64,000 nt of DNA from Pseudomonas putida S13.1.2 (GTDB lineage: Bacteria; Pseudomonadota; Gammaproteobacteria; Pseudomonadales; Pseudomonadaceae): the NCBI RefSeq assembly GCF_000498395.2, contig NZ_CP010979.1, positions 620,001 through 684,000 of the forward strand. The letters run 5' to 3'. The notes under the pieces were generated by a model. The model had not been told where the DNA came from and made no database searches. It saw only the letters and a list, made by a program, of their open reading frames with translations. Each line of letters begins with the position of its first letter. Position 1 is the stretch's first letter. This document shows positions 1 to 64,000 of the stretch, one piece after another. Position numbers and translations under genes: made by a program.

Positions 1-191
1 CCGTGCTCGAGCACGATACGCGATTCGACTTCCTCTTCCAGGGCCAGGCCAGCCAGTTCGTCGGGGTCGATCGGGCTGATAAAGTCCGGGAAGGCCTGGC
101 GCACCAGCAGGGGCTTCTTCTGCCAGTAGTCGCGCATGAATTCGCGGGCCGAGATGCCGCCGAGCAGCTGCAGTGGAGTATCAGGATTCAT
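1..191 (-). CDS. roxA: Ribosomal protein L16 arginine hydroxylase (cupin oxygenase), N-terminal part
   Basis: The reverse strand from an ATG at 191 reads the N-terminus of the YcfD/RoxA family: a short leader, then a stretch containing YWQKKPLLVRQAFP, typical of these JmjC-like Fe(II)/2-oxoglutarate oxygenases, which hydroxylate an arginine of ribosomal protein L16. Only about 63 residues are in the window; the HxD iron site lies beyond the left edge. It lies directly downstream of purB on the same strand, the usual putida-group order. The family call rests on the N-terminal motif and this synteny. Confidence 0.8.
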   Translation of the reverse strand, partial: MNPDTPLQLLGGISAREFMRDYWQKKPLLVRQAFPDFISPIDPDELAGLALEEEVESRIVLEH

Positions 192-230
192 GTTCAACCT
201 ATTGAAAAAACGTAATTTTCGTAGGGGAAT

Positions 231-256
231 AAAAACGCCCGGCCAGGCCGGGCGTT
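231..256 (-). terminator. Rho-independent terminator of purB
   Basis: A GC-rich palindrome (ACGCCCGGCC/GGCCGGGCGT) is followed on the minus strand by a T run, just after the purB stop codon. It separates purB from roxA. Confidence 0.8.
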
Positions 257-272
257 GTACGCGACGGTCAGC

Positions 273-1682
<1,410 letters not shown>

Positions 1683-1755
1683 TCATACATGAAAAATGCG
1701 CCGAGGTCGGGTGGCTGACCAAAGGTCGGGCCAATTTGGATCTGGTGGCAGACCC

Positions 1756-1840
1756 TGTGGGAGCGGGCATGCCCGCGAACACCGGCGTAGCCGGTGCCAT
1801 ACACCGAGTCGCGTGCTTCGCGGGCACGCCCGCTCCCACA
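1756..1840. repeat. REP pair (inverted) between purB and hflD
   Basis: Two inverted copies of the Pseudomonas REP unit (TGTGGGAGCGGGCATGCCCG and its complement) flank a small inner palindrome. This is the common intergenic REP doublet of the putida group. Confidence 0.85.
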
Positions 1841-1857
1841 AAGGGCAGCTCAGCCCG

Positions 1858-2484
1858 TCAGTTGGGGCTGCGCATCATGTCGTACAGTTCGTTCAGCAGC
1901 TTGCGCCGGCTGAACACCAGCTGCCAGCGGTGACCGCCCAGCTGGCGCCACAGGCGTGCGGCGCGGATGCCGGCCAGCAGCAGGGCGCGAATTTTCGAGG
2001 CGTTGCTGGGCTGCTGCAGAAAGCGCATGTCGCCATGCACCTGAATACGCTGGCGCAGGGTGCTCAGGGTGTCCTGGTACAAGGCGCCACTGGAAGCAAT
2101 GACGTTTTCATGAGCCAGGCCAAAATGGTCGGCCTGGGACTGGATTTGTGGCAGGCGGTTGCCGATGGTGTCGAGCAGGTCGCCACGCTTGTTCAGCTGG
2201 CGCTCCAGCCCCAGCATTGACAGGGCGTAGCGCAGTGGCTCGCGCTGCAGGCTATTGGGGTCGCGCTCCAGGGCGCCGATCAGCGCGCGGTAGCCGTCGC
2301 GCAGGTTCAGGTCGTCACCGCCGAACACCTCCAGGGTGTCCTTGGGGTCACGTACCAGCAGGCTGCCCAGCATGCAACCGATGTTGGCCTCACTGGCCTG
2401 GCCGGTGCGGGCGATACGGTCCACCAACACAGCGGCCTGAAACACACCGCCCAACGCAATCAGCTGCTCCTGCAGGTTGCTCAT
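1858..2484 (-). CDS. hflD: HflD high-frequency lysogenization protein homologue
   Basis: 208 residues from the ATG at 2484, which overlaps the mnmA stop codon by an ATGA junction and so fixes the start; a longer open frame upstream lies inside mnmA. The sequence ([18 protein letters not shown] and [29 protein letters not shown]) matches HflD, a peripheral inner-membrane protein that in E. coli binds lambda CII. The conserved pairing with mnmA suggests a housekeeping role, but its function in Pseudomonas is not settled. Confidence 0.93.
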
Positions 2485-3605
2485 GCGCGCGGGCTCCACG
2501 GCTCGGCGGCTTCGATCACGCCGCCGCCCAGGCACACTTCACCGTCGTAGAACACCACCGACTGGCCTGGGGTAACGGCGCGCTGCGGTTCGTCGAACAC
2601 CGCGCGGTAGCCGCTGGCAGTCAGCTCCAGGGTGCACTGCTGGTCGCTCTGGCGGTAGCGTACCTTGGCGGTGAGCTGACGCGGGCTGCTGAGGTCGATG
2701 GGGTTGACCCAGAAGATTTCCGAGGCGAGCAGGGCGCGGGAGAACAGCCAAGGGTGTTCGTTACCCTGGCCGACCACCAGCACATTGCGGGTCAGGTCCT
2801 TGTGCAGCACGTACCACGGCTCGTCACCGGCATCCTTCAGGCCACCGATGCCCAGGCCCTGGCGCTGGCCGATGGTGTGGTACATCAGGCCATGGTGGCG
2901 GCCGATCACTTCACCTTCGGTGGTTTCGATGTTGCCCGGTTGGGCAGGCAGGTACTGTTTGAGGAAGTCGCTGAAGCGGCGTTCGCCAATGAAGCAGATG
3001 CCGGTGGAGTCTTTTTTCTTGGCGGTGGCCAGGCCGTGTTTTTCGGCAATGGCGCGCACTGCCGGTTTTTCCAGCTCGCCGACCGGGAACAGGGTACGGG
3101 CGATTTCCTTGCCGCCGACGGCGTGCAGGAAGTAGCTCTGGTCCTTGTTCGGGTCCAGGCCCTTGAGCAGTTCGGTGAGCGCGCCCGTGTCGCGGCGGCG
3201 CACGTAGTGGCCGGTGGCGATCAGGTCGGCACCCAGCGACAGGGCGTAGTCGAGGAACGCCTTGAACTTGATTTCGCGGTTGCAGAGGATGTCCGGGTTG
3301 GGCGTGCGGCCGGCCTTGTATTCTTCAAGGAAGTGCTCGAACACGTTGTCCCAGTATTCGGCAGCGAAGTTGGCGGTGTGCAGCTTGATGCCGATGCGGT
3401 CGCACACGGCCTGGGCGTCGGCCAGGTCTTCACGGGCGGTGCAGTATTCGGTGCCGTCGTCTTCTTCCCAGTTCTTCATGAACAGCCCTTCCACCTGGTA
3501 GCCCTGCTCGATGAGCAGAAGGGCGGAGACGGAAGAGTCCACGCCGCCGGACATGCCGACGATGACGCGGGTCTTGGCGGGGTCTTTGAGTGCTGGGCTG
3601 GTCAT
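2481..3605 (-). CDS. mnmA: tRNA-specific 2-thiouridylase
   Basis: 374 residues, full length. It adds sulfur to C2 of the wobble uridine in tRNAs for Lys, Glu and Gln. The N-terminal PP-loop SGGVDSS (residues 19-25) binds ATP. The two catalytic cysteines lie in [12 protein letters not shown] and in [12 protein letters not shown]. Sulfur reaches MnmA through the Tus relay, whose subunits tusD, tusC, tusB and tusE are encoded at 23.6-25.0 kb in this window. Its stop codon overlaps the start of hflD, so the two are translationally coupled. Confidence 0.97.
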
Positions 3606-3662
3606 GGTTACCGGTGTGTATCAAGGGAAAAACGTCGATTCTATCAAACCCGTGGCGACGCG

Positions 3663-4103
3663 TCAGTCGCGGAGCAGGGTAAGGCTGTGCAAGGGGCCTT
3701 TGAGGTAGTCGTCGAGGCAACGTGGCACCAGCTCGCTGCGCCAGCGGGTGGGGTCGGCCAGCAGCTCGTCGCGGGTAAGCCACACGGCGCGGACGATGTC
3801 GCTGTCCAGCGCCAGGTCAGCGTGATGGCGTACCGGGCGGGCGGCAAAGCAGATGCGCTGGTAGGTTACGCCGTTGCTGGGGGCGGTGTACAGGTAGATG
3901 CCGACCACGCCGGTGAGCTCGACTTCCCAGGCGGTTTCTTCCAGGGTTTCGCGCAGGGCGGCCTGGGGCAGGGTCTCAAAGGGTTCGAGGTGGCCGGCGG
4001 GTTGGTTGAAGACGTGCTGGTTGGCTTTGAACTCTTCGACGAAGAGGAACTTGCCTTCGTGCTCGACGATGGTGGCGACGGTGATGTGGGGTTGCCAGGT
4101 CAT
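3663..4103 (-). CDS. Nudix hydrolase, NudJ-like
   Basis: About 146 residues. The Nudix box (GHLEPFETLPQAALRETLEETAWE, given here only by its key Gx5Ex7REUxEE pattern) lies near residues 38-61. NudJ-type enzymes hydrolyse thiamin pyrophosphate and nucleotide diphosphates; the gene beside mnmA is NudJ in many gammaproteobacteria. Two in-frame ATGs exist at 4109 and 4103; AGGAA sits six bases before 4103, so I take that start. The substrate is inferred only from family and location. Confidence 0.88.
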   Translation of the reverse strand: MTWQPHITVATIVEHEGKFLFVEEFKANQHVFNQPAGHLEPFETLPQAALRETLEETAWEVELTGVVGIYLYTAPSNGVTYQRICFAARPVRHHADLALDSDIVRAVWLTRDELLADPTRWRSELVPRCLDDYLKGPLHSLTLLRD

Positions 4104-4130
4104 GAGCATTTCCTATGGTTGGCACGGGCC

Positions 4131-4249
4131 CTGTAGGAGCGGCCTTGTGCCGCGAAAGGGCTGCGAAGCGGCCCCAGGTAATCAGCTTCGCAGCAAAAAA
4201 CGCCGGGGCCGCTTTGCGGCCCTTTCGCGGCACAAGGCCGCTCCTACAG
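4131..4249. repeat. Long REP inverted pair upstream of the nudix gene
   Basis: Two 30-nt arms, starting CTGTAGGAGCGGCCTTGTGC and its exact complement, plus an inner pair of GC-rich arms, form one long palindrome between the nudix gene and idh. Confidence 0.85.
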
Positions 4250-4273
4250 GGGCCGTGCAAGCTCTTTCAGAAA

Positions 4274-4306
4274 GCAAAAACCCCGGTGCGTGGCCGGGGT
4301 TTTTGC
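4274..4306 (-). terminator. Terminator of idh (can also form on the plus strand)
   Basis: An AAAAACCCCGG/CCGGGGTTTTT hairpin lies immediately downstream of the idh stop codon. The symmetric A and T runs mean it could work in both directions. Confidence 0.85.
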
Positions 4307-4324
4307 TGTTACTTCAAGCGAACC

Positions 4325-6962
<2,638 letters not shown>

Positions 6963-8219
6963 ATGGGATACCAGAAAATCAAGGTTCCGACCGACGGCAC
7001 CAAGATCACCGTCAATGCAGACCATTCGCTCAACGTTCCTGACAACCCCATCATTCCTTATATCGAAGGCGACGGGATTGGCGTAGATGTCTCGCCGGTC
7101 ATGATCAAAGTGGTGGATGCCGCCGTGCAGAAAGCCTACGGCGGCAAGCGCAAGATCGCCTGGATGGAGGTGTACGCCGGCGAAAAAGCCACCCAGGTGT
7201 ACGACCAGGACACCTGGTTGCCGCAGGAAACCCTCGACGCCGTACGTGATTACGTGGTGTCGATCAAGGGCCCGCTGACCACCCCGGTAGGGGGTGGCAT
7301 TCGTTCGCTCAACGTGGCGCTGCGCCAGCAACTGGACCTGTACGTGTGCCTGCGCCCGGTGCTGTGGTTCCAGGGCGTGCCGAGCCCGGTGAAAAAGCCC
7401 GGTGACGTCGACATGGTGATCTTCCGCGAGAACTCCGAGGACATTTATGCCGGTATCGAGTGGAAGGCCGGTTCGCCTGAGGCGAACAAGGTGATCAAGT
7501 TCCTGAAGGAGGAAATGGGCGTCACCAAGATCCGCTTCGACCAGGACTGCGGCATCGGCGTCAAGCCGGTATCGCGCGAGGGCACCAAGCGCCTGGTACG
7601 CAAGGCCCTGCAATACGTGGTGGACAACGACCGCGAGTCGCTGACCCTGGTGCACAAAGGCAACATCATGAAGTTCACCGAGGGTGCCTTCAAGGACTGG
7701 GGTTACGAAGTGGCCCGGGACGAGTTTGGTGCCGAACTGCTCGATGGCGGCCCGTGGATGAAGTTCAAGAACCCGAAAAGCGGCCGCGAAGTCATCGTCA
7801 AGGACGCCATTGCCGACGCCATGCTGCAGCAGATTTTGCTGCGCCCGGCCGAATATGACGTGATCGCCACCCTCAACCTCAACGGTGACTACCTGTCCGA
7901 TGCGCTGGCAGCGGAAGTGGGGGGTATCGGCATCGCGCCGGGCGCCAACCTGTCCGACACCGTGGCCATGTTCGAGGCTACCCACGGCACCGCACCCAAG
8001 TATGCCGGGCAGGACAAGGTAAACCCGGGCTCGGTGATCCTCTCGGCAGAGATGATGTTGCGGCACATGGGCTGGGCCGAGGCCGCCGACCTGATCATCA
8101 AGGGCACCAACGGTGCGATCGGGGCCAAGACTGTCACCTACGACTTCGAGCGCCTGATGGACGGCGCCACGCTGGTGAGCAGTTCAGGTTTTGGCGATGA
8201 AATGATCAAGCACATGTAA
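6963..8219 (+). CDS. icd: Isocitrate dehydrogenase (NADP), dimeric type
   Basis: 418 residues from the ATG at 6963 ([12 protein letters not shown]). It is the classical TCA-cycle enzyme of the isocitrate/isopropylmalate dehydrogenase family: [13 protein letters not shown] carries the serine (near residue 115) that AceK phosphorylates in enteric bacteria, and [19 protein letters not shown] matches the family's metal-binding signature. The frame is open 30 codons upstream, but that part does not look like Icd. Having both enzyme types is usual in pseudomonads. A terminator follows directly. Confidence 0.97.
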
Positions 8220-8230
8220 GGCAGTGCAAA

Positions 8231-8266
8231 ACCGGCCGCTTCCCGTAAAGAAGCGGCCGGTTGTTT
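8231..8266 (+). terminator. Terminator of icd
   Basis: A strong hairpin, ACCGGCCGCTT with the matching AAGCGGCCGGT, is followed by TTGTTT just after the icd stop. It lies between the convergent icd and cspD. Confidence 0.8.
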
Positions 8267-8291
8267 CGTAATACCGGCACAGCGCAGGCAT

Positions 8292-8558
8292 TCAGGCTTT
8301 GGCAGTTTCGCTCTGCGGCTCGCCCAGGGTTCTGTCGGCCTCTGCCGCGGCCACCGCAGCGTCCTTGATCTCGACGGCGTGCAAACCTTTGGGACCCTGT
8401 ACGATGTCGAATACTACGGACTGGCCTGCCTTGAGGGTCTTGTATCCGTCCATCCGGATGGCCGAATAATGGGCGAACAGGTCATCGGATTTACCTTCCT
8501 CATTGATGAATCCATAGCCCTTGGCATTGTTGAACCACTTGACTTTACCGCTTGCCAT
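8292..8558 (-). CDS. cspD: Cold-shock-domain protein CspD
   Basis: 88 residues from MASGKVKWFNNAKGYGF; an in-frame ATG six codons upstream is less likely. One cold-shock (OB-fold) domain has RNP1 in KGYGFI and RNP2 in DLFAHYSAI, then an alanine-rich tail. CspD-type proteins bind single-stranded nucleic acid and in E. coli inhibit replication in stationary phase. It is divergent from clpS, the arrangement cspD-clpS-clpA also known from enterobacteria. Confidence 0.93.
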   Translation of the reverse strand: MASGKVKWFNNAKGYGFINEEGKSDDLFAHYSAIRMDGYKTLKAGQSVVFDIVQGPKGLHAVEIKDAAVAAAEADRTLGEPQSETAKA

Positions 8559-8788
8559 CCCTATGTCCCTCTGCAAAGGACTCCATCACTGGAGTATCAT
8601 CCACTTCATCCGCATACGAACCTTGCGAAAAATCTGGTTGACTGCGCGGATCTTTATCGACCACGGTGGGTTCTTATTGGTTGTAACACCGTTTTGCCGA
8701 TAGTCAAGGTCGCCCGGCGCCTGCGCCGGCTGCGGCCTGTGCCGTCAACCCACAACCTTAACCTGACGCTCATGATGAAATTCTTTCC

Positions 8789-9151
8789 ATGCATGCACCT
8801 AGTGAGATTCGACTAACATTCAATCAGGATCGCCCGCAATCGAATGAGGACGACGGCTCGGGTCTTGCAGTCCAGGAAGCCAAGCCGATCCTGCAGGCGC
8901 CACCGATGTACAAGGTGGTTTTGTTCAACGATGACTACACGCCAATGGATTTCGTCGTCGAAGTGCTCGAGACGTTCTTCAGTCTGAACCGCGAGCTGGC
9001 GACCAAGATCATGCTGACCGTCCATACAGAAGGGCGGGCAGTGTGCGGATTGTTTACCCGTGACATCGCCGAAACAAAGGCTATGCAGGTCAACCAATAC
9101 GCCAGGGAAAGCCAGCATCCGCTACTCTGTGAAATCGAGAAGGACGGTTAA
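8789..9151 (+). CDS. clpS: ClpS adaptor for N-degron substrates
   Basis: 120 residues. ClpS delivers proteins with destabilising N-terminal residues to ClpAP. The core has [20 protein letters not shown], which forms part of the N-degron pocket, and the [20 protein letters not shown] stretch; the N-terminal ~35 residues are the flexible extension that enters ClpA. It lies 30 bases before clpA in a clear operon. Confidence 0.97.
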
Positions 9152-9181
9152 TCGCCGACCACTTGGGTATGAGGTGAAGCT

Positions 9182-11452
9182 ATGTTAAACCGCGAGCTCG
9201 AAGTCACCCTCAATCTGGCCTTCAAGGAGGCCCGTTCGAAACGTCATGAGTTCATGACCGTCGAACATCTGCTGCTGGCACTCCTTGACAATGAGGCTGC
9301 CGCGACCGTTCTGCGCGCCTGTGGCGCCAATCTCGACAAGCTCAAGCATGACCTGCAAGAGTTCATCGATTCCACCACCCCGTTGATTCCTGTCAACGAT
9401 GAAGACCGTGAAACCCAGCCTACCCTGGGCTTCCAGCGGGTGCTGCAGCGTGCCGTGTTCCACGTGCAAAGCTCTGGCAAGCGTGAAGTGACCGGCGCCA
9501 ACGTGCTGGTGGCGATCTTCAGCGAACAGGAAAGCCAGGCCGTGTTCCTGCTCAAGCAGCAGAGCGTGGCCCGCATCGACGTGGTCAACTACATCGCCCA
9601 TGGCATCTCCAAGGTCCCTGGCCATGGTTCGCACGCCGACAGCGACCAGGAAATGCAGGACGAAGAGGGCGGCGAAACGTCCTCGTCGAGCAACCCGCTG
9701 GACGCTTATGCCAGCAACCTGAACGAGCTGGCCCGTGCCGGCCGTATCGACCCGCTGGTAGGCCGCGAGCAGGAAGTTGAGCGCGTGGCGCAAATCCTTG
9801 CCCGTCGGCGCAAGAACAACCCGCTGCTGGTGGGTGAGGCGGGCGTGGGCAAGACGGCCATCGCCGAAGGCCTGGCCAAGCGCATTGTCGATGGCCAGGT
9901 GCCCGACCTGCTGGCGCAGAGCGTGGTGTATTCCCTCGACCTTGGCGCACTGCTGGCCGGTACCAAGTACCGCGGCGACTTCGAGAAGCGCTTCAAGGCG
10001 CTGCTCGGTGAGCTGCGCAAGCGCCCGCAGGCGATCCTGTTCATCGACGAAATCCATACCATCATCGGTGCCGGTGCGGCCTCGGGCGGGGTGATGGATG
10101 CCTCCAACCTGCTCAAGCCGTTGCTGTCGTCGGGTGAAATCCGTTGCATTGGCTCGACCACCTTCCAGGAGTTTCGCGGCATCTTCGAGAAGGATCGTGC
10201 CCTGGCACGGCGCTTCCAGAAGGTGGATGTCAGCGAGCCGTCGGTCGAAGACACCGTGGGTATCCTGCGCGGTCTTAAAGGCCGCTTCGAGAGCCACCAC
10301 AACATCGAGTACAGCGACGAAGCCCTGCGCGCCGCCGCCGAACTGGCCTCGCGCTACATCAATGACCGGCACATGCCGGACAAGGCCATCGACGTGATCG
10401 ACGAAGCCGGTGCCTACCAGCGCCTGCAGCCGGAGGCCAACCGCGTCAAGCGCATCGACGTGCCGCAGGTCGAGGACATCGTTGCCAAGATTGCGCGCAT
10501 TCCGCCGAAGCATGTCAGCAGTTCCGACAAGGAGCTGCTGCGTAACCTCGAGCGTGACCTGAAACTGACCGTATTCGGCCAGGACCAGGCGATTGATTCG
10601 CTGTCTACCGCCATCAAGCTGTCCCGCGCCGGCCTCAAGGCGCCAGACAAGCCTGTCGGTTCGTTCCTGTTCGCCGGCCCTACCGGCGTCGGCAAGACCG
10701 AAGCGGCGCGGCAGCTGGCCAAGGCGCTGGGCGTGGAGCTGGTGCGTTTCGACATGTCCGAGTACATGGAGCGCCACACCGTGTCGCGCCTGATCGGTGC
10801 GCCTCCTGGTTACGTTGGCTTTGACCAGGGTGGTTTGCTGACCGAGGCGATCACCAAGCAACCGCATTGCGTATTGCTGCTCGATGAAATCGAGAAGGCC
10901 CACCCGGAAGTCTTCAACCTGCTGCTGCAGGTGATGGACCACGGTACCCTGACCGACAACAACGGGCGCAAGGCCGACTTCCGTAACGTGATCCTGATCA
11001 TGACCACCAACGCTGGCGCGGAAACCGCGGCACGGGCCTCGATCGGCTTCACCCATCAGGACCATGCGTCCGATGCCATGGAAGTCATCCGCAAGAGCTT
11101 CACGCCAGAGTTCCGCAACCGCCTGGACACCATCATCCAGTTCGGCCGCCTGAGCCACGAGACGATCAAAAGCATCGTCGACAAGTTCCTTATCGAACTG
11201 CAGGCCCAGCTGGAAGACAAGCGTGTGCTGCTGGAAGTCAGCGATGACGCCCGCGGCTGGCTGGCGGCGTCGGGCTACGACGTGCAGATGGGTGCGCGGC
11301 CGATGGCGCGGCTGATCCAGGACAAGATCAAGCGGCCATTGGCCGAGGAGATCCTGTTTGGCGAGCTGGCCGAGCATGGCGGTGTGGTGCACATCGACCT
11401 GCGCGATGGCGAACTGGTGTTCGACTTCGAGACCACGGCTGAGGTTGCGTGA
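9182..11452 (+). CDS. clpA: ATP-dependent Clp protease ATP-binding subunit ClpA
   Basis: 756 residues, normal length. It is the AAA+ unfoldase that feeds substrates into ClpP. Order: the N domain that binds ClpS (1-145), an acidic serine-rich linker, AAA domain 1 with Walker A GEAGVGKTAI and ILFIDEIHTIIGAG, and AAA domain 2 with Walker A GPTGVGKTEAARQ and LLLDEIEKAHPEVFN. The IGF tripeptide in RASIGFTHQ is the ClpP-docking loop. It starts at the ATG at 9182 after clpS. Confidence 0.98.
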   Translation: MLNRELEVTLNLAFKEARSKRHEFMTVEHLLLALLDNEAAATVLRACGANLDKLKHDLQEFIDSTTPLIPVNDEDRETQPTLGFQRVLQRAVFHVQSSGKREVTGANVLVAIFSEQESQAVFLLKQQSVARIDVVNYIAHGISKVPGHGSHADSDQEMQDEEGGETSSSSNPLDAYASNLNELARAGRIDPLVGREQEVERVAQILARRRKNNPLLVGEAGVGKTAIAEGLAKRIVDGQVPDLLAQSVVYSLDLGALLAGTKYRGDFEKRFKALLGELRKRPQAILFIDEIHTIIGAGAASGGVMDASNLLKPLLSSGEIRCIGSTTFQEFRGIFEKDRALARRFQKVDVSEPSVEDTVGILRGLKGRFESHHNIEYSDEALRAAAELASRYINDRHMPDKAIDVIDEAGAYQRLQPEANRVKRIDVPQVEDIVAKIARIPPKHVSSSDKELLRNLERDLKLTVFGQDQAIDSLSTAIKLSRAGLKAPDKPVGSFLFAGPTGVGKTEAARQLAKALGVELVRFDMSEYMERHTVSRLIGAPPGYVGFDQGGLLTEAITKQPHCVLLLDEIEKAHPEVFNLLLQVMDHGTLTDNNGRKADFRNVILIMTTNAGAETAARASIGFTHQDHASDAMEVIRKSFTPEFRNRLDTIIQFGRLSHETIKSIVDKFLIELQAQLEDKRVLLEVSDDARGWLAASGYDVQMGARPMARLIQDKIKRPLAEEILFGELAEHGGVVHIDLRDGELVFDFETTAEVA

Positions 11453-11456
11453 TAGT

Positions 11457-11559
11457 GGGGCCGCTTTGCGGCCCATCGCGACGCAAGGCCGCTCCTACAA
11501 GGGTTATGCGATTCCCTGTAGGAGCGGCCTTGCGTCGCGATGGGCTGCAAAGCAGCCCC
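11457..11559. repeat. REP inverted pair after clpA
   Basis: Two ~43-nt arms, GGGGCCGCTTTGCGGCCCAT... and its near-complement, flank a short centre. It is the same REP family as at 4131 and 21457. Confidence 0.85.
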
Positions 11560-11577
11560 CTGCAATTTCACAGGCAC

Positions 11578-11607
11578 AAAAAAGCCCGGCACATGGCCGG
11601 GCTTTTT
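11578..11607. terminator. Bidirectional terminator between clpA and infA
   Basis: AAAAAAGCCCGGC/GCCGGGCTTTTT lies between the ends of the convergent clpA and infA. The A run and T run let it serve both. Confidence 0.88.
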
Positions 11608-11619
11608 CATGGCTGGAGC

Positions 11620-11838
11620 TTAGCGCGCACGGTAAGTGATGCGGCCCTTGCTCAGGTCGTACGGCGTCAGCTCGACGCGGACCTTGTCGCCAGTGAGAAT
11701 ACGGATGTAGTTTTTGCGCATCTTTCCGGAGATGTGCGCGGTTACGACGTGCCCGTTTTCCAACTCCACGCGGAACATGGTGTTGGGCAGGGTGTCGACG
11801 ACAGTACCTTCCATTTCGAAGCTGTCTTCTTTCGACAT
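11620..11838 (-). CDS. infA: Translation initiation factor IF-1
   Basis: 72 residues, exactly the standard length, forming one S1/OB-fold domain ([19 protein letters not shown] ... [15 protein letters not shown]). It binds the A site of the 30S subunit during initiation. It lies between clpA and bpt, the common order in proteobacteria where aat, bpt, infA and clpA cluster. Confidence 0.98.
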
Positions 11839-11939
11839 GCAGTTGAGCCCTCGGATCCAGTGTTAGCCCGACGCATATCCGCACCGGGCAAAAAAGTGGC
11901 GCCGATTATGCCGGAAATCTGCGTGTCAAGCCAATGCTT

Positions 11940-12647
11940 TCAGTTGAGGGTGACCCAGCGCTGGTTTATCAGCAACTCGATGGGCCGATACTGCGTCTTG
12001 TAGTTCATTTTCTTGCAGTTCTTGATCCAGTAGCCCAGGTAAACCGCCTCCAGGTCCTGGCGCACGGCCTCGGTGATCTGCCAGAGGATGGCGAAGCGGC
12101 CAAGGCTGCGTCGCTCCTCGTCCGGCTCGTAGAAGGTGTACACCGCCGACAGGCCATTGGGCAGCAGGTCGCACACTGCCACCGCCAGCAACCGGCCTTC
12201 CAGGCGGAACTCGTAGAACCAGCAGAACGGCAGGTCGCGCACCAGAAAGGTAGAAAACTGGTCGCGGCTGGGCGGGTACATGTCACCGTCGGCGTGGCGC
12301 GTTTCGATATAGCGCCGGTACAACTCGAAGTACTCCTCCTTGAACGTCGGGCGCGCGGCGCTCACGGTCAGGTCGGCATTGCGCTTGAGAATGCGCCGTT
12401 GCTGGCGGTTGGGAATGAAGCGCGCCGCCGGGATGCGCGCCGGCACACAGGCGTTGCAGTTCTGGCAGTGGGGGCGGTACAGGTGGTCGCCACTGCGCCG
12501 AAAGCCCATTTCCGACAGGTCGGCGTACACATTCACGTCCATCGGCTGGCTGGGGTCGAGGAACAGCGTGGTCGCCTGCTCGTCAGGCAGGTAGCTGCAG
12601 GAGTGGGGCTGAGTGGCATAAAACTTCAACCGCGCCAACTCTGTCAT
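11940..12647 (-). CDS. bpt: Aspartate/glutamate leucyltransferase (bacterial Ate1-type)
   Basis: About 235 residues. Bpt moves leucine from Leu-tRNA to N-terminal Asp or Glu, making N-degrons for ClpS/ClpA. The N-terminal cysteine cluster [13 protein letters not shown] and the C-terminal motif [21 protein letters not shown] are typical of the ATE fold. I take the second ATG ([17 protein letters not shown]); the first is two codons earlier at 12653. It is often annotated ate, although the bacterial enzyme uses leucine. It is followed by infA and preceded by aat. Confidence 0.94.
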
Positions 12648-12703
12648 GATCAACCCCTTCGGTGAGACTTTGTTTTAAGTGTAAGCCAGCTATGGCAACT
12701 CGC

Positions 12704-13384
12704 CTAGGCAACCCACGTTGCGCTATTGGGCTGGTCGAGGTGGCGGGCCAGGTAACCGGCGAACTCGGCGCGGCTGATGGCATTGGCGCCCAGGCTGTGC
12801 AGGTGGTTGGTGGGCATCTGGCAGTCGATCAGCACGAAACCGGCCTCGCGCAGGTGGTTGACCAAGGTCACGAAGCCGACCTTGGAGGCGTTGTCGGCGC
12901 GGCTGAACATCGATTCACCGAAGAACAGCTGGCCCATGGCCAGGCCGTACAGGCCGCCCACCAGCTCGCCGTCCTGGCGTACCTCCACCGAATGCGCGAT
13001 GCCACGCCGGTGCAGTTCGCAGTAGGCGTTGCGCATGGTGTCGGTGATCCAGGTGCCGTCGGCGTAGTCGCGTGGTGCGGCGCAGGCCGCGATGACGGCG
13101 GCAAAGTCGGTGTCGAAGCTGACCTGGTAGCGGCCTTGGCGCATCAGCTTGGCCAGCGAGCGCGAAACGTGCAGTTGGTCGGGCAGCAGCACCGTACGTG
13201 GGTCGGGTGACCACCACAGGATCGGCTGGCCGTCCTGGTACCACGGGAAACAGCCATGGCGGTAGGCCTGCACCAGGCGCTCGGGGCTCAGGTCGCCGCC
13301 AGCGGCCAACAGGCCGTTGGGGTCGTGCAGGGCCTTTTCCAGGGGTGGGAAGGTCAGCGAGTCGCGGGTCAGCCAGGTGAGCAT
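12704..13384 (-). CDS. aat: Leucyl/phenylalanyl-tRNA--protein transferase
   Basis: 226 residues. Aat adds Leu or Phe to proteins with N-terminal Lys or Arg, the other route into the ClpS/ClpA N-degron pathway. Signatures: [20 protein letters not shown] near 49-68 and [20 protein letters not shown] with FFGESMFSR after it. With bpt, clpS and clpA within 4.6 kb, the main bacterial N-degron genes are together here. Confidence 0.97.
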
Positions 13385-13864
13385 GGTCTATCGTGCGGTG
13401 GGGGAGGGGAGAGGGCAGCATGGCGCGGGTGAAAAGCAGGGTCAATCTCTTTGGGGGCCTCAAGGCCAGCGTTGCAATCTGTAGGAGCAGCCTTGTGCTG
13501 CGAAGAGGCCGGTACTGCCACAGCAGATTCATGGCCTTACCGGCCTCTTCGCAGCACAAGGCTGCTCCCACAGAGAGGCAGTGCAGTTTCGGCAATTCTG
13601 GGCAATTTCCTGCACATTCATGAAAACGCAGGCACCATCCGCTACATTTGCGGTCACACCTGTGCAAAAACACAGCATAAGCCTTTGTCACAAAAGAAAA
13701 TGCATGCTCAAATTGCAGCTATGTGAAAGTCGCCCCCGGGCAAACCCCCATGCGGCGCGCCGCCATGGCGGCTGGCGGGCAGTAATGTTAAAAGTAGTGG
13801 TTCATTGGCCGCTCAGCCGGCCGATCACTATTGGACGCGCACCACGCGCAGGAATAGACGCGTT
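13385..13864. other. Intergenic region aat-ftsK with REP pair
   Basis: 480 bases between divergent aat and ftsK. It holds the REP doublet at 13480-13572 and then a more AT-rich stretch (13600-13740) that most likely contains the ftsK promoter. I see no convincing small gene. Confidence 0.5.
13480..13572. repeat. REP inverted pair upstream of aat/ftsK
   Basis: TGTAGGAGCAGCCTTGTGCT plus GCGAAGAGGCCGGTA is mirrored exactly by TACCGGCCTCTTCGC plus AGCACAAGGCTGCTCCCACA, with a 23-nt centre. Confidence 0.85.
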
Positions 13865-16351
13865 TTGAAGAAATCCACCGCAACCCCAGCTCCCTTGCCT
13901 GTGCCCCTGTGGCGGCAGCAGCTGCATTACCGCCTCAAGGAAGGTGCGTTGATCGCGATCGGCGCCCTGTGCCTGTACCTGTGGATGGCGCTGCTGACCT
14001 ACGACACCTCCGACCCAGGCTTCAGCCACACCAGCAACGTCGACCAGGTGCAGAACGCCGCCGGGCGAGCCGGTGCCTACTTCGCCGACATCCTGTTCAT
14101 GGTGCTGGGTTACTTCGCCTACATCTTCCCGCTGTTGCTGGCGGTCAAGACCTGGCAGATCTTCCGCGAGCGCCATCAGCCCTGGGACTGGAGCGGCTGG
14201 CTGTTCTCCTGGCGTTTGATCGGCCTGGTGTTCCTGGTGTTGTCCGGTGCAGCGCTGGCGCATATTCACTTCCATCCGCCGGCGAGCATGCCGTTTTCTG
14301 CGGGTGGCGCGCTGGGCGAAAGCCTTGGCGAGCTGGCGCGCAACCTGCTGAACGTGCAGGGCAGCACGCTGATGTTTATTGCCCTGTTCCTGTTCGGCCT
14401 GACCGTGTTCACCGATTTGTCGTGGTTCAAGGTGATGGACCTGACCGGCAAGATCACCCTCGACCTGTTCGAGTTGGTGCAGGGCGCCGCCAACCGCTGG
14501 TGGGAGGCGCGCAACGAGCGCAAACGCCTGGAGGCGCAGCTGCGTGAGGACGAGCCGGTGTTCAAGGCGCCGCCGACGGCGGCCGACAAGCGCGAGCCTG
14601 CCAAGCCGGCGTTGCGCGAGCGTATCTTCAAGCGTGAAGAAGCGCCCGCCCAGCCTGTTGTGCAACGCGAACCGACCCTTGCCCGTGAGCCGGTGGTGCC
14701 GCGCGAGCCGGTAGTGGCGCGTGAAGCCGTGGTGCCCCGCGAGCAGCCTGCGGGCCCGACCATCGTGCCACCGGCAGCGGCCAAGGCGCCTGAGCCGAGC
14801 AAGCGCGTGATGAAAGAGAAGCAGGCGCCGCTGTTCGTCGACAGCGCCATCGAAGGCACCCTGCCGTCGATCTCGATTCTCGACCCGGCCGAGCAGAAAA
14901 AGATCGAGTACTCGCCAGAATCCCTGGCCAGTGTCGGCCAGTTGCTGGAAATCAAGCTCAAGGAATTCGGCGTTGAAGTGGCGGTGGACTCGATCCACCC
15001 AGGCCCAGTGATTACCCGTTATGAAATCCAGCCGGCCGCTGGCGTGAAGGTCAGCCGCATCGCCAACCTGGCCAAGGACCTGGCGCGTTCGCTGGCCGTG
15101 ACCAGCGTGCGAGTGGTTGAGGTAATCCCTGGCAAGACCACCGTGGGTATCGAGATCCCCAACGAAAACCGGCAGATGGTGCGCTTCTCCGAAGTGCTGG
15201 CCACGCCGCAGTTCGAGGAGCAGAAATCGCCGGTCACCCTGGCCCTGGGCCACGACATCGGCGGCAAGCCGGTGATCACCGACCTGGCCAAGATGCCACA
15301 CCTGCTGGTGGCCGGTACCACCGGCTCCGGTAAGTCGGTGGGTGTGAACGCGATGATCCTGTCGATCCTGTTCAAGTCTGGCCCGGAAGACGCGCGGTTG
15401 ATCATGATCGACCCGAAAATGCTCGAACTGTCGATCTACGAAGGCATTCCGCATTTGCTGTGCCCGGTGGTTACCGACATGAAGGACGCTGCCAACGCCC
15501 TGCGCTGGAGCGTGGCCGAGATGGAGCGGCGCTACAAGCTGATGGCGGCCATGGGGGTGCGTAACCTTGGCGGCTTCAACCGCAAGATCAAGGATGCCGA
15601 GGAAGCCGGCGAGGTCATCCATGACCCGCTGTTCCGCCGCGAGAGCATGGACGACGTGCCGCCTGCGCTGAAAACCCTGCCCACCATCGTGGTGGTGGTC
15701 GACGAATTCGCCGACATGATGATGATCGTCGGCAAGAAGGTCGAAGAGCTGATTGCCCGTATCGCCCAGAAAGCGCGGGCGGCCGGTATCCACCTGATTC
15801 TTGCCACCCAGCGCCCGTCGGTGGACGTGATCACCGGCCTGATCAAGGCCAACATCCCGACCCGCATGGCGTTCCAGGTGTCCAGCAAGATCGACTCGCG
15901 CACCATCATCGACCAAGGTGGCGCCGAGCAGCTGCTGGGCCACGGTGACATGCTGTACATGCCGCCGGGTACCAGCCTGCCGATCCGTGTGCACGGTGCG
16001 TTCGTCTCCGACGACGAAGTGCACCGCGTGGTTGAAGCGTGGAAGCTGCGCGGCGCGCCGGACTACAACGACGACATCCTCAACGGCGTGGAAGAGGCCG
16101 GCAGCGGCTTTGAAGGCGGCGGCGGTGGTGGCGATGGCGATGATTCGGAAAGCGACGCCCTGTATGATGAGGCCGTGCAATTTGTGCTGGAAAGCCGCCG
16201 TGCGTCGATCTCGGCCGTGCAACGCAAGCTCAAGATCGGCTACAACCGCGCCGCCCGCATGATCGAAGCCATGGAAATGGCTGGCGTGGTCACCCCGATG
16301 AACAGCAACGGCTCGCGGGAAGTGATTGCCCCGGGCGGCCCGCGCGACTGA
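13865..16351 (+). CDS. ftsK: DNA translocase FtsK
   Basis: About 828 residues from a TTG at 13865 (reads [19 protein letters not shown]); AGGAA lies about ten bases before it, whereas the open frame from 13805 adds 20 residues unlike FtsK. The N-terminal ~170 residues hold about four membrane helices. A proline/arginine/glutamate-rich linker with REPV repeats follows. The motor has Walker [11 protein letters not shown] and Walker [15 protein letters not shown], and the last ~65 residues form the gamma domain that reads KOPS. It pumps chromosome dimers to dif at the division septum. Confidence 0.95.
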
Positions 16352-16361
16352 TGAACACCTT

Positions 16362-16392
16362 GCCGGGCGCCAACGTTGGCGCCCGGCCTTTT
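16362..16392 (+). terminator. Hairpin between ftsK and lolA
   Basis: A perfect palindrome (GCCGGGCGCC/GGCGCCCGGC) is followed by CCTTTTC. It could terminate or reduce readthrough from ftsK; the T run is short. Confidence 0.6.
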
Positions 16393-16413
16393 CAATGCTC
16401 AATGAGGATTACC

Positions 16414-17037
16414 ATGCGCGCGATTCGCATGCTGTTGGTTTCTGCCCTTGCTCTGGGCAGCGTTTCGGTTTTTGCCGGTGAGCAAGATGTACAACGCCTG
16501 ACCCAGCTGCTGGAAAAGTCGCAGACCATCGAGGCCAATTTCTCTCAATTGACCTTGGGTGCCGACGGCACCAGCCTGCAGGAGACTGCTGGCCAGATGA
16601 TCGTCAAGCGCCCGGGCCTGTTCTACTGGCACACCAATGCGCCACAGGAGCAGGTGGTGGTGTCTGATGGCAAGATGGTTACCCTGTGGGACCCGGACCT
16701 GGAACAGGCCACCGTCAAAAAGCTCGACGTGCGCCTGAACCAGACCCCGGCACTGCTACTGTCCGGTGACGTGTCGAAGATCAGCCAGAGCTTCGACATT
16801 GCCTCCAAGGAGCAGGGCGAAGTCATGGACTTCACCCTCAAGCCGAAGACCAAGGACACCCTGTTCGACTCGCTGCGCGTGTCGTTCCGCAAAGGCCTGA
16901 TCAATGACATGCAGCTGATCGACAGCGTCGGCCAGCGCACCAACATCCTGTTCAATGGCGTCAAGGCCAACCAGGCGGTGCCGGACAGCAAGTTCAAGTT
17001 CGACATCCCCAAAGGTGCTGACGTGATCAAGGAGTAA
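16414..17037 (+). CDS. lolA: Outer-membrane lipoprotein carrier protein LolA
   Basis: 207 residues from [21 protein letters not shown], a clear signal peptide cleaved after VFA. LolA carries lipoproteins through the periplasm from LolCDE to LolB. The mature part has [14 protein letters not shown] and [16 protein letters not shown], typical of the family. GAGG sits ahead of the chosen start; the open frame upstream runs through the terminator hairpin and is not used. The ftsK-lolA-rarA order is widely conserved. Confidence 0.96.
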
Positions 17038-17049
17038 CCGGAGCTCGTC

Positions 17050-18375
17050 ATGGACCTGTTTCGAAGCGAACCCGTTGCCCAGCCCCTGGCCGCCCGCCTG
17101 CGCCCGTCCAACCTGGACGAATACGTCGGCCAGGAGCACCTGCTGGCGCGCGGCAAACCGCTGCGTGAGGCGTTGGAGCAGGGTGCGCTGCACTCGATGA
17201 TCTTCTGGGGGCCGCCTGGGGTGGGCAAAACCACCCTGGCGCGGCTGCTGGCGCAGTTCTGCGATGCGCACTTCGAGACGGTGTCGGCGGTGCTGGCCGG
17301 GGTCAAAGAGATTCGCCAGGCGGTCGAGGTGGCCAAGCAGCAGGCCGGCCAGTATGGCCGGCGCACCATCCTGTTCGTCGACGAAGTGCACCGCTTCAAC
17401 AAGTCGCAGCAGGACGCCTTTTTGCCCTATGTGGAAGACGGCACCCTGCTGTTCATCGGCGCCACCACCGAGAACCCGTCGTTCGAGCTGAACAACGCGC
17501 TGCTGTCGCGGGCGCGGGTGTATGTGCTCAAGAGCCTGGACGAGGCGGCCCTGCGCAAGCTGGTCAACCGTGCGCTCACCGAAGAGCGTGGCCTGGGCAA
17601 GCGCAACCTGCGGGTGGGCGACGACGCTTTCAAAATGCTGATGGCCGCCGCCGACGGTGATGGCCGGCGCATGCTCAACTTCCTTGAGAACGCCTCGGAC
17701 CTGGCGGAAGACGGCAGCGAAATCGACGTCGAGATGCTGCAGAGCCTGCTGGGTGACAGCCGTCGCCGCTTCGACAAGGGCGGCGAGGCGTTCTACGACC
17801 AGATTTCCGCGCTGCACAAGTCGGTGCGCGGCTCCAACCCCGATGGCGCCCTGTACTGGTTTGCCCGCATGCTCGACGGCGGCTGCGACCCGCTGTACAT
17901 CGCCCGCCGCGTGGTGCGCATGGCCAGCGAGGACATCGGCAACGCCGACCCGCGCGCGCTTAGCCTGTGCCTGGCGGCCTGGGACGTGCAGGAGCGCCTT
18001 GGCAGCCCCGAGGGCGAACTGGCGGTGGCCCAGGCCATTACCTACCTGGCCTGTGCGCCGAAGAGCAACGCGGTGTACATGGGCTTCAAGACCGCCCTGC
18101 GCGAAGCGGCCGAGCATGGCTCGCTGGAAGTGCCGTTGCACCTGCGCAACGCCCCAACCAAGCTGATGAAACAACTGGGCTATGGCGACGAGTACCGTTA
18201 TGCCCACGATGAACCCGATGCCTACGCCGCCGGTGAAGATTACTTCCCCGATGAGCTGGAGCCACGCCAGTACTACCAGCCGGTGCCCCGTGGCCTGGAG
18301 CTGAAGATTGGCGAGAAGCTGCGCCACCTGGCCGACCTGGACCGCAACAGCCCCCGGCAGCGGAGAAAACCGTGA
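17050..18375 (+). CDS. rarA: Replication-associated recombination protein A (AAA+ ATPase)
   Basis: 441 residues. RarA/MgsA acts at stalled replication forks and binds SSB. The AAA+ core has Walker [15 protein letters not shown] and Walker [17 protein letters not shown], and the C-terminal clamp-loader-like tetramerisation part carries [22 protein letters not shown]. It begins 13 bases after lolA and its last codons overlap the start of crcB by four bases, so lolA, rarA and crcB are probably co-transcribed. Confidence 0.96.
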
Positions 18376-18746
18376 TTGCACTCATTGCCGCGGTGAGCGC
18401 GGGCGGTATCGCCGGCACCTTGTTGCGCTTTGCTACCGCCAACTGGGTGGCGGCCCACTGGCCACGGCACTTCTATGCCGGTACGCTGGCGGTCAACCTG
18501 GTTGGCTGCCTGCTGATAGGCCTGCTGTATGGCTTGTTCTTGCACAAGCCGCTCGCGCCGGTCGAGCTGCGCGCTGGCCTGATTGTCGGCTTCCTCGGAG
18601 GCCTTACAACCTTTTCCTCTTTCTCGCTCGATACCGTGCGCCTGATGGAAAGCGGGCAAGTGCCCCTTGCCTTGGGCTATACCAGTATCAGCGTGGTGGG
18701 CGGGCTGCTCGCAACCTGGGCCGGCCTGTCCCTGACCCGATTCTGA
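18372..18746 (+). CDS. crcB: Fluoride ion channel CrcB (Fluc)
   Basis: 124 residues with four membrane helices, a dual-topology fluoride export channel of the inner membrane. It keeps [11 protein letters not shown] near the start, the polar N in [14 protein letters not shown] and the phenylalanine box [12 protein letters not shown]. It starts GTG or ATG near 18372, overlapping rarA by four bases. I see no fluoride riboswitch here, which fits its place inside an operon. Confidence 0.96.
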
Positions 18747-18764
18747 ACCAACACCTACCTATAA

Positions 18765-20057
<1,293 letters not shown>

Positions 20058-21449
20058 ATGGATTACCTGCCGCTGTTCCACAAGCTGCAGGGCGGCCGCG
20101 TGCTGGTCGTCGGTGGCGGTGAGATCGCCTTGCGCAAGGCGCGCCTGCTGGCGGATGCCGGTAGCGAGCTGCGCGTGGTGGCGCCGGACGTCGACGGCCA
20201 GTTGGCTGCGTTGGCCCGGGAAGGTGGCGGTGAGGTGCTGGTGCGTGGCTATCAGGCAGCCGACCTGGTCGGTTGCCGGCTGGTGATCGCGGCTACCGAC
20301 GACCCTGGGCTGAACGCCCAGGTGTCGGCCGATGCGCAGGCCCTCAGCCTGCCGGTCAACGTGGTGGATGCACCGGCCCTGTGCACGGTGATCTTCCCGG
20401 CGATCGTCGACCGTTCACCGCTGGTGATTGCGGTATCCAGTGGCGGTGACGCCCCGGTGCTGGCGCGTTTGATCCGCGCCAAGCTGGAGGCCTGGATCCC
20501 GTCGGCCTATGGTGAGCTGGCCGGGCTGGCTGCGCGTTTCAGGCACAAGGTCAAAACCTTGTACCCGGACGTCAACCAGCGTCGCGGCTTCTGGGAAACC
20601 GTGTTCCAGGGCCCGATTGCCGAGCGCCAGCTGGCCGGGCAGGGCGCCGAAGCCGAACGCCTGTTGCAGGCGATGGTAGACGGCGCGCCGGTGCAGCAGG
20701 GTGGTGAGGTGTACCTGGTAGGTGCGGGCCCGGGCGACCCGGACTTGCTCACCTTCCGGGCCTTGCGCCTGATGCAGCAGGCCGATGTGGTGCTGTACGA
20801 CCGCCTGGTGGCGCCTGCCATTATCGAGATGTGCCGGCGTGATGCCGAGCGCATCTACGTGGGCAAGCGCCGTGCTGACCATTCTGTGCCCCAGGACCAG
20901 ATCAACCGCCTGCTGGTCGACCTGGCCAAGCAGGGCAAACGCGTGTTGCGCCTGAAGGGTGGCGATCCGTTCATCTTCGGCCGGGGTGGCGAAGAGATCG
21001 AAGAGCTGGCCGAGCATGGCATCCCGTTCCAGGTAGTGCCGGGCATTACTGCGGCCAGCGGCTGTTCCGCTTATGGCGGTATACCGCTGACTCACCGCGA
21101 CTACGCCCAGTCGGTGCGCTTCGTCACCGGCCACCTGAAGGATGGCACCAGCAACCTGCCGTGGAATGACCTGGTGGCGCCGGCGCAGACCTTGGTGTTC
21201 TACATGGGCTTGGTCGGTTTGCCGACCATCTGTGCCGAGCTGATTCGCCATGGGCGGGCGGCGAGTACCCCGGCGGCGCTGGTGCAGCAGGGGACTACGC
21301 GTAACCAGCGGGTGTTTACCGGTACGCTGGCGGATTTGCCGGAGCTGGTGGCCCAGCATGAAGTGCATGCACCGACCCTGGTGATTGTGGGGGAAGTGGT
21401 GCAGTTGCGTGACAAGCTGGCCTGGTTTGAAGGGGCGCAGAACAGCTGA
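20058..21449 (+). CDS. cysG: Siroheme synthase (trifunctional CysG)
   Basis: 463 residues. It makes siroheme for sulfite and nitrite reductases. The N-terminal ~205 residues are the precorrin-2 dehydrogenase/ferrochelatase part with the NAD loop [15 protein letters not shown]. The C-terminal part is the uroporphyrinogen-III methyltransferase with [35 protein letters not shown] and [20 protein letters not shown]. Its ATG follows the serS stop with no gap. A REP pair follows. Confidence 0.98.
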
Positions 21450-21456
21450 CATTGTT

Positions 21457-21578
21457 GGGGCCGCTTTGCGGCCCATCGCGACGCAAGGCCGCTCCTACAG
21501 GGGGGCGCGTAGACCCTGAGGCTTGCGCGGTCCCCTGTAGGAGCGGCCTTGTGTCGCGATGGGCTGCAAAGCAGCCCC
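21457..21578. repeat. REP inverted pair after cysG
   Basis: Two ~44-nt arms of the same type as the pair at 11457 (GGGGCCGCTTTGCGGCCCAT... and complement) lie between the convergent cysG and the glutathionyl-hydroquinone reductase gene. Confidence 0.85.
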
Positions 21579-21585
21579 GACTTTC

Positions 21586-22545
21586 TCAAGCCTGCCAAAT
21601 CCCCTTGCCCGACAACCGTTCCCGGTCGTGCGCCCCGTTGAAATCCTGCAACGGCCCCTTAGGCACGATCCCGGTCGGGTTAATGGTCTTGTGGCTCATG
21701 TAATAGTGCTTCTGGATATGCTCCATATCCACCGTGCCCTCCACTCCAGGCCACTGGTACAGCTCACGCAGCCAGTTTGACAGGTTGTGGTAATCACTCA
21801 GGCGGCGCAGGTTGCACTTGAAGTGCCCGTGGTACACCGCATCGAAGCGCACCAGCGTGGTAAACAGGCGTACATCGGCCTCGGTCAGGTACTCACCGGC
21901 CAGGTAGCGATTGCGGCTTAGCAAGTCTTCCAGGTAATCCAACTCGTTGAACACATCGTCGAACGCCGCCTCGTAGGCGTCTTGCGTGGTAGCAAAGCCT
22001 GCGCGGTACACGCCATTGTTCACCGCCGGGTAAATGCGCTCGTTCAATGCCTCGATGGTCGGCCGCAGTGCCTCGGGGTAGAGGTCCAGCGTATTGCCGG
22101 TCAGCTCGTTGAACGCGCTGTTGAAGATACGGATGATCTCCGACGACTCGTTGTTCACGATGCGTTTCTCTTGCTTGTCCCACAACACAGGCACGGTCAC
22201 GCGGCCCGTGTAATGCGGGTCATCCTGGGTATAGCGCTGGTGCAGGTACTGCAGGGCGTCTAGGTGGTCACCGCTCGAGCCTTGCTGTTGGTCGAAGGTC
22301 CAGCCATTGTCCTGCATCAGCCAGCTGACCACCGACACATCGATCAATGGCTCAAGGCCTTTGAGGGCGCGCAAGATCAGGGTGCGGTGGGCCCATGGGC
22401 AGGCCAGTGAGACGTACAGGTGGTAACGGCCGGCCTCGGGGGCGGGCAGTTGATTGCGGCGTTGGGCGTTTTCGCGTTTGAACGTGCCGTCCTTGCCGTT
22501 TTCATACCACTGGTCGTGCCAGCGGCCGTCGATCAAAAGGCCCAT
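21586..22545 (-). CDS. Glutathionyl-hydroquinone reductase (YqjG/Xi-class GST)
   Basis: 319 residues from MGLLIDGRWHDQWYENGKDG; AGGAG sits 6-7 bases before this ATG, so the six-codon longer open frame is not used. These enzymes reduce glutathionyl-hydroquinones with glutathione in the cytosol. The catalytic cysteine is in SLACPWAHRTLILRALKG. A thioredoxin fold is followed by a helical GST C-terminal domain with LAGEYLTEADVRLFTTLVRFD. It is a single-gene unit, convergent with cysG. Confidence 0.93.
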   Translation of the reverse strand: MGLLIDGRWHDQWYENGKDGTFKRENAQRRNQLPAPEAGRYHLYVSLACPWAHRTLILRALKGLEPLIDVSVVSWLMQDNGWTFDQQQGSSGDHLDALQYLHQRYTQDDPHYTGRVTVPVLWDKQEKRIVNNESSEIIRIFNSAFNELTGNTLDLYPEALRPTIEALNERIYPAVNNGVYRAGFATTQDAYEAAFDDVFNELDYLEDLLSRNRYLAGEYLTEADVRLFTTLVRFDAVYHGHFKCNLRRLSDYHNLSNWLRELYQWPGVEGTVDMEHIQKHYYMSHKTINPTGIVPKGPLQDFNGAHDRERLSGKGIWQA

Positions 22546-22639
22546 GGTGAGCTCCTGAAACAAAGTTGTTTGTCGTTGGAGCCCAGTCTAGGCCAAATCG
22601 TTCGAACAAATAGCGCAAAGATCGGGGTGCTATTATCGG

Positions 22640-23656
22640 CTAAATCGATATATTGCGCGTATCCCAATAGCCTTGCGCTGTCGCGAACGCCTGCTCGCGG
22701 TCTTGCCCCAGGCCACGCAGGGCCAGGGCCATGGTCGCGATCAGGGCTTTTTCGCCATAACTGTCTTCCACTTCACCGCGCCAGAACGCCAGCAAGTGCT
22801 CGGCCTGCAGGCTGGCCGGTTTGACATGGCGGCGCTCGCTCAGCGCTGGCCACTCTTCGTCCCACGCTTCGCCCGCCGTGGTGCCGTAGAGGTGGCTGAT
22901 GACATCGGGGTTGACCTCGATCTCGCCGCCATCGCCCTTGATCACCACGGCATGGTCGCCCAGCAGGCGGCTGGCCTCACGGTGCACAGCCTGGTAACCG
23001 GGGTGGAAGATGCTTTGCAGGCCACAGCGGGCGCCCAGCGGGTTGAGCACCCGTGCCAGCGAGTGGATGGGCGAGCGCAGGCCCAAGGTGTTGCGCAGGT
23101 CGATCATGCGCTGCAACTGCGGCGCCCAGTCGTGCAGCGGGAAGAACGCCAGGTGGTGTTGGTCCAGTGCGTTGCCAACCGCAGCCCAGTCGCGGCACAG
23201 CGGGATCTGCAACAGGTCGAGCAACTGCTCGCTGTACATCCGCCCGGCGGTGTGTGCGCCGCCCCCGTGCATCAGGATGCGCACGCCATTGCCGGCCATG
23301 CACTTGGCCGCCAGCAGGTACCAGGGCAGGTGGCGCTTTTTGCCGGCGTAAGTAGGCCAGTCCAGGTCCACCGCAATGCTCGGCGCCTGCAGGTGAGCGC
23401 GCAGGGCCTCGGTGAAGCCGGCCAGCTCTTCGGCGCTTTCTTCCTTGTGGCGCAGCAGCATGAGGAAGGCCCCCAGCTGGGTGTCTTCGACCTTGCCTTC
23501 CAGCAGCAGGGTCATGGCCGCGCGGGCCTCTTCACGGGTCAGGCCGCGCGCGCCGCGCTTGCCTTTGCCTAAAATACGCACGAATTCGGCGAACGGGTGT
23601 TCGGCCGGGGTTTCAAGCGTTAGCGGGCGAGCTTCTTTCAAGAGGGGCTGGGTCAT
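22640..23656 (-). CDS. Glycosyltransferase-family protein of the TrpD2/YbiB type
   Basis: 338 residues. The helical N-terminal part (FAEFVRILGKGKRGARGLTR) and the AGKKRHLPWYLLAAKCMAGN and LMHGGG segments belong to the anthranilate phosphoribosyltransferase-like YbiB/TrpD2 group, which binds nucleic acid and has no proven enzyme reaction. Its ATG overlaps the tusE stop by an ATGA junction, so it is co-translated with the sulfur-relay operon. A role in tRNA metabolism is only inferred from this coupling. Confidence 0.85.
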   Translation of the reverse strand: MTQPLLKEARPLTLETPAEHPFAEFVRILGKGKRGARGLTREEARAAMTLLLEGKVEDTQLGAFLMLLRHKEESAEELAGFTEALRAHLQAPSIAVDLDWPTYAGKKRHLPWYLLAAKCMAGNGVRILMHGGGAHTAGRMYSEQLLDLLQIPLCRDWAAVGNALDQHHLAFFPLHDWAPQLQRMIDLRNTLGLRSPIHSLARVLNPLGARCGLQSIFHPGYQAVHREASRLLGDHAVVIKGDGGEIEVNPDVISHLYGTTAGEAWDEEWPALSERRHVKPASLQAEHLLAFWRGEVEDSYGEKALIATMALALRGLGQDREQAFATAQGYWDTRNISI

Positions 23657-23988
23657 ATGCAGTTGGTCGGCTTGGGCAGGCCCGCCAGCTTGGCGGCAAG
23701 TTTGGCGGGGGTGCCATTGAACAGGCGGTTCAGGTGCGGGCTGTTGCCCTTTTCCGGGCCCAGCTTCAGGGCCGTGTATTTGATCAGCGGGCGCGTGGCC
23801 GGGGACAGCTGGTATTCCTGGTAGAACTGGCGCAGCAGTTCGAGGATTTCCCAATGGTCCGCCGTCAACGGGATACCCTCGCGCTCGGCCAAAGCCTCGG
23901 CGGCGGCGCGGGACCAGTCTTGCAGGTCGACCAGAAAGCCGTCCTTGTCCAGGGCGATCGCCTGATCGCCAACGTTGAGCGTACTCAT
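23653..23988 (-). CDS. tusE: Sulfur relay protein TusE (DsrC family)
   Basis: 111 residues from MSTLNVGDQAIALDKDGFLV. TusE takes persulfide from TusBCD and passes it to MnmA. DHWEILELLRQFYQEYQL is the conserved helix, and the sulfur-carrying cysteine is the second-last residue in the C-terminal arm LPKPTNCI. The longer open frame upstream overlaps tusB and is rejected. tusD, tusC, tusB and tusE abut or overlap each other. Confidence 0.95.
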   Translation of the reverse strand: MSTLNVGDQAIALDKDGFLVDLQDWSRAAAEALAEREGIPLTADHWEILELLRQFYQEYQLSPATRPLIKYTALKLGPEKGNSPHLNRLFNGTPAKLAAKLAGLPKPTNCI

Positions 23989-24281
23989 AGCCAGCTGTTG
24001 ACCTTGTCGTAATGCAGCGACAGTTCGACGAACCCGGCGTAGTCCACGGCCTTGGCCAGGTCGTTGCCGACCGCGCGGGCTTGCACATCCTCGTCCAGGG
24101 CGAACAGGCGCTGGGCCAGGCCGGCAGCTTGCAGCTGGTGGTGTGGCTCGCTGCCGCTGCGCAGGGCATACACCGCATCGCCGCACAGCAGCAATGCGTC
24201 GTCGGTGCCGAGCAGGCGCAGGCAGCTGGCCAGGCGCTCGTCGCCAAACGGGGAGTGGGCAATTACATGCAGGGTTGTCAT
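23985..24281 (-). CDS. tusB: Sulfur relay protein TusB (DsrH family)
   Basis: 98 residues, normal TusB length. It is a subunit of the TusBCD hexamer that accepts sulfur from TusA. The ALLLCGDAVYALRSG segment matches the DsrH fold. Its start overlaps the tusC stop and its end overlaps the tusE start by four bases, showing tight coupling. Confidence 0.92.
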   Translation of the reverse strand: MTTLHVIAHSPFGDERLASCLRLLGTDDALLLCGDAVYALRSGSEPHHQLQAAGLAQRLFALDEDVQARAVGNDLAKAVDYAGFVELSLHYDKVNSWL

Positions 24282-24640
24282 CAGAGCGTTACCACCTGGT
24301 CGAAACGGGCGATCAGCGCGGTCAGTGCCGCGTCATCGAGCACTTGCACCGGCAGCGCCAGGGCATCGGCTGCCAGGCCGCGGCGGTTGAGGCTGTGGCT
24401 ACAGGCGAACAGTTCCTCGACACCGAACATCGGCAGCGCCTGCAGGTTGGCGGCCAGGTTCTTCTGTTGCACGGCGGTGGGTTGCTGGCCGGGAGCGAGC
24501 TGGAACACCCCGTCGTCCAGGAACAGCATGCCCAGCGGCAGGTCGAAGGCCCCGCCGGCCAGGGCAATGTCCAGCGCTTCGCGGGCCGATGGGCCATTCC
24601 ACGGGGCCTGACGGCTGATGATCAACAAGGATTTGGCCAT
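24281..24640 (-). CDS. tusC: Sulfur relay protein TusC (DsrF family)
   Basis: 119 residues from MAKSLLIISRQAPWNGPSARE; the 21-codon extension upstream is inside tusD and not used. DsrF-type fold of the TusBCD complex, with FDLPLGMLFLDDGVFQLAPGQ. It lies two bases after tusD. Confidence 0.93.
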   Translation of the reverse strand: MAKSLLIISRQAPWNGPSAREALDIALAGGAFDLPLGMLFLDDGVFQLAPGQQPTAVQQKNLAANLQALPMFGVEELFACSHSLNRRGLAADALALPVQVLDDAALTALIARFDQVVTL

Positions 24641-24641
24641 T

Positions 24642-25034
24642 TCAGTCGCCTCCGAAGCAGACAAGGCGGTCGGCAACCTGCGCCGCTTCATGCAGCTGGC
24701 CAAGCCCCGACAGTTCCCAAGGTTTGGGCAGGTTCACCGCCGGGCGCTGGTAACGGTTGGCTTCGGCCTCGTCGAGCACGCCACGGCGCAGGGCGGCGGC
24801 GATGCACACCACCGCATCCAGCTGGTGGGTCTGGATAAAGGTACGCCATTGGCCTGCCACGTCCAGTTCGTCCTGGGGCGCGACCACGTTGGCCGAGGCA
24901 CTGTGCACCCCGTCCTGATAAAAGAACAGCCGGGCAATCTCATGCCCGCCGGCCAGCACTGCCTCGGCGTAGCGCAAGGCGCGCCGCGAGGAGGGCGCAT
25001 GGGCCGGGGAGAACACCGCGATAGCGAATTTCAT
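24642..25034 (-). CDS. tusD: Sulfurtransferase TusD (DsrE family)
   Basis: 130 residues from MKFAIAVFSPAHAPSSRR. TusD is the sulfur-binding subunit; its active cysteine is in LDAVVCIAAALRRGV, and HEIARLFFYQDGVHSA is the DsrE signature. It is the first gene of the tusDCBE-trpD2 operon. Its product feeds the MnmA reaction encoded at 2.5 kb. Confidence 0.94.
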   Translation of the reverse strand: MKFAIAVFSPAHAPSSRRALRYAEAVLAGGHEIARLFFYQDGVHSASANVVAPQDELDVAGQWRTFIQTHQLDAVVCIAAALRRGVLDEAEANRYQRPAVNLPKPWELSGLGQLHEAAQVADRLVCFGGD

Positions 25035-25071
25035 GGCTAACTCATGCAAAGGAATGCCGCCATGATAAAGC

Positions 25072-25113
25072 AAAAAAGCCCGCGCCCGCTTGTGCAAGCG
25101 GCGCGGGCTTTCT
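25072..25113 (-). terminator. Terminator downstream of the NCS2 permease gene
   Basis: GCCCGCGCCCGCTT with AAGCGGCGCGGGC forms a strong hairpin with A and T runs on its two sides. It lies between the permease end and tusD, so it stops permease transcripts from entering tus. Confidence 0.8.
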
Positions 25114-25140
25114 ATGTATCCGTGTGTCCTACGCGACCCC

Positions 25141-25182
25141 TGTAGGAGCGGCCTTGTGTCGCGATGGGCTGCAAAGCAGCCC
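25141..25182. repeat. Single REP unit
   Basis: One unpaired REP copy, TGTAGGAGCGGCCTTGTGTC then GCGATGGGCTGCAAAGCAGC, nearly identical to one arm of the pair at 21457. Confidence 0.8.
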
Positions 25183-25210
25183 TCATGGCCCTGTCAGAAG
25201 GACACAAGAC

Positions 25211-26590
25211 TCAACCCTGCTCCTTGCTCTCCGGCAAGAACCAGTTCAGCACCAGCGCACAGATCCCCCCGGTAGCCACACCCGATTCCAGCACATTGCG
25301 AATCGCCGCCGGCATATGCGCCAGAAACTCCGGCACCTGCGCCACGCCCAGGCCCAGCGCCAACGACACGGCAATGATCAGCAGCGCACGGCGGTCCAGC
25401 CGGGTGCTGGCCAGAATGTTGATCCCCGAAGCCGCAACCGCCCCGAACATCACCATGGCCGCGCCACCCAGCACCGGCTCCGGCACCGCCTGGATCACCC
25501 CGGCAACGCTCGGGAACAGCCCCAGCACCACCAGCATCACGGCAATCCACATACCAATGTGACGGCTGGCAATGCCGGTCAGCTGAATCACCCCGTTGTT
25601 CTGGGCAAAGATCGAGCTGGGGAAGGTGTTGAACACACCGGCCAGCAGCGAGTTGGCACCGTTGACCAGCACGCCACCCTTGATCCGCTGCATCCACACC
25701 GGCCCTTCGACCGGCTGGCGCGAAACCTTGCTGGTGGCGGTAACGTCACCGATGGCTTCCAGCGAAGTCACCAGGTAGATCACCAACATCGGAATGAACA
25801 GCGCCCACGAGAAGCCCAGGCCGAAGTGCAGCGGCGTCGGCACCTGGAACAGCGCGGCTTCGTGCATGCCGGTAAAGTCCAGGCGGCCCATGTAGCCGGC
25901 CAGTGCATAGCCAACCGCCAGGGCAATGACGATGGCGCAGCTGCGCATCCACACTACCGGCACGCGGTTGAGGATCACGATGATCGCCAGCACCACGCCC
26001 GACAGCAGCAGGTTATCGCCGTTGGCAAAGGTGCCATTGGCCATGGCACCGAAGCCGCCGCCCATGCTGATCAGGCCGACCTTGATCAAGGTCAGGCCGA
26101 TCATCAGCACCACGATACCGGTCACCAGCGGGGTGATCAGGCGTTTGACGAACGGCAGGATGCGCGACACGCCCATCTCCACGAACGAGCCCGCAATCAC
26201 CACGCCGAAGATGGCTGCCATCACACCCTCTACCGGCGTGCCTTGCTTGACCATCAGCGCGCCGCCCGCAATCAGCGGGCCGACAAAGTTGAAACTGGTG
26301 CCCTGCACAATCAGCAGCCCGGCGCCGAATGGGCCAAAGCGCTTGCACTGGACGAAGGTGGCGATACCCGAGATCACCAGCGACATGGAAACGATCAGGT
26401 TGGTATCACGCGCAGAAACGCCCAGCGCCTGGCAGATCAGCAGGCCAGGGGTAACGATCGGCACGATGATCGCCAGCAGGTGCTGCAGGGCAGCCAGCAG
26501 GCCGATCAGCAGCCGTGGCTTGTCCTCCAGGCCAAGCACCAGTTCATTGGCAGGCGCCGCTGCGCCTGGGCTGTGTTCGTGTGAGCTCAT
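25211..26590 (-). CDS. NCS2-family purine (xanthine/urate-type) permease
   Basis: 459 residues from MSSHEHSPGAAAPANELVLG with 12-14 membrane helices. The NAT/NCS2 signature FAQNNGVIQLTGIASRHIG is present, and AALQHLLAIIVPIVTPGLLI near the start resembles XanP/UacT xanthine and urate carriers rather than the UraA uracil type. It moves a nucleobase with protons across the inner membrane. The exact substrate cannot be read from sequence. A terminator follows. Confidence 0.88.
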   Translation of the reverse strand: MSSHEHSPGAAAPANELVLGLEDKPRLLIGLLAALQHLLAIIVPIVTPGLLICQALGVSARDTNLIVSMSLVISGIATFVQCKRFGPFGAGLLIVQGTSFNFVGPLIAGGALMVKQGTPVEGVMAAIFGVVIAGSFVEMGVSRILPFVKRLITPLVTGIVVLMIGLTLIKVGLISMGGGFGAMANGTFANGDNLLLSGVVLAIIVILNRVPVVWMRSCAIVIALAVGYALAGYMGRLDFTGMHEAALFQVPTPLHFGLGFSWALFIPMLVIYLVTSLEAIGDVTATSKVSRQPVEGPVWMQRIKGGVLVNGANSLLAGVFNTFPSSIFAQNNGVIQLTGIASRHIGMWIAVMLVVLGLFPSVAGVIQAVPEPVLGGAAMVMFGAVAASGINILASTRLDRRALLIIAVSLALGLGVAQVPEFLAHMPAAIRNVLESGVATGGICALVLNWFLPESKEQG

Positions 26591-26794
26591 TGCTGAAAGC
26601 TGCCCCGGAAGAAAAAAGGAGCGCATTCTACGGGGTGAAGAGGGATTGCGGTAGAGAAAAGCACGATGGCGGCATGATCGGCGAGCATTTGCCCAATTAC
26701 CTGACTTTAGAGTCAGTGAGTGAGTTAGAAACCCACGTGGTTGCAGACTGTTTTGGGGCAGCTGTTACAATTTGTGTTTTTTGGGAAGGAATCC

Positions 26795-27013
26795 ATGCGT
26801 CTAGCCATCATTCTTGCAGTGTTGCTCATCGTTGCCGTGTTCCCTTGGGCGCTTGCGGTGTATGGTGCAACCATCCTCGCCTACTACCTGTGGTATGTGA
26901 TTAGTGGCCTATTTGCGACAGGTTTTCTGATTTTCGCTTATTGGTATTCGCACAAAACCAGCGAACGCATAAATCGCCGCCGTGCCAGGCAGGCCAAGCA
27001 AGAAAACAACTAA
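26795..27013 (+). CDS. Small two-helix membrane protein
   Basis: 72 residues from MRLAIILAVLLIVAVFPWAL, with AAGGAATCC directly before the ATG. Two hydrophobic helices are followed by a basic, charged tail (SHKTSERINRRRARQAKQEN) that should lie in the cytosol. I do not recognise a family. The longer open frame upstream is not supported by a ribosome site. It stands alone between the permease and the repeats before yccA. Confidence 0.65.
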   Translation: MRLAIILAVLLIVAVFPWALAVYGATILAYYLWYVISGLFATGFLIFAYWYSHKTSERINRRRARQAKQENN

Positions 27014-27020
27014 CTACACT

Positions 27021-27114
27021 CGCGGGTAAAACCGCTCCCAGAGTAATCGCGCTAGCTTTCAGGTGTTGTGCAGTACAGTTGTCCCCCATAGGGACTGCAT
27101 ATGTCTGTAGCCTG
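27021..27114 (+). repeat. 94-bp direct repeat, copy A
   Basis: Begins CGCGGGTAAAACCGCTCCCA and ends TCTGTAGCCTGC. It matches 27188-27281 over about 94 positions, with a long common core (ATCGCGCTAGCTTTCAGGTG). Confidence 0.8.
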
Positions 27115-27123
27115 CGCGATCAC

Positions 27124-27210
27124 CTGTGGGAGCGGGCGTGCCCGCGAAGAAACCAACGCGGTGGATGGCACCGGCTTCGCCGGTGTTCGCGGCTAAAGCC
27201 GCTCCCACAG
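27124..27210. repeat. REP doublet between the two direct repeats
   Basis: CTGTGGGAGCGGGCGTGCCC at the left and GCTAAAGCCGCTCCCACAG at the right, with an inner ACCGGC/GCCGGT palindrome. Its right arm merges with copy B of the direct repeat. Confidence 0.75.
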
Positions 27211-27281
27211 TGATCGCGCTAGCTTTCAGGTGTTGTGCAAGACAGTTGTCACCACAGGTACTGCATATGCCTGAAGCCTGC
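27188..27281 (+). repeat. 94-bp direct repeat, copy B
   Basis: Second copy of the sequence at 27021-27114, with scattered substitutions and the REP doublet between the copies. Confidence 0.8.
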
Positions 27282-27306
27282 ACCCAATCCCTTTTCCAAC
27301 GCCCAC

Positions 27307-27333
27307 AAAAAAGCCCGCCGAAGCGGGCTTTCT
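27307..27333 (-). terminator. Terminator of yccA
   Basis: AAAAAAGCCCGCCGAAGCGGGCTTTCT just downstream of the yccA stop codon, with the T run on the minus strand. Confidence 0.85.
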
Positions 27334-27347
27334 CACACAGCAATCAA

Positions 27348-28019
27348 TCAGTCATCGCGACCCATGATGCCAAACAGCTGCAGCAGGCTGACAAACAGGT
27401 TGTAGATCGACACATACAAGCTGATGGTCGCCATGATGTAGTTCCGCTCGCCACCATGAATGATCGCGCTGGTCTGGAACAGGATGCAGACCGACGAGAA
27501 CAACACGAAGCCAGCGCTGATCGCCAGTTGCAGGCCGCTGATCTGGAAGAAGAAGCTGGCAACGACAGCACCCAACAGCACGAAGAAACCAGCAGTGATG
27601 AAGCCACTGAGGAAGCTCATGTCCTTGCGGGTGATCAGCACATAGGCCGACAGGCCACCAAACACCAGGGCAGTCATGGCAAACGCCGAGCTGACCACTT
27701 CAGCGCCACCGGCCATGCCCAGGTAGCGGTTCAGGATAGGGCCGAGAATGAAGCCCATGAAGCCGGTGAGGGCGAAGGTGGACACCAGGCCCCAAGCCGA
27801 ATCACGCAGCTTGTTGGTGAGGAAGAACAGCCCGTAGAAGCCGATCAATACCACAAATATGTTCGGGTAGCCGACGCGCATCTGCTGGGCCACGAAGGCC
27901 ATGACACCGCTGAAGGCGAGGGTAAGCGCCAGCAAGCTGTACGTGTTGCGCAGGACTTTGCTGATCTCCTGCTGCTCGACCTGCTGGCCGTGGTGGACGG
28001 CGTAATCCTGTTCGCGCAT
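27348..28019 (-). CDS. yccA: YccA / Bax-inhibitor-1 family inner-membrane protein
   Basis: 223 residues with seven membrane helices (from ~30) and a short cytosolic N-terminus, MREQDYAVHHGQQVEQQEIS. The C-terminal LYVSIYNLFVSLLQLFGIMG followed by GRDD is the conserved end of the BI-1/YccA family. In E. coli YccA is a substrate and modulator of the FtsH protease. It is the last gene of the conserved core block; the tRNA-Ser gene starts 135 bases upstream on the other strand. Confidence 0.94.
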   Translation of the reverse strand: MREQDYAVHHGQQVEQQEISKVLRNTYSLLALTLAFSGVMAFVAQQMRVGYPNIFVVLIGFYGLFFLTNKLRDSAWGLVSTFALTGFMGFILGPILNRYLGMAGGAEVVSSAFAMTALVFGGLSAYVLITRKDMSFLSGFITAGFFVLLGAVVASFFFQISGLQLAISAGFVLFSSVCILFQTSAIIHGGERNYIMATISLYVSIYNLFVSLLQLFGIMGRDD

Positions 28020-28106
28020 GGCGACACTCCTTGGTAAAACCTGTGGTTTCAGACGTTCAGATGCTAGGAGTCTATCAGAGCTCCTGCAACCCGCGACACA
28101 GAGAGT

Positions 28107-28134
28107 TTGACAGCGTGTTTCATTACGGTATTAT
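28107..28134 (+). promoter_or_regulatory. Sigma-70 promoter of the tRNA-Ser unit
   Basis: A consensus -35 TTGACA at 28107-28112 and -10 TATTAT at 28129-28134 have 16 bases between them, and the tRNA 5' end lies 20 bases further on. It is the original promoter of the split tRNA-Ser and now reads into the replacement tRNA at 28275. Confidence 0.8.
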
Positions 28135-28153
28135 GGCGGCCGCAAAACGAGCT

Positions 28154-28220
28154 GGAAGCGTGGCCGAGTGGTTTAAGGCAACGGTCTTGAAAACCGTCGA
28201 TGGGCAACTATCCTAGAGTT
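28154..28220 (+). pseudogene. 5' part of a split tRNA-Ser(UGA) gene
   Basis: Contains a complete tRNA-Ser start: acceptor strand GGAAGCG (28154-28160), D arm, anticodon arm ACGGT-CTTGAAA-ACCGT with anticodon TGA, variable arm GATGG-GCAA-CTATC, and the 5' T-stem TAGAG (28214-28218) plus TT. There it stops: the next bases are the inverted repeat of a foreign element. The missing T-loop remainder, CTCTA T-stem and CGCTTCC acceptor strand are found at 44711-44733. Joined, the parts make an 88-nt tRNA with every stem paired. This copy alone cannot make a tRNA. Confidence 0.92.
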
Positions 28221-28233
28221 CTTATCTAAGGTA
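28221..28233 (+). repeat. Left terminal inverted repeat of the element
   Basis: CTTATCTAAGGTA, directly after the host TAGAGTT. It pairs with 44696-44708 with one mismatch; a further CCCCAAA is shared by both ends a few bases inward with a small offset. Confidence 0.75.
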
Positions 28234-28274
28234 GTCCCCAAATGCAAACTTCAGGATAGCCAAGCGATTGCATC

Positions 28275-28364
28275 GGGAAATTGGCAGAGTGGTTGAATGC
28301 ACCGGTCTTGAAAACCGGCGAACGTGAGAGCGTTCCCAGGGTTCGAATCCCTGGTTTCCCGCCA
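28275..28364 (+). tRNA. tRNA-Ser(UGA), complete, carried by the element
   Basis: 90 nt including an encoded CCA. The acceptor GGGAAAT pairs with GTTTCCC (last pair T-G); D arm GCA/TGC; anticodon arm CCGGT-CTTGAAA-ACCGG with anticodon TGA; long variable arm AACG/CGTT; T arm CAGGG-TTCGAAT-CCCTG. The long variable arm marks tRNA-Ser. Its acceptor, variable and T stems differ completely from the split host tRNA-Ser(UGA), so it is not a local duplicate. It lies 41 bases inside the element's left end, downstream of the host promoter at 28107 and before a terminator. Confidence 0.97.
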
Positions 28365-28378
28365 AACACAGACAAATC

Positions 28379-28408
28379 AAGGGCTAGAGAGATCTAAGCC
28401 CTTTTTTT
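28379..28408 (+). terminator. Terminator of the replacement tRNA-Ser
   Basis: AAGGGCT...AGCCCTT hairpin followed by seven T residues, 15 bases after the tRNA CCA. Confidence 0.88.
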
Positions 28409-28674
28409 GTGCCTGCAGTATCTGTGCTACCCATGCAAAGCATGGCTGCTCCCCCAAGCATGCAGGTCAAATAGCTGCGAGCAGATGCAAGCTACTGCAT
28501 GCTTCTATGTCCGAGAGACGAGTCGAAAACCCAACTGCATACTTGCCGAACCCTGTATTAACGCAGAGCACAACCGCTAGCGATTGCGCAGTCCACGAGA
28601 AAATCCTGGGCGATGTCATCCAACGCCCAGTCCAAATTCTTCCCTTCATACATCAAGGTGCCGGGCGAGAGGGG

Positions 28675-30414
28675 TCAGTTCTGCCCTTGAAGCAGCGCAA
28701 GATCCTCAGACTCAAACCGAATATCTACGCCTGCAATCTTGCCCTCCCGCCGAAGCATGCTGGCCAACCGCGAGTGAGGCTCCTGGTCAACGATCGACCG
28801 GCAGGCCTGCAGAAACGAATCAGGCGCGTGTCCATGATTCCTTTCAGGTGCTCCAGTATCCTTGACGAGATCGAACCCTTTTTGGATGAGCAGTTGAAGG
28901 TCTGAGCCGGATGCGGCCCTGATTTCCTTCTCGAACTCCCGGGGGGTGACAGACCTCAAGAACTGCTTCTCGCTGATACCCCAGTCGTTCCCCTTCATCA
29001 GATCCTGGAGAAGTCCGAGTACGGTAAAGCGATCCAAGGAGACCGATCGCGCACTCTCTATTTCGTCCTGGATCAGGGGGTGAAGTTGATCAAAGGAGTG
29101 ATCGTTGAAGTGAAGCCAATCCTCCGTGACGCCATCCGGATGATCTGCTTGAAATTGGGCCCTCCATTTTTCAATGAAAGCGAGGCCAAGTTGCTGGTCG
29201 CCTGTCAACTGATCGATCGAAGGTATCAGATTAGAAAGCCTCTTCATGTCCAGCAGTCCCGCGCTGGGGAGCATGTGCTCCAGTTCGATGATCAGATCCT
29301 GCTCTGAAAGCTGAGGGTGCCAGGAGAGATGCTCCTCAAAGGTGATAGCCTTGTTGCGGGCCTCAAGCCGGTCACTTTTACGTAAATAATCGGTCACGAA
29401 ATGCTGGATATTCGTGCTGTCCACGATCCCAGAGTCGAGGTAAGCCAGGATCATGGCCTCCAGTTCGTCGGTGCTGCTGATGCCTACCCGTGTCATCAAG
29501 CGGTGCCAACGCTCTTGGTTTTGCTGTTGCTTGCTGAGCGGTGTGTTTTGCTTTCCCCTAAGGGAGACGAGCGTGGATGTCCGGTGCGCCTGATAGTCGA
29601 GGACGAATTCCTTACTCGGGGCGTCCTCTACTGCTTCATAGTGAATCCCGCCGAGTAAGCTTATTGATGGCAGTACGCGCTTGAGCAGCAGCGGAGCAAT
29701 CGCAGGATCCTGGCCCAGCAATTGATTGGCCACTTTGATGATTTTTCGGATGACCCGGATGTTGGTGATCCGTAATGGTAGAAGAGCGGCCCTCATTGGC
29801 TCAGGCCACGAGCAGGACGTCAGCTTGTGGGCGATGTCGAAAGCTTCGGTGGGGGACGTCTCTAGCTTGATCTCCTGATCGACCACCTTCTCACGAATTT
29901 GACCCCAAATTTCCTGATCCTTCAGCTTGTCGCTGTTCAGTATCAAGAGGATGCGGCAGTCGTGCTTCTGAACACATTCATCGATGAATCCGAGAATCTC
30001 ATCGATGGTTAATTTGGCGTGTTTGCGCTCGATGTCATCGATGACGATGAAGCGGCCCTTCAGCATGTAGGGCACCGCCAAGAGAGAAAGCTCGTCCAGT
30101 ACCGAGAAGCTTGAATTGACGCTTTTGAGCACCTTTTTTACCGCTGTGACTCCAGTTTTGACTGAATCAAGGTAGCTTTTGTCGAGCTTGTCCGTGAGTC
30201 CTTCGGCGATCTTTAGCTTCAATTCAGCGATCGTGCTCACGCCGAAGAGGGACGCTGATACGGCTTCTTTCGCCTGTTTGTCCCCGGTTGCCTCGCGAAC
30301 CTGCTTCCAGAGCTCCGTTTTCCCGGTGCCCCACTTTCCGGAAAGGGCAATCACCTTGTTCTCTTTTTCATCGATGAGGCCCAGGAGGGCGTGCTTGCAG
30401 TGCGCGAGGGTCAT
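28675..30414 (-). CDS. KAP-family P-loop NTPase
   Basis: 579 residues from the ATG at 30414 (MTLAHCKHALLGLIDEKENK), which has AAGGA five bases ahead; the frame is open further upstream, but that part shows no family similarity I recognise. Walker A is GKWGTGKTE near residues 25-33 and Walker B RFIVIDDIER, the extended DD/E form of KAP NTPases (STAND-related). I see no membrane insertion, unlike many KAP proteins. The last ~350 residues are helical and unassigned. KAP NTPases are frequent in phage-defence islands; its specific job here is inferred only. Confidence 0.8.
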   Translation of the reverse strand: MTLAHCKHALLGLIDEKENKVIALSGKWGTGKTELWKQVREATGDKQAKEAVSASLFGVSTIAELKLKIAEGLTDKLDKSYLDSVKTGVTAVKKVLKSVNSSFSVLDELSLLAVPYMLKGRFIVIDDIERKHAKLTIDEILGFIDECVQKHDCRILLILNSDKLKDQEIWGQIREKVVDQEIKLETSPTEAFDIAHKLTSCSWPEPMRAALLPLRITNIRVIRKIIKVANQLLGQDPAIAPLLLKRVLPSISLLGGIHYEAVEDAPSKEFVLDYQAHRTSTLVSLRGKQNTPLSKQQQNQERWHRLMTRVGISSTDELEAMILAYLDSGIVDSTNIQHFVTDYLRKSDRLEARNKAITFEEHLSWHPQLSEQDLIIELEHMLPSAGLLDMKRLSNLIPSIDQLTGDQQLGLAFIEKWRAQFQADHPDGVTEDWLHFNDHSFDQLHPLIQDEIESARSVSLDRFTVLGLLQDLMKGNDWGISEKQFLRSVTPREFEKEIRAASGSDLQLLIQKGFDLVKDTGAPERNHGHAPDSFLQACRSIVDQEPHSRLASMLRREGKIAGVDIRFESEDLALLQGQN

Positions 30415-30768
30415 GGAAGTCCTTGTCTGTAGCTCATGCAATAGCTCAATGCTGGAGCTGTAGGTAAAGACCGCATGTATAAGGCAGTGCGGTTGAAGGC
30501 GCAATGGGGCGGTAGAGCCAGGGACTCTCCACAGGCGGGATGTTACAGCCGCCTTCTGGCCCACGACTTCTTGGTCAACCTCATCATTGCGATATGTCGT
30601 CGACTTCAAGCAGGCGCTTTAGATCAAGGGTTGCAGCCAATCTCCCCATCTTGCCATCATCCCTGACGATGCAGCGACGGTCCTGCGTGCGTTCTCCGGC
30701 AGTCTTTAGGTCGGGCAGCAAGCGTCTCTGATCAGACCTTGATTGCGAATTGGATAAGGAAAACAGGT
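30415..30768. other. Gap upstream of the KAP NTPase gene
   Basis: 354 bases between the divergent KAP gene and the interrupted gene at 30769. It must contain the KAP promoter. I see no convincing gene or RNA in it. Confidence 0.4.
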
Positions 30769-31623
30769 TTGAACGTATTTAGTGTGCTAACCAGCCCTAC
30801 ATTTCCGTGGCAGTTGTCTGAGGACATCTATAACAGCAAAACCAGCAGAGATTGGCCGTATTGCCAAAATCATAACGGCGAGCTCAAGTCCTTTGCGTTG
30901 TGCCCTATTTGTCAAAATCCTGATTTGCTGGTCAATCGTTAAGTTCCATCCACGAAGTCCAAAACACTGTATGCGCGCCATGCGGGCTACTCTGTGTCTG
31001 GACTGGCTGACCATGATCAGGAAGCCTACCTGGATTGCCCGCTCCATAACCCCGAGCGGTTTGATAGCAAGCTTCGACGTCAGGCGGGTAGCAAGCGCAA
31101 TGATGAAATTCGGCTACTGCTTCTGCACCATTTAGACCTTGTGATCACCCAGTTAGAAGGCGCGATGGGTATCAAGCTTACCGATCAAGCTGTGGAGTCC
31201 ATGCTCTTGGATTTCATTAAGAGGGCAGGGTGGGAGTACAAGGCTATCAGTCTATACAATTTGCATCTAGGTTTCGCCTACATGACCGAGGCCAAAGACT
31301 TGTTTGGCTGTAGGGTGACTGACACTAACATGGCACTCCAGATTAAGTCTAAATCTGAGGGATTCGAAACCACGAGCAACGGTTTGATCTTTCGCAGGAG
31401 AGATGTCAAGGGTACAAAGCTCCGGCTTTATTTCAACAATCATCAAATCGATAACGGTCACCCTGCCAAGGAATCGGTGAACGTGGAAATAGTCGAGCTG
31501 AAGGGTGCTACCCTCAAGCCCAAAACCATTTTCACCAAAACCATCAGTTTTTCAGGGACTCTGTTTTTTAACATGCTGATGCGCTGGGAACGTCTACGTG
31601 TGATCGCGAGTGATCACCTGTAG
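30769..31623 (+). pseudogene. Unknown gene interrupted by one in-frame stop
   Basis: A frame from a TTG at 30769 (AAGGA upstream) encodes a small zinc-ribbon-like segment, WPYCQNHNGELKSFALCPICQN, meets TAA at 30940-30942, and continues in the same frame with no further stop to 31623. The second part begins TLYARHAGYSVSGLADHDQE then AYLDCPLHNPERF, and runs on as a normal-looking ~210-residue mixed protein. The continuity of frame and the paired CxxC/CxxH motifs on both sides of the stop suggest one ~285-residue gene broken by a nonsense mutation. A GTG at 30994 could restart a shorter product. I do not recognise the family with certainty. Confidence 0.55.
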
Positions 31624-31917
31624 TACATCGCCGATCGGCCTGTTCAGCACTGCGATGAGTTCTGGCATTCCGATCGGCTCCTCATCAAGGTTTTCTCTGA
31701 GATACTCGGCGTGGGTTGCATGCGCTGCTCGCTCGATTGCGTGATACGCCAGGCTGTTGATCAGCTTCAATGTGCCTTCTTCATCGTAGAGCCCCAGTGC
31801 GTTTGCAAGGGAGATTACCGGGGAGACTATGGTGCGCAGGCGATCAAGGTCTTGGGCGACAGTTAGGATTATATTGTCACGGGCATTGCGGGTCATGTAT
31901 TCATACGGAAATTTCAT
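31594..31917 (-). CDS. Small unknown protein
   Basis: 107 residues, MKFPYEYMTRNARDNIILTV onward, predicted helical and soluble. Its 3' end overlaps the convergent gene ending at 31623 by 30 bases. I do not recognise a family. The ribosome site is weak (GAGAG). Confidence 0.5.
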   Translation of the reverse strand: MKFPYEYMTRNARDNIILTVAQDLDRLRTIVSPVISLANALGLYDEEGTLKLINSLAYHAIERAAHATHAEYLRENLDEEPIGMPELIAVLNRPIGDVLQVITRDHT

Positions 31918-32493
31918 CTGAGCGCTCTCGTATCCTATTTCGAAATTTCGTTACGCCTTATGGAAGGCCCGACGATTCGGCGGTTGTCCCGGTTTCGTTG
32001 CTCTTCATGTCTTTATTTTGCAGGTGGAGCTTTGCTTGATGCAACGGGGTCGTTGTCATAGGTGATGGGTGTGCAGCCCAGTTAACAGCTCGTGGTGATC
32101 AGGTAGGTCGTAGGTGATTGCGGCAGGTTGTCAGCACTCTCGTGGGTGCGTTAACGCTCTGAGCACTATGCACGGATTCATCACCAGATCGATTTTTTGT
32201 CTTGCGTGACGCTGATTACATACACGGTATCGCTTATGTTCTGCATGACCGTTGTGGGGATCTGCATGATCCCGTTTTGACCTTCCCCCGGGCTGGATAC
32301 TCAGCTGTTAAGGTACATCGCGCTCCCGGGCACTGCGGTGATCAAGTTCTACCTCATGTACCGCTATCGCGCATGTAAGTAGCAAAATCGAACGAAAAAT
32401 GAGCGGCATGGAAAAGCCAAGAAAAGCTGTGTACGCTGGATCTAAATGCTTTAATGTAAAGATCAATTTTCACACTGAACTGAGGAAGCACGC
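31918..32493. other. Gap before the MvaT-like gene
   Basis: 576 bases. I see no convincing gene. The last ~120 bases (32370-32490) are AT-rich and probably hold the promoter of the MvaT-like gene. Confidence 0.4.
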
Positions 32494-32859
32494 ATGTCCC
32501 GTCTGGTCGAATACCGTCAGTTAGAGCAAAAATTGGCCGCCCAGCTGGCGGAATTGGAAGCCTTGAAAGGTAGCAGTGAGCTCCAGAGCGAGATCGAGTT
32601 TGAAACCAAGCTTTGTGGTCTGCTAGGCGAGTATGGCTATAGCCTGCGCGACATCATCAATATTTTGGATCCTCAGGCAAACCGCCGAAGCGCTCCAGTG
32701 GTTGCAGAGAAAGCACCTCGCCGTGAGCGGCAAGTCAAGCAGTATAAAAACCCAAATAACGGTGAAATCATCGAAACAAAAGGCGGCAACCATAAGCTTC
32801 TTAAAGAGTGGAAAGCCGAATACGGCGCTGACACAGTAGAGAGCTGGCTGACCAAGTAA
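32494..32859 (+). CDS. MvaT/TurB-family H-NS-like transcriptional silencer
   Basis: 121 residues. The N-terminal half is a coiled-coil oligomerisation region (RLVEYRQLEQKLAAQLAELE), ending in the family motif YGYSLRDIINILDP. The C-terminal DNA-binding part has KQYKNPNNGEIIETKGGNHK and LKEWKAEYGADTVESWL, the AT-hook-like loop of MvaT/MvaU/TurA proteins. These bind AT-rich foreign DNA and silence it, forming hetero-oligomers with the chromosomal copies. GAGGAAG lies nine bases before the ATG. It is the only clear regulator of global type in the element. Confidence 0.92.
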   Translation: MSRLVEYRQLEQKLAAQLAELEALKGSSELQSEIEFETKLCGLLGEYGYSLRDIINILDPQANRRSAPVVAEKAPRRERQVKQYKNPNNGEIIETKGGNHKLLKEWKAEYGADTVESWLTK

Positions 32860-32949
32860 TTCGGGTTCGCTGCTAGGGCCTCCGATCAGGAGGCCTCGTC
32901 CGGGGGATACTACCAATCGTTCTCTTTGCGCAGTTAAGCCTGACTCGAC

Positions 32950-33435
32950 TCAGCCGGCGCGGCTTGCAGCTTGAGGGTCTCTCAACACATCATCTGTCCA
33001 GGCTAGCATCACGCTGACTACGAGCGTGAACATGGCGTAGCCTATCACCGACACAACACCGTCCACGCTCATGCCCTCCAAGTCGCGGTACCACCATGCT
33101 AGCAAGAAGCCAATCATCGCTCCTAATGCGGCACGGAAAGCCATCAGGAGACTGCCGCCGATATTGACAAAAAACCTATGCAACTCACGTGATTTGCCGA
33201 TGAGCTCAAACGAGCGATAGGTTGATCTCCAGGTAAAAATGCTGACTGCGGCGAATGCGAATAGCAGCCATAGGTAATACTTCATCAGCGGTGGTGCCGC
33301 TAGGAGCGTGTTGACCAGTGCATTTACTTCCTCTGCGGTGGTGCAGGTCAGTACTGGAAGAGCGCCAATAAAGAATGCATACGAGATTTCCCTGGTCGTA
33401 CGTAGCCAGAAGTTGAAATTCACCTTTTCTTTCAT
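32950..33435 (-). CDS. Unknown inner-membrane protein
   Basis: 161 residues with about four hydrophobic helices (around 17-35, 50-68, 92-115 and 125-145) and charged ends. No motif recognised. It is convergent with the MvaT-like gene; a GGCCTCC/GGAGGCC hairpin at 32876-32895 lies between them. Confidence 0.65.
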   Translation of the reverse strand: MKEKVNFNFWLRTTREISYAFFIGALPVLTCTTAEEVNALVNTLLAAPPLMKYYLWLLFAFAAVSIFTWRSTYRSFELIGKSRELHRFFVNIGGSLLMAFRAALGAMIGFLLAWWYRDLEGMSVDGVVSVIGYAMFTLVVSVMLAWTDDVLRDPQAASRAG

Positions 33436-33645
33436 TACCTTTCGCCTAGCCGTCTCTATCTATATTTCAAATCAAGCAAAACATGCCGAAAATACTATTT
33501 CGTAACAAATTGTTCTGCCGCAGCGATATCAAAAGCTCCGGATTTTTCACGGCTTAAGTATCGAAAAATCGTATTTTATCAAGGCTTTGCTTCATCATGA
33601 AGAGGGTCGCCTGGAAGGTAGGGATGGGGGCTGGTCGAATGTCTA

Positions 33646-33885
33646 CTATTTCGAAAAAATCATGTGATTGCTAGGTCGCTCAGGAAATGCCGCAATGTGC
33701 TCACGCGCAGCTTGACTCATCCATAACACGTCAAAATGGCAAAGCTTATGAAAGCCAAGGCTAGGTGAGGGCAGTAGATGATCGGCTTCGCCTGTTCGAT
33801 TGGCTGCCATGTAATCATCCCTGTATCGAGTCAAGCACAGCTTCGATGTGGGTGAGATACCCACGCCCACCAATTTGATCTTCAA
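33646..33885 (-). CDS. Possible small protein or gene remnant
   Basis: 79 residues only if a TTG start at 33885 is used. The composition (LPSPSLGFHKLCHFDVLWMS) looks protein-like, but there is no ATG start, no ribosome site and no family I know. It may be the remnant of a longer gene. Confidence 0.25.
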   Translation of the reverse strand: MKIKLVGVGISPTSKLCLTRYRDDYMAANRTGEADHLLPSPSLGFHKLCHFDVLWMSQAAREHIAAFPERPSNHMIFSK

Positions 33886-33953
33886 GCCAAAAAAAGGTTG
33901 ATGGTGACCGGCGAGCTGGTTAATTTATCTCAGTGTCAATCACGAGAATCCGT

Positions 33954-34433
33954 ATGGACGATCAATCATCAATCGCGCACGTAGACGGTCAGGCAGCTTC
34001 TGATAGTGATGCTGCTTCAATCATCATCGAGGCGCTTCGCATTGAGTTTAAAAGGCTCCAGCGAGAGGTGTGCGACTGCAGTGATGAGCGTGAGGTAGAG
34101 GACGCCCGAATCACAAGGCGTGCATATGAGGCAATCGACAATGCTATTGATTGCACCCTCGGCACAGGCAAGTCGTTTGCCTATCGGAAGATCATTACCT
34201 CCATTCAGCAAGCGCGACTGGTTCTGGACGCCCTTGATCATGTCTGCGAAACAGTAGGCTTATCGCCCGCTCTACAGCGCCAAGTACGCGTCTGGAATGA
34301 CGTTCTCGCCTACAACATGGCGGAGCTTGCTGCACTCTTCATCCTCTTTGCCTATTCTCGGCATGTCGCCCTGAGCATTCCTTTGCACGCTGACGGCCCA
34401 GAGCTCTGCGTCTACAAGCACCGCCTTCGCTAA
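33954..34433 (+). CDS. Unknown protein
   Basis: 159 residues from the ATG at 33954 (MDDQSSIAHVDGQAASDSDA), with GAGAA upstream; a GTG at 33933 gives a version 7 residues longer. Mostly helical, with a hydrophobic stretch AELAALFILFAYSRHVALSI near the end. No family recognised. A small gene follows 53 bases later on the same strand. Confidence 0.6.
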   Translation: MDDQSSIAHVDGQAASDSDAASIIIEALRIEFKRLQREVCDCSDEREVEDARITRRAYEAIDNAIDCTLGTGKSFAYRKIITSIQQARLVLDALDHVCETVGLSPALQRQVRVWNDVLAYNMAELAALFILFAYSRHVALSIPLHADGPELCVYKHRLR

Positions 34434-34486
34434 CCCCACCTCTCGAATTTGTCCTTTTTCCTTTTTTCGAACGGGGAGCTTTGCTC

Positions 34487-34675
34487 GTGCCTGAAAAAAA
34501 ACGTCGTGTCCGTTTCAAGCGCCCGCGTCAGGGTAAAGAGAACAATGCCGTTGTTCCGACCGCAGCCTCTCCTGAAACTCAGGGTCGTGAAAAGCGGTGG
34601 CTCACTCACCTGTTTGACCTTTTGAAGATAGGCGTTGGTTTGGCCAATCTGGTTCTGGGGTTGCTAAAACACTGA
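34487..34675 (+). CDS. Small basic protein with C-terminal hydrophobic helix
   Basis: About 62 residues from a GTG at 34487 (PEKKRRVRFKRPRQGKENN), with GGGAG eight bases ahead. The first 20 residues are very basic, and the end (LKIGVGLANLVLGLLKH) could be an amphipathic or membrane helix. No family recognised. Confidence 0.45.
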   Translation: MPEKKRRVRFKRPRQGKENNAVVPTAASPETQGREKRWLTHLFDLLKIGVGLANLVLGLLKH

Positions 34676-35659
34676 CAGCGTTCGCCCTCATCTACGATGG
34701 GGGCGCTTGTCCTTTGGTCATCTACTGCCTGACGGTCAATTCACGTCCAGGACAGTCAACTTCAGAGGGTGAAGTAGATGAGAGCCCGCGATCTGCGCGA
34801 TGGCGATGCATCTCACGATTTGTCAGGTCGATCGTTATCAACCGCTGGATGCGGTTGCCCATTTTCTATCTGGTTCTTTCATGCTCTCATTCAGCATACT
34901 GCTAAATTACGTCGTAATACTCACCAATCCTGCATGTTGGGCTTGCCATTGGGGTTGCAGCTGGGCGGAGCAGGGTAGCTTTGCCCCAGCACCCTCCTTG
35001 AGTGCGCGGGCTTGGTTATCTAGGGCTTGATGGGATGATCACGGGCGATGTCACTTACCCCTTCGATCTCATCCAAGGACATCACCATGTCCTTGTAGCT
35101 GTGGAGCCCTGGAACAGGGTACCGCTCGGTTGGCTCTAAGGTCTGTTGAAACGCATTTCCCGCGTGTTTCCTCAGGTTCATGTAAACGGTCAGCAGCAAT
35201 CCAATCCGTGTGTTAGCCTTTTCTAGCAACGATTGATAGTTGTTATGGTCTACCGTTCCATGGCTTTCCGCGCAGGCTTCGCTATGCAGGTGACGAATGA
35301 GGGCTTGGTCGAAACGTCCAGAAATCGTTTTTCTGGCCGGCGAATCTCTCCGTAAACATCAGAGCCCTGGAGAGATTCTGCCGGCAGTACAGTCAATGAA
35401 GAAGGGTTGAAGGGTTGATAGGCCTTGTCGAATCAACCCAGAGTTTTCGAGCAGGTTGTCTGGCGCCTCTCGTAACCTCGTCGATACGTTAGAGAAGGGT
35501 TGCATCTCACAAGCGGTAGCTACTGGCCTCGATCCCTAGCGAACAGTATTCTCATGCGCATACTGACCATAAAGATGGAACCAGGGTCGTACCCTCGACT
35601 CACCGCGCACGACGCTCGTCACGCGTGATCACTGATGAACCCGTTCCGGACATTACTCG
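34676..35659. other. Gap with a decayed minus-strand frame and a long hairpin
   Basis: 984 bases without an intact gene. The minus strand is open from 35358 down to a stop at 35020 and reads protein-like sequence (KTISGRFDQALIRHLHSEAC, GLLLTVYMNLRKHAGNAFQQ) but has no ATG, so it looks like the tail of a lost gene. A 15-bp stem (35337-35351 with 35369-35384) lies at its upstream end. Confidence 0.45.
35337..35384. repeat. Long imperfect hairpin
   Basis: CCGGCGAATCTCTCC and GGAGAGATTCTGCCGG pair over 15 bases with one bulge around a 17-base loop. It has no T run, so it is not an ordinary terminator. Confidence 0.6.
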
Positions 35660-36481
35660 ATGCTGCTTTTTGACCTTCTCAAACTGTGGGAACCTGCCTT
35701 CACTCCCGGTCGTACTAAGGTTCACTTGGCCCGATACAACGGCGAAGAACGCCCCCTCGACGTGTTCCTGGAAGGCCGCTTTGATCAATGGCAATCATGG
35801 CAATCCCAACGGAATTTCGAGAAGGAGTATGTCGTTTCACTTATCCAGGCTGGGCGCCCTACTCGCTGGCTTTTTGCAGGCCTGTTCCGCAGGAGGGGGC
35901 GTCTCGATTACACCGCGCCGCGAAATCACCACATCTACGACCTGGAGCGTATCGAAGGTGCCGAAGAATGGGTCGGTCGCCTCTATCTCAAGAGCACGTA
36001 CAAGCAGCGCAACTCATACCCACTAGGAACCACCCTGGTGAATGACCTTGTCGTCTCGGAGCTACTTTCCAAACGCCTCACCATAGGTGATTTCCCAGGC
36101 TTCAAGTCAGTCAACTTGACCAAGGAGCATCTGGATATCGTCATACGTCAGAACATTCCAACCTGGCGCGCAGCATTGTCGAATGTTAAGGGCGTCTATC
36201 TGATCACAGACAGTGAGACCGGCAAACTGTATGTCGGCAAAGCCGACGGCGAAAGCGGCATTTGGGGGCGCTGGTGCACATACGCGGCGACCGCACACGG
36301 TGGCAATGTTGCCCTGAAAAAGGAGTTTGGCATCGACGCCCTCCCCGGGCGGCAGCAGCACCTTAGATTCTCTATTCTGGAGATCGCTGATATCCATGCC
36401 ATGCCAGGAGAGATTGATGCGCGAGAAAGCCACTGGAAGCAGATCCTGCTAAGCCGAGAATTTGGCTACAACCTGAACTGA
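35660..36481 (+). CDS. GIY-YIG nuclease-family protein
   Basis: 273 residues. The C-terminal third carries the GIY-YIG fold: GVYLITDSETGKLYVGKA (the GVY...YVG form of the motif), then GIWGRWCTYAATAHGGN with the conserved arginine, and a late glutamate in GEIDARESHWKQILLSRE. The N-terminal ~170 residues are unassigned. This arrangement is known from uncharacterised proteins often near restriction or defence genes. The start ATG has no good ribosome site. A small gene follows 103 bases later. Confidence 0.8.
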   Translation: MLLFDLLKLWEPAFTPGRTKVHLARYNGEERPLDVFLEGRFDQWQSWQSQRNFEKEYVVSLIQAGRPTRWLFAGLFRRRGRLDYTAPRNHHIYDLERIEGAEEWVGRLYLKSTYKQRNSYPLGTTLVNDLVVSELLSKRLTIGDFPGFKSVNLTKEHLDIVIRQNIPTWRAALSNVKGVYLITDSETGKLYVGKADGESGIWGRWCTYAATAHGGNVALKKEFGIDALPGRQQHLRFSILEIADIHAMPGEIDARESHWKQILLSREFGYNLN

Positions 36482-36584
36482 GAGCACTGCAGGCAGCGTT
36501 TCCTGGATTGGTCTCCGGCACTTACGCATGCACATGCGTCATGAGCGAGTGGCTCATGGCGACCAACCACTAGGAGTGTCACCC

Positions 36585-36803
36585 ATGGTCATCTGCAAAG
36601 GTCAATTGCGCGGCGCATTCAAGGGCTTCAAGAATACGGAAACTGTGTTTGAGTTCTACGGTGGTAGGAAGTGGAAACAAGCTGTCTATCAGTACGAATA
36701 TTTCTACGCCTACATGCCTCAAGCCAAGGTCGTTCAGGAGGGTGGTGCCTACATGCTCAAGGTACAAGGCATGAGCAGCAGCGTTGCTGTCAGGCCAGCC
36801 TGA
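36585..36803 (+). CDS. Small unknown protein
   Basis: 72 residues from MVICKGQLRGAFKGFKNTET, with AGGAGTGTCACCC before the ATG; the frame is open further upstream but without a ribosome site. Probably a small beta-rich protein (TVFEFYGGRKWKQAVYQYEY). No family recognised; plant-like or phage-like single-domain proteins of this size are common in islands. Confidence 0.6.
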   Translation: MVICKGQLRGAFKGFKNTETVFEFYGGRKWKQAVYQYEYFYAYMPQAKVVQEGGAYMLKVQGMSSSVAVRPA

Positions 36804-36899
36804 AACACCTTCATTTGCATTTCGGGGCGTCATGTTGAGCGCCCCTGAAGCCAGCTTCGCGGTAGCATATTCCGCCGCATGATGGACTGCGCACGGACA

Positions 36900-37396
36900 C
36901 TAGGGAGTAAGCAGCTCCGTCTCCTCAAGCTCTACGCCCAGCCCGAAGCGCGCACCGATTGTTGCCGCCACTTGGCGATGTACGGTAGTGGATTGATGAA
37001 AATGGATTTCTGTTTGGTAAGCGGGCCATTGACCTGCCTGACGAATCAGAAACACCAGCTCGGCTTTCACGGTTTCGATATCAAGACAATCCCCTCAACC
37101 GCATCGAGTTGGCACCAGATGTCCATCGTCGCAGCAGTAAAATGTCGACGCCAAGCATAGCCGTGGTATCCGTTTTTGCCGTTGGCGGCCCATCCGATCC
37201 GTAGGCGATTGCTCATCGATTGCTTGGTGATCCCGACGTATACAGGGTGTGAATGCCCCTCCACGCTAATCACATAAAGCTTCGGAAATCGAGATGTTGC
37301 CAGCCCGGAAAACCTCGTCGTGTTCTCTGGGCATTTGATGGCAAAGGTTGAGGCATCAAAGGTAAGCGCGTAACGTCCTACGTAGGTCATTTCCAT
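36900..37396 (-). pseudogene. GIY-YIG protein gene with a frameshift
   Basis: From the ATG at 37396 the frame encodes KLYVISVEGHSHPVYVGITK, a GIY-YIG core of the VYVG type with SNRLRIGW after it, and stops at 37067. Around 37085 the neighbouring minus frame takes over smoothly with LDIETVKAELVFLIRQAGQW and PAYQTEIHFHQSTTVHRQVA, reaching TAG at 36900. EAE-type acid residue and HFHQS are expected continuations of this family. One inserted or lost base near 37083-37095 explains it. The intact product would be about 164 residues. Confidence 0.75.
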
Positions 37397-37524
37397 AGAC
37401 GCTCCTCATTAAAGCGGCTGCTTGCAAAACGGCAATGTTGCGGGAGCCAATGAAATGTACCACCGCCCACCAGTTGTCTGCACAGCAGCACCAGTTATCT
37501 CCGCTGTAGGCTGGCGGCACTTAC

Positions 37525-38418
37525 TTACGCACGCATGACCTTGTTCCAATCAATCTCATGGCCAGCAGCTTCCAGTTCCCGACCCAGAGCTTGCTTCCAG
37601 CCATCTTTATCCATCGACTCCCAAACCACACCAGCAAAGTCACTCGGAATTTCCACAGAGCCTCGCTTGAGAGCGCAGACTTTGGCACGGCCCAGGCGAC
37701 CCAGGAAATAGCCCAACTCCAGCAGCACATTTTGGCGAGCGCGGGGTTCTGGTGCTCCCCCCTTAACGCAACCTTCATCGTCCGGGGTGAGCAGCACTAC
37801 TGCAAACCCGACATCACCGTGTGCCTCGACCTTTTCGATAACTGTTCGGCCCTGATTCGCTTGCTCATGCAAAATGATGGACTGGAAACCGAGTCGTTCG
37901 AGAAAGCGAGCTACGGTTTCGCGGGCGCCTTCGTCATGGCCATGCACGATGAACACCTTGCGGGACGGCTCGTGAGCGTTCTTCTGCGCGCCATTCGCGG
38001 TATGGGTTAGCGGGGCATGCTCATGGTCAGACAGATCTTCCCTCAGCGTCCGCTGCGCCTCGCCCAACAGAGAGATGGACTGGGCAATATTGTCCGTCGT
38101 CCCTTGGACATAGTGGTGCCTGCGGGGATAATTATCGGTATAAAAGCCTGGGGAGAAGTGCAGCTGAGCTGCAGAAGAAAAACGGTAGTAGGTAGCAGTG
38201 TTTAGGCCGAAACACCTATCCAAAGTATCTTCAATTGACGTCGACAATGCTACGAGCCTTGGTGAGTCACCGTCATCGTTGAGTAGGGATACGTCAAAGT
38301 CTTGGAGATCATTGATACGCTCTTGCAAGCGCTCAATTCCTCTCTCCATCAGTGCGGGAGTCAGTTGGAGCTTTGGGGCGACATTGTTGGCGCCAGGCGA
38401 GGATTTATTGCGTGCCAT
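37525..38418 (-). CDS. TIR-like nucleotide-binding protein (CAP12/PycTIR-type)
   Basis: 297 residues from MARNKSSPGANNVAPKLQLT. The C-terminal ~130 residues match the TIR-like domain of predicted nucleotide-binding proteins: KVFIVHGHDEGARETVARFL, LHEQANQGRTVIEKVE with the likely catalytic glutamate, FAVVLLTPDDEG and RARQNVLLELGYFLGRLG. Domains of this type act as NAD-consuming effectors in CBASS and Pycsar phage defence. The N-terminal ~150 residues are unassigned. No cyclase gene is nearby. It follows the HTH/ImmA-IrrE gene on the same strand with about 120 bases between. Confidence 0.82.
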   Translation of the reverse strand: MARNKSSPGANNVAPKLQLTPALMERGIERLQERINDLQDFDVSLLNDDGDSPRLVALSTSIEDTLDRCFGLNTATYYRFSSAAQLHFSPGFYTDNYPRRHHYVQGTTDNIAQSISLLGEAQRTLREDLSDHEHAPLTHTANGAQKNAHEPSRKVFIVHGHDEGARETVARFLERLGFQSIILHEQANQGRTVIEKVEAHGDVGFAVVLLTPDDEGCVKGGAPEPRARQNVLLELGYFLGRLGRAKVCALKRGSVEIPSDFAGVVWESMDKDGWKQALGRELEAAGHEIDWNKVMRA

Positions 38419-38538
38419 CAAACAATTCCTGTGCGTGAATAGGTGAGCAAAAAGAGTGAACGCCATCTGGGGATTTTCCCCGCGCTCATACCCTTAACCA
38501 CTGCGGGAGGGCTTGCGGTTGTGGGCTGAGACTTCGGG

Positions 38539-39639
38539 CTATTTCACTAAGGCCAATGGCGCTGCTGGTACCTTCAGCATGAAGCGCTCCACGATCAGGG
38601 CATCTGTGAGCCCAGAGTTCTTGAGGATTGTTCTCCAGCTCGCATGATCAAGCAGATCCACCGCCCGTTGTACCAGTGTTGGCGCTTCTATCTCGATCTG
38701 GTCGTCAAGCTCTTCCCGCTTGGTGAAACCGTTGCGGCTGAGGTAGGTGAAGCCTGACCGAGCTTGATCCTGAGTGATCAGATTGAGGGTCTGCGCACGA
38801 TAGATGATCGCCTTGAAACTGACTTTCCACCGCAGCTTGAGAGCCCCTAGTGCCGACCAGTTGAGGTACTGGCCGCGCATTGATGGAAACTCACCACCGA
38901 AGCTCGCCCGTGGCATGAGCAGCGCGCTAGCAAATTGATTTGCCTGAGCCTCGGTTGTCCGGCAACCCGTTTCAATACCCTGATGCATCACCAGATGGCC
39001 AAGCTCATGGGCTATGTCGAATCGATGCCGGCAAGGATTTTCCTTGGCGGTATTGCGCACGATCAGAGGGCGCTTGTTGAACAATGAAAACGCATCGATA
39101 CGATCATCTGCATCAGCAAGACTCACCACCAAGACACCCGCTTTTTCCGCCAGCCGGGTAACGTTGGCAATCGGGCCGATGCCGATCGACAGCTCTCGCC
39201 GAAAACCCTCAGCAGCTCTTTCAATTACGTCATCACTGGTAAGCGGCAATTCGAAAGCACTGAATCCCACTGGAGGGAAGTCCACCTCCTCTTCAAGCTC
39301 GTTGACCAGTAACTCGAAGAGCTCCACCTGGGATGCAATGCTCTTCTTGATTGTCTGGGTCGACGATCGCAAGCTGCGAAAATGGCACTGTTCCAGTTCT
39401 ACAGAACCTCGGCGCGGACTCGACAGAAAATCTTCCGTCACTCCCAGGGCTTTGGTCAGCACCTGGATCTGAGCGGGATTCGGAATGGAATTGATTTCTA
39501 GTTTATGAGCGTACTGTCGGCTCACCCCGAGCAATTCGCCCAACTCAGCAAGCGACAAGCCAGCAGCGCACCGAGCCAGTCTCAGCTTGTCAGGTGAAAA
39601 CTCAGCTTCAAAAGCAAGCTGTTGTGTTCTGTCATCCAT
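38539..39639 (-). CDS. HTH (XRE) regulator with ImmA/IrrE metallopeptidase domain
   Basis: 366 residues. The N-terminal HTH (LRLARCAAGLSLAELGELLG, VSRQYAHKLEINSIPNP) is followed by a linker and an M78 peptidase domain with the zinc motif HELGH (in RFDIAHELGHLVMHQG) and the downstream EAQANQFASALLMP acid site. Such proteins cleave repressors or toxin partners in mobile elements. Its start overlaps the stop of the preceding unknown gene by eight bases, so the two are coupled. The target is unknown. Confidence 0.9.
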   Translation of the reverse strand: MDDRTQQLAFEAEFSPDKLRLARCAAGLSLAELGELLGVSRQYAHKLEINSIPNPAQIQVLTKALGVTEDFLSSPRRGSVELEQCHFRSLRSSTQTIKKSIASQVELFELLVNELEEEVDFPPVGFSAFELPLTSDDVIERAAEGFRRELSIGIGPIANVTRLAEKAGVLVVSLADADDRIDAFSLFNKRPLIVRNTAKENPCRHRFDIAHELGHLVMHQGIETGCRTTEAQANQFASALLMPRASFGGEFPSMRGQYLNWSALGALKLRWKVSFKAIIYRAQTLNLITQDQARSGFTYLSRNGFTKREELDDQIEIEAPTLVQRAVDLLDHASWRTILKNSGLTDALIVERFMLKVPAAPLALVK

Positions 39640-40249
39640 CTACGGGTTCATCATCGTCAGTGGTCTTTTTATCAATGTCTTTACGCTTGCGCTGCACTTT
39701 CGCCTCAGGCACGTCAACCGGAGCATGCTGCTCAGTCGCTCTGACCGATAGCATCGAGTACTCGTCATGCTTCCACAGGCAAATCACGTTGTGATTCACG
39801 TCAAAGCCGACGATCGCCACCTCAACCTTCGGGAATTCCGGGTCGTTGTTGCTGGAGACGTAGACGCGCCAGGTGCAAATTTCCGGCGACTTTTCAAATA
39901 GTGAAAGCTGATGCTGCTCAAGGGGGTTCGGCTTGATCCGGTAAGCCTTTTTGATGTCGAGTGGGTTATCCGTGACGATCTGCAGCAGTACATTGTTCAA
40001 TGAGACAGTGAAATCCAGCGTCGCGTTACGCAACTGCAGCCAGGGCATCGACTTGTCGGCTGCCAGCACCTGGCAAAGCCCTTGCTGCCTGCCGAACAGC
40101 ATCGTGCCTCGGGTGTAATTCGTGTCATAAGGGCTGCTGGAGTCTTCCAGAGCGCTGTATGCCACATCAGCGACTTCTTGGCAGAAGCGAGCTACATACT
40201 CAGGCAGAAGCCTGGGCTCGAAATGACTCGGATGTTGTGTCACATGCAT
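39632..40249 (-). CDS. Unknown protein coupled to the HTH/ImmA-IrrE gene
   Basis: 205 residues from MHVTQHPSHFEPRLLPEYVA. A mixed alpha/beta protein with a very charged tail (AKVQRKRKDIDKKTTDDDEP). No motif recognised. Because its stop overlaps the start of the HTH/peptidase gene by eight bases, it is probably a partner: a regulated effector, a substrate or a sensor. Confidence 0.7.
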   Translation of the reverse strand: MHVTQHPSHFEPRLLPEYVARFCQEVADVAYSALEDSSSPYDTNYTRGTMLFGRQQGLCQVLAADKSMPWLQLRNATLDFTVSLNNVLLQIVTDNPLDIKKAYRIKPNPLEQHQLSLFEKSPEICTWRVYVSSNNDPEFPKVEVAIVGFDVNHNVICLWKHDEYSMLSVRATEQHAPVDVPEAKVQRKRKDIDKKTTDDDEPVDG

Positions 40250-40352
40250 CAGGCCGCCTCTCCAAAAAGTCTGCAAATCGAGAAAAGTGTCAACTCGAAT
40301 TCTATGCAGATTTAAGGATATGTCAACCGAGCAGCAAGCAGAAGGACTTCAT

Positions 40353-40915
40353 TCACGAGGGTATTCGGATAGCTTGATACGGAAGCTGGGTAGACTGAGC
40401 GGCGTCTTTGCTACGAACATGAGCCCCATACACCGAACATCTTCCCCCCAGGGTTCCAGCTTGATGAGGGCCGTCTCGATCGCACCCGGGTGGATCACCG
40501 GTCATCAGAACCGGATGTTCTGCACCAAGAGCACTTTCCGGCTGCACGCCTAGGAGCTGACAGGTGTTCCTGTACATCATGGGTTCGGGTGTCATCAGTC
40601 CGACTTCAGAGCTCGGCGTATAGCCATCTAGCCCCCGGAGCAGGTGTCTCACGGTTGCACAGTACGGCTATGACCGGTTCGAGCTGATCCCGATCTTCAT
40701 CCCTCGACGCCTGATTACTCCGAGAGCCGCCAGGGCATCTTCAAAGGGCTGAATAGACTGCAGCCCAATCTCCAAAACACTCTGAATCGCCGTCTGCTTC
40801 TGAAATGACAGCATAATCTCGAAAGCAGCGTTGCCTTCTATGAATCCATCATGGAAGGTTATAAGCGCACGCGGGTCGCTCGGGATGGTCAGGGATGACC
40901 ATGCCGGTCATCGGC
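40353..40915 (-). pseudogene. HAD-family hydrolase remnant
   Basis: The minus strand reads FEDALAALGVIRRRGMKIGI then SSNRS, a TAG at 40668-40670, then in the same frame VRHLLRGLDGYTPSSEVGLM and TPEPMMYRNTCQLLGVQPES with LMTGDPPGCDRDGPHQAG. These are HAD motifs II (ISSN), III (K replaced by T in GLMTPEP) and IV (GDPPxCD). The N-terminal DxD motif is not visible and the end past HQAG is scrambled. It is a dead gene. Confidence 0.65.
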
Positions 40916-41078
40916 GCTGAAACGAAACTTGTACTGACTCACGCCTAAGGTAGCCTGTTGTTAGGTTGTGCCCCGGGTCAAGCCTCTCGAAAGAGGGCAT
41001 TGACCCAAGTGATAAAGTTAACTGAAATTATTCAATAGGTTTTTTTCTACCTGGCGGGCGTCGATTGCTAACCCGAAG

Positions 41079-41246
41079 ATGGCTGTGAATGACGTATGCG
41101 CGCTTTGCAAGAATGAGCACGAACTTCAAGATAGCCACCTGCTGCCAAAGCATTTCTATAGATACATAGAGCTCCAAAAGAAAAAAGGAACGCAAACCCA
41201 GCTCAAAACAGATGACAACCGCCTTAGCCCCTCGGACGGCAGGTGA
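41079..41246 (+). CDS. Short N-terminal fragment of an HNH-like protein
   Basis: 55 residues. CALCKNEHELQDSHLLPKHF then YRYIE matches the start of a large group of proteins that open with CxxC...SHxxP (an HNH-related fold) and are usually 200-350 residues long. Here a stop follows soon after, and a new gene starts inside its end. It is probably a truncated remnant; the second CxxC pair is missing. Confidence 0.55.
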   Translation: MAVNDVCALCKNEHELQDSHLLPKHFYRYIELQKKKGTQTQLKTDDNRLSPSDGR

Positions 41247-41559
41247 CACAGTATCTGCTTACGAAAGCGGACGTGTGTCTGTCGACCCCGAGGAGGTGCT
41301 CAATCGACCTGGGTACCTCAAGGCAAGGGCAGCTGCCGCTGACATTGTGAATGGCGTTCGCGCAGACCACCGGGTAATTGACGAAGCGGCACTGCATGAA
41401 CTGGTGGACTTGATGGTGAGGCACTTGCTCAGGTCATTGCAGCGGGGCAAGACATTTGAGGAAGCAGAAGCTGTGTTGTGTGAGGTGATGCGCGAAAGCA
41501 TTCGCCAGTTCAATGACGTCCAGGATGGCGCAGAAGCTGAGGTAGTGAGTGGTGAATGA
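41212..41559 (+). CDS. Unknown helical protein
   Basis: 115 residues from the ATG at 41212, overlapping the fragment before it. Composed of helices (RVIDEAALHELVDLMVRHLL, EEAEAVLCEVMRESIRQFND) with an acidic end. Its stop overlaps the start of the next gene, so they form a pair. No family recognised. Confidence 0.6.
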   Translation: MTTALAPRTAGDTVSAYESGRVSVDPEEVLNRPGYLKARAAAADIVNGVRADHRVIDEAALHELVDLMVRHLLRSLQRGKTFEEAEAVLCEVMRESIRQFNDVQDGAEAEVVSGE

Positions 41560-41971
41560 GTTGTTGGAACACGTGTTTTACGGGCCAGGGCATATGCTAC
41601 CGGGATCTGGCCTTGATGATGAGCTGTTGTTGGCCGCGGCGCGAGAAGAATTCAACGGTCAGCAGTATCGGGTGGTGCGAGAGTGGCTGATTCTGGACGT
41701 CATGGTGAGTGAGGATTTTGAACGGCTCGTGAGCGCAAGAGGGCTGCAGCCGGCCATCCTTTTCTCCCAGCGAGTGATTTTCGACAGCACGGGCATAAAA
41801 CAGGGCGGTGTCTTGCTCAGCGGCTTCATGCGGCATTTCGAAGACTGCTTTTTTAAGGCGGAGGAGATGGTGTATGTGCTGGGTGGGCGCGGTGCCCGCA
41901 AGCACATATCCATGCCGGCCCTCAAAGAACTGTCGAAAGCGTGCAAAGCAGTCCGGCAGCTCCCGATCTAG
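41552..41971 (+). CDS. Unknown protein coupled to the previous gene
   Basis: About 139 residues from a GTG at 41552 (NELLEHVFYGPGHMLPGSGL); another GTG is one codon earlier. It overlaps the preceding stop codon. The EWLILDVMVSEDFERLVSAR and PAILFSQRVIFDSTGIKQGG segments look like a compact alpha/beta domain. I recall similar small uncharacterised Pseudomonas proteins but can assign no function. Confidence 0.6.
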   Translation: MNELLEHVFYGPGHMLPGSGLDDELLLAAAREEFNGQQYRVVREWLILDVMVSEDFERLVSARGLQPAILFSQRVIFDSTGIKQGGVLLSGFMRHFEDCFFKAEEMVYVLGGRGARKHISMPALKELSKACKAVRQLPI

Positions 41972-42618
41972 TTCGGCTGGTGGCATTTTGATGGCAGTCG
42001 CTGCTGGAAGGAAATGTAGGAGGCACTAATGGGCAAAGGGCAGACTCAGGATTCCACCAGCATAGTTTTGGTGCGCACCGCCAAGTGAGCGGGTGGAAGA
42101 GCAATTTCGAACTATGAAGGGAGACCATGATCAAGTAGCTGGCCACGTTGTTATGCGGCCTCACAATACTAATTTTTTGATAGGATAGTGAAGTGAGGAC
42201 ATTGGCAAGCTCGGCCCAGTGAAATTACCGTAGTCTCTTATGTTCAATCGAAAACGTCAAAAGAAGAACATTGGATGGTTTATATCCATCCATTTGGATT
42301 TTTTAATTAAATAGGAACACTCGCTTGAGTGGTTGTGCTGAATGGTTGTTCGCGCTTTTAGATGGCGGGGCGTGTAAGCGATGCTGCTACAGGGTTCTGG
42401 ACGAATAAGTTGAAGCTTTCGCTCGGGGGAATCTGAGAGCAAAAGAAAGCCCGCCGAGGCGGGCAACAAGGAGCTTCTATCAAACGCAGAGGTGATCCAC
42501 GCTACCCTGTCGGGTGTGAAAAAATGGTGAAGCGAAGGCGGTCAGTGCATCGCATGCATCAGTGCACGTTAACGGTAGCAACGATCTAGAACTGCTCGGC
42601 AGAAAGGACTGAACAAGC
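41972..42618. other. Gap with a conserved minus-strand terminator module
   Basis: 647 bases without a convincing gene. The part 42160-42320 is AT-rich. At 42441-42538 there is a module with a terminator hairpin that recurs at 62348-62448. Confidence 0.45.
42441..42538 (-). repeat. Recurrent hairpin module, copy 1
   Basis: On the plus strand AAAAGAAAGCCCGCC...GGCGGGC, then GGAGCTTCTATCA, then at fixed distance GTGAAAAAATGGTGAA. On the minus strand the hairpin ends in TTTCTTTT, so it can terminate minus-strand transcripts. Copy 2 is at 62348. Confidence 0.6.
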
Positions 42619-43317
42619 TCAGGCTTCCTCTTGTGTGCGATTTGCTTTTGCCCGGTTGACCTTCCAAGGCAACGCTGGCTGAGTCCGTACTTTCTTGTGC
42701 TTACCCTTGGCAAACATATACGTTTGTAGCTCCTGGAAATGACGGCTTCGGCCAGACAACTCGTAGGTGATGAGAAACACCATCAATGGCTTGTCCGCCT
42801 TCTGCCATTGTGTGCCAATACGCTCCAGCGTTAGCGCGATATCATCAGTCCTGCTGTAACCTATGAAAATCTGGAATACCGCGTTTTCGGCGCGTTCGAG
42901 CAGCTTGGAAATCTCGTTGATATCAGTGTGCGCGCGCTTCCACTCCCACTCGACGTACGAAAGCGTGTCGCCCTCGGGGTAGCGCAGCACGGCATCGGTG
43001 CGTCCACCTTGCTCGAACAGTGCCCTAGCCCCGAGAAGCGTAGCGCACTGGCGTACCACCAAGCCCAAGTGGATTGTCCAGTCCGCCCGGCCCGCAAGAT
43101 CATTAGCCTCGGTTACCGGAAAATCTCGGTACCATAGGCAGTTAAACAGCGTTATGAAATCCCGTTCGACTCTCTTCACAAGTGTCCTTGTCGATATGAT
43201 TGGCCTGAGAGATGTAGCGGCGGGAGCTCGTGAAAGTTGAGTGCGTGTCAGAATGTTTGTGAACGTCCTGTCAGCTGGCTTCGCATTTGACCTTGGCGGA
43301 AAGGGAGGGCAGGGCAT
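42619..43317 (-). CDS. PD-(D/E)XK-like unknown protein
   Basis: Up to 232 residues from the ATG at 43317; a later start is possible because the first ~50 residues are low in structure. GGRTDAVLRYPEGDTLSYVE then WEWKRA gives D...ExEWK, the pattern of the PD-(D/E)XK nuclease core, after a helix with CATLLGARALF. The end is basic (KGKHKKVRTQPALPWKVNRA). The catalytic assignment is mine from the motif. It lies 52 bases after the PIN-like gene on the same strand. Confidence 0.6.
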   Translation of the reverse strand: MPCPPFPPRSNAKPADRTFTNILTRTQLSRAPAATSLRPIISTRTLVKRVERDFITLFNCLWYRDFPVTEANDLAGRADWTIHLGLVVRQCATLLGARALFEQGGRTDAVLRYPEGDTLSYVEWEWKRAHTDINEISKLLERAENAVFQIFIGYSRTDDIALTLERIGTQWQKADKPLMVFLITYELSGRSRHFQELQTYMFAKGKHKKVRTQPALPWKVNRAKANRTQEEA

Positions 43318-43369
43318 GGGCCTGCCTTCCGAGAGTTATGCGGCCTACTGCTCGATCAGGCATTGACGC

Positions 43370-44206
43370 TCATATCATTGGGTTCTTGAGAGATAGCATG
43401 AAGCGAAGCTCCTGATCAGCCAGCCTCACTCGCTCGTCGTAGGAGAATAGGCCATCAAAAAACGACCCTACTACGACATAGTGCTGGTCGATCACATCGT
43501 TGGTTGCCTTCTCAGGAGTAAGGCTTTCGATACCCCCCTTGATTGCCCATTCCATGGCGTGTCGCACAAGCGCAAGCTGATAGCGCAAAAACAGTGGGTT
43601 GCCTCTCAAAAAGCGTCGGATGCGAGCGGGAGGGTGGCCTTCTTTGATCAGAAGGTCTTGGGCAAAGCGAGTGGCCGCAAAATAGGCCAGTGACAGCCTT
43701 TCGGCATTTGTGCAAGTAGGTTGCTTGAGGTGTTTCAAATTATCAGGGCCCAAATGGTGCTTGACCGCCTGGGTGGTTTCTTGCAAGCGACTGAGATTCT
43801 TCTCGTGATTGAGCTCATCGCGTTTGAGATTTTCCTGCGCGGCGGGTAAGTCCGCTTCGAGCTGCTGGAGTAAAGGCCCATCTGGATCGTTGGAGGCAAG
43901 CTCGGTCGCCAGCGCCCTGTAGTAGCGGGTGTGATCCTTGCAAACCAGGCTCAGCGACCCGTGCTCTAGCTTCTCCATCTCGTGGCGCAGAGCTTCGGAC
44001 AAAGAGATTGCGCCTAGGATTCGTCCAGGCGTTTTGGCCAGCTTAGCCAGCGAGCCCTGTATTGTTTTCTTCCAATGTTCCCCCTTGGCCATCTCAAGGA
44101 AAGCAACGTCCAAAATCACAAATTTGGCTTTTGGGTCTTCTGCGATCACCCGTTCAAGCCCACCTCTCCTGAAGTAATTCTGGTCAAGCGCGTACACGTT
44201 CGCCAT
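43370..44206 (-). CDS. PIN-like domain protein
   Basis: 278 residues. The start VYALDQNYFRRGGLERVIAE, then AKFVILDVAFLEMAKGEHWK, and near the end NDVIDQHYVVVGSFFDGLFS with YDERVR fit the spaced acidic residues of PIN-like RNases (D6, D/E near 33-38, D near 237-250). A central helical insertion of ~100 residues contains a coiled-coil-like run. It starts 500 bases inside the element's right end and is followed by the PD-(D/E)XK-like gene, a probable two-gene unit. Confidence 0.6.
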   Translation of the reverse strand: MANVYALDQNYFRRGGLERVIAEDPKAKFVILDVAFLEMAKGEHWKKTIQGSLAKLAKTPGRILGAISLSEALRHEMEKLEHGSLSLVCKDHTRYYRALATELASNDPDGPLLQQLEADLPAAQENLKRDELNHEKNLSRLQETTQAVKHHLGPDNLKHLKQPTCTNAERLSLAYFAATRFAQDLLIKEGHPPARIRRFLRGNPLFLRYQLALVRHAMEWAIKGGIESLTPEKATNDVIDQHYVVVGSFFDGLFSYDERVRLADQELRFMLSLKNPMI

Positions 44207-44695
44207 GTCCTGCTCCCTCGTCGTGAAGGGCTGGCCAACCCGGGGGCTGGGGCAGCCGTTTGGGTTGATGACGCGAGCATAGCGTCAGACCGCTTCGAAA
44301 GGAAATGCAGGCTGACGAGTGACGAAAACCCCTCATTTAAGAGGAAAGGCGCATTGGCTGTTTACTGGCAGAGTCTTGGCTTTGAAGGCTCGAATCGAGC
44401 GATGCTGGTCTAGAAAAAAGGGCAAGAACAGGGGGCCAAGGCTCCGTTTTCTGATGGGCCTTTCTACGTACGGTGTAGCGGTGGTGGTGCGGTTCGCTAG
44501 CCGGATACCTTTTCCCCAATGGCGGGACTGTGTCAGACAACCGGAACCCATGATTTTTGCTAGGGTTGGCAAGTGCGCAGCCGGATGCATGCTTGATGGG
44601 CATCCGGTGATGTCTGCAGGTGCCCCGGAATCATTGGGCTAGTAGGATTTTTGGGTGTTTTGATTTCAAGGGTATTCGGAGGCTTTGGGGGAGGG
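44207..44695. other. Right end of the element, non-coding
   Basis: About 490 bases between the PIN-like gene and the right inverted repeat. I see no convincing gene; the promoter of the PIN-like gene must be in the left part. Confidence 0.4.
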
Positions 44696-44708
44696 TACCT
44701 TGGATAAG
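44696..44708 (-). repeat. Right terminal inverted repeat of the element
   Basis: TACCTTGGATAAG, complement CTTATCCAAGGTA, one mismatch from the left end. The bases AT follow, then the host TTCGAAT. Confidence 0.75.
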
Positions 44709-44710
44709 AT

Positions 44711-44733
44711 TTCGAATCTCTACGCTTCCGCCA
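44711..44733 (+). pseudogene. 3' part of the split tRNA-Ser(UGA) gene
   Basis: TTCGAAT (T-loop), CTCTA (3' T-stem), CGCTTCC (3' acceptor strand), G, CCA. CTCTA pairs with TAGAG at 28214-28218 and CGCTTCC with GGAAGCG at 28154-28160. The original tRNA terminator follows at 44739. No 5' part is present here, so it is silent. Confidence 0.92.
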
Positions 44734-44738
44734 TATTC

Positions 44739-44764
44739 AAAGCCCTGATTATTCAGGGCTTTTT
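44739..44764 (+). terminator. Original terminator of the split tRNA-Ser
   Basis: AAAGCCCTGA/TCAGGGCTTTTT directly after the tRNA 3' part, now cut off from its promoter by the element. Confidence 0.85.
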
Positions 44765-44823
44765 GCGTTTTTGGGGCCTGTAAAACGGGCTTCTGGAGCG
44801 GGTCAATTCAAAGGAGTGAGTGA

Positions 44824-45072
44824 ATGTCCATTATGCCTTTTGCACGTCTGGTTGCAGCGCTTGGCGTTGCCGTGAGCCTTACAGCCATTGCTGTAGACAG
44901 GGTGCCTGAACCCAACGAAGCGAATTGCTCGGGTGAAACCTATGAGCAAATCCTGGCGAGCCTCTCCAAGGAGTGGGACCGCAATGAGTTCATCGCCAAC
45001 TGCAAGAGCTTCCATGCTGCCAAAAAGATGACCAACTGGAAGTTCGAAAAGAGCCCACCTGACAGCTTCTGA
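44824..45072 (+). CDS. Small exported protein
   Basis: 82 residues. The N-terminal MSIMPFARLVAALGVAVSLT then AIA is a likely signal peptide; the mature part has two cysteines (NCSG, ANCKSFHA) that could form a disulfide. AGGAG precedes the ATG. No family recognised with certainty. Its last codons and terminator are copied at 49593. Confidence 0.6.
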   Translation: MSIMPFARLVAALGVAVSLTAIAVDRVPEPNEANCSGETYEQILASLSKEWDRNEFIANCKSFHAAKKMTNWKFEKSPPDSF

Positions 45073-45113
45073 GCCCAGCCAAAGCCCCGGCAGAGATGCT
45101 GGGGTTTTTTGCA
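45058..45113 (+). repeat. Direct repeat with terminator, left copy
   Basis: The last codons of the small exported protein gene, its stop, and the terminator hairpin GCCCCGGCAGAGATGCTGGGG with six T residues (terminator at 45081-45110). It matches 49593-49649 with only a few differences. Confidence 0.8.
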
Positions 45114-45438
45114 TTAGATTGGGGCGTTCGCGCTGCCTCAATGGCATACGAGGCCAGTGCCGATGACACCTCGATTGGCATAGGGGGCTGTGCGTTCCTC
45201 GGAGCGCACGGAAGATGGTTTCAACCGCATTTACTTCGAAAAAACCCTCACATAACTGAGCGCGGCTCGCCTCAGGCCGGCCTTGCAGGCAACTTTGCGT
45301 GATGTGGGTTGGTGAGACGCACTGAACGGTATCTGCCGATAGTTGGAGGAGAGCTAGCGCCGCTCCCCCCGTGTAGGCGCAGTCTTGAACAAAGACGCTG
45401 ATCAGCGCTTTGCCGCAGATACCAATCACTGCTTCAGG
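45114..45438. other. Gap before the MFS gene end
   Basis: About 325 bases with no convincing gene or RNA; it lies just inside the left copy of the direct repeat. Confidence 0.4.
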
Positions 45439-46749
45439 TCAGTGCTGTGATTGCGGTTGCAGGCTGTAAGTTGGAGCTGAAGTGGCAAGGCTGGCAGGCC
45501 TTGACGACAAGGCTGCGATCGCCGCTATCAAGGCGAGGCCGCCAATGAAGCATGCGACCGGAATCCAATCGCTGCCGTTGGACATCAGTGCGTAGCACAG
45601 ACTTGGCGAGAAGCCGGCAACGATGAAGCTCAGCTGAGTCGCCAGACCGACACCGGTGTAGCGCACGCGGATGCTGAACATCTCGGCGTAAAACGATGGC
45701 CACAGCGCATTGGGGGCGCTGTAAAGCACAGATTTGAGTACAACAGTGCTGAAGATGATCAGGCCGATGCTTCCGGTGGTGATTGACCACAGGAAGAAGA
45801 ACACCCCCGCACTACAAGCGAATGCGCCAACCGTGAAAATTGTCTTGCGCCCGATTCGGTCTCCCAGCAAGCCGAACAAAGGCTGACAGACCAAAGCTAC
45901 TGCCTGACTCGCTGCAATCGCAGTAAGCATGGATGGGCGATCGATCCCTTGGTTGTTGGTGGCCCAGGACAGCCCGAAAATCATCACAAGGGAGGAAACT
46001 GAACAGATCAATGCGCAGCAAAATACCGTATAGAAAGCGCGACGTTCGTTGCGCATGAGTTCCACGACAGGCGGAAGGTCGTTTGCGGGTTGGCTTGCCT
46101 TGAACTCGGGGCTTTCTTCCACGCCCCGACGGATGATCCAAGTGATCACGACCATTACTGCACTGAGCAAGAACGGAATGCGCCACCCCCAGCCTAGAAG
46201 CTGCTCTTCACTCAACATCGAGAGAGGGATGAACACTGAGGTGGCGAGGATAGACCCCATCGAGGCGCCATTGATCAACCAGCTGGTGTAGAACCCCTTA
46301 CTCTTACCCGGAGCATGCTCCATCGTCAGCAAGCTTGCCCCCACCTGCTCGCCACCTGCAGAGAACCCTTGGAGCAATCGACAGAACACCAACAGAGCGG
46401 GTGCCCACGCGCCGACAGTTGCATAGGTGGGCAGAAGGCCAATGGTAAACGTCGCTAAACCCATCAATAGCAGCGTCATCATCAGCACTTGTTTGCGGCC
46501 CCATTTATCACCCAGGTGCCCGCAAACCAATGCGCCGATTGGGCGCGCTATGTAGCCAACGCCGAAGGTGGCAAGCGCAGCAAGCGTTCCCGCCATAGGG
46601 TCGTTGGAGGGGAAGAACAGGGTGCTGAAAACCAGGGCCGCGGCTGAGCCGTAAATGAAGAAGTCGTAATACTCGACAACGCTACCCAGGAAGCTGCCGA
46701 AGGCAGCCCTGCGGGCCATGCGCCGTTGGTTCGTGGCATCTGAATGCAT
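45439..46749 (-). CDS. MFS transporter of the metabolite:H+ symporter (MHS) type
   Basis: 436 residues with 12 membrane helices. The start GSFLGSVVEYYDFFIYGSAA and the loop GHLGDKWGRKQVLMMTLLLM are typical of MHS carriers for organic acids such as shikimate, citrate or protocatechuate-like compounds. It ends the minus-strand cassette of dehydrogenase and isomerase genes and probably imports their substrate. The substrate cannot be told from sequence. Confidence 0.9.
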   Translation of the reverse strand: MHSDATNQRRMARRAAFGSFLGSVVEYYDFFIYGSAAALVFSTLFFPSNDPMAGTLAALATFGVGYIARPIGALVCGHLGDKWGRKQVLMMTLLLMGLATFTIGLLPTYATVGAWAPALLVFCRLLQGFSAGGEQVGASLLTMEHAPGKSKGFYTSWLINGASMGSILATSVFIPLSMLSEEQLLGWGWRIPFLLSAVMVVITWIIRRGVEESPEFKASQPANDLPPVVELMRNERRAFYTVFCCALICSVSSLVMIFGLSWATNNQGIDRPSMLTAIAASQAVALVCQPLFGLLGDRIGRKTIFTVGAFACSAGVFFFLWSITTGSIGLIIFSTVVLKSVLYSAPNALWPSFYAEMFSIRVRYTGVGLATQLSFIVAGFSPSLCYALMSNGSDWIPVACFIGGLALIAAIAALSSRPASLATSAPTYSLQPQSQH

Positions 46750-46787
46750 GGTGAGACCTTTATTGTAATTGTCTTTTTCAGGAGAAC

Positions 46788-47567
46788 TCAGCGACTGCCA
46801 AATGGCGCGAGCTGGCTGCCGCCGCAGACATGGATGACTTCGGCAGTTACGAATGCGGCGTCCTCAGATGCCAGATATGAAGTTGTTCCAGCGATGTCTT
46901 CTGGCTTGGCCAGGCGCTTGAGCGGTGTATTGCTGATTGATCCCTGCGCCATACGCTCGAAGCTCTCTGCATCACGCCCATCCAGTGTGAATGCGGAGGG
47001 TAAAAGGCCTGGCGCGATGGCATTCACTGTGACGTTGTGTGCGGCTAGTTCTCTGGCCATCGATCGTGTCAGGCCTACCAAACCAGCCTTGCATGCCACA
47101 TAAGCTGGAGGGCCGCCCGCGACCCAGCACCGCGAAACCATGTTGATCACTCGACCACTGGCCTGGCGCTGCCAGTAAGGTGCGACGTGCTGGCAGATCA
47201 GGGCTGGAGCGCGAAGGTTCACGGCCATCATGTGATCCCATTTCGCCACGTCGAAGTCGTAGATAGAGCCTCGGTGATTGACCGCAGCGTTGTTGACCAC
47301 GACGTCGATGCGACCGAACCGCTGCCCCACCTGCTCGACCATTTCACTGATCGATGAGGGGATGCCGAGATCAGCCTGGACTGCCACCGCACTTTGGCCG
47401 GGCGCCAGTTGAAGCTGCTGGAGAAAGGCCTGAGTTGTGTCCAGGTCGATATCAACTGCGGCAATGTGCAACCCGTCTCTGGCCAAACGAACGCAGATTG
47501 CGCGCCCCAGTTCTCCAGCGGCGCCGGTGACGAGTGCAACGCGGCGGGTTTCATGTGTTGTATTCAT
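46788..47567 (-). CDS. SDR-family dehydrogenase
   Basis: About 259 residues from MNTTHETRRVALVTGAAGEL. Classical short-chain dehydrogenase: TGAAGELGRA for NAD(P) binding, NNAAVN in the core, catalytic Ser in VINMVSRCWV and YVACK (YxxxK). The D in AAVDIDLD after the second strand favours NAD. It overlaps the start region of the isomerase-like gene. Likely oxidises a sugar or polyol taken up by the MFS carrier. Confidence 0.9.
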   Translation of the reverse strand: MNTTHETRRVALVTGAAGELGRAICVRLARDGLHIAAVDIDLDTTQAFLQQLQLAPGQSAVAVQADLGIPSSISEMVEQVGQRFGRIDVVVNNAAVNHRGSIYDFDVAKWDHMMAVNLRAPALICQHVAPYWQRQASGRVINMVSRCWVAGGPPAYVACKAGLVGLTRSMARELAAHNVTVNAIAPGLLPSAFTLDGRDAESFERMAQGSISNTPLKRLAKPEDIAGTTSYLASEDAAFVTAEVIHVCGGSQLAPFGSR

Positions 47568-48457
47568 TGGCACGGTACCTCAAAGCTTGTATCGGAAGCG
47601 ACGGTGGTCATTTTCATGTAGCGACGCACGAGATCCCGGTTCCGGGACAGCTTCGTTACGTCCGGATGGCTCGAGTCAAAATCCTCAATCGAGATCCAAT
47701 CGTCGAAACCGTTTTTTTGGAGCGTTTTCAGCATGGATTGAAGTGGCAGCACCCCCTCATCTGGCGGACACCATTCCCAGCTCCAGCCCTCGCCCGGGGC
47801 CTGCGGGACATACGCGACATTTTTAACCTGTACGTGAGCGAGGTGATCGCCCATCAGGTCGAGGGATAACTGCACGTCCTCTCGGCCCTCGATTGCGAGG
47901 TTGCCAAGGTCGTAAATGATGCCTAGCTGCTGCGTGGGATAGTGCTCAGCGACGCGCATCGCAAGCGAAGGGCTTGAGCAGATGGTTCGCTGGTGGACTT
48001 CAAGGGCGAGCTGAATGCCTGATTGTTCGGCCAGCGGGACGATGTCATCCAGGAAGCGGCGCATTCTGGAGTAGCCCACGGCGTAACGCTGATGCTGGTA
48101 GCCAGGCGCCCAGAGTCGAAGCCGTGCTTGACCCGCTTGAGCTGCAAGGTCGATCAGGAGGCGAGCATTTTCAATGTCGCCGACCTCCAGGTAAGGACTA
48201 AGCCCGAAGATCTCGAGACCATGCGCCTGGCAGTGCCGGTAGATACGATCGACTGCCTGGGGGGTAGGCGCCACGGTGCAGCGATTATTGCTTCGCGCGT
48301 CCCATGGGCGTCTGCTTTCCAGGCCATCGATACTCGCCACCCGCCATTCCACGCCTTGGTAGCCTTCTCGCGCCAAGTGCTGCACGAGATGCTCTGGGGA
48401 AAGGGAGGGTAGCGAAGCGCTAGAGACGCCTAGGCGCGGCGTTTTTTGTTGTGTCAT
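47564..48457 (-). CDS. Sugar phosphate isomerase/epimerase-family protein (AP endonuclease 2 fold)
   Basis: 297 residues forming a TIM barrel. Metal-ligand segments: LALEVHQRTICSSPSLAMRV, GIIYDLGNLAIEGREDVQLS, HLAHVQVKNVAYVPQAPGEG and DWISIEDFDSSHPDV. Members act as isomerases, epimerases or dehydratases on sugars. It is the first gene of the three-gene minus-strand operon, divergent from the LysR gene, which most likely regulates it. Confidence 0.87.
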   Translation of the reverse strand: MTQQKTPRLGVSSASLPSLSPEHLVQHLAREGYQGVEWRVASIDGLESRRPWDARSNNRCTVAPTPQAVDRIYRHCQAHGLEIFGLSPYLEVGDIENARLLIDLAAQAGQARLRLWAPGYQHQRYAVGYSRMRRFLDDIVPLAEQSGIQLALEVHQRTICSSPSLAMRVAEHYPTQQLGIIYDLGNLAIEGREDVQLSLDLMGDHLAHVQVKNVAYVPQAPGEGWSWEWCPPDEGVLPLQSMLKTLQKNGFDDWISIEDFDSSHPDVTKLSRNRDLVRRYMKMTTVASDTSFEVPCQ

Positions 48458-48583
48458 TGATCGGCACCTTAATCACACCCCGAGTTGGTGGGGTGGGTCG
48501 ATGCTAAATCAAACTGTTGGTTCATTAAATTGATATAAAAGCCACCGTTGATTAACCTGTAGGTTGATCAAAGGAGTCGTTGC

Positions 48584-49504
48584 ATGAAGCCATCCCCCAT
48601 CAGCCTTCGTCACTTCAAGGTGTTCCTCGCTGTCGTCAGCTCTGGCAGCCTTGTGACGGCTTCCAAACTTCTTCACATCACGTTGTCGGCAGTATCCAAG
48701 AGCGTCAAGGAGCTTGAGCAGGAACTGGATGCCCAGTTGCTGGTGCGTGGGCGAAAAGGGATACAACTGACGCAAGCGGGGGAAGCGTTCAGCAAGCACG
48801 CTTCTCAGGCCATGGCCAGCTTCAGGCTGGCCATGGAGGACGTAAAAGACGCGCCCCAAGCGCCTCAGGTTCTGAAAGTTGGTGCATTACCGACTGCTGC
48901 TGGTTACATGCTTGCACCTGTCGTAGAGCAGATGCGTCAGCGATACCCGCACATTCAGGTGCAAGTCGCTTCCGGTATTTACGATTACCTGGTGGGCAAG
49001 CTGCGCACGCGTGAGCTTGATTTGATCGTTGGGCGCCTGATCGGACGGGACATGGTGGGTGTAGTGTTCGAGGCACTCTACGAAGAAGATCTGGTGCTTG
49101 TGGTGCGCAGCGGCCATCCGCTTGCCCAGCATCGGCATCTTGAGCTGGATGATCTGCGCCCCTACACGCTCGTCGTATCGCCGCATGGAACCTTGGTGCG
49201 GATCAGCGTAGACAACTTTCTACTCTCCAAGGGCGGGCTAGAGGGGTTTCAAATACAGGAATCGCTGAGTGAGACGTTCTCGCGGGTATACGTGCAGGAT
49301 TACGATGGGGTCTGGTTTGTTCAGCGGGGGGTGGTTGACCTTGATATGCGCATGGGGCTGGTTAAACAACTGCCCTTCAGCAGCACGTTGCTTCGCGCAC
49401 CGATCGGATTAACATCTCCGACAGACCGGCCCCTATCAGAGGCGGCCACCGTTTTTGCCGAACTGCTGAGGCAATGGTGCGCACAAACACAATCGCAGAA
49501 TTGA
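48584..49504 (+). CDS. LysR-family transcriptional regulator
   Basis: 306 residues. The N-terminal winged HTH (RHFKVFLAVVSSGSLVTASK, LHITLSAVSKSVKELEQELD) is followed by the effector-binding domain similar to PcaQ/GbpR-type regulators. AGGAG lies before the ATG at 48584. Divergent from the isomerase-SDR-MFS operon with 126 bases between, so it probably activates that operon in response to its substrate. Confidence 0.92.
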   Translation: MKPSPISLRHFKVFLAVVSSGSLVTASKLLHITLSAVSKSVKELEQELDAQLLVRGRKGIQLTQAGEAFSKHASQAMASFRLAMEDVKDAPQAPQVLKVGALPTAAGYMLAPVVEQMRQRYPHIQVQVASGIYDYLVGKLRTRELDLIVGRLIGRDMVGVVFEALYEEDLVLVVRSGHPLAQHRHLELDDLRPYTLVVSPHGTLVRISVDNFLLSKGGLEGFQIQESLSETFSRVYVQDYDGVWFVQRGVVDLDMRMGLVKQLPFSSTLLRAPIGLTSPTDRPLSEAATVFAELLRQWCAQTQSQN

Positions 49505-49592
49505 GCGAGTAGGCGGGCTTCTCGAAAATGGCGCCACTGGGCTGCATTAGTCACCGTCGTTGATGAGCACCGGTTCAGTGGATAGCAATAGA

Positions 49593-49649
49593 CCTGACAG
49601 ATTCTGAGCCCCGCCAAAGCCCCGGCAGAGATGCTGGGGCTTTTTTGCA
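49593..49649 (+). repeat. Direct repeat with terminator, right copy
   Basis: Contains CCTGACAGATTCTGAGCCCC, then the same AAAGCCCCGGC...GGGGCTTTTTT terminator as at 45081. It lacks the rest of the gene it came from. Confidence 0.8.
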
Positions 49650-49700
49650 ATGGGTTGGGGAAGTAGGCGCTTTCCGAGCCAATGTCGGATGCCAGGCAAA

Positions 49701-49970
49701 TCAGCGCATCATGCCCAGCTCGGCATCATCCATCAGCGCCTTGGCCAGTGCACTCAGGTAATGCGCCGCCCAGATCATCATCGGTTTCTCTTCCATCAAT
49801 CCGATAATGGTCAGCTCCCGCACGTACCCCATCAACTCCGAAGATTGCTCCCGGGCGCTTTTGCAGGGAATTCCGGCTTCGATGCGAAACAGTGGATGGG
49901 TCTGGTTTTCACCCTGGTAGAACGTGGTCTTGCCTACAGTGGTTTGTTCGTTCGATTCGTCAGTAGTCAT
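49701..49970 (-). CDS. DUF3077-family small protein
   Basis: 89 residues. TTFYQGENQTHPLFRIEAGI and REQSSELMGYVRELTIIGLM match the DUF3077 group found in many copies in Pseudomonas. Function unknown. It follows the DUF6124-like gene on the same strand with about 20 bases between. Its C-terminal part is copied at 51121-51225. Confidence 0.82.
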   Translation of the reverse strand: MTTDESNEQTTVGKTTFYQGENQTHPLFRIEAGIPCKSAREQSSELMGYVRELTIIGLMEEKPMMIWAAHYLSALAKALMDDAELGMMR

Positions 49971-49991
49971 GGGTCCATCTCCCTGATCGGC

Positions 49992-50234
49992 TCAGTGCTG
50001 CATTCGCGGCTCGTTCGGCGTCTGTGCCTGAATCAATGCGGACTCAAGTAACGAGCGCAGGGACTCAAGTTCATGGGTCGTCGCCATCATCAGCACCGCT
50101 GCAGGTGACTTGGGCTGCATCAGCATCGCTTGTTGCGAAATCGCTAGCGCGCAGACGGCATATTCCGCGGCTTGGATGAGAGTGTCTTCGAGGGAGTGGA
50201 GGGTGTGGGGTGGGTCGGGGACCATCTTTAACAT
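49992..50234 (-). CDS. DUF6124-like small protein
   Basis: 80 residues from MLKMVPDPPHTLHSLEDTLI, with GGAG eight bases before the ATG. A helical protein of the type that precedes DUF3077 genes in Pseudomonas. Shorter than the usual ~110-120 residues of DUF6124. Function unknown; the pair is probably one operon. Confidence 0.65.
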   Translation of the reverse strand: MLKMVPDPPHTLHSLEDTLIQAAEYAVCALAISQQAMLMQPKSPAAVLMMATTHELESLRSLLESALIQAQTPNEPRMQH

Positions 50235-50638
50235 TCCTATATCTCCAAATAGGCTGCACCGATCCCGCTGTCAAACAGGTTAGGTGGCAGCTGTGCGTGG
50301 GTTGACAGACCGGCGGATATAGGAAGTTCCGGCGCACGCAAGCGTGCCCCACGCGCAGCCGCCATGAGGGCGCCGCAGAACCTATATACCGTTACGGCCT
50401 GTCAAAGCCGTGTCGCTGATGAGCGGCGACCGACCCAGACTAGAGCCCCTACAGGGCACCCGCAACGGAAAATAGGCGGCAACAGTATCTTTGGGAAATG
50501 CCCTACAAGAAAGCGAAAAATTCTGATTTTTCGACACAGATAGACATCATCTTGGGTGGGGATAGCAAGAAATCGTGCATTGTTCTATGGGCGCGCGGCC
50601 AAGGCTGTGATAATGGCGGCAATGACAAGGGCCATACC
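50235..50638. other. Divergent region DUF6124-arfB
   Basis: 404 bases. A GC-rich stretch with short palindromes at 50330-50440 is followed by AT-rich DNA before arfB. The arfB frame is open upstream of 50639, but that part is not conserved-looking. Promoters of both genes must be here. Confidence 0.4.
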
Positions 50639-51052
50639 ATGCTGACCATCTCCAATAACGTGCATCTGCCGGATGCCGAAATCGAACTGACCTATATCCG
50701 CGCGCAAGGCGCAGGTGGGCAGAATGTCAACAAGGTGTCCAGCGCCGTACACCTGCGCTTCAACATCCCGGCCTCATCGTTGCCCGAGTTCTACAAGGAG
50801 CGGCTGCTGGCGCTGCGTGACAGTCGCATCACCGGCGACGGCGTGTTGATCATCAAGGCCCAGCAATACCGCACCCAAGAGCAGAACCGTGCTGACGCAC
50901 TGGCGCGTCTTGGCGAGTTGATCATCGCTGCCGGCAAGACAGAGAAGAAACGCCGCCCCACCAAGCCGACCCTTGGCTCGAAAACCCGCCGCCTCGAAGG
51001 CAAAGCCAGGCGGAGCACTGTCAAGGCCGGTCGGGGCAAGGTGGATTTCTAG
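50639..51052 (+). CDS. arfB: Alternative ribosome-rescue factor ArfB (YaeJ)
   Basis: 137 residues from [20 protein letters not shown]. It releases peptides from ribosomes stalled on truncated mRNA. The catalytic GGQ lies in [20 protein letters not shown], and the basic C-terminal tail ([20 protein letters not shown]) enters the empty mRNA channel. The longer open frame from 50498 adds a segment unlike ArfB. Single-gene unit. Confidence 0.95.
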
Positions 51053-51120
51053 TACTGGTGTCGGACCGTCGCTGGCAAGTCTGAGCATCTGATGATGCCA
51101 GCGCGGCCAGTCCACCCCAA

Positions 51121-51225
51121 TCAGCGCATCATGCCCAACTCGGCATCCTCCATCAGTGCCTTGGCCAACGCACTCAGGTAATGCGCCGCCCAGATCTCTC
51201 TTCCATGGCCCCGATAATCGTAAGC
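51121..51225 (-). pseudogene. Fragment of a DUF3077 gene
   Basis: Reads WAAHYLSALAKALMEDAELG then MMR and stop, almost the same as the end of the DUF3077 gene at 49701, with a short deletion upstream. The frame preceding it is unrelated. It is a broken duplicate. Confidence 0.75.
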
Positions 51226-51395
51226 GTTTTGGGAAGTCACATTGCGACGGGCTAGCTGCAACCCTTTTAGGGGTGAGACCCCCGACCATCCCGACGGGCC
51301 TGCCTTCCTGGAGCGCCCGCCAGAACTCCGGCGCACTACGGACTGAACGCTTACTCACAGCCGGACTCCAAATTTGACCGGTTGGAGGAAATATC

Positions 51396-51554
51396 ATGCA
51401 GCGAAAAACCGAAGGACTTGAAGAGCAGGGGCCGAGCGGTGTGCCCTTTATCAACGACCCTGAAAAGCCCAGCTCACCGCCGCTCAATGATGCCGACGCC
51501 ACAGATGCCGCTGAAGCCGAGGAAGACATCCAGGACGACGCAGAGTCAATATAG
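51396..51554 (+). CDS. Small acidic protein
   Basis: 52 residues, MQRKTEGLEEQGPSGVPFIN onward to an acidic end EEDIQDDAESI. TTGGAGGAAATATC gives a strong ribosome site. Likely disordered. It lies 17 bases before the DUF2188 gene. Function unknown. Confidence 0.6.
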   Translation: MQRKTEGLEEQGPSGVPFINDPEKPSSPPLNDADATDAAEAEEDIQDDAESI

Positions 51555-51571
51555 ACCGGAGGAGCAGCGCT

Positions 51572-51796
51572 ATGGACAACTACCACCTGAGCCCAGCCGC
51601 TGATGGCTGGGAACTCAAAAAAGCCGGCGCTGAACGTGCGTCTAAGCGAGCGGCCACGAAGCAGGAGCTGGTCGGCTCGCTGGCGGATTTTTTTGACGGC
51701 AAAACGGCATCGGTGAAGATTCACAAGGCTGACGGTACCTTCGAAGAAGAGCGCACCTATCCACGTTCCGCCGATCCGAGACGTTCAAAAGGGTGA
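51572..51796 (+). CDS. DUF2188-domain protein
   Basis: 74 residues. DNYHLSPAADGWELKKAGAE then RASKRAATKQELV and SVKIHKADGTFEEERTYPRS match DUF2188, a small beta-hairpin-rich domain. GGAGGAGC precedes the ATG. Its stop overlaps the start of the next gene by four bases. Confidence 0.82.
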   Translation: MDNYHLSPAADGWELKKAGAERASKRAATKQELVGSLADFFDGKTASVKIHKADGTFEEERTYPRSADPRRSKG

Positions 51797-52221
51797 CGCC
51801 TATCACTGCAGCCGAGCTTGGTATCGCTATCAGCCAGCCGACTGGCCACGGGCTTTACAAGTGGCTGCTCGCGAGCTTTTTGATCGGGAAGAGGATTCGT
51901 TCCTCTGTCGCGTTTGAAGCGTACCGAAATCTGGTTGATCGCCATGGGTTGGATACGCCTGAAAAATTGGCTGGCTGCTCCCATCGGGATCTCGTCAGGC
52001 TCCTGGGCCAGGCAGGTTATGCGCGGTACGACGAATCCACTGCAACCCGATTGCATGAGCTAGGTGTTGGCCTGGCTGCCGAGCTGGAATCTCGAACGAA
52101 TGCGGTAGAGAGCGGGTCAATGAAGTCAGCTGATTTTGACGCGTGGCTGCTCAGCTTCAAGGGCATAGGGCCGAAGACATTGGAAATCTTCAAGCGTGAA
52201 GCTGTTCTGGGAGAAAAGTAA
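51793..52221 (+). CDS. Helix-hairpin-helix protein, DNA-glycosylase-like fold
   Basis: 142 residues from a GTG at 51793. FDAWLLSFKGIGPKTLEIFK is a helix-hairpin-helix DNA-binding motif of endonuclease III-like proteins. There is no clear catalytic lysine/aspartate pair or iron-sulfur cysteines, so enzymatic activity is doubtful. It overlaps its neighbours on both sides. Confidence 0.7.
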   Translation: MTPITAAELGIAISQPTGHGLYKWLLASFLIGKRIRSSVAFEAYRNLVDRHGLDTPEKLAGCSHRDLVRLLGQAGYARYDESTATRLHELGVGLAAELESRTNAVESGSMKSADFDAWLLSFKGIGPKTLEIFKREAVLGEK

Positions 52222-52439
52222 TGCGTGTAGTCGGATGGCTTCTTACCGCGCTTGGCAGCGTTGGACTTTTGGTGGCTATGGGGCTGCTGGCCTTGTCCAT
52301 GATGGGTAGCCTTACAAACCCTGAGCAACAGTTAATGGTGCCCCTGTGCATTGGTGCTTTCGCCGGCATATTAATCTTGGCGGGAACACATCTCCGGTCT
52401 CGAAGTAAGCCACTCCTCCCAATTCTTCTTGCATCCTGA
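52221..52439 (+). CDS. Small two-helix membrane protein
   Basis: 72 residues, MRVVGWLLTALGSVGLLVAM then a second helix LCIGAFAGILILAGTHL. Its ATG overlaps the previous TAA (TAATG). No family recognised. Confidence 0.6.
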   Translation: MRVVGWLLTALGSVGLLVAMGLLALSMMGSLTNPEQQLMVPLCIGAFAGILILAGTHLRSRSKPLLPILLAS

Positions 52440-52530
52440 CAGTTATCGCTTCAACGTTGCCAGGGCGATATGCCCCTTGGGTCAGCTCAATAACAGGTCT
52501 CACGACGAGACACTGGACGACGGTGCGACC

Positions 52531-52731
52531 ATGAACATTCAAGTGCGACAGTCGCGCACGGGCAACACCCAATTGTTCATCGGGGTGTATGCCGGAACCG
52601 GTATGGCACTTCATGAAGAAGCTTTCCTCTCGCGCCCAGGTGAATCGATGACTCGGGCCCTGGCGTGGGGTGTGGGACGCGCCCGATGCCTTGCAACCAA
52701 TCAGCAGCCTGTTGAACGGCAGGTGGCCTAA
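52531..52731 (+). CDS. Small unknown protein
   Basis: 66 residues from MNIQVRQSRTGNTQLFIGVY. Beta-rich start, then a helix with RPGESMTRALAWGVGRARCL. The frame is open upstream, but the ribosome site is unclear. No family recognised. Confidence 0.5.
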   Translation: MNIQVRQSRTGNTQLFIGVYAGTGMALHEEAFLSRPGESMTRALAWGVGRARCLATNQQPVERQVA

Positions 52732-52758
52732 GCTTCCGGTTGAAGAAGTGGTGGCGAC

Positions 52759-52995
52759 CTAATGGCCGCCACCCAGGTGATTCCACTCGCTATATGCCGA
52801 CTTCAGCACTTGGGGAAGGCGAGGAAGCTCACGTCTGATTTCGCTCAACGCTTCAGGGCTTCGAATCCACTCCGTCAACCACGCGATCAGCATCGGTCGA
52901 GTAGTGGGGCAGGGCGCTACCTGCTGTTCAAGCTCGTCGGCGATCTGGGCAAGGAGCTCCAAGTAGGCATCAAGCTCTGCAATCTGATTTGCCAT
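52759..52995 (-). CDS. Small unknown helical protein
   Basis: About 78 residues from MANQIAELDAYLELLAQIAD; an ATG two codons earlier is possible. Helical, acidic, with a conserved-looking tryptophan pair (LIAWLTEWIRSP). Convergent with the preceding small gene. Function unknown. Confidence 0.55.
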   Translation of the reverse strand: MANQIAELDAYLELLAQIADELEQQVAPCPTTRPMLIAWLTEWIRSPEALSEIRRELPRLPQVLKSAYSEWNHLGGGH

Positions 52996-53001
52996 GGGCA
53001 A

Positions 53002-53312
53002 CCACCTGTTTCACTTTCTGATGGGAAATTGCACCACTTCCGTCTGTACCAATTTCAGCCAGGGCACGTCCTCTGCCTGTCCCCCACACCATCGCCCGCG
53101 TAACGGTCTCGCCACCTTGCCTCCTATTTCCATCTCCATCTAGACAGCCTAGCCCGTTTCGTTTGTTCCAGGGCTTTCAATCATCTCGGGACATTTCACG
53201 GCCAGTCCACCACCAGTTCGGGCGGAGGCGGAGTACGACTGTGCAAGTCGCAATAGCCAGGAAGGTGCTAGCGGTGCTTGCCTAGTAGGACGGGGATAGC
53301 AGACCGATCTTG
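53002..53312. other. Gap upstream of the small helical gene
   Basis: 311 bases with no convincing gene or RNA. Confidence 0.4.
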
Positions 53313-53702
53313 CTAAATGGCCTGTTGCTTCCATGCTTGAGGCGTAATCCCTTCGGATCTCATAAACGTCCGACAGAAATGCGGCTGGTCGTAGAAGCCG
53401 CACTCCAGGGCAATCTCGGCGAGCATCATCGACGATGCTTCCAGCAGTTCCTTGCTCTTCCTGAGCCGTTGCTCACGCAACCATTGCTGCGCAGAGACCT
53501 GTGTGGATTCTTTGAACATTCGCGAGAAATGACTACGTGACAGACCGCATGCTTCAGCAAGTGCGGTGACAGATATACCGGTATCCAGATGATCCAGCAT
53601 CATCTGCTTGGCCGTTGTGACTTGCCAGGGTTTGAGCCGCCCCGTCGACTGAATCGCGACGGTGGCTATAACGATGCCGTTAGCACTGTTCATGGGGATC
53701 AA
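53313..53702 (-). CDS. Short AraC-family regulator (DNA-binding domain only)
   Basis: 129 residues, made of the two helix-turn-helices of AraC/XylS proteins: VTALAEACGLSRSHFSRMFK and MLAEIALECGFYDQPHFCRT then FMRSEGITPQAWKQ. It lacks an effector domain, like MarA/SoxS-sized proteins, or could be a truncated longer regulator. It lies next to the hydrolase gene and may control it. Confidence 0.85.
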   Translation of the reverse strand: MIPMNSANGIVIATVAIQSTGRLKPWQVTTAKQMMLDHLDTGISVTALAEACGLSRSHFSRMFKESTQVSAQQWLREQRLRKSKELLEASSMMLAEIALECGFYDQPHFCRTFMRSEGITPQAWKQQAI

Positions 53703-53857
53703 TTCATCCTGAAAAATCTGAAGATGGTTGATCCGGGCAGCACGGATCGCTGAAACCTCTCCCGACGCCTCAGTACACTCCGTCTCGATTCGCTAGCCCG
53801 GATCAGTTCGTGCCAGCCCCGCTTTTGATCCGAAACCAAGGCTGGGCTGATGAGGCC

Positions 53858-54544
53858 TTAGATCGATGCGGCCACGGGCGCCAAGGTGGGGCCGTGCTGA
53901 ACGCGCTCAGGTGCTTTGTGCACCATGGTGTACGCGTAGTCGACGCCCATGCCGTAGGCGCCAGAGTGCTCCTTGACCAGTGTCATCACGGCATCATAGG
54001 TGTCGCGATTTTTCCAGTCGCGCTGCCACTCCAGGAGCACCTGCTGCCAAGTCACGGGCACAACGCCTGCCTGGATCATGCGCTGCATCGCGTAGTCGTG
54101 GGCCTCTTTGGTCGTACCGCCGGAGGCATCGGCAACCATGTAGATCTCATAGCCTGCATCGTGCATGGCGGATAGTGCGAAGGTGGTGTTGCAGACCTCT
54201 GTCCACAAGCCCGAGACAATGATCTTGTTTCGACCATTCTTTTTCAGCGCGTCACGAACCTTCTGGTCGTCCCAAGAGTTCATGGACGTGCGCTCGAGCA
54301 ACGGAGCATCCGGGAAAACCGCGAGCAGTTCGGGGTAGGTATGCCCGGAGAAACTCTCGGTTTCGACCGTGGTGAAGACGGTCGGCACATTGAAGATCTT
54401 GGCTGCTTTGGCCAAACCTACGGTGTTGTTCTTCAGCGTCTGCCGGTCAATGCTCTGTACGCCAAAAGCCATTTGCGGTTGCTGATCAATGAAGATCAGT
54501 TGGCTGTTGAGCGGGGTCAGGACTTCAGTGTGTGGATTGCTCAT
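53858..54544 (-). CDS. Isochorismatase-family hydrolase (YcaC-like)
   Basis: 228 residues. The triad is visible as Asp in LIFIDQQPQMAFG, Lys in GRNKIIVSGLW and Cys in TEVCNTTFALSAMHDAGYEI. YcaC-like enzymes hydrolyse small amides or related compounds; the substrate is unknown. It is divergent from the RidA-like gene, an arrangement suggesting a joint pathway. Confidence 0.88.
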   Translation of the reverse strand: MSNPHTEVLTPLNSQLIFIDQQPQMAFGVQSIDRQTLKNNTVGLAKAAKIFNVPTVFTTVETESFSGHTYPELLAVFPDAPLLERTSMNSWDDQKVRDALKKNGRNKIIVSGLWTEVCNTTFALSAMHDAGYEIYMVADASGGTTKEAHDYAMQRMIQAGVVPVTWQQVLLEWQRDWKNRDTYDAVMTLVKEHSGAYGMGVDYAYTMVHKAPERVQHGPTLAPVAASI

Positions 54545-54751
54545 TGTTCTTCCCTTTTGCTGAACGGTAGCGAGAGTTTTTCGGCGGGTCGCCGCCGAGT
54601 GCCATCACAAGATAGCGAAACACTCACCGAAGCGGTGGCGCAATTTTGCGCCCTTGGAATCGCATTAATGCACCACAGAAGGCGTTCAATCCGGTGCTAG
54701 GATCTCGGCCAGTCGGATCACGTCGATCCATTTTTCGCCGAGGAGAAACCA

Positions 54752-55213
54752 ATGGCCGCTTCACGACCTTTCAACGACGACACCGCTTACTGGGGCGTTT
54801 CATGGGAAGAGGCCTATGGCTATCCGCAAGCGCGGCGAGTTGGGAACGAGATTTTCATCTCGGGACAGTTCAACCATGACGAAGAGGGGAATCTGGTAGC
54901 ACCCGCGCCACTGGATGCTGACGGTCGTCCGAGCGATTTCTCGTCGATGGGCGAACAGATGCGGGTGTCCTACGACAACATTGCCAAGTTGTTGGCCTTG
55001 TATGGCGCCACGATGCAGGACGTCGTTGAAGAGACGCTGTATGTATTGGACATGGATGCAGCCTTTGCCGTTGTCGGCAAGGTGCGCAAGGCGGCGTATG
55101 GCACCGAGCGCCCGCAGGCGGCCAGCAATATCATCGGCGTATCGCGGCTCGCTCAGCGTCCACAACTGATCGAGATTGTGTGCCGTGCGGTGATCGGTGC
55201 CCAGGCCAAGTGA
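54752..55213 (+). CDS. RidA-family protein
   Basis: 153 residues. GNEIFISGQFNHDEEGNLVA, DVVEETLYVLDMDAAFAVVG and ERPQAASNIIGVSRLAQRPQ are RidA/YjgF motifs, with the family arginine replaced by serine/asparagine context around AASNIIGV, so deaminase activity is not assured. Such proteins remove reactive enamine or imine intermediates. Lies between hydrolase and LysR genes. Confidence 0.85.
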   Translation: MAASRPFNDDTAYWGVSWEEAYGYPQARRVGNEIFISGQFNHDEEGNLVAPAPLDADGRPSDFSSMGEQMRVSYDNIAKLLALYGATMQDVVEETLYVLDMDAAFAVVGKVRKAAYGTERPQAASNIIGVSRLAQRPQLIEIVCRAVIGAQAK

Positions 55214-55232
55214 CCTGCGCTCCGGGTTTCAG

Positions 55233-56219
55233 CTATGAAGCCGGGATGGCCTGCTGACCTTCGACCAGCGGTTTGAGGTCGGCCACGGCAGCCGCACAAA
55301 ATGTCATGAATGCCTTCACCCGCCAGGACTTCCTGATGTCCTGGTGGGTAAGCAGCCAAAGCTCGTCCTGAAGCTCTTGCACCACTGGGCCTGCCCGAAC
55401 CAACCCAGGGGTCATATCGCCCAGCATGCAGGGGAGGAAACCAAAACCGAGGCCTGCCGCAATTGCAGCGCTAGCTGCTGCGACCGAATCGGTGCGATAA
55501 GAGATTTGCTCCGGAGGCACCCGACATTCGACGTAGCTTGTTGCCTTCAAACCGCACAGGCCTCCCGAGTAGGACACCCACGACTGACCCTCAGCGAAGG
55601 GATCGGCAATTGCCGCCTGCTTGACGCTGCCATATGGCGCCCAGGCGATGTTGGCGAGCTTGCGACCCACAAGGGCATCTGCCGGTTTCTTGGTCGCGCG
55701 CACCGCGATGTCCGACTCGTCTCTCGCCAGGCTCAACGTCTGGTTGCCGACCAGCACTTCAATCGTGATCCCCTCATTGGCGGCTTTGAAGTCCGCGATG
55801 ATCGGCGTAAGAAAGTACAGCAGCAGCGAGTCGCTGGTGGTAATTCGCAGTTTTCCCAGGGGGCCCTGACCGGCACGAGAAACCCTGCGCGTGACACTGA
55901 CAATGTCAAGTTCGACTCGCTCCGCTAGTGAGCGCAGCTCTGCGCCTTCAGCGGTTAGCAAATACCCCGCCTTGCGGTGATCGAACAGCGCAACCCCCAG
56001 CGTCTTCTCAACCTGTGCAACCCGGCGCGAGACGGTGGAGACATTGATGCCGAGCTTCTTGGCGGTGGCGGCGCGATTGCTACAGTCGCTCAGCGTTTTG
56101 ATGATCCGCAAGTCGTCCCAAGACAGCTGGCTGACAGCTTCGCCGACATCCCACTTCGGGCCATTGACATTTGCAGGGACGGGCTGGGCACTTCGAGGTG
56201 ACGGCTTCACGAAAATCAT
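55233..56219 (-). CDS. LysR-family transcriptional regulator
   Basis: About 328 residues from the ATG at 56219; the frame is open another 106 codons but without regulator-like sequence. The HTH reads DDLRIIKTLSDCSNRAATAK, KLGINVSTVSRRVAQVEKTL. The effector domain follows (ITTSDSLLLYFLTPIIADFK). The N-terminal ~35 residues before the HTH are longer than usual, so the true start may be further in. Convergent with the RidA-like gene. Confidence 0.88.
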   Translation of the reverse strand: MIFVKPSPRSAQPVPANVNGPKWDVGEAVSQLSWDDLRIIKTLSDCSNRAATAKKLGINVSTVSRRVAQVEKTLGVALFDHRKAGYLLTAEGAELRSLAERVELDIVSVTRRVSRAGQGPLGKLRITTSDSLLLYFLTPIIADFKAANEGITIEVLVGNQTLSLARDESDIAVRATKKPADALVGRKLANIAWAPYGSVKQAAIADPFAEGQSWVSYSGGLCGLKATSYVECRVPPEQISYRTDSVAAASAAIAAGLGFGFLPCMLGDMTPGLVRAGPVVQELQDELWLLTHQDIRKSWRVKAFMTFCAAAVADLKPLVEGQQAIPAS

Positions 56220-56512
56220 TCCGGGTAGGGAGGGCTGATGATACGAGAAGGGGCTTAGCCAACCAAGGTGTAGCTTGGGGCCCGCTTCAATAGCCTCCCT
56301 ACACAAATCATCAGCAGGTTGACTGAGGCACCGCCTAAGACCTGAGCCAGGTTGGGTGCTTCGGCAGCCTCGGTAATCGAGGCTTTCGATCCTCTCGAAT
56401 GGCCGGGCGCAGATTGGAGCGCAGGCTCGATTGAAAACCCCTCTCACACGTACAATCAAAAGAATCACACGAGATGCTTGACCAGGGAGAACGATCGTTC
56501 TACTCTGGCTAC

Positions 56513-57091
56513 ATGGATAAGCCAATGACCGATACACGTGAAAAAATTCTGGCTACTGCCGAAAAGCTGATTTACGAAAATGGGATTCATGCCACTGGCA
56601 TGGATCTCCTGGTAAAGACTTCTGGCGTAGCGCGTAAAAGTATTTATCGCTATTTTGCGAATAAAGACGATGTCGCAGCAGCGGCATTGAATGCACGCGA
56701 TGTACGCTGGATGCAGTGGTTCAAAGGTGAATGCGAAAAATCGCATACTCCGCAAGAGCGCATTCTTAGCATTTTTGATGTCTTAAAGTCCTGGTTTGAG
56801 TCTGAAGGTTTTCGCGGCTGTGCTTTTATTAACACTGCCGGAGAAGTGGGCGATGCAGATGACCCTATTCGGCAAATCGCAAAGCTGCATAAACAAAAGC
56901 TACTTGACTACACGCTAGAGCTTACTAAAGATTTAGGCGTCAAAGATCCGATTGTTTTGGCTAAGCAGTTTTTCGTGCTTATAGAGGGCACTATAACCGT
57001 GGCCCGGGTAATGGGTGATTTCACCGCCCTGGATAGTGCTAAAGAAATCGCTAACATTTTGCTCAAAGAAGTACCGCGCACAAGCGCTTAA
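56513..57091 (+). CDS. TetR/AcrR-family regulator
   Basis: About 192 residues from MDKPMTDTREKILATAEKLI. The HTH is GIHATGMDLLVKTSGVARKS then IYRYFANKDD, and the C-terminal part resembles TetR_C domains of the YcdC/BetI-like type (GFRGCAFINTAGEVGDADDP). The DNA is AT-richer than its surroundings, a sign of recent transfer. It lies directly upstream of two DUF1348 genes and probably controls them. Confidence 0.9.
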   Translation: MDKPMTDTREKILATAEKLIYENGIHATGMDLLVKTSGVARKSIYRYFANKDDVAAAALNARDVRWMQWFKGECEKSHTPQERILSIFDVLKSWFESEGFRGCAFINTAGEVGDADDPIRQIAKLHKQKLLDYTLELTKDLGVKDPIVLAKQFFVLIEGTITVARVMGDFTALDSAKEIANILLKEVPRTSA

Positions 57092-57144
57092 CGTTCCAGA
57101 ACCGCTAATCCCACTGAACGATCCAAATGATTGGAGGCACCCTC

Positions 57145-57621
57145 ATGCCCAACGAACAAGTTCGTCCGCCACTTCCTCCGTTCACTCGCGAATCGGCCAT
57201 TGAAAAAGTCCGACTCGCTGAGGATGGTTGGAATACCCGCGAGCCCGAAAAAATCGCGCTCGCCTACACGCTGGACACCCAATGGCGAAACCGCGCCGAG
57301 TTTGCGACCAATCGCGAAGAAGCCCAGGGTTTCCTCACTCGTAAATGGAAGAAGGAGCTGGACTACCGTCTGATCAAAGAGCTTTGGGCCTTCACCGACA
57401 ACCGCATCGCCGTCCGTTATGCCTACGAGTGGCACGACGATTCGGGCAACTGGTTCCGCTCCTACGGCAACGAAAACTGGGAGTTTGAGGCAGATGGCTT
57501 GATGCATCGCCGCTTCGCCTGCATCAACGACATGCCCATCAAGGAAAGCGAGCGCAAGTTCCACTGGCCACTTGGGCGCCGTCCGGATGATCACCCAGGT
57601 CTGACTGAACTGGGTCTGTAA
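57145..57621 (+). CDS. DUF1348 (NTF2-like) protein, copy 1
   Basis: 158 residues from [20 protein letters not shown]. The whole chain is one SnoaL/NTF2-like fold ([39 protein letters not shown]). No catalytic function known. It is nearly identical in protein sequence to the gene at 57818, with only three substitutions visible. Confidence 0.93.
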
Positions 57622-57817
57622 TCGCTACACCTGCTCCAATATTGTAATAAGCCATTAGTGCAAGAATATTATTCCTGATGCTAAGGGTGGTTTTCAGTCG
57701 CTCTCTTTTAATTCGTTTCACGTCTTTGAATATCGCTTCAGGCGGGCCTGGCTTCATTGGTCTGATTTAACGTCCTGCAATAAAATTTGTTTATCCACTT
57801 AATTTGGAGGCATCACC

Positions 57818-58294
57818 ATGTCCAACGCACAAGTTCGCCCGCCACTTCCTCCTTTTACTCGCGAATCGGCGATTGAAAAAGTCCGGCTCGCTGAAGATGG
57901 CTGGAATACCCGCGAGCCTGAAAAAATTGCGCTCGCCTATACCCTGGACACCCAATGGCGTAACCGCGCCGAGTTTGCAAACAATCGCGAAGAAGCCCAA
58001 GGTTTCCTAACTCGTAAATGGAAGAAGGAGCTGGACTACCGTCTAATCAAAGAACTCTGGGCATTCACCGACAACCGCATCGCCGTCCGTTACGCCTACG
58101 AGTGGCACGACGATTCAGGCAACTGGTTCCGCTCCTATGGCAACGAAAACTGGGAGTTTGAAGCAGATGGTCTGATGCACCGCCGCTTTGCCTGCATCAA
58201 CGATATGCCTATCAAGGAAAGCGAGCGCAAGTTTCACTGGCCACTGGGTCGCCGGCCAGATGATCACCCAGGTTTGACTGAACTGGGTCTCTGA
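57818..58294 (+). CDS. DUF1348 (NTF2-like) protein, copy 2
   Basis: 158 residues, [20 protein letters not shown] onward. It differs from copy 1 at P2S, E4A and T/N in FATNREEA versus FANNREEA. The coding DNA shows more silent changes, while the 196-base spacer between the copies is unlike the region before copy 1. A hairpin at 58306-58333 follows. Confidence 0.93.
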
Positions 58295-58305
58295 GCCATG
58301 CAGAA

Positions 58306-58333
58306 CCTGATCCTTCACAGCGGAAGGATCAGG
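58306..58333 (+). terminator. Hairpin after DUF1348 copy 2
   Basis: CCTGATCCTTC/GAAGGATCAGG followed by TTTGTT, 12 bases after the stop codon. Confidence 0.65.
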
Positions 58334-58440
58334 TTTGTTGCTTCCCCACGGTGTCGACATGGTAGTCGCGCCGAAACCCACCGCAAGTGCCGTCTCCCTT
58401 CCCTGAGCGCCGAGCCGCGCCATCAGCCCGCGTGGCTATC

Positions 58441-59340
58441 TCACCCATCAAGACCGCTGGACACTTCTTTAGCCAGCTCGATGAAAACCCCCACCGCTGC
58501 ACTCAGATAGGCTTCCTTTCGCCGTAAAAGAACGGCAGTTCGCTGCAAACGTTCTGGCTCCAGGGTGATGGCCACTAGGTCGTCATGAGCCAACGCAATT
58601 CTGGCAGGCAGCAACGTCGAAAGATGCGTTCGTCGAACGATCTCAATCACTGCCCCAAGAGCATTGACCTCCATTTGCACCTGAGGGCGAATCGCGTGTT
58701 TGCGGCAGTAGCGGTCGATTTGGTCACGAGTGGCAAACTCTGTACTGAGCAGAACCAGAGACTCAACACTCAGGCCTTTCGATGTAATTGCCCGCTCCTC
58801 GGCCAAACGGTGTTTTCGGTTCACCACTAGAGCGAGCGTTTCGTTCAGCAAGGGGATGGCTTCAATGTCCGGTGTATTTATTTCATCGAACGCGATCCCT
58901 ACGTCCAGTTCTCCTGCCAAAAGCAATTCCTCGATGCGCTCTTGGGAGATCTCTTTCAGGTTGACGGTGATTTTGGGATGCCTGGAGTGAAATGCCTCGA
59001 TCAGCGGCCCCACCAGATAGGTCGTGAATGTCGGCGTTACGGCAATGCGTAATGAGCCACGGCTGAGGTCGCTCACGTCATGGATAGCGTTCTTAGCTTC
59101 CCGCAACTCCTGATACGCACGGCGTGCATAGAGAAGGTAGACATCGCCTGCGTCTGTCAGCCGCGTTGTGCGCCCTGAGCGGTCGAACAATTGGGCTCCA
59201 AGACTTTCTTCCAACTGCCTTACTTGCTGCGAAAGGGCCGGCTGAGAGACATGCAGAGCCGCTGCAGCTTTCGTGAAACTGAGATGTTCAGCAACCGCCA
59301 GGAAATACTGGATGTGTCGAGCGAGCATAAGTTGATCCAT
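58441..59340 (-). CDS. cynR: LysR-family regulator of the cyanate genes
   Basis: 299 residues. The HTH ([38 protein letters not shown]) and the effector domain ([20 protein letters not shown]) match CynR, which in E. coli activates cynTSX in response to cyanate. Divergent from cynT with 98 bases between, which contain AT-rich dyads such as ATAAG...CTTAT suited to LysR binding. Name given from context. Confidence 0.9.
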
Positions 59341-59438
59341 AAGATTATCTGATCTACTGCATAATAAATGAGACTTTTACCTTATGTCATGTGTTGCTTA
59401 ATCTTTGTCTCACACCCAGCGACATTGAGACAGCAACC

Positions 59439-60098
59439 ATGAAAGCGATCATCGACGGTTTTCTGAAATTCCAGCAAAACGCCTTTCCTGAGCGGGTCAA
59501 ACTGTTCAAGGACTTGGCCAACCAGCAGAGCCCGAAGGCGCTGTTCATCTCCTGCTCAGACAGCCGACTGGTGCCTGAACTGGTCACTCAGCGCGAGCCA
59601 GGCGATCTGTTTGTAATTCGTAACGCCGGCAACATCGTGCCGTCGTATGGCCCGGAGCCTGGCGGCGTTTCGGCCTCGGTCGAATACGCGGTGGCCGGAC
59701 TCAACGTCGCAGACATCGTGATCTGCGGTCACTCGGACTGCGGAGCGATGACCGCTATCGCAACCTGCAAGTGCCTGGATCACATGCCTGCTGTAGCCGG
59801 TTGGTTGCGTTACGCCGACTCGGCCAAGGTGGTTAACGAAGCCCGTCAGCACCTCGATAAGCCCAGCAAAGTCGCTTCCATGGTGCGCGAAAACGTCATC
59901 GCACAACTGGCCAACATTCAGACCCACCCATCCGTTCGCCTGGCGCTCGAAGAAGGTCGCGTCACGCTGCATGGCTGGATCTATGACATCGAAACCGGGC
60001 GTATCGATGCCTTTGATGGCAGCACCGGCACCTTCGTGTCTCTCGCCGAAAACCCTGAAGTTCACGCCGTATCCCAACAAGCCAGGCACGTTGCCTGA
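59439..60098 (+). CDS. cynT: Carbonic anhydrase CynT (beta class)
   Basis: 219 residues from [20 protein letters not shown]. Zinc ligands: Cys and Asp in CSDSR, His and Cys in [10 protein letters not shown]. It regenerates bicarbonate needed by cyanase and keeps the cell from losing it as CO2. It lies 39 bases before cynS and divergent from cynR. The 16 extra codons upstream are not family-like. Confidence 0.95.
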
Positions 60099-60137
60099 AA
60101 CCTATACCTGCACCTTTACCTACCCAGGAGATTCACC

Positions 60138-60608
60138 ATGATCCAGACTCAAGCTACTCGCACCGCTCGCCAGGAACTGACCGAAATCATCATCCTGGCC
60201 AAGGCCCGCAAGGATCTTTCCTTCGCCGAAATCGTTGATGGCACCGGCCTGTCCGAAGCCTTCGTCACTGCAGCCCTGCTTGGCCAGCACCCACTGCCTG
60301 AAAGCGCCGCCAAGGTCGTAGGTGAAAAGCTCGACCTCGATGCTGATCAAGTCACTCTGCTGCAATCGATGCCAATTCGTGGCAGCTTCTTCGACGGCGT
60401 ACCGAGCGATCCGACCATCTACCGCTTCTACGAGATGATGTCGGTGTATGGCACCACCCTCAAAGCGCTGGTTCACGAGAAGTTCGGTGACGGCATTATC
60501 AGCGCCATCAACTTCAAGCTGGATATCAAGAAAGTCGAAGACCCGGACGGTGGTCACCGTGCTGTGATCACCCTGGACGGCAAGTACCTGCCTACCAAGC
60601 CTTTCTGA
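60138..60608 (+). CDS. cynS: Cyanate hydratase (cyanase)
   Basis: 156 residues, the standard length. It converts cyanate and bicarbonate to ammonia and CO2 as a decamer. Catalytic Arg and Glu are in [11 protein letters not shown] and Ser in [18 protein letters not shown] precedes the ATG. A GC-rich hairpin follows (60617-60643), without a T run. No cynX transporter gene follows. Confidence 0.97.
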
Positions 60609-60719
60609 TGCCACTCAGCCCGGCGTCAGAACTGCGCCGGGCTACCCCCAACCCTTTACTCCGACCGAGCGCCGTATGAGTGCGCTGGCCTCCTTACGCC
60701 CCCAATACAGGTGATTGCT

Positions 60720-60977
60720 ATGAAGCTGTTACTCGTTTTGTTCATCGGCTGCCTTGGTTCTGTCGCTATGGCCGACGACCAGGTTACTCAGACTGCGCAG
60801 CTTACGGTGGAGCCCTATCGCTACGCTCAGCACCTCGATATCGCGCACGTTGTGGCTGTTACCCCGGTACCTAATGTCTGCGATGTGGTGCCAATGCAGC
60901 TGACTTACGACGATTCCAAAGGCGATCGTCACATCATGGAGTACCGCGTTATAGGGAATGGTTGTTCCAACAACTAA
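60720..60977 (+). CDS. DUF2790-family exported protein
   Basis: 85 residues from MKLLLVLFIGCLGSVAMA, a signal peptide. The mature part (LDIAHVVAVTPVPNVCDVVP, MQLTYDDSKGDRHIMEYRVI then GNGC) is a DUF2790 domain with two conserved cysteines. Many copies occur in Pseudomonas; function unknown, some respond to metals. Confidence 0.88.
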   Translation: MKLLLVLFIGCLGSVAMADDQVTQTAQLTVEPYRYAQHLDIAHVVAVTPVPNVCDVVPMQLTYDDSKGDRHIMEYRVIGNGCSNN

Positions 60978-61022
60978 CCCACGACCCAACGACTACCGGC
61001 CCATCGCCAAGGAACTTGAACC

Positions 61023-62039
61023 ATGAAGTTGTCACGCACACTCACCGCCGGCCTTCTTGCCATTGCCGTTAACAGTGCATTCGCTGCGGGTGGCCCTGGT
61101 GTCGAAACCACCACCCAGGCCTTTCTTCAAGCCCTGGAAGCAGGCGGTGGTAAACCGCTGGAAACCCTCTCGCCGAAAAACGCCCGCGCCGCGCTGAGCG
61201 GTGCCCAGGCCAGCGTGAAGGTAGATCTCGCGGGTATCCAGATCGAGCGTCGGAGCATCGAGGTAGAGGGCAGAAGCCTGGATATTCGGGTTATACGTCC
61301 AGAAGGGGCAGAGGGCGACTTGCCTGTGTTCATGTTCTTCCATGGCGGGGGTTGGGTGCTTGGTGATTATCCCACCCATGAACGCCTGATCCACGACCTG
61401 GTAGTAGGGTCTGGTGCGGCAGCGGTTTACGTCGACTACCCGCCGTCGCCGGAAGCGAAGTTCCCCACAGCGATCAATCAAGCTTACGGCGCCACACGCT
61501 GGGTTGCCGAACACGGTAAGCAGATTGGTGTCGATGGAAGCCGTCTCGCGGTTGTGGGAAATAGTGTCGGTGGGAACATGGCCGCTGTGGTTGCGATCAA
61601 GGCCAAAGAGGCCGGCACCCCCAAACTGCGTTTCCAGGCGCTCTTGTGGCCGGTGACGGATGCAGACTTCAGCAGCGGCTCTTACAACCGCTTCGCCGAA
61701 GGTCACTTCCTTACTCGTGGCATGATGAAATGGTTCTGGGACAACTACACCACCGATCCGCAACAGCGAAGCGACATCCACGCCTCACCACTGCGCGCTA
61801 CCTTGGAGCAGCTGCAAGGCCTACCACCAGCTTTGGTACAGACTGCCGAAATGGATGTACTGCGGGACGAGGGTGAAGCTTACGCCCGTAAGCTCAATGC
61901 GGCAGGCGTGCCGGTTACTGCCGTTCGATACAACGGCATGATTCACGACTACGGCTTACTCAATGTACTCGCCCAGGTTCCCAGCGTCCGTGATGCGATG
62001 AGTCAAGCCGCTCAGGCGATCAAGCAGCACCTGGAGTAA
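61023..62039 (+). CDS. Exported alpha/beta hydrolase (hormone-sensitive-lipase-like esterase)
   Basis: 338 residues. MKLSRTLTAGLLAIAVNSAF then AAG is a signal peptide, so the enzyme works in the periplasm or outside. HGGGW in MFFHGGGWVLGDY forms the oxyanion hole, the nucleophile is Ser in VVGNSVGGNMA, and the Asp and His are in AEMDVLRDEGEAY and GMIHDYGLL. Family IV esterase; substrate unknown. Confidence 0.93.
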   Translation: MKLSRTLTAGLLAIAVNSAFAAGGPGVETTTQAFLQALEAGGGKPLETLSPKNARAALSGAQASVKVDLAGIQIERRSIEVEGRSLDIRVIRPEGAEGDLPVFMFFHGGGWVLGDYPTHERLIHDLVVGSGAAAVYVDYPPSPEAKFPTAINQAYGATRWVAEHGKQIGVDGSRLAVVGNSVGGNMAAVVAIKAKEAGTPKLRFQALLWPVTDADFSSGSYNRFAEGHFLTRGMMKWFWDNYTTDPQQRSDIHASPLRATLEQLQGLPPALVQTAEMDVLRDEGEAYARKLNAAGVPVTAVRYNGMIHDYGLLNVLAQVPSVRDAMSQAAQAIKQHLE

Positions 62040-62064
62040 TCGCAAAAATCAGTCGAAGACAGCC

Positions 62065-62250
62065 CTAGGCATTGATAGCCTCAATGGGCGGCTTGGCCTG
62101 CAAGGTCGCTGCCCCGGCTTCTAGCAATTGGGTCTTGGCTGATGCGGGTCTGCCGGGTGTCTCCACAGGCGACTTCGTCTCAGGAGCAGAGCAAGCCCAC
62201 AGAAGACTACCGGCCAGGGGAAGGGTTATGAATCTGATGAGTTGTGGCAT
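62065..62250 (-). CDS. Small lipoprotein
   Basis: About 61 residues from MPQLIRFITLPLAGSLLWAC; the last residue of this stretch is the likely lipidated cysteine (LLWAC lipobox). The rest is short and low in structure (SAPETKSPVETPGRPASAKT). Convergent with the esterase gene. Function unknown. Confidence 0.5.
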   Translation of the reverse strand: MPQLIRFITLPLAGSLLWACSAPETKSPVETPGRPASAKTQLLEAGAATLQAKPPIEAINA

Positions 62251-62277
62251 GAGAGTGGCTCTAGTTAGTGTCCTCAA

Positions 62278-62718
62278 AGGACAGCCTGGGCCAGCAGAAC
62301 GGACAATTCAGAAGACAAACGGCCTGGGTCGATGACGAATTCCATACAAAAGAAAGCCCGCTGCTAGGCGGGCTAATGGGAGCTTCTATCACACATAGGG
62401 ATAGGGCGAGTGTTGCCTAGGTGTCGTGAAAATTGGGTGAAAGAAAAGTCCCGCCAATGTCATCACCGGGATTCCCTCAATGCAGGGCCAGTCATATGTA
62501 CGTGAGTCTGCGAGAGAGATATGCGACGGTTCACTTCGTTGAATCTTGAGTTCACAAAGGGCAAGCGGAGCGCGCCGGCCCAATGGGCCAGAGGCGTGAG
62601 CATGGAAGCCCGGTAGGGCCACCCCAGGGCGACGCCAGGGGTCGGTTCACGACAGCCTTCCTAAGACTGGGCAGGCCCAGTTGAACTCTCGGCGCGGGGT
62701 GATCATCTCGGTGGATCG
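62278..62718. other. Gap with the second hairpin module
   Basis: 441 bases without a convincing gene. It holds copy 2 of the module (62348-62448). A minus-strand frame ends inside it, but I cannot support it as a gene. Confidence 0.45.
62348..62448 (-). repeat. Recurrent hairpin module, copy 2
   Basis: AAAAGAAAGCCCGC...GCGGGC, then GGAGCTTCTATCA, then GTGAAAATTGGGTGAA at almost the same distance as in copy 1 at 42441. On the minus strand it ends in TTTCTTTT. Confidence 0.6.
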
Positions 62719-63186
62719 ATGATTCACTTAGCGGAATCGTTGACCAGTGTGGATGACGTAAAGGCGTACCTCGAGCGCCGTGTCCTGGTGCTCTACGCCG
62801 GAGCTATGGCGGAAACTCTTCCCCAGGGCCAAGTCCCGGAAAGGGGAGTGGACAGGGATAGGGCAGCCAAGATTATTCGTGGGTCTTTAGGTGCAGAACA
62901 AGACTATGCCAAGGCTCGAGAAGCGATTCATCTGTTACGCAGCATCCTGCATCCAGGTGTCCCCGATGCAGATGTTGTTGATGAACAACTGAAAGCACTG
63001 GATGAGCGCCTCTGGAGTCGGGCGTTGATGTTGGTCGAAGAGTATGAGGACACTATCGTTGGATTGGCCTGTGGGTTCACGCAGCATTTAGAAGCGCAAC
63101 CGCGAGGTATGTACAGCGCTGTCTATGACAAAGAGCTTCTTGACGGGCTGTCTGGATTGCAGGCGTTGCCTTTGTTGCGGCCTTGA
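62719..63186 (+). CDS. Unknown protein, possibly the C-terminal part of a peptidase-like protein
   Basis: 155 residues. VDDVKAYLERRVLVLYAGAM then AETL resembles the segment that follows the active site in FtsH-like (M41) peptidases, where an AGxxAE motif sits. There is no HExxH here, so if it belongs to that family it lacks the catalytic part. No good ribosome site at the ATG. Confidence 0.45.
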   Translation: MIHLAESLTSVDDVKAYLERRVLVLYAGAMAETLPQGQVPERGVDRDRAAKIIRGSLGAEQDYAKAREAIHLLRSILHPGVPDADVVDEQLKALDERLWSRALMLVEEYEDTIVGLACGFTQHLEAQPRGMYSAVYDKELLDGLSGLQALPLLRP

Positions 63187-63299
63187 GCTTCCCCTCTATG
63201 AAAGACAACGGGAACGTGGCGCATGTGGTAATCGTTTGGCCCCGCCTGCTGATCCACCAGCGAGATCTTGCTCATTGGTGGATCAGCTCTACCCCCTAG

Positions 63300-64000
63300 T
63301 TATCCACCAAGGTACGCATCACGCACTCGTGGGTTAGCCAACAGATCCGCGCCACTTCCCTGCATCACGATCCGGCCATTTTCCAGCACATACCCTCGGT
63401 CAGCCAGGCGTAAAGCTTGGTTCGCGTTCTGCTCAACCAGGAAAACGGTAACCCCATCGTCCCGCAACTGCTCAACGATCTGGAAGATCTGTTGGATGAT
63501 GATCGGGGCCAGGCCCAGCGAAGGCTCATCCAGCAACAGCAATTTGGGTTTGCTCATCAGCGCTCGACCGATGGCGAGCATCTGCTGCTCACCACCAGAC
63601 ATGGTTCCAGAACGTTGGCTGAAGCGCTCACGAAGACGCGGGAATAGCTCGAGGACTTTCTCTAGCTGGGCGTTAAAATCAGCCTTGTCAGTGAAGAATC
63701 CGCCCATGGCCAGGTTCTCTTCTACAGTAAGCCGAGAAAACACTCGGCGACCTTCCGGCACCACGGCAATGCTCTTGCGCATGATCTCGCTAGAGTGGCT
63801 GGTGGTCAGTTCCTCACCTTCATAGCGGATGCTGCCTTTCGTGGCCTTGGGGGCGCCGCAGAGGGTCATCAGCAGTGTCGACTTCCCAGCTCCGTTTGCG
63901 CCGATGAGCGTGACAATCTCACCCCGATTCACCTCAATGCTCACATCGTACAGCGCCTGAATCTTGCCGTAGTGGGTCGAGACATTCTCAAAATGCAACA
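63300..64000 (-). CDS. livF: Branched-chain amino-acid ABC transporter ATP-binding protein LivF, start outside
   Basis: 232 residues seen. Walker A GANGAGKST, signature MSGGEQQMLAIGRALMSKPK, Walker B LLLLDEPSLGLAP and the H-loop replaced in FLVEQNANQALRL as in LivF proteins. The frame is open to the edge: a TTG at 63998 is preceded by xTG, so the true ATG is probably one base beyond the window. With LivG and the permeases it would power uptake of Leu, Ile, Val or related compounds. Confidence 0.93.
   Translation of the reverse strand, partial: LHFENVSTHYGKIQALYDVSIEVNRGEIVTLIGANGAGKSTLLMTLCGAPKATKGSIRYEGEELTTSHSSEIMRKSIAVVPEGRRVFSRLTVEENLAMGGFFTDKADFNAQLEKVLELFPRLRERFSQRSGTMSGGEQQMLAIGRALMSKPKLLLLDEPSLGLAPIIIQQIFQIVEQLRDDGVTVFLVEQNANQALRLADRGYVLENGRIVMQGSGADLLANPRVRDAYLGG

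Follow-up and report, generated by a model that had tools for sequence, protein, structure and literature searches.

Among described defence systems the nearest comparison for the locus considered here is DS-3, introduced in the DefensePredictor paper as a one-protein anti-phage system whose PIN domain is split between the N- and the C-terminus; DS-3 requires its catalytic residues, has no cognate antitoxin and is known from E. coli strains (PMC13092281). PIN proteins of the VapC type (PF01850) cover about 120 positions and lack a long insertion such as that of gene A below, while PIN_8 (PF18476) and PIN_12 (PF16289) are longer PIN families, with 227 and 172 positions respectively, both present in the genus of the strain analyzed here. 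The window, i.e., the whole stretch of 64,000 nucleotides of Pseudomonas putida S13.1.2 that was analyzed, contains, as the initial annotation described, two adjacent open reading frames on the minus strand, which we read with moderate confidence as a stand-alone split-PIN defence gene (gene A) and an independent PD-(D/E)XK-like cargo gene beside it (gene B). The features on which the discussion draws are as follows.

42449..42470, minus strand: terminator-like hairpin, downstream of gene B
42619..43179, minus strand: gene B, candidate PD-(D/E)XK-like protein of 186 aa; probable GTG start, placed by the starts of relatives and an AAGGA upstream
43180..43369, minus strand: gap of 190 bp between the stop of gene A and the probable start of gene B
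43370..44206, minus strand: gene A, putative PIN-like protein of 278 aa; open reading frame
44711..44733, plus strand: tRNA 3'-end-like sequence, just beyond gene A
35660-40276 of the window: defence-like genes (UzuA-, PDC-S35/TIR-, RmrA- and RmrT-like), 3-7 kb from genes A and B

The two genes are the last ahead of a group starting at 45.4 kb, whose sequences look transporter- and dehydrogenase-like. The GC content in 1-kb windows is 0.48-0.55 over 28 to 45 kb and 0.54-0.59 in the flanks, and this shift, together with the gene order, agrees with the earlier placement of the pair at the right end of an element. The sequence at 44711-44733 (TTCGAATC...CCGCCA) occurs just once in the genome when up to 3 mismatches are allowed, and it is not a copy of the tRNA-Ser 3' end (tRNA-Ser, 28275-28364); no duplicated attachment site was found, nor a second tRNA-Ser 3' end within the window, and the 644-aa open reading frame at 28675-30609 had no recombinase match in NCBIfam or the PDB. 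Because no duplicated attachment site was found, a right boundary of the element at the pair is no more than plausible.

The PIN-like residues of gene A, namely D8xN10, E38, D240 and [S/T]x[D/E]257, are split by a long helical insertion of approximately 150 residues, the catalytic-type residues falling N- and C-terminal of it. D8, D33, E38, R208, N236 and D240 are invariant in the 15 aligned sequences of the family (15/15), N10 is present in 14, 13 sequences have D at residue 251, and residue 257 is either D (13 sequences) or E (two); the alignment omits additional copies of the P. tremae gene, two near copies of rows already used (L062 and L083) and a truncated sequence (L088). D8, E38 and D240 persist even in the eight of 14 aligned relatives with at most 21% identity to the protein of the window. 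Five of the six new matches from a phylum-wide search were read later as more distant members, and four of these five retain D8, N10, E38, D240, D251 and D/E257, two of these four lacking D33, one N236 and one R208; E38 and D240 are both absent from the fifth, L170, which matches weakly (E 7.5e-5). The structure model predicts helix between E38 and D240 save for one short strand, in keeping with the helical insertion noted initially. The AlphaFold model itself, built from 7 sequences, is poor (pLDDT 64, the first 33 residues unreliable and the N-terminus below 50), and a fold search with it matched no PIN structure (best Z 3.1).

Searches of gene A in Pfam, NCBIfam, PHROGs and PADLOC returned no match below E 0.04. 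Scanning the 15 sequences singly yielded chance-like matches only, the best in Pfam at E 0.0044 (Skp1, 2/15) and one member reaching E 0.039 in PADLOC. No solved structure was matched by sequence, the family profile found only helical or chance rows among PDB sequences (the sole row below 0.01 being a designed helical bundle), and hmmscan of gene A and 14 relatives gave no match to PF01850. Profile-to-profile comparison with HHalign was performed against PIN profiles built from related genomes (PF01850, 30 proteins; PIN_12, 8; PIN_8, 7), with 42 controls consisting of groups of at least four similar open reading frames from the loci compared, antisense frames included and one group antisense to gene A itself. 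The N-terminal 80 residues of A matched the 30 PF01850 proteins with a probability of 64% (E 6.5e-5), as compared to 6.5% (E 0.0056) for the best of the 42 controls, and the whole alignment with 27% as compared to 1.5% for the best control; D8 and E38, within the D-x-N and E motifs, align onto the D and E of PIN, which belong to the first strand and the second helix of that fold. The result was repeated with a 19-row alignment (62% vs. 2.5% for the best control). The C-terminal half alone did not rise above the controls against the PIN profiles with either 15 or 19 rows, D240 and D/E257 both being present in 15/15. PIN_12 gave no match to A above the best control, and PIN_8 did not reach that control in the 15-row alignment and exceeded it marginally in the 19-row one (3.0% vs. 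2.5%); the PF01850 profile itself matches PIN_12 at 76% and PIN_8 at 87%. A PIN-like nature of gene A is therefore supported, because of the conserved residues and the comparison of the N-terminal half; the spaced acidic residues reported initially are real, and the C-terminal half alone has no PIN profile match above the controls.

Gene B had earlier been drawn as 42619-43317, with an ATG at 43317 and 232 aa. Other genomes gave seven matches, of which five start at residues 42-52 of this frame and one at residue 39, the last being a C-terminal piece; moreover, a GTG at 43179, with AAGGA upstream, aligns with the ATG of a B relative of 73% identity. The ATG at 43317 is therefore probably not the start, the first 46 residues being probably non-coding, and B beginning at the GTG would have 186 aa and lie 190 bp from A. 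E56, D62 and E77-W-E79-W80 are invariant in the ten family sequences (10/10). The initial reading of a D...ExEWK pattern thus holds for D62 and E77-x-E79, but a K follows EWEW in only three of ten sequences, so that EWK is not the site of B; E stands where K is usual, and the protein has E-x-E where PD-(D/E)XK proteins have E-x-K. The spacing of E, D and ExE resembles the site of BamHI.

Gene B had no match below E 0.04 in Pfam, NCBIfam, PHROGs and PADLOC, none by sequence among solved structures, and its profile found only helical or chance rows among PDB sequences. Its model, from 11 sequences (pLDDT 71.6, pTM 0.72), consists of helices, two strands of which one begins at D62 and the other ends at E77, and then a helix and more strands. 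Foldseek placed nitrilases on top, none of the 50 rows listed exceeding a TM of 0.41, and YaeQ, a PD-(D/E)XK variant, at E ~1e-3, below or level with unrelated rows. VIA-align ranked acetyl-CoA carboxylase first (Z 7.2, the tool's own note giving best Z values of 7-8 as usual for models without a clear match), with EcoRV at Z 5.7 over 125 residues spanning residues 7-166 and chains E of RNA polymerases (RPB5) at 5.3-6.2. YaeQ and EcoRV are therefore partial, weak fold matches that do not exceed unrelated folds, and the profile search found no sequence similarity of B to either. Because of its residues, the balance of probability favors a PD-(D/E)XK protein, as the initial annotation proposed, and B is probably a nuclease. 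Fold search, named at the outset as a check for both proteins, gave no PIN match for a model of A that was too poor for the purpose, and for B a predicted fold that is only weakly nuclease-like.

Relatives of A are rare. Within Pseudomonas, A was found in 6/296 genomes and B in 18/298, the genome of the window alone being in both lists; direct searches found B in none of the five other A genomes (0/5) and A in none of the 17 other B genomes (0/17). A collection of 72,556 plasmid records gave four matches to A and six to B, with no record common to both, and 50,697 phage records gave no match to either. Among 165 sequences, the window and duplicates included, the profiles of A matched 31 and those of B 58; outside the window itself, both were present in just four loci, all taken from this very place. 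A match to A was obtained in 7/398 genomes phylum-wide, the window's own included, and in 2/369 class-wide, where the window's own genome again counts and the second match is doubtful; blastn of gene A against 20,395 E. coli records found no match, which says little at such distances. The two-part defence or toxin system suggested by the initial annotation was rejected on the genome-level co-occurrence and the set of 165 sequences: lack of conservation of the pair, fixed beforehand as refuting it, is what was found. Among the papers listed for PIN, the PIN superfamily, HEPN, defence islands and Septu, none evidently describes A or B, either of which may still be named in supplements.

The surroundings of the A relatives were examined in 16 loci, to which the A of the window does not belong; ten neighbors in seven of them, chosen by eye, were scanned singly with PADLOC and the other nine loci only in bulk. 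PtuA and PtuB were matched in L086, GajA and GajB in L063, Drt4 in L071, SIR2 models in L013, and BilC and BilD in L021 at 1.4-3.2 kb from the A relative, so that named defence genes (Septu, Gabija, DRT4, SIR2-like, Bil) stand near A in at least five of the 16 loci compared; the neighbors chosen from L061 and L062 had no PADLOC match. The bulk scan (E 1e-5) drew on open reading frames of 100-1000 aa, taking three on each side or the six nearest the center, and its models are redundant, so that the following counts are not counts of proteins: 356 models for 91 frames in the 16 A loci, 57 for 96 frames (of 114 prepared) in 16 B loci, L029, L032 and L076 being left out, and 15 for 91 of 102 prepared frames in 16/17 chromosomal stretches at round-number positions, a control that represents ordinary chromosome and not mobile DNA. 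These counts serve as a hint only; it also speaks against enrichment that, among the models listed, none matches more than three of the 91 A-side frames, whereas two match four of the 91 in the control. The gene context supports a defence role for A alone, and the absence of a constant neighbor is suggestive of single-gene action against phage.

No partner gene is constant across the A loci, with the exception of one cassette common to L070 (6698-9125), L082 (3255-5544) and L083 (3255-5682), composed of a protein with PD...GIEI, a remote A relative and a third protein, RES-like by eye, that overlaps the A relative by 4 bases. The cassettes of L082 and L083 sit between phage-type genes (types assigned by eye); P2-like prophages are reported to contain antiviral hotspots (PMC9122126). 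Viral contigs yielded three remote relatives of A but no close one. In L086 (2705-5819) a PtuA-PtuB (Septu) operon is followed, after about 80 bp and on the same strand, by the A relative, and in L071 (7151-10287) the A relative comes after a 195-aa open reading frame and lies 21 bp upstream of the Drt4 reverse transcriptase gene, where it might be a DRT4 accessory; it too would overlap its neighbor by 4 bases if the first start codon were used. Since such overlaps occur in these cassettes and also between B relatives and their neighbors in L074 and L079, partners of A or B may matter in some loci. Upstream of the A relatives of L063 (4998-5969) and L069 (1016-2185) we noticed by eye RNxxxH (HEPN-like) proteins with several Cys pairs (zinc-ribbon-like). 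A HEPN partner of A was rejected: RNxxxH-like frames adjoin A relatives in L063, L069 and L023 by eye, that of L063 being unlike the other two by BLASTP, and in the five of 12 plasmid records opened for relatives of the L063 frame, 2.5-kb flanks contained no A-like gene.

Relatives of B are found in different company, often without a tightly coupled neighbor. In L026-L029, B lies beside or within a few genes of recA on a Pseudomonas megaplasmid backbone, shared by contig L017; B as a partner of RecA was rejected, the five sharing one backbone and hence one event. Other relatives are located on a Pantoea plasmid, within an ICE-like stretch, and in ten viral contigs. In L031, B has on one side a terminase-like gene (E 1.6e-4, below the Pfam cut-off) and on the other an HNH gene of the opposite strand, an arrangement that L032 resembles by eye, and in L072 and L073 B is followed by the same neighbor as in L074. 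In L079 (7263-9557) a GTPase-like gene is overlapped 4 bases by the B relative, with a second similar gene next. The spread of B on mobile DNA suggests a part in competition between elements.

Since the pair does not travel together, we regard A and B as probably distinct pieces of cargo and not as one system. Against this independence counts that neither a terminator-like nor a promoter-like site was detected in the gap between them (43180..43369), so that co-transcription is possible; two adjacent genes on the same strand could then be a two-nuclease defence operon, A acting on RNA and B on DNA, with one of them regulating the other or serving as its backup, and 29 bp upstream of the remote A relatives of the prophage-type L070, L082 and L083 there is a different protein whose PD...GIEI is, by eye, reminiscent of PD-(D/E)XK. 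However, the pair was seen nowhere else, 190 bp separate its genes, B relatives occur in settings without A, and no similarity to B was seen in the upstream protein of L070; we consider such an operon very improbable. Somewhat less so, although still unlikely, is that A is the toxin of a VapBC-like toxin-antitoxin pair with a neighbor as antitoxin, for which the PIN-like core and the overlaps of the three cassettes would speak; however, no neighbor is constant across the A loci, the window's A has no close small partner, and at 278 aa it is twice the size of VapC and has no hmmscan match to PF01850.

A, whose model does not confirm the fold, might also be a binding or sensor protein that resides in defence islands and whose nuclease activity was lost or never existed; the retention of D8, E38 and D240 in divergent members (8/14 at 21% identity or less, and four of the five later ones) argues against it, and we find this reading as doubtful as the VapBC-like one. 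Both the poor model without PIN match and the C-terminal half, with no profile match above controls, count against the split-PIN reading itself. For B, an alpha/beta enzyme other than a PD-(D/E)XK nuclease is an appreciable possibility, if the lesser one: nitrilase and acetyl-CoA carboxylase outrank YaeQ and EcoRV, but all fold rows are weak by TM and Z, the Z values lying inside the background stated by the tool, EcoRV aligns over residues 7-166, and the invariant E, D and ExE would fit a BamHI-like site. A broader proposal, to which we give little credence, is that A belongs to an undescribed family of self-contained split-PIN RNases of Proteobacteria that act as an add-on effector beside Septu, Gabija, DRT4 and Bil, and that the PD-(D/E)XK-like pairing of the window and of the prophage cassettes reflects a recurrent RNA-plus-DNA attack; if true, one RNase module would be common to unrelated sensors.

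For the reading that we prefer, a stand-alone split-PIN protein A beside an independent B, we infer the RNase activity, self-inhibition, trigger and target of A as follows. The N-terminal piece would join the C-terminal one to make a metal-dependent RNase, which the helical insertion between the halves would hold inactive until infection; activated A would then cleave tRNA or mRNA, thereby halting either the cell or the phage. B would be a separate mobile gene of PD-(D/E)XK-like DNase type, next in the row by chance, and the non-conserved pair spares effort on a two-part model. None of the libraries scanned (Pfam, NCBIfam, PHROGs, PADLOC) matched the family of A, yet several of its relatives are located near proven defence systems, and A is accordingly a single-gene candidate for anti-phage testing.

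In comparison with known systems, A appears as an unnamed family of a known kind, the split-PIN, anti-phage type. Its layout is split: D8 and E38 belong to the N-terminal end of the protein, D240 and D/E257 to its C-terminal end, and helices lie between. A is like DS-3 in being a single protein with PIN residues divided between the N- and the C-terminus, no evident antitoxin and a defence setting, a likeness of design (PMC13092281); such a protein would widen the split-PIN class beyond DS-3.
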